Assembly (NCBI GenBank): GCA_018901125.1
Contig: JAHIFE010000011.1
Location: 1 to 33,496 of the forward strand
Direction: 5' to 3'
Length of the DNA stretch: 33,496 nucleotides
From: Pseudomonadota bacterium
GTDB lineage: Bacteria > Desulfobacterota > Desulfobacteria > Desulfobacterales > RPRI01
The notes under the pieces are model-generated. The model saw only the letters and a list, made by a program, of their open reading frames with translations, was not told the origin of the DNA and did no database searches. Positions 1 through 33,496 of the stretch are shown here, one piece after another. Position numbers and translations under genes: made by a program. Numbering within the stretch: position 1 is the first letter of the stretch; each line of letters opens with the position of its first letter.

Positions 1-474
1 ATGGGATTCCCAGCGAACCCCCTTTTCCGATCCGGCCGCTCTGGTCAGGAGGGTGATCTTGTCCGCTACGATAAAGGCGCTGTAGAATCCGACACCGAAC
101 TGGCCGATCAGTTCAGGGGTAAGTGTGTCGCCCTTGACCTTCTCCATTGCAGCCATGAAAGCAGCCGTTCCGCTTTGAGCAATGGTTCCGATGTTTTCCA
201 TGACTTCGTCATAGGTCATTCCGATACCATTGTCCGAGATTTCAAATGTCTGTTTGATTCCGTCCGGGGTGAGCTTAATCTTAAATTCCGTGTCGTTACC
301 CAGTATGTCGGGGTTTGTTTGGGCCTCAAACTGCAGTTTGTCGATGGCATCCGACGCGTTGGATATCAGTTCGCGAAGAAATATCTCCTTGTTTGAATAA
401 AGAGAGTTGATGATCAGCTTCAAAAGCTGCTTAACTTCCGTTTTGAATTCGTGGGTTTCTGCTTGATTACTCAT
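1..474 (-). CDS. htpG: Chaperone HtpG (Hsp90), N-terminal part, cut by window edge
   Basis: This is the first 158 residues of bacterial Hsp90, an ATP-driven cytosolic dimeric chaperone. The GHKL (Bergerat) ATPase fold is readable in order: the helix with E35 and N39 ([11 protein letters not shown]), DNGIGM at residues 81-86 and GVGFYSAF at 127-134. The start is secure because GGAGG lies a few bases before the ATG at 474. The gene reads leftward and runs off position 1, so the middle and dimerisation domains are outside the window. Base composition is richer in G+C than the coaE region that follows. No terminator or downstream neighbour is visible. A TTGACA-like box at 546-551 on the same strand could be its -35, but no convincing -10 accompanies it. 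Confidence 0.96.
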
Positions 475-628
475 AATTCCTCCAGTCAAAAGTCTGTTTT
501 CAGATATTATAAAAATATAAACTAAAATGCGTGTTATTTTTAATTTGTCAACCCTGTAGCTGTATTATGCAGAGTAACCGCCTTGGGATTTAATATATTC
601 TTTGATGGTTATGTAAAAATCCCCAAAC

Positions 629-722
629 CGTCATGCCGGACTTGATCCGGTATCCAGAACCCAATGGAATTACTGGTTAGCGCTAAAGCTTCACTGCGTG
701 CCCGGCTTTCGCCGGAATGACG
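629..722. repeat. Imperfect inverted repeat with CGTCAT-GCCGG ends
   Basis: The left end reads CGTCATGCCGGACTTGATCC and the right end, reverse-complemented, starts CGTCATTCCGGCGAAAGCC. The two ends are therefore inverted copies around a roughly 50-bp centre. A similar half-element (CGTCATTCCGGCGAAGGCC) lies at 30874-30900. Sequences of this type are common intergenic dispersed repeats in proteobacteria; no target duplication was evident. Confidence 0.6.
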
Positions 723-742
723 AAAGGGGGTATTTCCCTGTT

Positions 743-928
743 TTATGGGCGATATGTCAAATCTGCTCTTGACTCACCTTGATTAAAATAGGTCGCTGAC
801 GCTGATTTTACTCCTTTGTATAAAGAAGACGTTTTTCTTTCTTCAATCGGATCGTCCAACCATTGCTGCCAATAAAGACGGCAGAACTGAGCATTAAAAC
901 CATGGGGTACAATATGTTTATAATATTT
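743..928 (-). pseudogene. Decayed coding remnant, 61 codons, no start
   Basis: A minus-strand frame of 61 codons without an in-frame ATG reads like genuine protein (residues such as HIVPHGFNAQFCRLYWQQW near its beginning). Directly upstream, in another frame, a short peptide starting MTFRTRCNRN runs up to a stop. The two would join if one frameshift were repaired. I do not recognise the family. Amino-acid composition and the split frame suggest a small degraded gene; chance coding is the alternative. Confidence 0.3.
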
Positions 929-999
929 TCAGAATAACGTTCCGATTACAGCGCGTTCGAAATGTCATGATAGGTGGGTGTATAACCTTTTTATTATGG

Positions 1000-1141
1000 G
1001 AGCCAGTTTCAAAACGTCCCATTTTGGCCGATCTCTGCGTTGGGCGAAAATTTTAATCCTCGAAATACTCCATGTATTCCTGCGGTTAAAATTTTCACCC
1101 GCCTTGACCTTGATCAAACTGAAACGTTTTGAAAGTGGCTC
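1000..1141 (-). mobile_element. 142-bp MITE-like palindromic element, copy 1
   Basis: The element starts GAGCCAGTTTCAAAACGT and ends with the inverted form ACGTTTTGAAAGTGGCTC. It is flanked on both sides by ATGG (996-999 and 1142-1145), a 4-bp target duplication. The inner arms repeat GGTTAAAATTTTCACCC in inverted form. Orientation is opposite to copies 3 and 4. It lies five bases past the stop of coaE. It has no coding capacity; the 60-codon frame running through it has no ribosome-binding site. Confidence 0.88.
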
Positions 1142-1150
1142 ATGGGTTAT

Positions 1151-1768
1151 TCAAGCCTGAGCCTTTTGTTTTTTATCTTTCAGGTAATTAAATACTTCCA
1201 TTGCTTTTTGCTTTGTAGCTTCAATGCTTCCGCTGTTATCAATTACAATGGTAGCGTGTTGTTTTTTCTCTTCAATCGGCATCTGTGAGCGAATCTTGAA
1301 CATTGCATCAGTTTCGGAAATGGAATCTCTTTCAACAAGTCTTTTTAGCTGGATATTTTCAGGCACATAAACAAGAATCACGTCTTCCAGTTTTCTATGC
1401 ATTCCGGCTTCGATAAGAAGAGGAATATCTAGAATTACTATGGAGTCTGGAGATGTCTTTCGTATATTCTCAACCATTTCAACCGTTTTTTTTGAAACAA
1501 AAGGATGTACTATTTTATTTAAAATTTCTTTTTTTTTGTGATCCTTAAAAATAATATCACCCAGATAAGTTCTGCTTATCTCTCCATCAGGAAGAAGTAC
1601 TTCTTTGCCGAAGGCTTCAACTATTTTATGCCAGGCCGGACTATTTTTCAAAACAGCTTCACGGGCAATAATATCGGCATCTATTATTACAGCCCCTGCC
1701 TGTCTTAAAAACCCGGATACGGTACTTTTACCTGTTGCTATCCCGCCTGTGAGCCCGGCTATGACCAA
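1151..1768 (-). CDS. coaE: Dephospho-CoA kinase
   Basis: This enzyme phosphorylates the 3'-hydroxyl of dephospho-CoA with ATP, the last step of CoA biosynthesis, in the cytosol. The P-loop GGIATGKS sits at residues 7-14 and is followed by the family pattern FLRQAGAVIIDADIIARE. The conserved LDIPLLIEAG lies in the middle, and the length of 205 residues is typical. I place the start at the TTG at 1768, because AGGAG precedes it by nine bases. An earlier in-frame TTG at 1798 has no ribosome-binding site. The gene follows the membrane protein at 1802-2905 by 33 bases and probably shares its transcript. A MITE copy sits directly beyond its stop codon and may act as its terminator. Confidence 0.95.
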   Translation of the reverse strand: MVIAGLTGGIATGKSTVSGFLRQAGAVIIDADIIAREAVLKNSPAWHKIVEAFGKEVLLPDGEISRTYLGDIIFKDHKKKEILNKIVHPFVSKKTVEMVENIRKTSPDSIVILDIPLLIEAGMHRKLEDVILVYVPENIQLKRLVERDSISETDAMFKIRSQMPIEEKKQHATIVIDNSGSIEATKQKAMEVFNYLKDKKQKAQA

Positions 1769-1801
1769 AATGTATATCTCCTGTCTGAAAAGTGTCAAAT
1801 A

Positions 1802-2905
1802 TTATGTTCTATGCGTTTTGCCGGAGCCCCTGCTGAAAAGAATGAAATAAAGCATCGCAGCATAAAGAACTACGGCAAAAACAGCAAATGGCATAAAATA
1901 ATACCCCAATGGCGCAAATATTACTACTGTAATCCAGTGAACCAGTATAATTGCCTTTGAGTCAAGCATTATAGGAAAATCATTATACCTGCATATAATT
2001 GCAAGCCCGCTTAAATTCCATCCATAAAGAGAAGCAAAGGCATGGAGTCTTAAAAGAAACTTTAATTCATCCTGACTGTAACCGGGAAAAAATTTCAGAA
2101 TGATGTAAAGTATCCCGGTCACAGCGGTAAAAAGCAGAAATACCATTCCTGACGTCAAAAAGTTTTTTTGCTGGGCTTTTATTCCAAGTTTTGCAAAAAG
2201 CACGAAAATAACAACCACTGCAATAAAAAGAATTGAAGTTACAAGAAGCTGGAGCTTAGGTTTTTCAAACATTATAAACAGAAAAAATATTATTACTCCT
2301 AAATTAACAGTCCAGAAACCGACATCTTTTAACAGGCGTATGATAAACCTTACATTGTTTTTCATGAGTGAAAACATTACAGACATTGTTATCAATGACA
2401 GTGGAAAAGAAAATCCCAAAAAAAATGTATCCATTGTCAGCTTTGGAAAAGATACAAATCTTAAATATTCATTGTTTGCGATAACAAGACTGGATATGAC
2501 AAGTCCCAAAGACAGGCATAAAAGGGATGCCTGATGAAACTTTTCCGAAACCGGCGATAACCGGAAAAAATTGTATGGGAATAAAGAAAACTTCTTAAGC
2601 CTTATTTGCTCAACAATAGCTGCAAGCACCAAGGCTATAAGCATAGAAACAAGATACAGCTTAAAAAAAGCACACAGTGCATAACTTAGGGCAAGAAGAG
2701 AAAAGATGAAAGTTTTTTTAGTAAGTTGTTTTTTCCCTTCAGTAAAATATAACAGTATTGTTCCGCCACTGCACAAATTAAAAAGGAATATATGAAGCCT
2801 TTCAAAATTATATATTTCACCATTGTGGATGAAGATATGAAGAAAGCCAAATAGAAGTGCAAACGTCATTAAAATCATCAAAAAAGCTTTTAGTCTTACC
2901 GACAT
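1802..2905 (-). CDS. Polytopic membrane protein of unknown function
   Basis: A 367-residue protein consisting almost wholly of hydrophobic segments, roughly ten to eleven predicted membrane spans, joined by short basic loops. A motif-like stretch near residues 290-310 (LRLHAFASLYGWNLSGL) contains His and Trp in a membrane context. I do not recognise a characterised family; a distant resemblance to YndJ-type membrane proteins is only an impression. It begins with an ATG preceded by an A-rich leader, and a 60-codon frame ending just upstream is probably not a gene. It lies in a same-strand series with coaE, the HD protein and mobB, but nothing in that context fixes its role. Confidence 0.8.
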   Translation of the reverse strand: MSVRLKAFLMILMTFALLFGFLHIFIHNGEIYNFERLHIFLFNLCSGGTILLYFTEGKKQLTKKTFIFSLLALSYALCAFFKLYLVSMLIALVLAAIVEQIRLKKFSLFPYNFFRLSPVSEKFHQASLLCLSLGLVISSLVIANNEYLRFVSFPKLTMDTFFLGFSFPLSLITMSVMFSLMKNNVRFIIRLLKDVGFWTVNLGVIIFFLFIMFEKPKLQLLVTSILFIAVVVIFVLFAKLGIKAQQKNFLTSGMVFLLFTAVTGILYIILKFFPGYSQDELKFLLRLHAFASLYGWNLSGLAIICRYNDFPIMLDSKAIILVHWITVVIFAPLGYYFMPFAVFAVVLYAAMLYFILFSRGSGKTHRT

Positions 2906-2991
2906 TTTTTATTCCATTTCTTCATACTTTGCTCTCATAGTAATATAGATCTCCAGATAATGTTTTTGGCAAGGCGGCAAGAAGCCCTCCT

Positions 2992-3070
2992 GAGTCAGGC
3001 GTACAGTTGGTACATTATCGAAGGCGGGCGAATGATATCGCAGCCCAAAAGCTTTATCTGAAAGTCTATA
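2992..3070. repeat. Dispersed ~80-bp repeat, copy A
   Basis: The segment AGGCGTACAGTTGGTACATT through AAAGTCTATA recurs in degenerate form at 4504-4584 (AGGCGTACAGTTGATACTTT through AAAGTCTACA), in the same orientation. The boundary overlaps the stop codon of the HD gene at 3066. I do not know the family; it may be a relic of a longer dispersed element. Confidence 0.6.
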
Positions 3071-3836
3071 GCTTTGAATCAACATAATCACAGGCTAATT
3101 TAACAACTTCCGATATTTCTTTTTTTACGGGAAGAGTTTTTGCTATCATTGTTATATAATTATTGTTCTTTATTATTTTAAATGACGGTACAAAATTTAT
3201 ATCAAACACCCAGCTTATCTGAAGAAGTTTAAAATCATTTAATGTTTGTAAATCCTTCATGTTAACAATTGTCTGTTTTAAAATGGAATCAATAATATTT
3301 TTTGAACACACCGGTAAATCAGGAAGATCAAGTGCAATAGTGTTGTTCGGCCATTTTTCACCGTAGTAATCCCCAAAAACCCTCCATATATCAAGTTTAT
3401 CGGCATCCCGGATAAGCCTCATAAAAAAAAGGGTCTTTTCATCTTCTTTGGGAAGATATAATGTATTGTGATATGCTATAGCCTTTGATATCAAGCGCTT
3501 GTCATTTCTTGAAAACATTGACAAAACTTTGTGTATTCCTATCTGCTTCAATCCAAGTTTAGCGTGATTTTCAGAAATTGAATCGACAAAAGTACGATAT
3601 ATCTCATACTGTCTGAATCTGCCGATATCATGGAATAATGCTATAGTCTCAGCAATTATCAAATCATGCGGACTAAGGCCAAGCTCTTTGCCTATCATTA
3701 ATATATTACTGCAAACATGCTTTGTATGATGTTCTTTAAGACTTACCGGCTTATTATATTCCGGGTCATCTTTATAAAAACCCGACACATAATCGGCAAA
3801 CCAATTCTTTAATAAATTTAATGTATCCGTGTTCAT
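3066..3836 (-). CDS. HD-domain phosphohydrolase
   Basis: A 256-residue cytosolic protein with a metal-binding HD domain: H40 region (EHHTKH), the HD doublet at residues 69-70 within ALFHDIGRF, H91, H123, and D144/D146 in IRDADKLD. HD proteins of this size usually hydrolyse nucleotides or other phosphoesters; the substrate here is unknown. It overlaps mobB by four bases (ATGA), so the two are translationally coupled. The C-terminal codons run into the dispersed repeat at 2992-3070, and the stop codon appears to be supplied at the repeat boundary. A second HD protein with a DADKID motif lies at 29546-30184. Confidence 0.85.
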   Translation of the reverse strand: MNTDTLNLLKNWFADYVSGFYKDDPEYNKPVSLKEHHTKHVCSNILMIGKELGLSPHDLIIAETIALFHDIGRFRQYEIYRTFVDSISENHAKLGLKQIGIHKVLSMFSRNDKRLISKAIAYHNTLYLPKEDEKTLFFMRLIRDADKLDIWRVFGDYYGEKWPNNTIALDLPDLPVCSKNIIDSILKQTIVNMKDLQTLNDFKLLQISWVFDINFVPSFKIIKNNNYITMIAKTLPVKKEISEVVKLACDYVDSKL

Positions 3837-4315
3837 AGAAATTTATTTTCAATCAGGTCGGCAAGGCCTTTTATATCTTCATGAGAAAATTTTGGGACAT
3901 CAAGATCCAGGTCATCATCTGTCACAAGTGCGATAAGGTTATTATCACCCATGCAAGCCGGCTTGTCGTGCCTGGCTTTTCTGAAAACTTCAATTTTAGG
4001 TTTATTTTCCTTTTTGAATCCTTCGGATATTATAATATCTACACCGGAAAAATATGTCGCAACCGAATCAAGTGTCTCATTATCATTTTTTTTATTTATC
4101 ATTATGCGTTCGTCAGAAACTATTATTACGGAATCTGCCCCTGCATCCATGTGCCGCCTGCTGTCTTTTCCCTTTTTGTCGATATCAAATCCATGTGCCG
4201 CATGTTTTACAGTGCCAACCTTATATCCCCTTTTATTAAGTTCAGGAATCAATCTTTCAACAAGAGTTGTTTTGCCGGATTCCGCTTTTCCTACTATTGA
4301 TATTATGGGTATCAT
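3833..4315 (-). CDS. mobB: Molybdopterin-guanine dinucleotide biosynthesis adaptor MobB
   Basis: MobB is a GTP-binding P-loop protein that assists MobA in converting molybdopterin to the guanine dinucleotide form used by formate dehydrogenases and related molybdenum or tungsten enzymes. The P-loop GKAESGKTT is at residues 9-17, and the MobB-typical GTVKHAAHGFDID and DSRRHMDAGAD follow at about 38-62. IISEGFKKE is near residue 96. The length of 160 residues is usual. The ATG at 4315 has only a weak AAGG, and that AAGG is part of the CCTT target duplication of the MITE copy immediately upstream. The element may therefore have replaced the native leader or promoter. No mobA is in the window. Confidence 0.92.
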   Translation of the reverse strand: MIPIISIVGKAESGKTTLVERLIPELNKRGYKVGTVKHAAHGFDIDKKGKDSRRHMDAGADSVIIVSDERIMINKKNDNETLDSVATYFSGVDIIISEGFKKENKPKIEVFRKARHDKPACMGDNNLIALVTDDDLDLDVPKFSHEDIKGLADLIENKFL

Positions 4316-4328
4316 TATTTATTACCTT

Positions 4329-4470
4329 GAGCCAGTTTCAAAATGCCCTGTTTTGGCGGATTTCTGCGTTGGGCTCAAATTTCAATCCTCGAAACACACT
4401 TGGTATTCCTGTGGTTGAAATTTTCGCCTGCCTTGAGCTTGAGCAAACTGAAGCGTTTTGGAATTGGCTC
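4329..4470 (-). mobile_element. 142-bp MITE-like palindromic element, copy 2 (most diverged)
   Basis: Ends GAGCCAGTTTCAAAATGCCC and GAAGCGTTTTGGAATTGGCTC, flanked by CCTT on both sides (4325-4328 and 4471-4474). It has the same orientation and exactly the same length as copy 1 but many internal substitutions, so it is probably the oldest insertion. It abuts the start region of mobB. Confidence 0.85.
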
Positions 4471-4503
4471 CCTTAATAGTTATTATTTATGAAGTACCCC
4501 TCA

Positions 4504-4584
4504 CAGTAAGGCGTACAGTTGATACTTTGTCGAATGGGGGGCAACTGATAATGCAATCCAAAAACTTTATTTCAAAGTCTACAA
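4504..4584. repeat. Dispersed ~80-bp repeat, copy B
   Basis: Degenerate partner of the repeat at 2992-3070, sharing GGCGTACAGTTG, TCGAA and CAAAGTCTAC-like blocks in the same order. It lies 30 bases beyond MITE copy 2, making this a repeat-rich intergenic stretch. Confidence 0.55.
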
Positions 4585-4824
4585 ATGCACTTAATTCACT
4601 AACAAGTTGTTGTCAATTGTATTTCAAGATAACCGGAGCAATAGAGCTTCAATATTGATGGACTTATAAATAGTCCTAAAAGCATCATGCCGGCAAAAGC
4701 CGCTGTTGTTGTTGCGCAACGAACTAATGGAGGCAAAGGAAAAATGAGAACACGAGTTACTATCACCGCTATTATAGTCACATCGCTACGCTTCGGCTAA
4801 TTTCTACGTTATCAAAGAACAACC
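4585..4824. other. Intergenic stretch, no gene recognised
   Basis: The 240 bases before the vapBC promoter contain short frames on both strands, none with a ribosome-binding site or a recognisable protein. I see no RNA gene or terminator in it. Confidence 0.5.
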
Positions 4825-4853
4825 TTGACATATATGCATAGAATATGCATACT
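4825..4853 (+). promoter_or_regulatory. vapBC promoter with paired TATGCATA operator
   Basis: TTGACA at 4825-4830 is a perfect -35 box, with CATACT at 4848-4853 as a -10 at 17-bp spacing. Two palindromic octamers TATGCATA, at 4833-4840 and 4844-4851 with a 3-bp gap, fill the spacer. This layout fits autoregulation by the antitoxin-toxin complex, which typically binds paired short palindromes over its own promoter. Confidence 0.7.
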
Positions 4854-4882
4854 GAAGCATCACATTTATATGAGGTAATAAT

Positions 4883-5074
4883 ATGAGAACAACACTGAAT
4901 ATCGAAGATGCTTTAATTGATAAGGCGATAAAACTTACCGGAATTAAAGAGAAAACAGCACTTGTTAAGCTTGGTTTAGAAGCACTTATTGCCAGAGAAA
5001 GCGCACGGAGGCTTGCAAAGCTGGGTGGAACTCAAAAGCAGCTTCAGACAATACCAAGAAGAAAAGGAGTATAA
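4883..5074 (+). CDS. vapB: VapB-family antitoxin
   Basis: A 63-residue antitoxin. The N-terminus MRTTLNIEDALIDKAIKLTG is the ribbon-helix-helix DNA-binding strand and helix of the DUF2191 type of VapB. The basic C-terminal tail (ARRLAKLGGTQKQLQ...PRRKG) would bind and mask the toxin active site. GAGGT precedes the ATG by about seven bases. It is followed after six bases by vapC, the standard order. The operator-like double palindrome upstream suggests it represses its own transcription together with VapC. Confidence 0.92.
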   Translation: MRTTLNIEDALIDKAIKLTGIKEKTALVKLGLEALIARESARRLAKLGGTQKQLQTIPRRKGV

Positions 5075-5080
5075 CAGCTG

Positions 5081-5443
5081 ATGGTTCTGGTGGACACATC
5101 GATTTGGGTCTCCCATTTGAGGGATGGGAGTATTGATTTGGCAAACTTGCTCAATGATGGAAGAGTATTATGCCACCCATTAATCATCGGGGAGCTGGCT
5201 TGTGGAAATCTTAAGGACAGAGCAGTTATTCTTTCTTTTCTTCAACTACTACCAATGAGCATTGAAGCTGAACATGAAGAAGTGCTGTCATTTATTGAGA
5301 ATAACCGTTTAATGGGAAAAGGCATGGGCTATGTGGATGTCCATCTGATTGCATCCGCTGTATTAACAGGCGTGCCAATCTGGACACTTGATAAGAAACT
5401 GGCGCAAGCTGCTGACGGCCTGCTTATAAAGTATAAAAATTGA
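5081..5443 (+). CDS. vapC: VapC-family PIN-domain ribonuclease toxin
   Basis: A 120-residue PIN-domain endoribonuclease. The four acidic metal ligands are all present: D5 in VDTSIW, E38 in GELACG, D86 in GYVDVHL and D104 in TLDKKL, so the toxin looks intact. VapC enzymes characteristically cleave RNA such as initiator tRNA or the 23S sarcin-ricin loop; the target here cannot be read from sequence. The likely ribosome-binding site AAGGAG lies inside the last codons of vapB, 14 bases before the ATG, which implies coupling to vapB translation. Confidence 0.93.
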   Translation: MVLVDTSIWVSHLRDGSIDLANLLNDGRVLCHPLIIGELACGNLKDRAVILSFLQLLPMSIEAEHEEVLSFIENNRLMGKGMGYVDVHLIASAVLTGVPIWTLDKKLAQAADGLLIKYKN

Positions 5444-5457
5444 TAAGAAAATCAATA

Positions 5458-5481
5458 CAGCCGATCGATACGCTCCGGCTG
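5458..5481 (+). terminator. Possible weak terminator after vapC
   Basis: CAGCCG at 5458-5463 pairs with CGGCTG at 5476-5481 across a 12-base loop, followed by ATATTTTTCG. The stem is short and the T-run broken, so this is only a candidate end of the vapBC transcript. Confidence 0.3.
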
Positions 5482-5596
5482 ATATTTTTCGTTAAGGTAG
5501 TATTAGGGACGTATTAAACTGCTAAATTTAATTATCAGTTGCCTTCTTTGTGTCGTCATGAGCGGAGATGCCATCAGACAAACGCCGAATGGACAG

Positions 5597-7441
5597 TCAG
5601 TTGCCGGAAACCACATGCATCCGGCAGTGTTTGCAGTCGAAACCAAGGCGGTAGGTCCGCTTACCGTCGGTCAGGGAAAGGGGGGGGGCGAGTCTGAGTC
5701 GGTGTTTGGGGTTTTTCAGGCAGGCTCCGATCTCCCTACGAAGGCAGTACCGGGTGGTCATGAGGATCGTGCCGGACGGTTTTTTCTCCGCTTCGAAGGC
5801 CCTCTCGACTACCTGCGCACCATGTCGCAGATAAAAGGCTCTGGCGAAGCGGTTGTATACATTGGCCCGGTAATCCAGGATTTTTTCAGGATACGTGGGA
5901 GCCGGACCGGTTGTTTCCGGCTTTTTTCGTGGGGCATAACTGAGTCGTCTCACTGTCATAAGCTGATCGGTGGCCTCGCGCCTCAGGCCGTTCAGAAGGC
6001 TTACGGGGATAAACCCGGTCCATTGAATGTCCATGGAAAGATCCGTGACCATAAAGATCGTATTACCCGTGCTCGTCAGTTGGGAGCGGATCTGATCCCT
6101 CATTTTTTCCGGCTGTCTGGCCGCGTCGAAGGTCGCAGGCAGGTGCGATGTCACCGTATGGCCGTCTTCATCGGTGACGGTCAGGCCGATGTCATCGTCC
6201 GTCTGCCGAAAAGTCATGGAGACCCCGATCTTGCGCTCAGCGGACGGTTTGTCCAACAGTTTGAGAAATTCATGGTCGTGGTTGCGGAAGAGTTTCAGCC
6301 CCACGGCCAGTCCGGCCATGTCGTTGGGGACAATGCGCCCGTCTTCAACCCGCTCTACCCGGAACCCTTTCAACACGCCTGCCTTTGAGATGAAGCACAT
6401 CCCATCGCCGTTATGAACAGCGCCGCCCGACAGTCGGAACCAGCCTTTTCCCACTTGAGTGATCGACCCGACTTCCGTGCCCGTGGATTTTGGCGTGTCC
6501 ATGGCCGCCTGATGGTCAATTCCATCCGGGTCCAGGAGAAAATACCGGGTATAGCTCCGGTTGAATGTGCGGCCCAGATCGGGTTTGAACCGGAATTCAA
6601 CATGGCCGGAACTTTGCTGCTTCAAACCCGGATAGCTTTCGATCACACGGTCCAGGGCCTTACGGTAGGCGGCGGTGACGTTTTTCACATAGGCTGAGTC
6701 TTTGTACCTTCCTTCGATTTTAAAGGAGGTGACCCCGGCATCGATCAGATCCGTTAGATGACCGACCAGATTAAGATCCCTGAGGGATAGAAGATGCTTG
6801 TTTGCAATGATTTCGCGGCCCGTGCCGTCGTTCAGGGTGTATTTCAGGCGACAGGGCTGGGCGCAGACGCCCCGGTTTCCGCTCCGCCTGAAGGCTGCCT
6901 CGCTCAGGTAGCACTGGCCACTGTAGGATACGCACAGGGCTCCATGGACGAAGCATTCAAGCTCGATATTCGTTTGTTCGCGGATTGCCGCTATGTCGCA
7001 AAGACTCAACTCCCTGGCCAGAATCACCCGGCTGAACCCTGTGTCTTCGAGAAATTTCACTTTCTCCGGCGTGATGTTGTGCATCTGGGTGCTGGCGATC
7101 AGGGGAATGGGCGGCAGATCCAGCTCAAGCAGTCCCATATCCTGGAGAATCAGGCCGTCGGCTCCGGCCTGGTAAGCGTCGATGATCAGAGGAAGAGCCT
7201 CTTTGATTTCCGAATCGGAAAGAATCGTGTTCAGGGCAAGATAAACCCGTGCGTTGAACAGATGGGCGTATTCGATGAGTCTGGCGATATCTTCCATGCT
7301 GTTTCCGGCGCTGGCCCGGGCGCTGAAACGGGGCGCACCGATGTAAACGGCGTCGGCCCCGTGGTCTATGGCCGCCCGGCCGAGGTCATTGTTTCCGGCC
7401 GGGGCCAACAGTTCCAGAGGGATTCGCCGGTCTTCATTCAT
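5597..7441 (-). CDS. rlhA: Peptidase U32-family protein, RlhA-type 23S rRNA hydroxylation protein
   Basis: A 614-residue U32 protein. The U32 signature is matched exactly at residues 162-180 (E..F..GALC....GQCYLS). C170, C177, C193 and C197 could ligate an iron-sulfur cluster. The C-terminal end (CLRREIGACL ... FDCKHCRMHVV) matches the tail of E. coli RlhA (YdcP), which is needed for 5-hydroxylation of C2501 in 23S rRNA. The related TrhP acts on tRNA uridine 34 and is shorter, so RlhA is preferred. It overlaps the upstream nucleotide hydrolase by eight bases, so they form an operon. Codon use is distinctly GC-rich compared with flanking genes, which may mark foreign origin. Confidence 0.85.
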   Translation of the reverse strand: MNEDRRIPLELLAPAGNNDLGRAAIDHGADAVYIGAPRFSARASAGNSMEDIARLIEYAHLFNARVYLALNTILSDSEIKEALPLIIDAYQAGADGLILQDMGLLELDLPPIPLIASTQMHNITPEKVKFLEDTGFSRVILARELSLCDIAAIREQTNIELECFVHGALCVSYSGQCYLSEAAFRRSGNRGVCAQPCRLKYTLNDGTGREIIANKHLLSLRDLNLVGHLTDLIDAGVTSFKIEGRYKDSAYVKNVTAAYRKALDRVIESYPGLKQQSSGHVEFRFKPDLGRTFNRSYTRYFLLDPDGIDHQAAMDTPKSTGTEVGSITQVGKGWFRLSGGAVHNGDGMCFISKAGVLKGFRVERVEDGRIVPNDMAGLAVGLKLFRNHDHEFLKLLDKPSAERKIGVSMTFRQTDDDIGLTVTDEDGHTVTSHLPATFDAARQPEKMRDQIRSQLTSTGNTIFMVTDLSMDIQWTGFIPVSLLNGLRREATDQLMTVRRLSYAPRKKPETTGPAPTYPEKILDYRANVYNRFARAFYLRHGAQVVERAFEAEKKPSGTILMTTRYCLRREIGACLKNPKHRLRLAPPLSLTDGKRTYRLGFDCKHCRMHVVSGN

Positions 7442-7877
7442 GAGCGTCGCTTTCGGGAGTCATTGTGGTTAAAAACCGACAGATCGCCTGTTTGGCTTCA
7501 TCCAGGGAAAGGTATTCGGTAACTCGTATATCCGGACATCCGCTGACCATGGCCGAAAGGCAGCGGCCGGGAGACGGTCGGTACAAGGCGAGGACGGGTT
7601 TCCCCAATGCGATAGCGGCTCCCAGTTCGTAGCCCACGCCCAGGGAGGGCTGGGTCACCTCCGCAATCACTGTATGGCTATTGTTCAGCCAGTTCATATC
7701 CCGGTGGTAGATGCTTTGATCATCCGGGCCATCATCGCCTTTTTCCGTCAGTGCAGGATCCCCCACATGTTCGGTGAGCACCGTACCCCAACCCGAAAGA
7801 TACGCGATGATTTCATAGTAAAGCGCGGCATCCACCCGTCCGCCCCTGATCGATCCGGCAAAATAAATGTTCATCAT
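7434..7877 (-). CDS. DNPH1/Rcl-like deoxynucleoside 5'-monophosphate N-hydrolase
   Basis: A 147-residue protein of the nucleoside 2-deoxyribosyltransferase superfamily that closely resembles animal DNPH1 (Rcl), which splits the N-glycosidic bond of deoxynucleoside 5'-monophosphates. Shared blocks are YFAGSIRGGR at 5-14, TVLTEHV at 32-38, the D60 segment before WL, EVTQPSLGVGYELG at 73-86 and LSAM at 107-110. D60, S78 and E84 align with the Rcl catalytic and phosphate-binding residues at a constant offset. It likely sanitises modified or surplus dNMPs. ATG codons at 7877 and 7874 are both usable; AAGGCGG lies just upstream. It shares the GC-rich composition of rlhA. Confidence 0.85.
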   Translation of the reverse strand: MMNIYFAGSIRGGRVDAALYYEIIAYLSGWGTVLTEHVGDPALTEKGDDGPDDQSIYHRDMNWLNNSHTVIAEVTQPSLGVGYELGAAIALGKPVLALYRPSPGRCLSAMVSGCPDIRVTEYLSLDEAKQAICRFLTTMTPESDAHE

Positions 7878-8090
7878 AACCGCCTTGTGGTGAAAAGAAT
7901 GAAATTTACGGCCACTATGTCAAGAACCGCTGTGCGTGTCAATGTTCGTGCCTCATATTATTTTATGACATAACAAACTCATTTCTTTACAAAATATAAA
8001 ATTTTATCTAAAATCACAATTGAGTTTACACAATTGCTTATTAATTATATTAAATATAAACAGAATACGCGAAAAAGGAACAAATTAATC

Positions 8091-8444
8091 ATGTCACAAA
8101 TTATTGCCTATTGCGGTCTTGTCTGCTCAAGCTGTCCAGTGTTTTTAGCTACGAAAAATGATGATGATGCCGCCAGGAAAGAGACGGCTAACTTTTTTTC
8201 AAAAAAGTTAGGATTGGATTTTAAGCCTGAAGATGTCAACTGCGACGGTTGTCTATGTGAAGGGGGAAGACTTATAGCACATTGCAGTATATGTGAAATC
8301 AGAAAGTGCTGCCGAGAAAAAGGCCATAAGAATTGTGCCGTCTGCAAAGAGCGGCCTTGTGGGCACTTGTCTAAATTTCATGAGCTTTCTTCGGATGCAA
8401 AGGCAAGCTTTGAAGCACTGCTGAAAGAGATCGGACAAAATTGA
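8091..8444 (+). CDS. DUF3795 cysteine-rich protein
   Basis: A 117-residue cytosolic protein whose pattern (IAYCGLVCSSCPVF at the N-terminus, CDGC, CSICEIRKCC, CAVCKERPC) is that of DUF3795. It has 14 or more cysteines in paired CxxC arrangements, suggesting zinc or iron-sulfur binding; the function of the family is unknown to me. I start it at the ATG at 8091, preceded by AAGGA, rather than at an upstream in-frame alternative start. Its stop overlaps the TTG start of the CDF-like gene, so both are co-translated. The neighbourhood (altered CDF transporter, YeeE/YedE pair) suggests thiol, sulfur or soft-metal chemistry. Confidence 0.8.
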   Translation: MSQIIAYCGLVCSSCPVFLATKNDDDAARKETANFFSKKLGLDFKPEDVNCDGCLCEGGRLIAHCSICEIRKCCREKGHKNCAVCKERPCGHLSKFHELSSDAKASFEALLKEIGQN

Positions 8445-9112
8445 AAAAATGCATACCATCGGCCGCTGAATCCGGCATTGCAAACAACAATAAATTATTG
8501 AATCGTGCATTATTGCTGGCTGTAATAACAGTTTACTATAACATTATAGAGGGGTTGGTGTCTGTGATATTCGGCATTACGGATGAAACAATATCTTTAT
8601 TCGGGTTCGGGCTCGATTCTTTTGTCGAGGTAGTATCAGGAATAGGCATACTACACATGATTATACAAATGAAAAATCATGGAGGTTCAAAAGATTCGTT
8701 TGAGAAAAATGCTTTAATAATCACCGGGGTTTCCTTTTATATATTGGCTTTTGGTCTGGTTATGACATCAATTTACAATATTTATATTGGAAACAGGCCA
8801 GTATCAACTTTATGGGGTATTATTATTTCGGTTATATCCATTATATCCATGTTGTTTTTAATGAGAGCAAAACTGGATGTCGGCAGAAAACTAGATTCAA
8901 ATGCCATTATTTCTGATGCCAATTGCACAAAGACATGTCTGTATCTTTCAATAATACTATTGATATCAAGCCTTTTGTTTGAGATATTTAAAATCGGTTA
9001 TTTCGATTCCATCGGAGCTATCGGATTGGCATATTATTCGTTTAAGGAAGGTAAAGAAGCAATCGGAAAGTCAAAAGGAAACGGTTGTTCTTGCAGCTCC
9101 TGTTGTGGTTAA
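8441..9112 (+). CDS. CDF-superfamily-like membrane transporter with altered metal site and Cys tail
   Basis: A 223-residue membrane protein with about six spans, shaped like the membrane domain of cation diffusion facilitators. At the usual HxxxD of span 2 it has D59...E63 (FGLDSFVEVVSG). At the HxxxD of span 5 it has C162...C166 (SDANCTKTC). It lacks the cytosolic C-terminal metal-binding domain and instead ends in a CSCSSCC cluster at 216-222. The site therefore looks suited to a soft ion rather than zinc; substrate unknown. Start is TTG at 8441, overlapping the DUF3795 stop. CDF membership is inferred from topology and the two aligned sites. Confidence 0.7.
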   Translation: MKKCIPSAAESGIANNNKLLNRALLLAVITVYYNIIEGLVSVIFGITDETISLFGFGLDSFVEVVSGIGILHMIIQMKNHGGSKDSFEKNALIITGVSFYILAFGLVMTSIYNIYIGNRPVSTLWGIIISVISIISMLFLMRAKLDVGRKLDSNAIISDANCTKTCLYLSIILLISSLLFEIFKIGYFDSIGAIGLAYYSFKEGKEAIGKSKGNGCSCSSCCG

Positions 9113-9216
9113 GGCAAATATTATTGATAAAAAATGGTAATATAAAACATCCGGTTGATTTTAGTTTTTTTATACCTTAAGTTCCTAACGCACTCAAAAA
9201 GTGAAAGGAGATTCCC

Positions 9217-9756
9217 ATGAAGCTTAAAACAGAAGATGGGGGATGGAGTCCATACCTGGCAGGAGCATTTTTGGGCTTATTGGCAATTGTCTCGGTTATT
9301 GCGACAACAAAGTTGATAGGAAAGACCAGCTATCTTGGAGCTTCGACTACATTTGTGAGGGCTGCCGGACTTGCCGAAAAGAAAATTGCATCAGATCATG
9401 TTGCTTTAAACGAGTATTTTACCGAAACAAAAGTAAAGGTTGACTGGCAATTTATGCTTGTGATTGGTATTTTTTTAGGTGCCTTCATCTCTTCTATTAT
9501 GGACAAAAGCTTTAAAATAGAGAGCGTTCCTCCAACATGGGAGGAGCGTTTCGGTCCATCAATAGGAAAGCGGGCTATCGGGGCTTTTGTGGGTGGGATT
9601 GTTGCCATGATTGGCGCGCGAATGGCAGATGGCTGTCCAAGCGGGCATGGCCTCAGCGGAATGATGCAGCTGTCTGTCAGTTCGTTGGTTGCTTTGGCGA
9701 TGTTTTTTGGCATAGGTGTTTTAGTAGCCAATATACTTTACAGAAGGAGGGCATAA
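9217..9756 (+). CDS. YeeE/YedE-family sulfur transporter, first half
   Basis: A 179-residue membrane protein with four to five spans and the family motif GARMADGCPSGHGLSG, whose cysteine is C140. In the full-length relative TsuA, which imports thiosulfate, conserved cysteines line the pathway; this protein corresponds to one half of such a transporter. AAAGGAG precedes the ATG. It overlaps the second half-gene by one base (TAATG), so the two are coupled and probably form one complex, like PmpA/PmpB. The ion could be thiosulfate or another sulfur or selenium species; sequence alone does not decide. Confidence 0.88.
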   Translation: MKLKTEDGGWSPYLAGAFLGLLAIVSVIATTKLIGKTSYLGASTTFVRAAGLAEKKIASDHVALNEYFTETKVKVDWQFMLVIGIFLGAFISSIMDKSFKIESVPPTWEERFGPSIGKRAIGAFVGGIVAMIGARMADGCPSGHGLSGMMQLSVSSLVALAMFFGIGVLVANILYRRRA

Positions 9757-10286
9757 TGAATACCGGTCAATGGTTGGGGCTTATAACGGGAGTGTTGTTC
9801 GGATTTTTGCTGCAAAAAGGCCGTGTTCTTCGTTTTGATAAACAAATTGGCGCTATGTTATTAAAGGATATGACAATATTAAAATTCATGCTGTCTGCTA
9901 TATTGGTAGGGATGGTAGGTATACTACTGCTCTCAAACGCGGGGATTATAACTTTAAGCCATAAGCCTATGAACGTTGGTGCAGTATTGCTGGGGGGAGC
10001 TTTATTCGGAGCCGGATGGGCTGTAATGGGTTTTTGTCCCGGAACATCAATCGGAGCCATTGGGGAAGGTCGCTGGCACGCCGTTTTCGCTGTAATAGGT
10101 ATGGTAGCCGGGGCTGCTATATATGCAGAACTTTATCCGTTATTTAAATCAACAGTACTTGCATGGAAAGATTTCGGCAAAATCGGTCTTCAGGAAACCA
10201 TTGGTATATCACAGTGGATAATTGTCCCCATATTTTGGCTGGTGGCAATAGCTTTATTTATTTTGTTTGAGAAGAAAAAAATATGA
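9756..10286 (+). CDS. YeeE/YedE-family sulfur transporter, second half
   Basis: A 176-residue membrane protein, five to six spans, containing GAGWAVMGFCPGTSIGA with C94, the second conserved cysteine motif of the YeeE/YedE family. I start it at the ATG at 9756, inside the stop of the preceding gene and nine bases after AAGGAGG; longer frames reaching upstream overlap the first half-gene and are not used. A small hairpin (TATGAAG, loop GAGTT, CTTCATA at 10282-10300) covers the stop codon but has no T-run. It is presumed to pair with the first half to make the transport pore. Confidence 0.87.
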   Translation: MNTGQWLGLITGVLFGFLLQKGRVLRFDKQIGAMLLKDMTILKFMLSAILVGMVGILLLSNAGIITLSHKPMNVGAVLLGGALFGAGWAVMGFCPGTSIGAIGEGRWHAVFAVIGMVAGAAIYAELYPLFKSTVLAWKDFGKIGLQETIGISQWIIVPIFWLVAIALFILFEKKKI

Positions 10287-10345
10287 AGGAGTTCTTCATA
10301 GTCTTCTAATGAAAAATATTGCAGGGGTATTATTGGAGATAGGCG

Positions 10346-10636
10346 ATGCAAAAGATTGATATTCTTGATATACTGAGAGATTATAAAAAGCATTTTGCAG
10401 AAAAATATGGGATTCTTTCCATCGGGATATTTGGTTCTGTTGCTCGTGATGAAATAATAGAGAGTAGTGATGTTGATATTTGTATTAAAACTACTACTCC
10501 CAATCCTTTTATTTTAGTGCACATTAAGGATGATATCGAAAAGCGTGTTCATAAAAAAGTGGATATCGTGCGCGTATGGGAAAAGATGAATCCATACCTG
10601 AAAGATAGAATTGAAAAAGAAGGTATTTATGTTTGA
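10346..10636 (+). CDS. MNT-domain minimal nucleotidyltransferase, MntA-like antitoxin
   Basis: A 96-residue protein with the minimal nucleotidyltransferase signature GSVARDE at residues 30-36 and DVD at 42-44. MntA proteins neutralise their HEPN partner HepT by adding AMP to it. GGAG lies nine bases before the ATG. A full HEPN gene would be expected directly downstream; instead only an 18-codon frame overlaps the 3' end and then the thiolase gene begins. This makes it an orphan antitoxin or the remainder of a broken pair. A role in another MNT process is possible. Confidence 0.85.
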   Translation: MQKIDILDILRDYKKHFAEKYGILSIGIFGSVARDEIIESSDVDICIKTTTPNPFILVHIKDDIEKRVHKKVDIVRVWEKMNPYLKDRIEKEGIYV

Positions 10637-10685
10637 TAGACAAACAGCACATATTATACTTAAAATTTGTAACCGTAAACTTTGA
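10629..10685 (+). pseudogene. Possible stub of a HEPN toxin partner
   Basis: An 18-codon frame, MFDRQTAHIILKICNRKL, begins eight bases before the end of the MNT gene, the position and overlap usual for a HepT start. It stops after 18 codons and no HEPN R-X4-6-H motif remains before the thiolase leader. Interpretation as a deletion remnant is inference; chance is possible. Confidence 0.35.
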
Positions 10686-10699
10686 ATAAGGGAGAAAAT

Positions 10700-11872
10700 A
10701 TGAAAGAAGCAGTTATTGTTAGTGCTGTCAGGACACCTCTTGGCAGTTACAATGGATCTTTAGGAAACATCGGGGCTACAAAGCTCGGAGCTATTGTAAT
10801 TGAAGAAGCCGTTAAGAGAGCTGGAATAGATAAAAAAGAAGTTAATGAAGTTATGATGGGATTAGTGCTGCCCTGCGGGTACGGGCAGAATCCGGCCAAG
10901 CAGGCCGCTGTATTGGCGAATATGCCCTGGGAAACAGAATGCATCACTATCAATAAAGTTTGCGGTTCGGCCTTAAAAACGGTAATGCTTGCAGCACAGG
11001 CTATTCAAACGGGAGATGCAGAAGTTATCGTTGCAGGAGGTATGGAAAATATGAGTATGGCTCCATACTATCTTGAAAAAGCCCGATTTGGATACCGTAT
11101 GGGTGAGGGAAAACTGAAAGATCACATGATAAACGACGGCCTTTGGGATATAGTAAATGATTTTCATATGGGAATGTCTAATGAACTATGCTCTGAAAAA
11201 TACAATATAAGCCGTGAAGACCAGGACTATTATGCAGACGAATCATACAGGCGGGCTTTGAATTCAATTTCTTCCGGGCGTTTTAAGGATGAAATTGTTC
11301 CTGTAGAAGTTCAAACAAGAAAAGGGGTAAAAATTTTCGATACGGATGAGTGCCCCCAGGAAACCAGTTATGAAATCCTTTCAAAAATGAAAGCCGCTTT
11401 TAAAAAAGACGGGCTTGGTACTGCCGGAAATGCTTCGATAATAAGCGACGGGGCCGCTGCTGTTGTGGTGATGTCAAGAGACAAGGCTGAAAAACTCGGG
11501 TGCAAGATTATGGCTACAATCGGAGCGCAGGCATCGTATGGAATAGACATGAAGTATGTTCTTGTTGCTCCCATATGGGCTATCCCCAAATGTCTTGCGA
11601 AAGAAGGAATCTCAAAGGAAGAAATAGACCTTTATGAAATAAACGAGGCCTTTAGCGGATCGACGGTAGCAGTTCTTCGCGAACTTAATCTTGATCCGTT
11701 AAAAGTAAATGTAAACGGTGGAGGTGTGGCTCTTGGACACCCGATAGGAGGCAGCGGTTGCCGGGTGCTTGTTACACTTTTACATGAAATGATTAAACAG
11801 GATAAGAAAACCGGACTTGCTTCTCTTTGCCTTGGCGGAGGAGAAGCCGTTGCCCTGGTTGTAAAAAGATAG
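10700..11872 (+). CDS. Acetyl-CoA acetyltransferase (thiolase)
   Basis: A 390-residue cytosolic thiolase that condenses two acetyl-CoA or cleaves acetoacetyl-CoA. The nucleophile C88 is in NKVCGSALK, the NEAF motif is present, H347 is in GGGVALGHPIGGSG and C377 in LCLGGGEA; all catalytic positions are intact. I use the ATG at 10700, eight bases after GGGAG; an upstream alternative start would overlap the MNT remnant. It heads a cluster with hbd, an XRE-cupin regulator and an acyl-CoA dehydrogenase, so it probably works in short-chain fatty acid (butyrate-like) beta-oxidation or synthesis. No crotonase is in the cluster. Confidence 0.94.
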   Translation: MKEAVIVSAVRTPLGSYNGSLGNIGATKLGAIVIEEAVKRAGIDKKEVNEVMMGLVLPCGYGQNPAKQAAVLANMPWETECITINKVCGSALKTVMLAAQAIQTGDAEVIVAGGMENMSMAPYYLEKARFGYRMGEGKLKDHMINDGLWDIVNDFHMGMSNELCSEKYNISREDQDYYADESYRRALNSISSGRFKDEIVPVEVQTRKGVKIFDTDECPQETSYEILSKMKAAFKKDGLGTAGNASIISDGAAAVVVMSRDKAEKLGCKIMATIGAQASYGIDMKYVLVAPIWAIPKCLAKEGISKEEIDLYEINEAFSGSTVAVLRELNLDPLKVNVNGGGVALGHPIGGSGCRVLVTLLHEMIKQDKKTGLASLCLGGGEAVALVVKR

Positions 11873-11891
11873 AATAATAAAGGAGAAAATA

Positions 11892-12743
11892 ATGGAAATT
11901 AAAAAATTTGGTGTTGTAGGAGCAGGTCAGATGGGAAACGGTATCGCTCAGGTTGCCGCCATGAGTGGTGTTGATGTTATAATAAATGATATAAAAAGCG
12001 AGTTTGTCGAGCGTGGTCTTGCTACTATCACAAAAAATCTATCCCGAAGTGTTGACAAGGGAAAGATGGCAGCCGAAGAAAAAGATGCCGTTTTAAAACG
12101 CATTAAAACAAGCACTGATCTTAAAGATATGGCCGAAGCTGATTTTGTAGTGGAAGCCGCCACTGAAAATGAGACCTTAAAATTTCAGATATTTAGAGAT
12201 CTTGATAAGCTATGTCCTGAAAATATAATTCTTTCCACAAATACTTCTTCTATCCCGATAGGGCGCATTGCAGCTCAGACAAAAAGGCCTGATAAAATAA
12301 TCGGGATGCATTTTATGAATCCTGTGCCTGTTATGAAACTTGTTGAGGTAATACGCGGAATCGCCACATCGGATGATACCTTTAAAACTACATGGGAACT
12401 TTCGATCAAATTCGGTAAAACTCCGGCTTCTTCTGAAGACTATCCCGGTTTTATTGCAAACAGGGTTCTTATGCCCATGATAAATGAAGCAATCTTTTGT
12501 CTTTATCAGGGAGTAGGAACAAAAGAAGATATAGACACGGTTATGAAACTTGGAATGAATCATCCTATGGGGCCTCTTGCTCTTGCCGATCTTATAGGAC
12601 TTGATACCTGTCTTGCAATAATGGAAACAATATATGACGGTTTCAAAGATTCAAAATACAGGCCCTGTCCACTGCTTCGAAAATATGTGGAAGCCGGATG
12701 GTTTGGGAAGAAAACCGGGCGTGGCTTTTACGAATATAAATAA
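11892..12743 (+). CDS. hbd: 3-Hydroxybutyryl-CoA dehydrogenase
   Basis: A 283-residue NAD(P)-dependent enzyme interconverting 3-hydroxybutyryl-CoA and acetoacetyl-CoA. The Rossmann GAGQMG is at residues 10-15, the substrate-binding STNTSS at 115-120 and the catalytic His at 140 in GMHFMNPVPVMKLVE. The C-terminal dimerisation domain is complete (NHPMGPLALADLIGLD). AAGGAG precedes the ATG by seven bases and the gap to the thiolase is 19 bases, so the two are in one operon. The length is standard for bacterial Hbd. Confidence 0.95.
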   Translation: MEIKKFGVVGAGQMGNGIAQVAAMSGVDVIINDIKSEFVERGLATITKNLSRSVDKGKMAAEEKDAVLKRIKTSTDLKDMAEADFVVEAATENETLKFQIFRDLDKLCPENIILSTNTSSIPIGRIAAQTKRPDKIIGMHFMNPVPVMKLVEVIRGIATSDDTFKTTWELSIKFGKTPASSEDYPGFIANRVLMPMINEAIFCLYQGVGTKEDIDTVMKLGMNHPMGPLALADLIGLDTCLAIMETIYDGFKDSKYRPCPLLRKYVEAGWFGKKTGRGFYEYK

Positions 12744-12753
12744 AGGGTATGCT

Positions 12754-13305
12754 ATGACAGCAAAAAAAGCCGATTCCATACTTGGTGTTGGAAAGAAAAT
12801 CCAGAAAATCAGAACGGAAAAAAAGGTGGTTCTTGACCGGATAGCCAATGAAACAGGGTTTTCAATAGATTATCTTAAAGAAATTGAGGCCGGCAAGGTA
12901 TTTCCTCCTGTCGGCGCACTTCTCCAGATTGCAAAAGCTCTTGAAATAGATTCGGGTTTTTTCTTAAGAGAGCAGGAATCGGCTTTTAAAATGCGCAGTA
13001 AAGATTATTCCAAGCGAACGGAAAATTATGCTTATACTAATCTTACGCCGGGCGCTGAAAACAAGCATTTAAAGGCTTTCAAGGTAACTATTGAGCCTTT
13101 GCAGGAGCATAAAGGTGTTGGGTATCATCATGAGGGTGAAGAATTTGTTTATGTGCTCAAAGGGAAAGTGGAGGTGATTGTAGGAGAACATACAAACAAA
13201 CTTTCGGAGGGTGATTCACTCCATTTTAATTCAGGGATAAGGCATATGCTCAGAAATATCGGCAAAAAAGTTGCCGAGCTTCTTGTGGTCATTTACGGGC
13301 CGTGA
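12754..13305 (+). CDS. XRE-family transcriptional regulator with C-terminal cupin domain
   Basis: A 183-residue regulator. Residues about 10-65 form a helix-turn-helix of the XRE type (VGKKIQKIRTEKK ... YLKEIEAGKVFPP). Residues about 110-180 form a small cupin barrel with HHEGEEFVYVLKGK and a later RH. The cupin half of such proteins usually senses a small ligand. The frame extends further upstream into hbd, but the ATG at 12754, ten bases past the hbd stop, is the natural start. Lying between hbd and the acyl-CoA dehydrogenase, it probably controls this acyl-CoA operon; the ligand is unknown. Confidence 0.9.
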   Translation: MTAKKADSILGVGKKIQKIRTEKKVVLDRIANETGFSIDYLKEIEAGKVFPPVGALLQIAKALEIDSGFFLREQESAFKMRSKDYSKRTENYAYTNLTPGAENKHLKAFKVTIEPLQEHKGVGYHHEGEEFVYVLKGKVEVIVGEHTNKLSEGDSLHFNSGIRHMLRNIGKKVAELLVVIYGP

Positions 13306-13332
13306 TTTTTTGATATTTAAAGAGAGTTAAAA

Positions 13333-14487
13333 ATGCCGTTTTTTCTTACAGATGAACAGCTGATGATCCGGGATATGGTAAGGGAGTTTTCGCGCAAATT
13401 TGTAGCTGTTACAGCTATGGAGCGTGATTTGAGCAAAGAGTTTCCTGCTGAAAACTGCGAAAAAATGGCAGAGCTCGGACTCATGGGTATGATGATTCCT
13501 CCTGAATACGGAGGTTCGGGTACCGATACCATAAGCTATGTCCTTGCCCTTTCCGAAATTGCATACTCGTGTGCTTCAACCGCTGTTGTGATGTCTGTTC
13601 ATAATTCAATCGTGTGTGAAAGCATATTACGCTATGGAACGGACGAGCAGAAGATAAAGTATTTAAGATCTCTTGCATCAGGAGATATGATAGGTGCTTT
13701 TGCAATGACGGAACCGCAGGCAGGTTCCGATCCTGTAAGCCAGAAGACTTCGGCGGTAAAAAAAGGCGATTATTATATATTAAACGGTACCAAACGGTTT
13801 ATAACAACCGGAAAAAATGCAGGACTTACAATAGTTACGGCAAGTACTGATTCTGCAAAAAAGCACAAGGGTATCAGCGCATTTATAGTAGTAAAAGATG
13901 CTCCCGGATTAATAGTGGGAAAAGTGGAAGATAAAATGGGACTTCGTGGTTCCGATACCTGTGATCTTATTTTTGATAATTGCCGGGTACATAAAAAGGA
14001 TCTTCTGGGCAGTGAGGGGGATGGCTTTAAAATAGCAATGTCGGCGCTTGACGGAGGCAGAATCGGAATTGCGGCGCAATCGGTCGGAGTCGCCCAGGCG
14101 GCGCTTGACGCAGCAGTTAAATATTCAACCCAGCGCGAACAGTTTGGTCAGACTATTTCCAAATTTCAGGGTCTTCGCTGGATGGTAGCTGAAATGGCAA
14201 CCGAAGTTGAAGCTGCACGCCAGTTGATGTATTCGGCGGCGGCCATGAAAGACAAAGGCGAAAACTATACTCTACAGGCTTCCATGGCAAAACTGTTTGC
14301 ATCCGAAATGGTAAACAGAGTTACCGCAAAAGCATTGCAAATGCATGGAGGCTATGGTTTTATAAAAGACTATCCTGTTGAAAGATTTTATAGGGATGCA
14401 AGAGTTTTTACGATTTATGAAGGAACATCAGAAATTCAGAAAGTAGTAATCTCAAATCATATTTTCAACGACAAGAGAAAAATGTAA
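13333..14487 (+). CDS. Short-chain acyl-CoA dehydrogenase
   Basis: A 384-residue FAD enzyme that oxidises short-chain acyl-CoA to the 2-enoyl-CoA, passing electrons to ETF. The signature AFAMTEPQAGSDP lies near residue 120, the substrate-loop and FAD-binding regions follow, and the catalytic glutamate is E363 in TIYEGTSEIQ. AGAGAG precedes the ATG. It closes the thiolase-hbd-regulator cluster, matching a butyryl-CoA dehydrogenase role, but the exact chain length or branching of the substrate cannot be told by eye. No ETF genes are adjacent. A MITE copy begins seven bases after the stop. Confidence 0.94.
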   Translation: MPFFLTDEQLMIRDMVREFSRKFVAVTAMERDLSKEFPAENCEKMAELGLMGMMIPPEYGGSGTDTISYVLALSEIAYSCASTAVVMSVHNSIVCESILRYGTDEQKIKYLRSLASGDMIGAFAMTEPQAGSDPVSQKTSAVKKGDYYILNGTKRFITTGKNAGLTIVTASTDSAKKHKGISAFIVVKDAPGLIVGKVEDKMGLRGSDTCDLIFDNCRVHKKDLLGSEGDGFKIAMSALDGGRIGIAAQSVGVAQAALDAAVKYSTQREQFGQTISKFQGLRWMVAEMATEVEAARQLMYSAAAMKDKGENYTLQASMAKLFASEMVNRVTAKALQMHGGYGFIKDYPVERFYRDARVFTIYEGTSEIQKVVISNHIFNDKRKM

Positions 14488-14493
14488 AATAAA

Positions 14494-14635
14494 GAGCCGC
14501 TTTCAAAACGTTTCAGTTTGGTCAAGGTCAAGGCGGGTGAAAATTTTAACCGCAGGAATACATGGGGTATTTCGAGGATTAAAATTTTCACCCAACGCAG
14601 AGATCGGCCAAAATGGGACGTTTTGAAACTGGCTC
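14494..14635 (+). mobile_element. 142-bp MITE-like palindromic element, copy 3
   Basis: Ends GAGCCGCTTTCAAAACGT and ACGTTTTGAAACTGGCTC, flanked by TAAA (14490-14493 and 14636-14639). The inner arms GGGTGAAAATTTTAA and TTAAAATTTTCACCC are perfect inverted copies. It sits between the acyl-CoA dehydrogenase stop and the nnrD start, and could fold in RNA as a long hairpin separating the two operons. Confidence 0.9.
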
Positions 14636-14662
14636 TAAAGCATGTTTTTTCCGGAGAGCCAA

Positions 14663-16228
14663 ATGTACATTGTAACAGCTGGTGAAATGCAGCAGATGGA
14701 TAAAAGTACTATAGATTTAGGACTTCCGGGCCGGGTGCTTATGGAAAATGCCGGGTGCGGTGCAGCACAGATATTTCTTGATAGGTTTTGCAAAAAAAGA
14801 TCTGAAAAAGTTGGTATTCTGGCAGGGCGCGGAAATAACGGCGGTGATGGTTATGTAATTGCAAGGCGTCTTGTCCAAAAAGGAATTGATGTGAATGTAT
14901 ATCTTCTGTCCAAAGCATCACTTGTTACAGGGGATGCCCTTGAAAACCTCAAGCTTCTTTATCCGCTGCAAATTCCGGTTTTTGAAATAACTGACAGTAA
15001 AAGTTTTATAGCAAATCAGGATTTCATGCAAAACAGGGATATATGGGTTGATGCAATATTTGGAACCGGTCTGAAATCAAATATTGAAGGCTTTATTAAA
15101 GATGTCATAATTTATATAAATAGTCTTGATAAACCTGTGCTTGCTGTTGATATTGCTTCCGGAATTGATTCGGATAACGGACAGATACACGGGGAATGCA
15201 TTCATGCTGAATTGACGGCAACTTTTGGGTATGCAAAATTGGGACATTATCTTTATCCGGGTGCAAGATGTTCGGGTGAAATTGAAATAGTGGATATCGG
15301 CATCCCGTCTTTTATTGCCGATAAAATCGCTCCGAAACAAGGCTTGCTCACACATGAACGTATTAGTTTAATTCTTGAACCAAGAAGAAAAGACGCCCAT
15401 AAGGGAAGTACAGGCCATGTATTTGTTATTGGAGGCTCTCCGGGAAAAACCGGAGCTGTATCAATGACTGCTATGGCTGCAATGAGAGCGGGTGCCGGGC
15501 TTGTTACACTTGGTGTGCCTAAAAGTCTCCACAGCGTGATTGAATCAGCGACTCTTGAAGTCATGTCTTGTCCGCTTTCTGAAAATTCCGAGGGTTTTCT
15601 TTCGGAGTCTTCTTTTGATTCTGTTATGCACAACGTTGCAGGCAAGAAATGTATTGCAATTGGCCCGGGGCTTGGAACAGATCCTTCTACCAAAAAGCTT
15701 CTTGTCAGAATACTTCGTGAGGTGCAGGTTCCTGTTGTTCTTGATGCTGACGGTCTTAATCTGCTTGCCGGACAAACAGATGAGCTTAAAAAGCTAAAAA
15801 CGCCTGCTGTGTTGACTCCTCATCCCGGTGAAATGTCAAGACTCACAGGTAAATCCATTGCACAGATTCAGAGTAACAGGGTTGTCTGTGCACGCGAATT
15901 TGCCACAGAGCATAATGTTCATCTTGTTTTGAAAGGAGCAGGAACCGTAATAGCACATCCGGACGGAAGGGTGTTTATTAATTCAACCGGAAATTCAGGT
16001 ATGGCATCCGGCGGGATGGGAGATATTCTAACCGGAATTATCGCCGGATTTATCGCCCAGAATTATACTGCTGAAGATGCTGCAAAGCTTGGAGTTTACC
16101 TTCACGGAGCTGCCGGAGATGCTCTTTCGGAAAGCATAGGCCCTTTTGGCTATCTCGCCTCCGATATGTTAAACATACTGCCAGCACAAATAGGGATTCA
16201 TGCCAAAAAATATTTTGGAGACTTGTAA
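14663..16228 (+). CDS. nnrD: Bifunctional NAD(P)H-hydrate epimerase / ADP-dependent dehydratase
   Basis: A 521-residue metabolite-repair enzyme. The N-terminal YjeF/NnrE half (GRGNNGGDGYVIAR near residue 60; VDAIFGTGL near 132) epimerises damaged NAD(P)HX. The C-terminal NnrD half, a ribokinase-like fold (GGSPGKTGAVSMTAMAAMRAG, GPGLGTD, NSTGNSGMASGGMGDILTG), dehydrates it using ADP. I choose the ATG at 14663 because GGAGAG is well placed before it; the in-frame ATG at 14642 has no such site. tsaE follows after two bases, a frequent bacterial arrangement of nnrD with tsaE. Confidence 0.95.
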   Translation: MYIVTAGEMQQMDKSTIDLGLPGRVLMENAGCGAAQIFLDRFCKKRSEKVGILAGRGNNGGDGYVIARRLVQKGIDVNVYLLSKASLVTGDALENLKLLYPLQIPVFEITDSKSFIANQDFMQNRDIWVDAIFGTGLKSNIEGFIKDVIIYINSLDKPVLAVDIASGIDSDNGQIHGECIHAELTATFGYAKLGHYLYPGARCSGEIEIVDIGIPSFIADKIAPKQGLLTHERISLILEPRRKDAHKGSTGHVFVIGGSPGKTGAVSMTAMAAMRAGAGLVTLGVPKSLHSVIESATLEVMSCPLSENSEGFLSESSFDSVMHNVAGKKCIAIGPGLGTDPSTKKLLVRILREVQVPVVLDADGLNLLAGQTDELKKLKTPAVLTPHPGEMSRLTGKSIAQIQSNRVVCAREFATEHNVHLVLKGAGTVIAHPDGRVFINSTGNSGMASGGMGDILTGIIAGFIAQNYTAEDAAKLGVYLHGAAGDALSESIGPFGYLASDMLNILPAQIGIHAKKYFGDL

Positions 16229-16230
16229 AA

Positions 16231-16722
16231 ATGGTTTCCTTGAGCAAACTTGCTGCAAACACTCTGATTGCAGATGTTATTACCGGTTCCTGTGCCCAAA
16301 CTCAAAATCTGGGAGAAAAAATCGGCAAGAAAATTACAAATAGAACTATAATTACTTTGTCAGGAGAGCTTGGAAGCGGAAAAACATCATTTGTACAGGG
16401 CCTTGCCAATGGGCTTGAAGTACCGGCCAGATTTTATGTCACAAGCCCGACTTATTCAATTATTCATGAATATCCGGGACGAATTTCCCTTTTCCATATT
16501 GATTTATACCGTCTGACTGATAAAGATGATATTTATGATACTGGGCTTTATGAAATACTTGACAGTTTCGGAGTTTTTGCTATTGAATGGCCCGACTTAT
16601 TGAAAAACGAATTTCCGGCTCAGTATTTGTCGGTTCATATAGAAATAACAGGTGACGATACAAGAAAAATTCAGATAACTGCGTTCGGTGATGAAACAGC
16701 AAGCCTGATTATAGATCTGTGA
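16231..16722 (+). CDS. tsaE: tRNA threonylcarbamoyladenosine biosynthesis ATPase TsaE
   Basis: TsaE is the small ATPase that works with TsaB and TsaD to place the t6A modification next to the anticodon of ANN-decoding tRNAs. The 163-residue protein has Walker A GELGSGKTS at residues 45-53, followed by TSPTYSIIHEY, HIDLYRL and the conserved IEWPDLL. The N-terminal ~25 residues are slightly longer than the core family. It starts two bases after the nnrD stop, with GGAG inside the end of nnrD, so both are translated together. Confidence 0.95.
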   Translation: MVSLSKLAANTLIADVITGSCAQTQNLGEKIGKKITNRTIITLSGELGSGKTSFVQGLANGLEVPARFYVTSPTYSIIHEYPGRISLFHIDLYRLTDKDDIYDTGLYEILDSFGVFAIEWPDLLKNEFPAQYLSVHIEITGDDTRKIQITAFGDETASLIIDL

Positions 16723-16729
16723 GGGTAAA

Positions 16730-17947
16730 ATGAGTTTAATTGTGCAAAAATTCGGAGGAACATCGGTTGGCGATATTGAGCGTATTCGTAATGTGGCAAT
16801 GCGCGTATCAAAGACATTTGATGAGAAAAACGATGTAGTAGTAGTTCTTTCAGCGATGTCGGGGGTTACTGATAGTCTTATAAAAATGGCAGAACAGGCT
16901 GCTTATTCGCCCGATAAACGTGAACTTGATGTTCTGCTGAATACCGGAGAGCAGACTACTGTTGCAATTCTTGCCATGATGCTAAAGGGAATGAACTATC
17001 CTGCCGTATCTCTTCTGGGACATCAGGCTAGAATTTTGACTAACAGTGATTTCGGGAACGCAAGGATCGGCGGAATCAATGCAGATAATATAAAAGAATA
17101 TCTTGATCAACGGATAATTGTTGTTATTGCAGGTTTTCAGGGTATAGATTCGAATGGGAATCTGACAACACTTGGACGCGGAGGTTCGGATACAACAGCA
17201 GTTGCTGTGGCCGCAGCGCTAAAAGCCGATATGTGTGAAATATATACGGATGTGGATGGAATATATACGGCTGATCCCAATGTGTGCAAAAAGGCAAGAA
17301 AACTTGATAAAATATCTTATGATGAGATGCTTGAAATGTCGAGTCTTGGAGCAAAGGTTCTACAGATCAGATCCGTTGAATTTGCGAAAAAATATGATGT
17401 TCCTATACATCTAAGGTCATCGTTTTCATATGAGGAGGGTACTATGGTGGTAAATGAATATTCGGATATGGAACGACTTGTTGTATCCGGTGTAACTCAC
17501 AGCAAAAATGAAGCCCGCATTACCTTGAAAAAAGTTGTTGACCAGCCGGGTATAGCCGCAAAAATATTCACGCCGATTGCAGATGCAGGGATACTTGTGG
17601 ATATGATAATACAAAATACCCGCGCTGAAGGATTGACAGATCTCACGTTCACAGTTCCCAAATCGGATTTTAAGAAAGCAGTTGAAATTGAGACAAAGGT
17701 AGCCGCGGAAATAGGCGCCGAAGCTGTTTTGGTTGATGAAAACGTTGCCAAGGTTTCGGTTACAGGCGTTGGAATGAAGAACCATTCCGGTGTTGCCGCA
17801 AGGATGTTTTCAGCGCTTGCAAGAGATAATATAAATGTGCTTCTGATAAGTACTTCTGAAATCAGAATTTCATGTCTTATAGAAGAGAAATACGCCGAAC
17901 TCGCTGTTCGTGTTCTTCATGCTGAATTTGGGCTGGATAAGGGATAA
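16730..17947 (+). CDS. lysC: Aspartate kinase
   Basis: A 405-residue aspartokinase, catalysing ATP-dependent phosphorylation of aspartate as the first step to lysine, threonine and methionine. The N-terminal KFGGTSVG motif is at residues 7-14, the GRGGSDTTAVAVA motif is near 145, and two ACT domains fill about residues 265-405, which normally give lysine or threonine feedback inhibition. GAGGG precedes the ATG by a few bases and the gap to tsaE is seven bases, so it is in the same operon. The length is that of monofunctional class enzymes. Confidence 0.96.
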   Translation: MSLIVQKFGGTSVGDIERIRNVAMRVSKTFDEKNDVVVVLSAMSGVTDSLIKMAEQAAYSPDKRELDVLLNTGEQTTVAILAMMLKGMNYPAVSLLGHQARILTNSDFGNARIGGINADNIKEYLDQRIIVVIAGFQGIDSNGNLTTLGRGGSDTTAVAVAAALKADMCEIYTDVDGIYTADPNVCKKARKLDKISYDEMLEMSSLGAKVLQIRSVEFAKKYDVPIHLRSSFSYEEGTMVVNEYSDMERLVVSGVTHSKNEARITLKKVVDQPGIAAKIFTPIADAGILVDMIIQNTRAEGLTDLTFTVPKSDFKKAVEIETKVAAEIGAEAVLVDENVAKVSVTGVGMKNHSGVAARMFSALARDNINVLLISTSEIRISCLIEEKYAELAVRVLHAEFGLDKG

Positions 17948-18078
17948 GGGTAGAGGCTGAAAAAGGTTCGAGGTTCAAGGATAAAGGATAAAGGCCCAAG
18001 ATGCGAGGGGAATGGGAAAAGAAGGCTGGTGAGTTCATGTGCTCTTGGGTTTTGAAAAGAAAAGATAATTGCTGACAA

Positions 18079-18177
18079 ATGGTGAATATGAGATTCAGTA
18101 CTGACCAGTTGATACTGTCGCTTATAATCGGGATTATTATCCTGGGACTTTCTGTTTACAGGATGTTTGGGACATAA
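18079..18177 (+). CDS. Small single-span membrane peptide, hypothetical
   Basis: A 32-codon frame with one strongly hydrophobic helix (LILSLIIGIIILGLSVYRMF) preceded by a short polar N-terminus with an internal ATG at 18088. It lies 130 bases after lysC in an otherwise repetitive G/A-rich spacer (repeats of AAGGATAAAGG). No strong ribosome-binding site is visible. The clean hydrophobic stretch bounded by charged residues argues for a real small protein, but expression is uncertain. Confidence 0.4.
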   Translation: MVNMRFSTDQLILSLIIGIIILGLSVYRMFGT

Positions 18178-18234
18178 AATTATTTTCCTGCCAAGCTTGA
18201 AAGAATTAAGGGTTTTGAAGTTGGGATGGGGAAT

Positions 18235-20031
18235 TTACAACATATTGGGAATCCTTCCAAAAGCAGGCAAAAGTCCTCTTTGCCTGAATGCCTGAATCGT
18301 CTTGAGGCAATCTTCTTCATTAGTAAAAGGTCCTGCCATAACCCTGAACCATATTTTATCAGGCGATATATTTCGGGGGATGATCTCGATCTTTTTATCC
18401 TTAATATTTATAAAATTTTTGTAGTTCAAAGCTTCCTGGCTGGTCGAAAAAGTCCCAAGATGAGCTTTGATGCTTCCATCAGATAATTTTGCAATCAGAT
18501 TCGACTCCGTAATTTCCGGTATACGAATTTTCTGACCGACGAGAATTAGATCGGGATTAACGATTTCCAAGTTAAATGCCAGAATAAAGTCCATCAGGGT
18601 GGTGTTTACCTGATTATAATTATTTAAAATCAACGATGAAAGATTGGCCCCTTGTTCAATATCAACAATTTTTTTATATCGGATCTCTGTTCTTGCTGGT
18701 GCAACAGATGGCTTGGGCGAAACTTCGGCAGAAGGGCTTGCGGCTGCCTGATTGTTCTTAGGAGTTGCGTCAGGAGCAAATTTTGATACTGAATTAGTCT
18801 CGATGACGGGGGCTTTGGTTACGTCCTTTTCTATAACCGGTTCTTTTAATGGAATTTTATCGGAAACGGCCAAGGCTTCAGAAGGGCTTGTTGCTGGCTG
18901 ATTGTTCTCGGAAGTTGCATCCTGAGTATTTTTTGCCGCTGAATCAGCCTCGATAACTGGGGCTTTAGTCACGACTTCTTCTATAACCGGGTCTTTTATT
19001 GTAGTTTTTTCAGAAACCGCCAATGGTTTCGAGTAAGTTGCTATTTGCGGAATTTCAGGAGTGTTTTTCAGATAATCTTTTCCCAGTAGGACCGCAAGAA
19101 CAATGCATCCGGCAGCTATGCAAAAATAAAATGATCTTTTAAGCCAGATATTTGCTTTCGTGGATATGGAGTGGGATTTTTGCTTATTCCCGCTTGCAAT
19201 ATTTCCTGCCTTTTTATCTGCTAAAAGATTTTCTTCATTGCGGATCTTTCTAACCGTTGAAGCCGATATGGGTTTTTCAGAGCTCTCAAATCCTTTAAAT
19301 AAGGCGTTGTGACAGAGGACATTAATTTTTCGGGGAACACCGTCGGCATATTTGCAAATCAAAGCCAATGCTTCTGGTGAAAATACGTCATTACTATTAC
19401 CCCCTGCATGAAGTAATCGATGATCGATATATTCCATCGATTCCGCCAGGCTCAGGCGTGTGATACGGCTGATGATTCCGATCCTTTGTTTCAGTTGCCT
19501 CAGCCCTTTTGTATGCAGTTTGGTTTCAAGTTCCGGCCAGCCCACAAAAATTATTTGCAGGAGCTTTGAAGTACTGGTTTCTAAATTGGAGGTCAATCGC
19601 AATTCCTCCAGAACATCCCTGGGAATGTCCTGCGCTTCGTCGATAATGAGTATCAGATTTTTGCCCCGAGCCAGGTTTTGTATCAAGTATTCATTCAGCT
19701 GGTGAACCATAGTGCCCTTGTTCGCTCTTTCGAGGGGTAGCCCAAGTTTTATCAGAAGCTCCTTTAAAATCTGTTCGAAGGGAAGATTTCCCTGCGGAAA
19801 GCAGACCACATTTACATTTTCATCTAAACTTCCGATCAGTTGGTTTATCAATACGGTTTTTCCGGTACCATTTTCACCGATCAGCAGCATAAACCCTTTG
19901 CGCTCTTTGACCACGTACAGCAAAGAGGCTAATGCTTCCTTATGACTCTCCGATGGAAAGAAATATTTTGAATCCGGTGAGATATCAAACGGATTTTCTG
20001 AAAGGCCGTAATATTGAATGTAGTGATTCAT
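18235..20031 (-). CDS. GspA/ExeA-like AAA ATPase with TM, tandem repeats, LysM-like and SPOR domains
   Basis: A 598-residue protein beginning like ExeA and PEP-CTERM-locus secretion ATPases (YYGLSENPFDISPD). Walker A GENGTGKT is at 52-59 and Walker B LILIIDEAQD at 126-135. One membrane helix spans about 299-317. Outside it are two tandem 50-residue repeats (337-386 and 387-436, each LAVS-K...PVIE-VTKAPVIE), a LysM-like segment ending LVGQKIRIP near 505, and a SPOR-like domain from about 512. Such ATPases help assemble secretion machinery through peptidoglycan. I start at the ATG at 20031, preceded by GAGG; a frame 16 codons longer lacks a site. Confidence 0.88.
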   Translation of the reverse strand: MNHYIQYYGLSENPFDISPDSKYFFPSESHKEALASLLYVVKERKGFMLLIGENGTGKTVLINQLIGSLDENVNVVCFPQGNLPFEQILKELLIKLGLPLERANKGTMVHQLNEYLIQNLARGKNLILIIDEAQDIPRDVLEELRLTSNLETSTSKLLQIIFVGWPELETKLHTKGLRQLKQRIGIISRITRLSLAESMEYIDHRLLHAGGNSNDVFSPEALALICKYADGVPRKINVLCHNALFKGFESSEKPISASTVRKIRNEENLLADKKAGNIASGNKQKSHSISTKANIWLKRSFYFCIAAGCIVLAVLLGKDYLKNTPEIPQIATYSKPLAVSEKTTIKDPVIEEVVTKAPVIEADSAAKNTQDATSENNQPATSPSEALAVSDKIPLKEPVIEKDVTKAPVIETNSVSKFAPDATPKNNQAAASPSAEVSPKPSVAPARTEIRYKKIVDIEQGANLSSLILNNYNQVNTTLMDFILAFNLEIVNPDLILVGQKIRIPEITESNLIAKLSDGSIKAHLGTFSTSQEALNYKNFINIKDKKIEIIPRNISPDKIWFRVMAGPFTNEEDCLKTIQAFRQRGLLPAFGRIPNML

Positions 20032-20205
20032 TCTTACTACCTCATATCCAGTGAACAATTTAAATCCCTCCGGTCTCAATTTAACAAAAAAAGAGTTAGG
20101 GGATTGTTGCGGGCTGCTTTAGTATAAAAGCGCTAAAATATTTTCGAGTAATTTAAACTGAATTATTCAATATTACAAGAAAAAATACGAACAAAAAAAC
20201 AAGAA

Positions 20206-20231
20206 AGGCAGAGCTATTTCTGGCCCTGCCT
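20206..20231 (-). terminator. Rho-independent terminator of the PEP-CTERM gene
   Basis: On the minus strand AGGCAG pairs with CTGCCT around a 14-base loop, then the T-rich TTTCTTGTTTTTTTG follows. It lies 34 bases past the PEP-CTERM stop codon, so that gene appears to be a separate transcript from the ATPase gene beyond. Confidence 0.65.
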
Positions 20232-20264
20232 GATTTTTATCATCAATATAAGAAAAAACCCGGC

Positions 20265-20918
20265 TTACTTCTTAATTTTTTTCCTGATTCCTGACAATCC
20301 CACCAGACCGAGACCAAGAAGAAGCATGGTAGCTGGTTCGGGAACCGGATTGTACAGCTGATTCTGAATATCATATTTTCCATCAGCAGAAACTATATTA
20401 ATCACCTTGGTTCCCCAGGAATGATGCAGATCCGAATTGGCGTTATAAACGATCAGATCTGAAGCCCAAGGAGTATCAGAAGATGTGTATTGACTTCCTG
20501 TGCCTTGAAGAGACCATATTAACTTTTGGAGATCAGCCTGGCCCTGATTATCAAGCGAACCATCGTAAGCCCCACTCTTATACTTATAAAAGAGGTAGTC
20601 AACAGCTCCATTAAGCGAACCGGAGCCATCCTTGAACGGACCTACGTAACCAACTTTATCTGATACATCCGCTACTGGATACCACTTATTAAGCCAAACA
20701 TAGACGTTACCCTGAATGCAAAAAGTATCATAGGTAAATGCCACGGTGGTGCCCCCGTTGTGTGATACCTCATAGGTCATTATGCCAGCGTTATCGTAAG
20801 TGTTATAAGCAATAAGCTTAACATAATCACCTGAACTGATCGTGTTTGCCATGACTCCCGGAACAGCCGTCATAGAAAATGCCACTATTAAAGAAATGAT
20901 CATTACCAGTTTTTTCAT
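20265..20918 (-). CDS. PEP-CTERM sorting-signal protein, secreted
   Basis: A 217-residue exported protein. A signal peptide occupies residues 1-24 (KK, then LVMIISLIVAFSMTAVPG, then VMA). The C-terminus carries the exosortase signal: VPEPATMLLLGLGLVGLSG and a basic tail RKKIKK, residues 192-217. Exosortase cleaves such proteins during export, commonly in exopolysaccharide-producing bacteria. The middle (about 25-190) has few charged residues, many Tyr, Ser, Asn, Asp and Gly, and a single cysteine, with no fold I recognise. The ATG at 20918 follows GGAGGT by seven bases. A sigma-54 promoter precedes it and a terminator follows it. No exosortase gene is in the window. Confidence 0.92.
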   Translation of the reverse strand: MKKLVMIISLIVAFSMTAVPGVMANTISSGDYVKLIAYNTYDNAGIMTYEVSHNGGTTVAFTYDTFCIQGNVYVWLNKWYPVADVSDKVGYVGPFKDGSGSLNGAVDYLFYKYKSGAYDGSLDNQGQADLQKLIWSLQGTGSQYTSSDTPWASDLIVYNANSDLHHSWGTKVINIVSADGKYDIQNQLYNPVPEPATMLLLGLGLVGLSGIRKKIKK

Positions 20919-20964
20919 TTTTTTTACCTCCGTCAAAGTATATTTTCTTTTGTATGTGAGAAAC

Positions 20965-20980
20965 AGCAATTAATGTGCCA
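20965..20980 (-). promoter_or_regulatory. Sigma-54 (-24/-12) promoter of the PEP-CTERM gene
   Basis: The minus strand reads TGGCAC, ATTAA, TTGCT: the -24 GG and -12 GC elements at the exact RpoN spacing. Transcription would start near 20955, leaving a leader of about 37 bases before the ATG at 20918. Sigma-54 control with a dedicated enhancer-binding protein is established for many PEP-CTERM genes. Confidence 0.8.
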
Positions 20981-21106
20981 CATTGTATTACATTTATCGG
21001 CTGATCCCATAACTTATATAACTATCTGATTTGCATAATAAATATATAGGAGTCTAAAAAAATGATATTAAGTATCGATGAGATAATTTTTTATTCATAG
21101 AATAAA

Positions 21107-21325
21107 TTGTAAAGAATACCGACACTTTTCATTGCTTATCGGGCTGTTATTAGGTATGCTTGGCAGAAAATATGTTATAATACAATGTATTATAACATAT
21201 TTTTTATTTGTAAATAATTCCGTCGTTTTTGATCGCTTATAAGGGTACCATCAGGTATGTTTGGCAGAAAACGTTTGTATTACAGCATATTATAATGAAA
21301 ATATTTTTGTAAAGAAGCCCGACAC
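21107..21325. repeat. Tandem ~100-bp repeat, about 2.2 units
   Basis: Units begin TTGTAAA[G/T]AA at 21107, 21208 and 21307, giving periods of 101 and 99 bp. Units 1 and 2 share GCTTAT and then AGGTATG-TTGGCAGAAAA (21152-21170 and 21253-21271). The third unit is partial, keeping TTGTAAAGAA and CCGACAC. The array lies upstream of the sigma-54 promoter, in a 590-base gap without genes. Confidence 0.7.
21167..21203. promoter_or_regulatory. Perfect 37-bp palindrome, candidate regulator-binding site
   Basis: AAAATATGTTATAATACA, one central A, then its exact reverse complement. It lies about 190 bases upstream of the -24 element, a usual distance for an enhancer-binding site. The second tandem unit carries only a decayed version (GTATTACAGCATATTATAAT). 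The role as an upstream activator site is inference. Confidence 0.55.
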
Positions 21326-21352
21326 ATAATAACATTACAATTATAAACTTGG

Positions 21353-21494
21353 GAGCCACTTTCAAAACGTTTCAGTTTGGTCAAGGTCAAGGCGGGTGAA
21401 AATTTTAACCGCAGGAATACATGGAGTATTTCGAGGATGAAAATTTTCGCCCAACGCAGAGATCGGCCAAAATGGGACGTTTTGAAACTGGCTC
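21353..21494 (+). mobile_element. 142-bp MITE-like palindromic element, copy 4
   Basis: Ends GAGCCACTTTCAAAACGT and ACGTTTTGAAACTGGCTC, flanked by TTGG (21349-21352 and 21495-21498). It is nearly identical to copy 3 and lies in the same orientation, so the two are probably recent relatives. It lies 65 bases beyond the stop of the RHH-PilZ gene. Confidence 0.9.
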
Positions 21495-21530
21495 TTGGAT
21501 GTGCTTCGATAGACCAGCGTTATAATCCAA

Positions 21531-21544
21531 TTTGAAACTGGCTC
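21531..21544 (+). repeat. Solo MITE end
   Basis: TTTGAAACTGGCTC repeats the last 14 bases of MITE copy 4, exactly 50 bp further on, without the rest of an element. It may be a relic of an older, deleted copy or of an imprecise excision. Confidence 0.5.
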
Positions 21545-21559
21545 ATAAGAAAGATATTA

Positions 21560-22048
21560 CTACATCAGGTAGGTTTGGAGCGCTTTATAGCTCTTAAAAT
21601 CAGCATCAACAAAGAAGGCTCCTACATGGAGGCTGTCTTCGGCATCAATAACTCTGCTTGACTCACAGGACAACCTTAAGGGCTTGCTTCTATCAGGCAA
21701 GTTAAAAACAAGCTCAAATCTTAAACCTTGCGAATCAATCAGGAACTGATGTTTAAAATCTTTGGCAATTAAAACTTTTACACCGCCAAGAGAAATCTCT
21801 GAGATGGCTCCTATTCCCATTTGTCCATGTTCCTGTTGATTAATTACAGCCGGAACGGTAAGAGTCTTTCTCGGATATTGACGTTTTTCTTTTTCACAAT
21901 TTGGGAATACATTCCTCTCTTTCAGGTAATTAGTCAGGGCCATTTCAATTGTTGACGATAAAGATCTCTGGTCTTCTTTTGCTACTTGAGCCAGGGATTT
22001 ATGCAAATCTTTGCTGGCACGAAAAGATATGAGGCTGTCTTTTTTCAT
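21560..22048 (-). CDS. Ribbon-helix-helix / PilZ domain fusion protein
   Basis: A 162-residue protein. Residues 1-45 look like a ribbon-helix-helix or Arc-type DNA-binding domain (LISFRASKDLHKSLAQVAKE...STIEMALTNYL). Residues 56-160 form a PilZ domain: RQYPRK supplies the RxxxR-type cyclic-di-GMP loop and SEISLGGVKV the D/NxSxxG-type motif (here with E-S in place). The combination suggests a regulator whose DNA binding responds to cyclic di-GMP, an inference not tested here. AGGAG precedes the ATG. It is a single gene on the minus strand between pyrF and the PEP-CTERM gene. Confidence 0.8.
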   Translation of the reverse strand: MKKDSLISFRASKDLHKSLAQVAKEDQRSLSSTIEMALTNYLKERNVFPNCEKEKRQYPRKTLTVPAVINQQEHGQMGIGAISEISLGGVKVLIAKDFKHQFLIDSQGLRFELVFNLPDRSKPLRLSCESSRVIDAEDSLHVGAFFVDADFKSYKALQTYLM

Positions 22049-22123
22049 GAGGACTCCTTTCTATTCAACAAATATCTAATTCCAATGTAGGATTGCACAA
22101 ACTGTGCCTGAATAATCATTTCG

Positions 22124-22855
22124 CTACACTCTTTGCTCCAATGCGGTTTCAATCTCTTCTGCTGTCATTATGGCTGCATCGAGGGGGTTTTTTGCGTCCC
22201 TTATCGGTCTTCCGATTACAAGATAATCAGAGCCGTTTTTGATTGCATCAGCAGGCGTTGTAATGCGTCTCTGGTCGTCGTTTCCCGATAAATTCCAGGT
22301 GGGTCTTATTCCGGGAGTTACTGCAACAAAGTCTTTGCCAAAGGATTTCTTTATTATACTAACTTCCAGTCCGGAGCAGACGACCCCTTTACAACCCGCG
22401 TTTTTTGCCATTTCGGCTCTTTTTAGTACAAGCTTTGAAATGTCAGTGCAGAATTGATTTTCAAAACCGGCGTTTTGGATATCTATAGAAGATATGCTCG
22501 TTAATAAGGTTATTCCCAGAACCCCGACTTTATTTTTACAGCCTGAAACTGCAGCTTTTAGCATTTCCTTTGTTTCTGCACAGTGTACAGTTGTGAGATC
22601 AACCCCGAGATCAGCTATGCTTTCTGTGGCACGTCTTACGGTTTCCGGAATATCATGCAACTTAAGATCAAGAAAAATACCTGCTTCGCTAATATCCTTA
22701 ATCATTTTTACCACATCCGGTCCGGACCTTATGAAAAGTTCAAGCCCAATTTTAAACATACCCACATGCCTGGAAAGCATTCTTACATAATGTTTTGCGT
22801 CTTTAGACGATGCTACATCGATAGGAAATATAATATAATCTTTTGCGAGCTTCAT
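22124..22855 (-). CDS. pyrF: Orotidine 5'-phosphate decarboxylase
   Basis: This enzyme decarboxylates OMP to UMP, the last step of de novo pyrimidine synthesis. The catalytic D-x-K-x-x-D array is D63, K65 and D68 in FLDLKLHDIPETV, and the phosphate-binding end (VTPGIRP and DYLVIGRPI) is complete. The 243-residue length is typical of the bacterial short form. GGAG lies nine bases before the ATG. It follows rfbB by 22 bases on the same strand and is probably co-transcribed with it. Confidence 0.96.
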   Translation of the reverse strand: MKLAKDYIIFPIDVASSKDAKHYVRMLSRHVGMFKIGLELFIRSGPDVVKMIKDISEAGIFLDLKLHDIPETVRRATESIADLGVDLTTVHCAETKEMLKAAVSGCKNKVGVLGITLLTSISSIDIQNAGFENQFCTDISKLVLKRAEMAKNAGCKGVVCSGLEVSIIKKSFGKDFVAVTPGIRPTWNLSGNDDQRRITTPADAIKNGSDYLVIGRPIRDAKNPLDAAIMTAEEIETALEQRV

Positions 22856-22877
22856 AATTAAGCACTCCGATATATTA

Positions 22878-23933
22878 CTAGCGGTCTTCGTATTGCTGTT
22901 TCATCCATTGCTTGTATTCGCCGCTTTTGACTCTGGCTACCCATTTTGTATTTTCAATATACCATTTAATGGTTTTTTCAATTCCTGATTCAAAAGTTTC
23001 CGATGGGTTCCATCCCAGCTCACTTTTAAGCTTTCCAAAATCCATTGCATACCTTAAGTCATGTCCTGGCCTGTCTTTTACAAAAGTTATCAAATTCTTC
23101 CTTGGGGTTGAGGTTGCTTGAGGGATCATTTTATCTGCAAGATCACAGATGATATTTACAACATCAATATTTCGTTTTTCACATCCCCCACCTATATTAT
23201 AGGTTTCGCCTCTTTGCCCGGATTGCATTATTGTCCATATGGCCTTGCAATGATCTTTTACATAAAGCCAGTCGCGGACGTTAATACCTTCCCCATATAC
23301 CGGAAGCGCTTTATTTTCAATGGCGTTTGAAATCATAAGCGGTATAAGCTTTTCGGGAAATTGATACGGGCCATAGTTGTTGGAGCAGTTGGAGATTGTT
23401 ACCGGAACCCCGTATGTTACTGAATATGCCCTTACAAGGTGATCTGAGGATGCTTTGGAAGCGGAATAAGGGCTGCTGGGATTATACGGCGTTGTTTCCG
23501 TAAAGTATCCCGATTTGCCAAGCGAACCGAAAACTTCATCGGTGCTTACATGATGGAAGAGTTCAAGCTTGTTTTTGTATAACCTTGAAAGTTCCAGAAG
23601 ACAAAAGGTCCCTTCTATGTTTGAATGGATAAAATCTCCCGGGTTTGTTATTGATCTGTCTACATGCGATTCTGCGGCAAAATGGCATATGGTGTCTATA
23701 TTAAATGTTTCAAAAAGTCCGGTAAGTTCTGAAAGATTGCATATGTCTGTTTTGCTGAAGAAATAGCGATTTGGGAAAGCTTCTTTAATACCTGAAAGAT
23801 TTTCGGGATTTCCTGCGTAAGTCAGCTTGTCAATATTTACAATGCGTCCGTCAAATCCGGTTTCTGATAAAAGATAACGTATGAAATTTGATCCAATAAA
23901 TCCACAGCCGCCAGTAACAAGTATATTTTTCAT
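22878..23933 (-). CDS. rfbB: dTDP-glucose 4,6-dehydratase
   Basis: An extended short-chain dehydrogenase, 351 residues, converting dTDP-glucose to dTDP-4-keto-6-deoxyglucose for rhamnose and other deoxysugars of surface polysaccharide. The NAD motif GGCGFIG is at 8-14, the catalytic TDE at 131-133 (STDEVFGSLG) and YxxxK at Y156/K160 (YSASKAS). No rfbA, rfbC or rfbD neighbours are seen; instead pyrF follows. The leader has only a weak AAAGAT-like ribosome site. Together with gmhA it points to a glycosylated cell surface. Confidence 0.94.
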   Translation of the reverse strand: MKNILVTGGCGFIGSNFIRYLLSETGFDGRIVNIDKLTYAGNPENLSGIKEAFPNRYFFSKTDICNLSELTGLFETFNIDTICHFAAESHVDRSITNPGDFIHSNIEGTFCLLELSRLYKNKLELFHHVSTDEVFGSLGKSGYFTETTPYNPSSPYSASKASSDHLVRAYSVTYGVPVTISNCSNNYGPYQFPEKLIPLMISNAIENKALPVYGEGINVRDWLYVKDHCKAIWTIMQSGQRGETYNIGGGCEKRNIDVVNIICDLADKMIPQATSTPRKNLITFVKDRPGHDLRYAMDFGKLKSELGWNPSETFESGIEKTIKWYIENTKWVARVKSGEYKQWMKQQYEDR

Positions 23934-24252
23934 ATATCTTTATTCTTTCGTGAGTTTTGTAAAAAGTGATCTTTATTTAATCCCTTCAAACCGTTTGAAC
24001 GGTTCTTTTTACAAACTCCTTCTGGATTTTATTCCGCCTCCGATTGGACATCTTCACGCCAACATATCACATCTTATTTTAAATTGAGATAAATATTAAT
24101 TTCAATAGATGCAATTGTAAAGAAAAATGTTGAATTAATTAAGTATAAAATGATATGTAAATCGTTGGAAAATTGATATGAATATCAAGGCAAGTTGTTA
24201 TATAGGGCTTATAGCTTAAGTCGAAACAAATCGTTTAACCGGAAAATAATAT
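23934..24252. other. Divergent intergenic region between rfbB and selA
   Basis: This 319-base AT-rich gap must hold promoters for both rfbB (minus) and selA (plus). A small perfect palindrome AACCGTT-TG-AACGGTT lies at 23989-24004, about 55 bases before the rfbB start, and could be an operator. A TTGAAT with a TATGTA 18 bases further on around 24131-24160 is a weak candidate promoter for selA. Nothing else is recognised. Confidence 0.4.
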
Positions 24253-25677
24253 ATGGAATTAAATGAAAAACAGCAGAGTCTCTTAAGAATGCTTCCCGGT
24301 ACAGACCATATTCTTGAACTCTCAAAAAATAATCCGGCTTTTAATAACGTTCCAAGATCGGTTCTTCTTCTTTCTATAAGAAAAGTTGTAGGAAAATTAA
24401 GAAATGAAATTTTAGATACTGCCCAGTGCGCTGGTGAAAAAGATCTGACTGATTTCATTGTTATTGAAAAAATAAAAGATGCTGTAAATAAGGCAATGAC
24501 GCCCAATCTTAAACCAACTGTCAATGCAACCGGAGTGGTTATTCATACAAATCTTGGCCGTTCTATTCTTGCAGAGCAAGCTTTGAAAAATCTTCAATCG
24601 GTTGCAAGAAACTATTCGAATCTTGAGTTCGATTTAGAAAAAGGTGAACGCGGCCTGAGGTACACCATTGTCGAAGAACTTTTGTGTGAATTAAGTGGTG
24701 CTGAATCTGCCATGGCTGTAAACAACAATGCTGCAGCTGTATTGTTGTGTCTTGAAACAATAGCCAGAAATAAAAGTGTTATAGTTTCAAGAGGCGAGCT
24801 TGTTGAGATTGGAGGGTCATTCCGGATACCTGATATTATAGCAAAGAGCGGAGCGACAATAAAGGAAGTAGGAACTACAAACCGAACCCGTTTCCAGGAT
24901 TATGCAAGAGCAATTGAAAACGATACCGGTCTTTTATTAAAAGTCCATACCAGCAATTACAGTATTGTCGGTTTTACAGAAAGTGTTAATTTAAAAGAGC
25001 TCGTTTCTCTGGGCTTAAAATATAGCATTCCTGTTATGGAGGATTTGGGCAGTGGAACTTTTATCGATTTTTCAATGTACGGTCTTACAAAAGAACCTAC
25101 CGTTCAGGAATCTGTATCAGCCGGAGCAGATATCATAACTTTCAGCGGAGACAAGCTTCTGGGTGGTCCGCAGGCTGGTATTATTGTCGGCAAGAAGGAT
25201 ATCCTTGACAGTATTAAGAAGAATCCTTTAACAAGAGCGCTTCGCATTGACAAGTTGACTCTTGCTGCTCTTGAAAGTACGCTACGATTATATAGAGATC
25301 CTGAAAAAGCTGTACAGCTTATACCAACGCTTTGTATGTTGACGACTCCTGTTAATTTAATAAAAAAACGTGCATCAAAGCTTATTAAGCTGTTTTCCGG
25401 TATTAAAAACTCAGCTCTTTCCTTTAAGCCTGTTGATTTATATTCCAAAGCCGGCGGAGGATCTTTGCCGCTTATCGATCTTCCCAGTAAATGCGTTGCC
25501 ATAAAAATTGCCGGTATGAGCGCAAATTCTCTTGAAAGAAATATGCGGGATAATATGCCGCCTATAATAGGAAGAATAGAAGATGATAATTTTATTATGG
25601 ATTTAAGAACCGTTAGGGAAGATGAGTTGATAATCATTAAAGAAGCTGTTACCGCTATTTTAAACAGGAATCACTAA
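24253..25677 (+). CDS. selA: L-seryl-tRNA(Sec) selenium transferase
   Basis: SelA is the PLP enzyme that turns Ser-tRNA(Sec) into Sec-tRNA(Sec) using selenophosphate. The 474-residue protein has the N-terminal SelA domain with VPRSVLL, the substrate region VNATGVVIHTNLGRS, and the PLP lysine K301 in TFSGDKLLGGPQAG. Its presence implies that the organism makes selenoproteins. The leader has only a weak Shine-Dalgarno. It overlaps the following TPR gene by one base (TAATG). selB, selC and selD are not in the window. Confidence 0.96.
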   Translation: MELNEKQQSLLRMLPGTDHILELSKNNPAFNNVPRSVLLLSIRKVVGKLRNEILDTAQCAGEKDLTDFIVIEKIKDAVNKAMTPNLKPTVNATGVVIHTNLGRSILAEQALKNLQSVARNYSNLEFDLEKGERGLRYTIVEELLCELSGAESAMAVNNNAAAVLLCLETIARNKSVIVSRGELVEIGGSFRIPDIIAKSGATIKEVGTTNRTRFQDYARAIENDTGLLLKVHTSNYSIVGFTESVNLKELVSLGLKYSIPVMEDLGSGTFIDFSMYGLTKEPTVQESVSAGADIITFSGDKLLGGPQAGIIVGKKDILDSIKKNPLTRALRIDKLTLAALESTLRLYRDPEKAVQLIPTLCMLTTPVNLIKKRASKLIKLFSGIKNSALSFKPVDLYSKAGGGSLPLIDLPSKCVAIKIAGMSANSLERNMRDNMPPIIGRIEDDNFIMDLRTVREDELIIIKEAVTAILNRNH

Positions 25678-27047
25678 TGAAAGAAACTAAGCTCGGAAAT
25701 CTTTTGGGTATATTTCAACGCCGCAGCAGTTCAAATGAATTTTTGCTTTCGAAGGCTGATTTAAAACCATGCCTGGGATCAACACATAAAACTGATAAAA
25801 AGGAAGAAGACAGCAAAAAAGATGTTTTAAACAATCTTTTTCCCGGTATGCAAAGCGGAGAAGCCTTTTTGGAATATTCCATGAAACAGCTTGCTCCATA
25901 TCTTGCATTTGGTGTTATGCTGGTTCGTATAGATAATATGAAAGAACCGGATCAGGAGCAAAACCTGGCGGATATGGATAAGGTGCTATCAGATATAGCG
26001 GGAGAAATAAATGCATTGTGCAAAGCCGAAAACGGGTTTTGGGGACGCTCGGACCAGTTTGAATTCGGATGCTATTTCCCTGATGAAAATGCTTTGGCTT
26101 GCTTAAAGTTTGCTGTTAAACTCAAAGCAAATATTGAAAAGCTGGGAGTAAATACGGTAACAACCGGGGTTGCAGCTTATCCAGCTTTTATATACAGGAA
26201 AAACGACATAATCATAAATGCAAAAAAAGCTCTCGAACATGCAGATTTTTTCGGTCCTGGCAGTATAGTAGCATTTGATGCTGTGAGCTTGAATATAAGC
26301 GGTGACAAACTTTATCAGGATGGAGATATTGATGGGGCCATCAAAGAGTTTAAGACAGCTCTTTTATTTGATCCTGACAATGTTAATGTTCACAACAGCC
26401 TTGGAGTTTGTTACGGAGTCCTAGGGGATTTTGTCAAGGCTATTAAGGAATTTAAAGCATCGATCAAGTTTGCCCCGAAAGAGATAATGCCCCTTTATAA
26501 TGCCGGCCTTGTTTATCATTTGATCGGCAAAAAAGAAAAGGCTCTTAAGCATTTTCTTAAGGCAGGTGATCTTGGTGAAGAATTGTTTGAAATCAATTTT
26601 CAGACAGGAAAACTTCTGCTTGGCACAGGGAAACCGGAAGAGGGGAGAAAGTATTTGGAAAAAGCTTTAAATATGAGACCGGAATCAAGCGTTGCATTGT
26701 TTTATCTTGGAGAAAGCTTTGCGGTTACAGGTATGCCCGATGACGCCGAGATTGCATATAAAAAGGCGATAAAAATCAATCCCAATGATGCGGCCTCCTT
26801 GTCTTCTCTTGGCTGGATATATGAAACGGAGAATAAAAACAGTGATGTTTCTATTGCCTTTTGCACTCAGAGCGTTGAGATAGATCCGGATAACGGACTG
26901 TTCAGGCAGAGGTTGGGAAGGCTTTATCTGAAACAAAATCTTTTTAGAGAAGCTTTATCCGAGTTTGTAAAAGCAGAAAAACTTGGCTGTGAATCAAAAA
27001 TGTATATCAAAATGGCCAGAAAAAATAAATCAACTACCACAGAATAG
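25677..27047 (+). CDS. Degenerate GGDEF-like domain plus TPR repeat protein
   Basis: A 456-residue protein. Residues about 70-210 resemble a diguanylate cyclase fold (VMLVRIDNMKE, later TTGVAAYP and KKALEHAD), but the GGDEF signature is replaced by GRSDQFEFG, so it is probably inactive and serves for binding. From about 215 to 445 there are six or so tetratricopeptide repeats (for example GDIDGAIKEFKTALLFDPDN). Its ATG overlaps the selA stop, so the two are coupled. I do not know its function; a scaffold linked to SelA or simply a co-transcribed neighbour are both possible. Confidence 0.75.
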   Translation: MKETKLGNLLGIFQRRSSSNEFLLSKADLKPCLGSTHKTDKKEEDSKKDVLNNLFPGMQSGEAFLEYSMKQLAPYLAFGVMLVRIDNMKEPDQEQNLADMDKVLSDIAGEINALCKAENGFWGRSDQFEFGCYFPDENALACLKFAVKLKANIEKLGVNTVTTGVAAYPAFIYRKNDIIINAKKALEHADFFGPGSIVAFDAVSLNISGDKLYQDGDIDGAIKEFKTALLFDPDNVNVHNSLGVCYGVLGDFVKAIKEFKASIKFAPKEIMPLYNAGLVYHLIGKKEKALKHFLKAGDLGEELFEINFQTGKLLLGTGKPEEGRKYLEKALNMRPESSVALFYLGESFAVTGMPDDAEIAYKKAIKINPNDAASLSSLGWIYETENKNSDVSIAFCTQSVEIDPDNGLFRQRLGRLYLKQNLFREALSEFVKAEKLGCESKMYIKMARKNKSTTTE

Positions 27048-27144
27048 AGCCTGCAGATTGAGGATTCAAGTATTCAAGGGGTTGATGGAAGAGATAGCTC
27101 ATTAACTATTATTTTTCCAATTCTCGATTAGGACAAAAAAAGTT

Positions 27145-27729
27145 ATGAAAGACATAATTGAAAATATACTTGAAGAAAGTATAGAACTGAAAAGAAAATT
27201 TATAAAGAATAATGCGGATCTTATAATCAATGGGGCCTACAAGATATCGGATTGTCTTATATCAGGTCATAAAATATTAATATTTGGAAACGGAGGAAGT
27301 GCCGCCGACGCACAGCATATCGCGGCTGAATTTGTAAACCGGTTTAGAATAGAACGGCCGCCTCTTGCAGCACTTGCCCTGACAACCGATACTTCAATAT
27401 TGACGAGTATAGGAAATGATTATAGTTTCGATGATATCTTTTCAAAACAGATTCTCGCTCTTGGGAAACAATATGATATTGCCATAGGAATAAGTACTAG
27501 CGGCAACTCGAAAAACATTATAAAGGCAATAGATGTTGCAAAAGAAATTGGCATTTACACTATTGTTTTTACAGGCCGCGGCGGAAAGCTTGCTTCTTTA
27601 GCGGATATGGTTTTTCCTGTGGAGTCTGATATAACAGCAAGAATCCAGGAAGTTCATATAACTCTGGGACACATTATTTGCGAACTTGTTGACAGGAACC
27701 TGTTCCCGGAGCAGTTTTTAAATAAATAA
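27145..27729 (+). CDS. gmhA: Phosphoheptose isomerase
   Basis: A 194-residue SIS-domain enzyme converting sedoheptulose 7-phosphate to D-glycero-D-manno-heptose 7-phosphate, the first step to the LPS core heptose. Key blocks are FGNGGSAADAQHIAAEFVNRF at about 48-68, ALTTDTSILTSIGNDY and GISTSGNSKN. The C-terminal HITLGHIICELVD carries the active-site Gln/His-type residues of the family. It stands 97 bases after the TPR gene and about 36 bases before the deoxyhypusine-synthase-like gene. An outer-membrane, LPS-bearing organism is implied. Confidence 0.94.
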   Translation: MKDIIENILEESIELKRKFIKNNADLIINGAYKISDCLISGHKILIFGNGGSAADAQHIAAEFVNRFRIERPPLAALALTTDTSILTSIGNDYSFDDIFSKQILALGKQYDIAIGISTSGNSKNIIKAIDVAKEIGIYTIVFTGRGGKLASLADMVFPVESDITARIQEVHITLGHIICELVDRNLFPEQFLNK

Positions 27730-27765
27730 TAATTTTGACACATTCGTAAAAAAAGAGATTCAGAT

Positions 27766-28725
27766 ATGGCGCATTCTTTTAAAGCTTTAGATACCGGTAA
27801 ACTTAAGACTTATTCAATATCAGGAAGAAAGAGTAAGGTTTCTGTTAAGGATTTTGCTTCCCCTTGGAATAAAGGAGATTCTTTCAAGAAATTTTTCGAT
27901 ACACTTCCTGATATACTTGCAGCACAAGATCTTAAGGCAGTCATATCTTCGATAGCAAAAGCTTTTTATAATAATAAAACCATCTTTGCTGGTATGGGTG
28001 CTCATGTTATCAAAGTAGGTTTGAATCCTATAATAATTGATCTTGTTCAAAGAGGAATTATAACAGCGGTTGCCATGAACGGTGCTGGAATTATTCATGA
28101 TTTTGAAATAGCCATGACCGGAGGGACGTCAGAAGATGTTGAGGCTTCAATAGGCGACGGCTCATTTGGCATGGCGCATGAAACGGGAGAATTTTTAAGC
28201 GAGGCGATAAAGAGGGCGCAAAAGGAATCACTGGGGCTGGGCGAAGCAGTCGGCAAAGCTATCGTTGAGAACAATCTTCCCTTTAAAGATAAAAGCATAC
28301 TTGCCGCAGGCTTTCTGTCTGATATTCCGGTTACAGTTCATGTTGCGATAGGAACGGATATAATTCATATGCATCCCGGTTTTGATGCAGGGGCGGCGGG
28401 AAGTGCATCCCACAGGGATTTTCTGACTTTTGCATCTGTAGTATCAACCCTTAATGAAGGAGTTTACCTTAATATAGGTTCCTCGGTTATTTTGCCGGAA
28501 GTATTTCTTAAGGCAACGACTCTGGTCCGCAATCTTGGCTATAATCTGGAAAACTTTACTACTGTGAATATGGATTTTATGAGGCAGTATCGCCCGATGA
28601 CAAATGTTGTAAACAGACCTACCGCCAAGGGAGGAAAAGGCATAAATCTAACCGGTCATCACGAAATAATGCTGCCGCTGATAGCCGCAGGTGTGATAGA
28701 ATTGACTACTTCGAACAACGAATAG
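27766..28725 (+). CDS. Deoxyhypusine synthase-like protein
   Basis: A 319-residue protein with the NAD-binding core arrangement of the deoxyhypusine synthase family: IFAGMGAHVIKVGLNP, MNGAGIIHDFEIAMTGGTSEDVE at about 105-127 and IPVTVHVAIGTDIIHMHPG. The classic enzyme transfers an aminobutyl group from spermidine to a lysine of eIF5A, a protein bacteria do not have. Bacterial members may make homospermidine or modify something else; some are uncharacterised. No polyamine gene is nearby, and gmhA is upstream. Family placement is by pattern only, so function is open. Confidence 0.7.
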   Translation: MAHSFKALDTGKLKTYSISGRKSKVSVKDFASPWNKGDSFKKFFDTLPDILAAQDLKAVISSIAKAFYNNKTIFAGMGAHVIKVGLNPIIIDLVQRGIITAVAMNGAGIIHDFEIAMTGGTSEDVEASIGDGSFGMAHETGEFLSEAIKRAQKESLGLGEAVGKAIVENNLPFKDKSILAAGFLSDIPVTVHVAIGTDIIHMHPGFDAGAAGSASHRDFLTFASVVSTLNEGVYLNIGSSVILPEVFLKATTLVRNLGYNLENFTTVNMDFMRQYRPMTNVVNRPTAKGGKGINLTGHHEIMLPLIAAGVIELTTSNNE

Positions 28726-28817
28726 CGAATATCAAATAGCGCGTATCGATTTGGAAATTGGGTTTTTAGTCGTTATTCGATCTATGCAAAGGTCTCATAA
28801 AACATACAGATGCAATT

Positions 28818-29516
28818 ATGAATATAAAACAATTCCGCTATTTATCCGACAATCTCGCGTATCTTGTTTATAACAATAAAACTGCTGTTGCAATAGACGG
28901 TGGTGCTGTTGATTTAATACTTTCATTTGTAAAGAAAAACGGCTTAAAGCTTAAATTTGTTACAAACACTCATGCACATTCTGATCATACATCGGGTTTA
29001 AAATCACTTCTTGATCGTTCCGGAGCTTTGTATCTTGACGGTGATGATCTTCTTGAAACAGGATATATTGAGTTGGAAGGCGAGAGATTAAATGTAATCC
29101 ATACTCCGGGACATACCAATGATTCCGTAACCTTTTATGGTGATAATATTCTTATAACCGGGGATACTTTGTTCAACGGAACTATAGGCAATTGTTTTAC
29201 CGGCGATAACTTATTGTTTTTAAATTCGATAAAAAAGCTAATGAAATTTTCTGAAAAGACAGTAATATATGCAGGTCATGATTACTTTGAATATGCTATG
29301 GAGTTTGCAAGAGTCATTGAACCGGAAAATGATAATATCAATGCTTTTTTGAAAAAATATAATCCTCTTCTTATCACTTCAACTCTTGAAGATGAATTTA
29401 AGGCTAATCCATATTTGAGATTTAATAATCCCCAGCTGATGTCTGCTTTAAAAGAAAAAGGTTTTTCCGTTTCTACGGAACAAGAACGCTGGGAAGCTCT
29501 TATGAGTTTTGAATAG
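28818..29516 (+). CDS. Metallo-beta-lactamase fold hydrolase, glyoxalase II-like
   Basis: A 232-residue MBL-fold enzyme with the zinc ligands HAHSDH at 52-57, H99 in HTPGHT, D116 in ITGDTLF and H154 in AGHDYF. This set fits a glyoxalase II-type thioester hydrolase or a persulfide dioxygenase-like protein. The C-terminal part (PYLRFNNPQL) also resembles the glyoxalase II tail, although slightly abbreviated. No strong ribosome site is seen. It lies just before an HD hydrolase gene. Confidence 0.88.
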   Translation: MNIKQFRYLSDNLAYLVYNNKTAVAIDGGAVDLILSFVKKNGLKLKFVTNTHAHSDHTSGLKSLLDRSGALYLDGDDLLETGYIELEGERLNVIHTPGHTNDSVTFYGDNILITGDTLFNGTIGNCFTGDNLLFLNSIKKLMKFSEKTVIYAGHDYFEYAMEFARVIEPENDNINAFLKKYNPLLITSTLEDEFKANPYLRFNNPQLMSALKEKGFSVSTEQERWEALMSFE

Positions 29517-29545
29517 GATAGTTATATGCACAGGCAACACGGTTT

Positions 29546-30184
29546 ATGAATATAAAGGATCATTTAAGAAAAAAGGCGGTAAAATTTTTTGAAGGCGCCA
29601 AAACAAGCCATGACTGGGAGCATACTTTAAGGGTATGCAGCCTGTGCGAACGAATCGGACCTGCGGAAAATGCTGATATGGAAGTACTTATAGCCGCCGC
29701 TCTTCTTCATGATATAGGCAGGGCCGAACAGGACGCAAGCTTAGGTGCAGTATGCCATGCAGAAAAAGGTGCTGAGATGGCGGAGCCTATTATAAAAGAG
29801 CTTTTTCTTTCACAAAGCCGGAAGGAAAATATTATTCACTGTATAAGGTCGCATCGATTCAGGGGAAAATGTATGCCTGAAACCACTGAGGCGAAAGTGT
29901 TGTTTGATGCGGACAAGATAGATGCAATAGGTGCTGTGGGAGTTGCGCGGGCTTTTTTATTTGCAGGAGAAGTTGGAGCTAAGCTTCATAATCCTGATAT
30001 AAAAGTGGAAGAAACAAAACCATATACAAAAGAAGATACCGGCTACAGGGAATATAAAGTTAAGCTGTACAGAATCAGAGAAAGAATACTGACCCATGAA
30101 GGCAAAAAGTATGCGGATGAGCGGCATGCATTCATGGAGGAGTTTTTTAAACGTTTTACAGAAGAATATGATGGAAAGAGGTAA
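29546..30184 (+). CDS. HD-domain hydrolase
   Basis: A 212-residue HD protein: H22/H26 (SHDWEHTLRV), HD at 55-56 (ALLHDIGRA), H71, H98/H103 and D121/D123 in LFDADKIDAIG. This set is characteristic of the YedJ-like HD phosphohydrolases; the substrate is not known. The frame is compact between the MBL hydrolase and the IMP cyclohydrolase gene, with only five bases to the latter, suggesting a shared transcript. It differs in sequence from the other HD protein at 3066-3836 but carries the same DADK motif. Confidence 0.85.
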   Translation: MNIKDHLRKKAVKFFEGAKTSHDWEHTLRVCSLCERIGPAENADMEVLIAAALLHDIGRAEQDASLGAVCHAEKGAEMAEPIIKELFLSQSRKENIIHCIRSHRFRGKCMPETTEAKVLFDADKIDAIGAVGVARAFLFAGEVGAKLHNPDIKVEETKPYTKEDTGYREYKVKLYRIRERILTHEGKKYADERHAFMEEFFKRFTEEYDGKR

Positions 30185-30189
30185 ATTTT

Positions 30190-30864
30190 ATGAGCATTAA
30201 TACAGTTGAAAAAATAGATGACCTTATCAAAATAAACAATGTGCTTGTAAGTGTTTCGGACAAAAAAAATCTTGAAACATTTATTCCGCAGCTTGTCGAA
30301 ATAAATCCTGAAATAAAGATATTTTCTACCGGTGGTACATTTGCCAGGCTAAAAGAAATTCTTGGCGAAAAAACAAAACGTCTTATCCAGGTATCCGATT
30401 ATACCGGACAGCCTGAAACACAGGGCGGTCTTGTAAAGACTCTCGATTTTAAGATATATCTTGGGATTCTCACGGAAACTTATAATGATTCACATAAAGC
30501 CGATCTTGAAAGAACAAAAAGCGTTCCCATAGATATGGTTGTCGTTAATCTTTATCCTTTTAAAGAGACAATATCGAAACAGGGTGTTACGGTTGAAGAT
30601 GCCCGCGGAAATATTGATATCGGAGGGCCTTGTATGATAAGGGCTTCTGCCAAGAACTATCTCAGGGTAGCTTCAGTAGTCGATTCCAAAGACTATGCCG
30701 GAATAATAGCCGAGCTGAAAGAAAATAATAATACTATATCATTAAAAAGCCGCTTTGAGCTAGCGAAAAAAGCTTTTGCTCACACAGCAGAATATGACAA
30801 AAGAATTGCTGATTTTCTTTCAGGAAAAAACTATGAAGAAATGAGCAGATGCTATAAAATGTGA
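30190..30864 (+). CDS. purH: IMP cyclohydrolase domain, stand-alone (N-terminal half of PurH)
   Basis: A 224-residue MGS-like domain that corresponds to the N-terminal half of PurH, which closes FAICAR to IMP. Recognisable are SVSDKKN at 21-27, FSTGGTFARL at 45-54, SDYTGQPE at 69-76, VNLYPFKE at 119-126 and NIDIGGPCMIRASAKN at 141-156. The family motif VKTLHPxVHGGIL is changed here to VKTLDFKIYLGIL, losing both histidines. In most bacteria this domain is fused to the transformylase. Here it ends cleanly with TGA, and the second half starts 81 bases later with its own ribosome site, so this is a natural two-gene version rather than a frameshift. Confidence 0.9.
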   Translation: MSINTVEKIDDLIKINNVLVSVSDKKNLETFIPQLVEINPEIKIFSTGGTFARLKEILGEKTKRLIQVSDYTGQPETQGGLVKTLDFKIYLGILTETYNDSHKADLERTKSVPIDMVVVNLYPFKETISKQGVTVEDARGNIDIGGPCMIRASAKNYLRVASVVDSKDYAGIIAELKENNNTISLKSRFELAKKAFAHTAEYDKRIADFLSGKNYEEMSRCYKM

Positions 30865-30873
30865 GGCTCTTAT

Positions 30874-30900
30874 CGTCATTCCGGCGAAGGCCGGAACCCA
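30874..30900. repeat. Half-copy of the CGTCATTCCGG repeat between the two purH genes
   Basis: CGTCATTCCGGCGAAGGCC followed by GGAACCCA, closely matching one end of the inverted repeat at 629-722. It sits in the short gap that separates the two purH parts. Confidence 0.5.
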
Positions 30901-30944
30901 GTTTACGCTATAAGGCGAGCTGAAAATATTTATAGGGGGAATAA

Positions 30945-32195
30945 ATGCCTGAAGATCTAAAGAAGATGTATAAAACCATAATGGATGACCATTTTCCGCC
31001 GGTAATGGAAATAAGCTTTGTTGACGGTGATAAAAGACAGACTCTTTTTTATGAAAAAGTTACATGGACTATTGATAATGTGAGGAAGGGCTTAAGGTAT
31101 GGTGAAAATCCAGGTCAGGAGGCGGTTCTTTACAAGCTTGTAAACGGCAATCTTGTTTTAGGCGAAACAGGCACAATACTTCCCGGAAAATATCTTGTTT
31201 CGGATGCCGAACTGCTTCAGTCCGGCAAACATCCGGGAAAGACAAACTTAACCGACGCAGATAATGCTTTAAATATTTTAAGATATTTTGTTGATCAGCC
31301 GGCAGCGGTAATAGTAAAGCACAACAATCCCTGTGGAGCCGCTCTTTCCGATACTTTAGTTGACGCCTATTTAAAAGCAAATATAGCAGACAGAATTGCA
31401 GCTTTTGGGGGCTGCATCGCCTTAAACCGTTCCGTTGATGTATCGACAGCGGAAGCAATCAGCATGCAATATGCAGAAGTAGTGGTAGCTCCGGAGTTTG
31501 AAGAAGGCGCAATGAATATCTTTGCAAAGAAAAAAAACTTAAGAGTAATGAAAATTAAAAACATTGAAAAACTCCAGAATTTTGTTGGTGAGAGATTCAT
31601 TGAATTTAAAAGCCTTATAGACGGCGGTATTATAGCTCAGTGGTCTTTTGTGCCAAAAGCCAGATCAAAAGAAGATCTGCGGCCTGCCGAATGTACTTAT
31701 AAAGGGCAGAACTATAAAATCAACAGGGAGCCCACCGAAAAAGAGTATGAGGATATGCTGTTTGGCTGGCTGGTGGAAGCGGGCGTTACTTCAAATTCGG
31801 TTATTTATGTAAAGGACAAAGTTACTGTAGGGATAGGAACCGGAGAGCAGGACAGAGTGGGGGTAGCAGAGATTGCAAGAGATAAGGCTTATAGAAAACT
31901 TTCCGACAGATATTGCTTTGAACAGTACGGGATTTCCTATAATGATTTTACTGATAAGGATAAAAAGGCTGAAATTGATCAAAGAGTAGCAAATGAAAAA
32001 GGCAGTATGATAGGAGCCGCTATGGTTAGTGATGCTTTTTTCCCTTTCAGAGACGGAGTCGAGGTTGGAATCAAAGAGGGAATTTCCTGTGTTATACAAC
32101 CAGGTGGTTCCGAAAACGACTATCAGTCCATTGAGGCTTGCAATGAGGCCGGAGTTGCCATGGTTTATACGGGTCAAAGAAGTTTTAAACACTGA
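30945..32195 (+). CDS. purH: AICAR formyltransferase, stand-alone (C-terminal half of PurH)
   Basis: A 416-residue enzyme that formylates AICAR to FAICAR. The catalytic dyad is K125-H126 in VKHNNPCGAA, RYGENPGQEA is at about 51-60, and SDAFFPFRDG and IQPGGSENDYQS lie near the C-terminus, which ends TGQRSFKH. At 416 residues it is longer than the usual ~330-residue half, with an N-terminal extension of about 45 residues and inserts. GGGGGA precedes the ATG. It acts directly before the cyclohydrolase encoded upstream. The stop codon lies at the boundary of a small repeat. Confidence 0.93.
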   Translation: MPEDLKKMYKTIMDDHFPPVMEISFVDGDKRQTLFYEKVTWTIDNVRKGLRYGENPGQEAVLYKLVNGNLVLGETGTILPGKYLVSDAELLQSGKHPGKTNLTDADNALNILRYFVDQPAAVIVKHNNPCGAALSDTLVDAYLKANIADRIAAFGGCIALNRSVDVSTAEAISMQYAEVVVAPEFEEGAMNIFAKKKNLRVMKIKNIEKLQNFVGERFIEFKSLIDGGIIAQWSFVPKARSKEDLRPAECTYKGQNYKINREPTEKEYEDMLFGWLVEAGVTSNSVIYVKDKVTVGIGTGEQDRVGVAEIARDKAYRKLSDRYCFEQYGISYNDFTDKDKKAEIDQRVANEKGSMIGAAMVSDAFFPFRDGVEVGIKEGISCVIQPGGSENDYQSIEACNEAGVAMVYTGQRSFKH

Positions 32196-32280
32196 TGGCT
32201 TCGTGAAAAGCCCCTATGTTGCATTTCGCTTAATTTCTTTAATATTTGCCGCCTTGTATATTTACTTTAGCTAAGCCATC
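32194..32280. repeat. 87-bp repeat with GATGGCTT ends, relic of an interspersed element
   Basis: Begins GATGGCTTCGTGAAAAGCCC and ends CTAAGCCATC, whose reverse complement is GATGGCTTAG. The terminal 8-bp inverted repeats resemble those of short dispersed elements. No target duplication is seen. It overlaps the stop codon (TGA at 32193-32195) of the AICAR transformylase. Confidence 0.5.
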
Positions 32281-32491
32281 CAAAGTATGATTAAAAATTT
32301 TATTAGCTTGAAGATTTAGATAATAAATGGGGGTGTTCTTGCTATACGTGCATGGCTTCTGTCTATCAATGGCGTTTGCACCTACATGTCAATGGTTTTC
32401 GGATTAGACTTGAAGTGAGGATTATCGTTTGAAATCAAGCTCCTTCAAGCTGAAATCTTTAACAGATATATGCGATTTGTATCGCATCTTT
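32281..32491. other. Intergenic stretch, no gene recognised
   Basis: AT-rich spacer between the convergent AICAR transformylase and diguanylate cyclase genes. I see neither a clear terminator hairpin nor a reading frame with a ribosome site. Confidence 0.4.
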
Positions 32492-33496
32492 TCAGGTCTT
32501 ATTATATAGCCGGTATCGATTCCGTCCCTCTTGCTTTGCCTGATACATGGCACTGTCGGCGGTTTTCAGAATGGTGTCGATATCAGCGCCGTGGTCGGGG
32601 TAGATAGAAATCCCTATACTGGTGGTAATGGTTATTGTGTGTCCGTCAAGGGTAATGGAGTCACGTAAACCATCCATAATTTTCTGGGCAACCTGCAGGG
32701 CAGACTGGGCATCTTTTTGTTCAGGAAGTAAGAGAACGAATTCATCTCCACCTAAGCGTACAACGGTGTCTACTTGCCGGAGGATACTCGTCAATTTTTC
32801 TGCAACAGATTTCAGAATCAGATCTCCTATATGGTGACCGAATGTATCATTGATCTCTTTGAATTTATCAAGGTCGAGCATCATAAAGGCAACCTTGTTC
32901 CGGTTTCTATCGGCCTGGTATATAGCCACGGCCGATCGGTCTCTGAGAAGCATTCTGTTCGGCAGACCTGTCAGTGGGTCATGGTAGGCGATATGCTTCA
33001 TTTTCCGTTCCATTTCCTTACGCTCAGTTATATCCTCGATAGCCAGAAGGATAATCCGTTCCTTGCTCAGCACTCTTTGAATCTGCCGGGCATTCAAAAG
33101 CATTGTGCGCCTGCCGATGGTGGCAAAGTCGTGTTCGACCTCGTAGTTGTCGAAGGTTGCCTTCTCGGGAAGGATGTCTTCCAGCAGTTCCCGCAATTTG
33201 GGGATATCCCACTGTTTATTTCCCAAGTCATAGATAAGCTGCCCCACGGTCTCTTCAGGCTTTACTTTGAAGAATTCATAGAAGGAACGGCTGACCGTGA
33301 CCACCCGTAGGTCTTGGTCCAAAGAAATTAATGGTTCACGCACAGTGTTGATGACACTCTCGGCGAATTCACTGGCTTCATCCGCAGCTATTTTAATAAT
33401 CGCCAGTTCTTTTCGGGCCCTTTCCAGGCCAGCTTCTATTTCCTTACGCTCAGTTATATCCTCGATAGCCAGAAGGATAATCCGTTCCTTGCTCAG
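32492..33496 (-). CDS. PAS-GGDEF diguanylate cyclase, N-terminus outside window
   Basis: The open frame continues without a stop to the window edge, so the protein is longer than the 334 residues seen. Visible in order: the end of one PAS/PAC domain (LSKERIILLAIEDITERKE), a linker, a second PAS domain (REPLISLDQDLRVV), its PAC end with almost the same LSKERIILLAIEDITERKE, and a GGDEF domain with RLGGDEF and HHIGD. The GGDEF motif and the YQAKQEGRNRYR tail look active, so it should make cyclic di-GMP. An internal GTG at 33343 is not the true start. Base composition is richer in G+C than the purH gene beside it. Confidence 0.92.
   Translation of the reverse strand: MSKERIILLAIEDITERKEIEAGLERARKELAIIKIAADEASEFAESVINTVREPLISLDQDLRVVTVSRSFYEFFKVKPEETVGQLIYDLGNKQWDIPKLRELLEDILPEKATFDNYEVEHDFATIGRRTMLLNARQIQRVLSKERIILLAIEDITERKEMERKMKHIAYHDPLTGLPNRMLLRDRSAVAIYQADRNRNKVAFMMLDLDKFKEINDTFGHHIGDLILKSVAEKLTSILRQVDTVVRLGGDEFVLLLPEQKDAQSALQVAQKIMDGLRDSITLDGHTITITTSIGISIYPDHGADIDTILKTADSAMYQAKQEGRNRYRLYNKT
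33012..33070. repeat. 59-bp exact direct repeat, first copy
   Basis: This stretch, encoding the PAC-end motif LSKERIILLAIEDITERK, is identical over 59 bases to 33438-33496. The mismatch directly before the repeat and the window end after it bound the visible identity. Confidence 0.85.
33438..33496. repeat. 59-bp exact direct repeat, second copy, ending at window edge
   Basis: Second copy of the 59-bp repeat, spaced 426 bp (142 codons) from the first and in the same frame. It ends exactly where the sequence ends, so the full extent of the identity is unknown. Confidence 0.85.

What the first reader, a model, noticed from the sequence alone, without database searches (positions are those of the whole stretch)
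14494..14635. Four-copy 142-bp palindromic mobile element with perfect 4-bp target duplications
Copies at 1000-1141, 4329-4470, 14494-14635 and 21353-21494 are each exactly 142 bp, start GAGCC and end GGCTC, carry ~18-bp terminal inverted repeats (TTTCAAAACGT core) and inner inverted arms (GGTGAAAATTTTAA). Each is flanked by its own 4-bp direct repeat (ATGG, CCTT, TAAA, TTGG). This is the signature of transposition of a non-autonomous element. It has no coding capacity and the mobilising transposase is not in the window. I cannot name its family.
Basis: seen in the sequence. Interest (0 to 1): 0.8.

Follow-up and report, generated by a model that had tools for sequence, protein, structure and literature searches.

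The report
Order-wide 142-bp hairpin mobile repeat
The four repeats are copies of a small non-coding jumping DNA that folds into a hairpin, has spread to a few hundred copies in this bacterium and occurs in many of its relatives, and the enzyme that moves it has not been found.

Summary
All four copies are 142 bp, start GAGCC, end GGCTC, and carry perfect 4-bp duplications. The own genome holds 604 such ends (8 in the reversed control), i.e. a few hundred copies. The exact 17-bp end pattern occurs in 63 of 389 genomes of the order, some of the single hits being chance. Of 221 distinct elements read, 145 have an exact 4-bp duplication (shuffled flanks: mean 2.9, maximum 10) and 155 are 142 or 143 bp long. 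Three pre-insertion sites show the target 4-mer once, so the elements transpose. Terminal bases, duplication size and usual length are conserved while the interior diverges; 15 of 33 consensus pairs (17 of 43 on the other strand) show compensatory changes. Elements avoid genes and often sit just after stop codons. No coding element with these ends was found in the DNA read. IS5-family elements of the order have similar ends but duplicate TA; ISAzo13 does not fit. Verdict: a new MITE family; mobilising enzyme unknown, an IS5-like one being the best lead.

The parts
1000..1141 (-). element copy 1; TSD ATGG 996-999 and 1142-1145; 9 nt beyond the stop codon (1151) of a CoaE gene on the minus strand
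4329..4470 (-). element copy 2 (diverged); TSD CCTT 4325-4328 and 4471-4474; 13 nt upstream of the start codon of the MobB ORF (minus strand, start 4315)
14494..14635 (+). element copy 3; TSD TAAA 14490-14493 and 14636-14639; between an acyl-CoA dehydrogenase ORF (stop ends 14487) and a YjeF_N/Carb_kinase ORF
14494..14515 (+). left outer arm of copy 3 (21 pairs, one unpaired position, in the fold)
14614..14635 (+). right outer arm of copy 3
21353..21494 (+). element copy 4; TSD TTGG 21349-21352 and 21495-21498; between a PEP-CTERM ORF and a PilZ ORF
21531..21544 (.). probable remnant of an older element: only TTTGAAACTGGCTC is left, 36 bp beyond copy 4

Best explanation
A non-autonomous cut-and-paste element (MITE). 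A DDE transposase acting in trans recognises the ends (GAGCCNNTTTCAAAA, about 15-17 bp) on both sides of a palindrome of usually 142 bp and inserts it at AT-rich, mostly intergenic sites with a 4-bp staggered cut that is filled in as a 4-bp duplication. SHOWN: ends, exact 4-bp duplications, empty sites, a burst of near-identical copies, order-wide spread, placement between genes and next to stop codons, compensatory changes. INFERRED: that the enzyme is a DDE transposase (from the 4-bp duplication and inverted ends; best lead an IS5-family relative, about 0.4), that it acts in trans, and that the hairpin is kept because foldable copies move or survive better.
For: 604 ends at up to 2 mismatches in the own genome, reversed control 8. 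221 distinct elements from the held loci: 145 with exact 4-bp duplication, 28 more with one mismatch; shuffled right flanks give mean 2.9, max 10; 76 different 4-mers. Three clean pre-insertion sites with the 4-mer once: L266 (Desulfobacterium MAG) vs L273 (Desulfocicer MAG), 800 bp without a gap; L115:3304 in a sequence related to the ISAs1 gene of L090, 241 bp without a gap; L288 vs a second place in L288, 163 bp with one gap. In the 21 copies of G000 found in stretches not chosen by similarity, the nearest other copy is at a median of 98.6% identity, 17 of 21 at 97% or more. Exact ends in 63 of 389 genomes of the order. 15 of 33 pairs with compensatory changes, 0 of 500 shuffles as high.
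Against: No element with coding capacity and these ends was found in the 2.1 Mb of loci held (some overlapping) or among the solo ends followed up; in G057 (two contigs) the exact 15-mer ends lie in short elements or look truncated or chance. So the enzyme class is inferred. Of 221 pairs, 42 have neither a 4-bp duplication (exact or one mismatch) nor a 5-bp one; 6 have 5 bp. These include old copies and false pairs such as those of 217-255 bp.
Confidence: 0.88

Rival explanations
1. The elements are deletion derivatives of an IS5-family (two overlapping ORFs, IS427-like by recall) insertion sequence whose TIR they share, and are moved by its transposase.
For: IS5-family elements of the order have ends GAGCCCATTTCAAAACCT and GAACCCATTTCAAAACCT (L406, G001, same genus, 942 bp; the first is 15 of 18 identical to the window ends) or GAAGCCATTTCAAAACCT (both ends of L404 and L405, one end of L401; 933-942 bp). 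L404 ORFs hit NF033580, IS5. An exact GAGCCCGTTTCAAAA end abuts an IS5 pseudogene in G327.
Against: L401, L404 and L405 duplicate only TA and L406 shows no duplication; 0 of 145 element duplications fit YTAR; the IS5 query found nothing at E 0.001 in G000, G003 or G007. No shared interior was noticed, but none was systematically searched for.
Confidence: 0.35
2. Mobilised by an ISAzo13-family transposase (recalled: ends Ga/g, TSD 0-4 bp).
For: In the genus, PF07592 matches occur only in G000, G003 and G007, the three members with the 142-bp element; 104 of 389 genomes of the order match.
Against: Those three have only C-terminal pieces of 46-66 profile positions. Of ten element-carrying genomes tested up to E 10, G192, G098, G113 and G088 have no match, G057 and G045 only E above 0.2, G124 one at 8.4e-4 below the cut-off. 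Of 30 ISAzo13 loci, none has recognisable GAGCC ends with a 4-bp duplication; four relaxed pairs look like chance.
Confidence: 0.03
3. Not transposition but host-domesticated structured repeats (3'-end hairpins, terminators) copied by recombination and kept for function.
For: 135 of 161 elements lie outside ORFs, where random points do so about 20% of the time, and 52 of those 135 are within 15 bp of a stop codon against 8-10% at random; pairs covary.
Against: 4-bp duplications and clean empty sites; no orientation preference relative to the gene whose stop adjoins (23 same, 21 opposite, 7 between two stops); no terminator-like site at copy 3, the only copy scanned. Placement can follow from AT-rich targets and purging from genes.
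Confidence: 0.08
4. REP/REPIN-like elements moved as folded single strands by a Y1 (RAYT) enzyme.
For: Palindromic and intergenic; one strand folds better in 148 of 161 elements and in 35 of 37 non-redundant type A elements.
Against: 4-bp duplications at flush inverted ends are not what Y1 enzymes make (recall). In recent copies the wobble bias is weak, 18 G-U against 11 A-C events, p 0.26; type B shows no strand bias (4 against 2 of 8).
Confidence: 0.04

Closest known systems
Bacterial MITEs, e.g. Chunjie of Geobacter uraniireducens
   Same: Non-coding, terminal inverted repeats and direct repeats, intergenic copies in number (review PMC10969869, passages seen).
   Different: Chunjie is 178-235 bp in that review; its sequence could not be compared (original paper not held). 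Here 142 or 143 bp predominates across many genera.
RUP, ERIC and Correia elements
   Same: Non-autonomous repeats under about 200 bp with inverted ends (review PMC2229807, passages seen; ERIC and Correia details by recall).
   Different: That review gives a TA motif at the ends of most such elements; here ends are GAGCC...GGCTC and duplications are 4 bp without a fixed sequence.
IS5-family elements of the same order
   Same: TIR 15 of 18 identical at best.
   Different: Those with a visible duplication have TA; they carry a transposase; not detected in G000, G003 or G007 with the query used.
REP/REPIN with RAYT
   Same: Hairpin repeats in high copy.
   Different: Recalled as lacking target duplications; here an exact 4-bp duplication in 145 of 221.
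Integron attC sites
   Same: Conserved ends with a variable, structure-conserving interior (recall).
   Different: attC does not make target duplications (recall). Integron context was not searched for.

Membership tests
MITE | short, no coding capacity | tested here: met
   142 bp; only ORFs that run in from outside overlap a copy
MITE | terminal inverted repeats | tested here: met
MITE | target duplication of fixed length | tested here: met
   4 bp exact in 145 of 221, one mismatch in 28, 5 bp in 6
MITE | insertion into an empty site | tested here: met
   three clean sites
MITE | parent autonomous element with the same ends | tested here: inconclusive
   none found; only part of each genome was read
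IS5 (IS427-like) derivative | same TIR | tested here: inconclusive
   15 of 18 at best; no exact match at both ends
IS5 (IS427-like) derivative | same target duplication (TA / YTAR) | tested here: not met
   0 of 145 fit YTAR
ISAzo13 derivative | enzyme present where the element is abundant, and same ends | tested here: not met
REP/RAYT | no target duplication (recall) | tested here: not met
ERIC/RUP type | TA ends or TA duplication | tested here: not met
Chunjie | sequence of its ends | not testable with these tools
   paper not held
Rfam RNA | match at gathering score | tested here: not met
   0 matches in the window

The most novel reading that the evidence does not exclude
The family has no parent insertion sequence. 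It is a self-standing class of hairpin elements, perhaps reaching beyond one phylum, moved by a stand-alone transposase gene that lacks these ends itself, as RAYTs serve REPs but with a 4-bp staggered cut. The machine reads fixed ends plus a folded strand, so interiors are free to change if they keep folding; the long-term bias to wobble pairs on one strand would be the trace of a single-stranded stage (ssDNA or RNA).
Probability: 0.18. Interest if true: 0.8.

Novelty: new member of a known kind. Interest (0 to 1): 0.5.

Why it matters
A few hundred copies in one genome, many of them near-identical and freshly inserted, with relatives in many genomes of the order, make this a good system for asking how bacterial palindromic MITEs move, why their hairpins persist, and whether they are moved by an enzyme without own ends. 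The elements also break assemblies of these genomes and place hairpins right after stop codons of many genes.

Tried and rejected
Autonomous partner: PF01609 in G000 gave six places; no GAGCC...GGCTC pair of 800-3000 bp with a 4-bp duplication spans any of them; L088 is an IS4-family element with a 10-bp duplication. PF13701 (IS1380): one sub-cut-off hit in G003, none in G000. PF07592 (ISAzo13): rejected. IS5 query: similar ends, other target. Other transposase families were not searched for.

Solo ends: in the stretches read, solo ends mostly look like truncated elements, the rest like chance. One lay upstream of an XRE/InsA-like gene. The family of that gene is not tied to the ends: an exact end lies in 2 of 30 loci (L134, L160), and in L160 it faces away from the gene; L162 holds an element with one mismatch per end. 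G045 has elements and no match to that protein.

G006 contig ends with GAGCCAATTTCAAAACG and another interior: the repeat could not be followed into its middle; a 47-aa frame hit no Pfam family.

A helical-phase reading of the 142/165/188 lengths was dropped: other lengths (152, 155) also recur. RNA function in host mRNAs: no orientation preference. Strand-specific selection: strong in the long term, not significant in recent copies.

Papers: searches. I saw search listings only, except passages of PMC10969869 and PMC2229807. One search looked for six end sequences anywhere in the text of the library: 0 papers. This says nothing about papers outside that library, figures or supplements.

Full report
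CHECK. The four copies are exactly where reported, each 142 bp and each between perfect 4-bp repeats. Copies 3 and 4 are inverted relative to 1 and 2. All four lie between genes: 9 nt beyond the stop codon of coaE, 13 nt upstream of mobB, between an acyl-CoA dehydrogenase ORF and a YjeF_N/Carb_kinase ORF, and between PEP-CTERM and PilZ ORFs. No Rfam family reaches its cut-off in the window. Of ten window ORFs scanned against Pfam none is a transposase; among the other ORFs I recognised none by eye.

OWN GENOME. The window is contig C132 of a 4.45-Mb, 241-contig genome. The end pattern GAGCCNNTTTCAAAACG with up to two mismatches occurs 288 times forward and 316 times reverse; the reversed pattern 4 and 4 times. 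That is a few hundred copies, roughly 1% of the genome; some are counted twice because contigs often begin or end in a copy. In the 21 sources sampled (20 stretches plus the window) 23 paired elements were seen, 20 with an exact 4-bp duplication; in 20 stretches of the relative G003, 23 paired elements, 11 with 4 bp and one with 5 bp. Of 51 G000 elements of about 142 bp, 41 have exact 4-bp duplications and the median nearest neighbour is 98.6% identical, but part of these loci had been fetched as best matches to the window copy. In the 21 copies from stretches not chosen by similarity the median is also 98.6%, 17 of 21 at 97% or more. G003 has 97.2% and exact duplications in 16 of 26; G000 against G003 95.8%, while the six flank alignments between the two genomes seen are 70-85% identical. 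So G000 carries a recent burst, and the elements are more alike between the two genomes than those flanks are.

SPREAD. In the genus, at up to one mismatch, G003 has 209 and 221 ends, G007 5 and 5, the other seven relatives 0-5 per strand, partly chance. With the exact pattern, 63 of 389 genomes of the order (30 of 150 genera) match, several with dozens (G045, G218, G098, G124, G088, G243, G192); the reversed control has 3 matches in all. Some single hits are chance: L214 to L219 show no element around the match. These eight rest on MAG bins, and 3 of the 8 have an exact 4-bp duplication (L282, L293, L295). The viral collection gave 0 with the two-ended pattern; plasmids and phages gave no match for the window copy.

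DUPLICATIONS AND EMPTY SITES. I pooled all held loci, dropped elements within 12 bp of a locus end, with N, or repeated in overlapping loci, and kept 221 with ends of at most two mismatches and 30-260 bp. 145 have an exact 4-bp duplication, 28 one mismatch, and 6 a 5-bp one; shuffling right flanks gives mean 2.9, maximum 10. The 145 4-mers are AT-rich, of 76 kinds, none of the form YTAR. Lengths: 142 in 117, 143 in 38, then 165 (11), 152 (6), 37 (4), 164 (4), 188 (4) and others; a few pairs of 217-255 bp are false. Joining flanks and searching held DNA gave 24 junction-spanning rows, several of them self-hits of short elements. Three are clean, with the 4-mer once in the empty site: L266:4697-4839 (Desulfobacterium MAG) against L273 (Desulfocicer MAG), L115:3304-3445 against an ISAs1 gene in L090 (ISAs1), and L288:4962-5102 against another place in L288. 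Several other rows span the site in a locus without the element but differ or are gapped near the junction and do not show the single 4-mer.

ANATOMY. Sixteen elements that I picked as diverged, three of them of the Prado124 type, share the terminal bases, while the stem changes with its partner: on one strand 15 of 33 pairs have compensatory changes and 97.5% of cells pair (shuffles 85.8%; partners slid by 1-3 columns 28-46%). On the other strand 17 of 43 pairs do, the consensus energy is -46.3 against -23.3 kcal/mol, and several columns exchange U-G, C-G and U-A. The measure 'further pair types' does not clearly exceed its shuffles there (72 of 500 reach it; 8 of 500 on the first strand), and relatedness alone can beat these shuffles. 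That strand folds better in 148 of 161 elements and in 35 of 37 non-redundant type A elements; in a loosely defined third group 6 of 7, in type B 2 against 4 of 8. Among recent G000/G003 copies G-U events are 18 against 11 A-C (p 0.26). Shared ancestry can explain part of the long-term bias, and compensatory change could also come from copying one arm onto the other; selection is inferred. Other interiors with the same ends occur: type B around CCGGCGAAAGCCGG at 143 bp, also at 166 bp, and the Prado124, Trichlorobacter and Lentisphaerae types. Longer forms insert about 23 or 46 bp (GCACG.AGTGAAGC...AGCGCTA) or other short pieces; forms of 37-78 bp keep little more than the ends, six of them with the 4-bp duplication.

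PLACEMENT. Of 161 elements with enough flank, 26 lie inside ORFs where random points do so 79-82% of the time; of the 135 outside, 52 are within 15 bp of a stop codon (random 8-10%) and 17 within 15 bp of a start (random 8-10%) (ORFs of 100 aa or more, a rough gene finder). Orientation relative to the gene is random: 23 against 21 next to a stop, and 43 against 37 between co-directional genes. I read this as AT-rich target choice plus purging from genes, not as a conserved host role; why stop codons are preferred over starts is not explained.

ENZYME. No ORF-bearing element with these ends was found: solo ends mostly look like truncated copies, and the loci held gave four long pairs with a 4-bp duplication, all judged chance because one end already belongs to a short element. 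IS5-family elements of the order carry strikingly similar ends but duplicate TA where a duplication is visible; one such pseudogene abuts an exact GAGCCCGTTTCAAAA end. ISAzo13 was tested and rejected. The mechanism committed to is cut-and-paste in trans by a DDE enzyme, IS5-like being the best lead.

STATUS. It works like a MITE and meets the features of that class that could be tested, except that the parent is unknown. It is not ERIC/RUP (no TA duplication) and not REP/RAYT (has a duplication); Chunjie could not be compared by sequence. No paper in the searched library prints any of six end sequences.

Noticed in passing
L117:10439-11944 (G000:C143), L134-L163: A multigene family of proteins, mostly about 490-570 aa: N-terminal XRE helix-turn-helix, unknown middle, C-terminal IS1 InsA-like zinc-ribbon/HTH without a catalytic domain recognised. 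25 match rows in G000 (about 17 places), 25 in G003, 39 in G007, none in the seven other members of the genus; about 41-67% identical to the query over long matches. Looks like an expanded family of transposase-derived regulators.
   Followed up: partly
window 21531-21544: TTTGAAACTGGCTC, probably a remnant end of an older element 36 bp beyond copy 4.
   Followed up: partly
window 18729-19028: Two 150-nt direct repeats (78% identical) inside the reading frame of an AAA/SPOR-domain protein.
   Followed up: no
window 33008-33070 and 33434-33496: A 63-nt repeat at 98% identity at the contig edge, spacing 426; may be a collapsed tandem repeat of a sensor gene.
   Followed up: no
L069, L076, L081, L085 (G001): Arrays with period 126 bp that contain GAGCCNCTTTTAAAACG-like words; probably unrelated coding or tandem repeats.
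   Followed up: no
L065 end and L073 start (G006): Two contigs end in the same 138-bp repeat that begins GAGCCAATTTCAAAACG at two different flanks, with another interior; no other place in G006 matched.
   Followed up: partly
L430:560-710 (Nitrosomonas plasmid NZ_CP133084.1): A palindromic repeat whose interior matches the Trichlorobacter-type element (80% over 74 bp) but whose outer arms (GGAAACGCTGATTAATT) are different: interiors may be shared between elements with different ends.
   Followed up: no
L306:1769-1857: An 89-bp palindrome GAGCCTATTTCAGTAGG...CCTACTGAAATAGGCTC with TAA on both sides; perhaps a TA-targeting IS5-type MITE.
   Followed up: no
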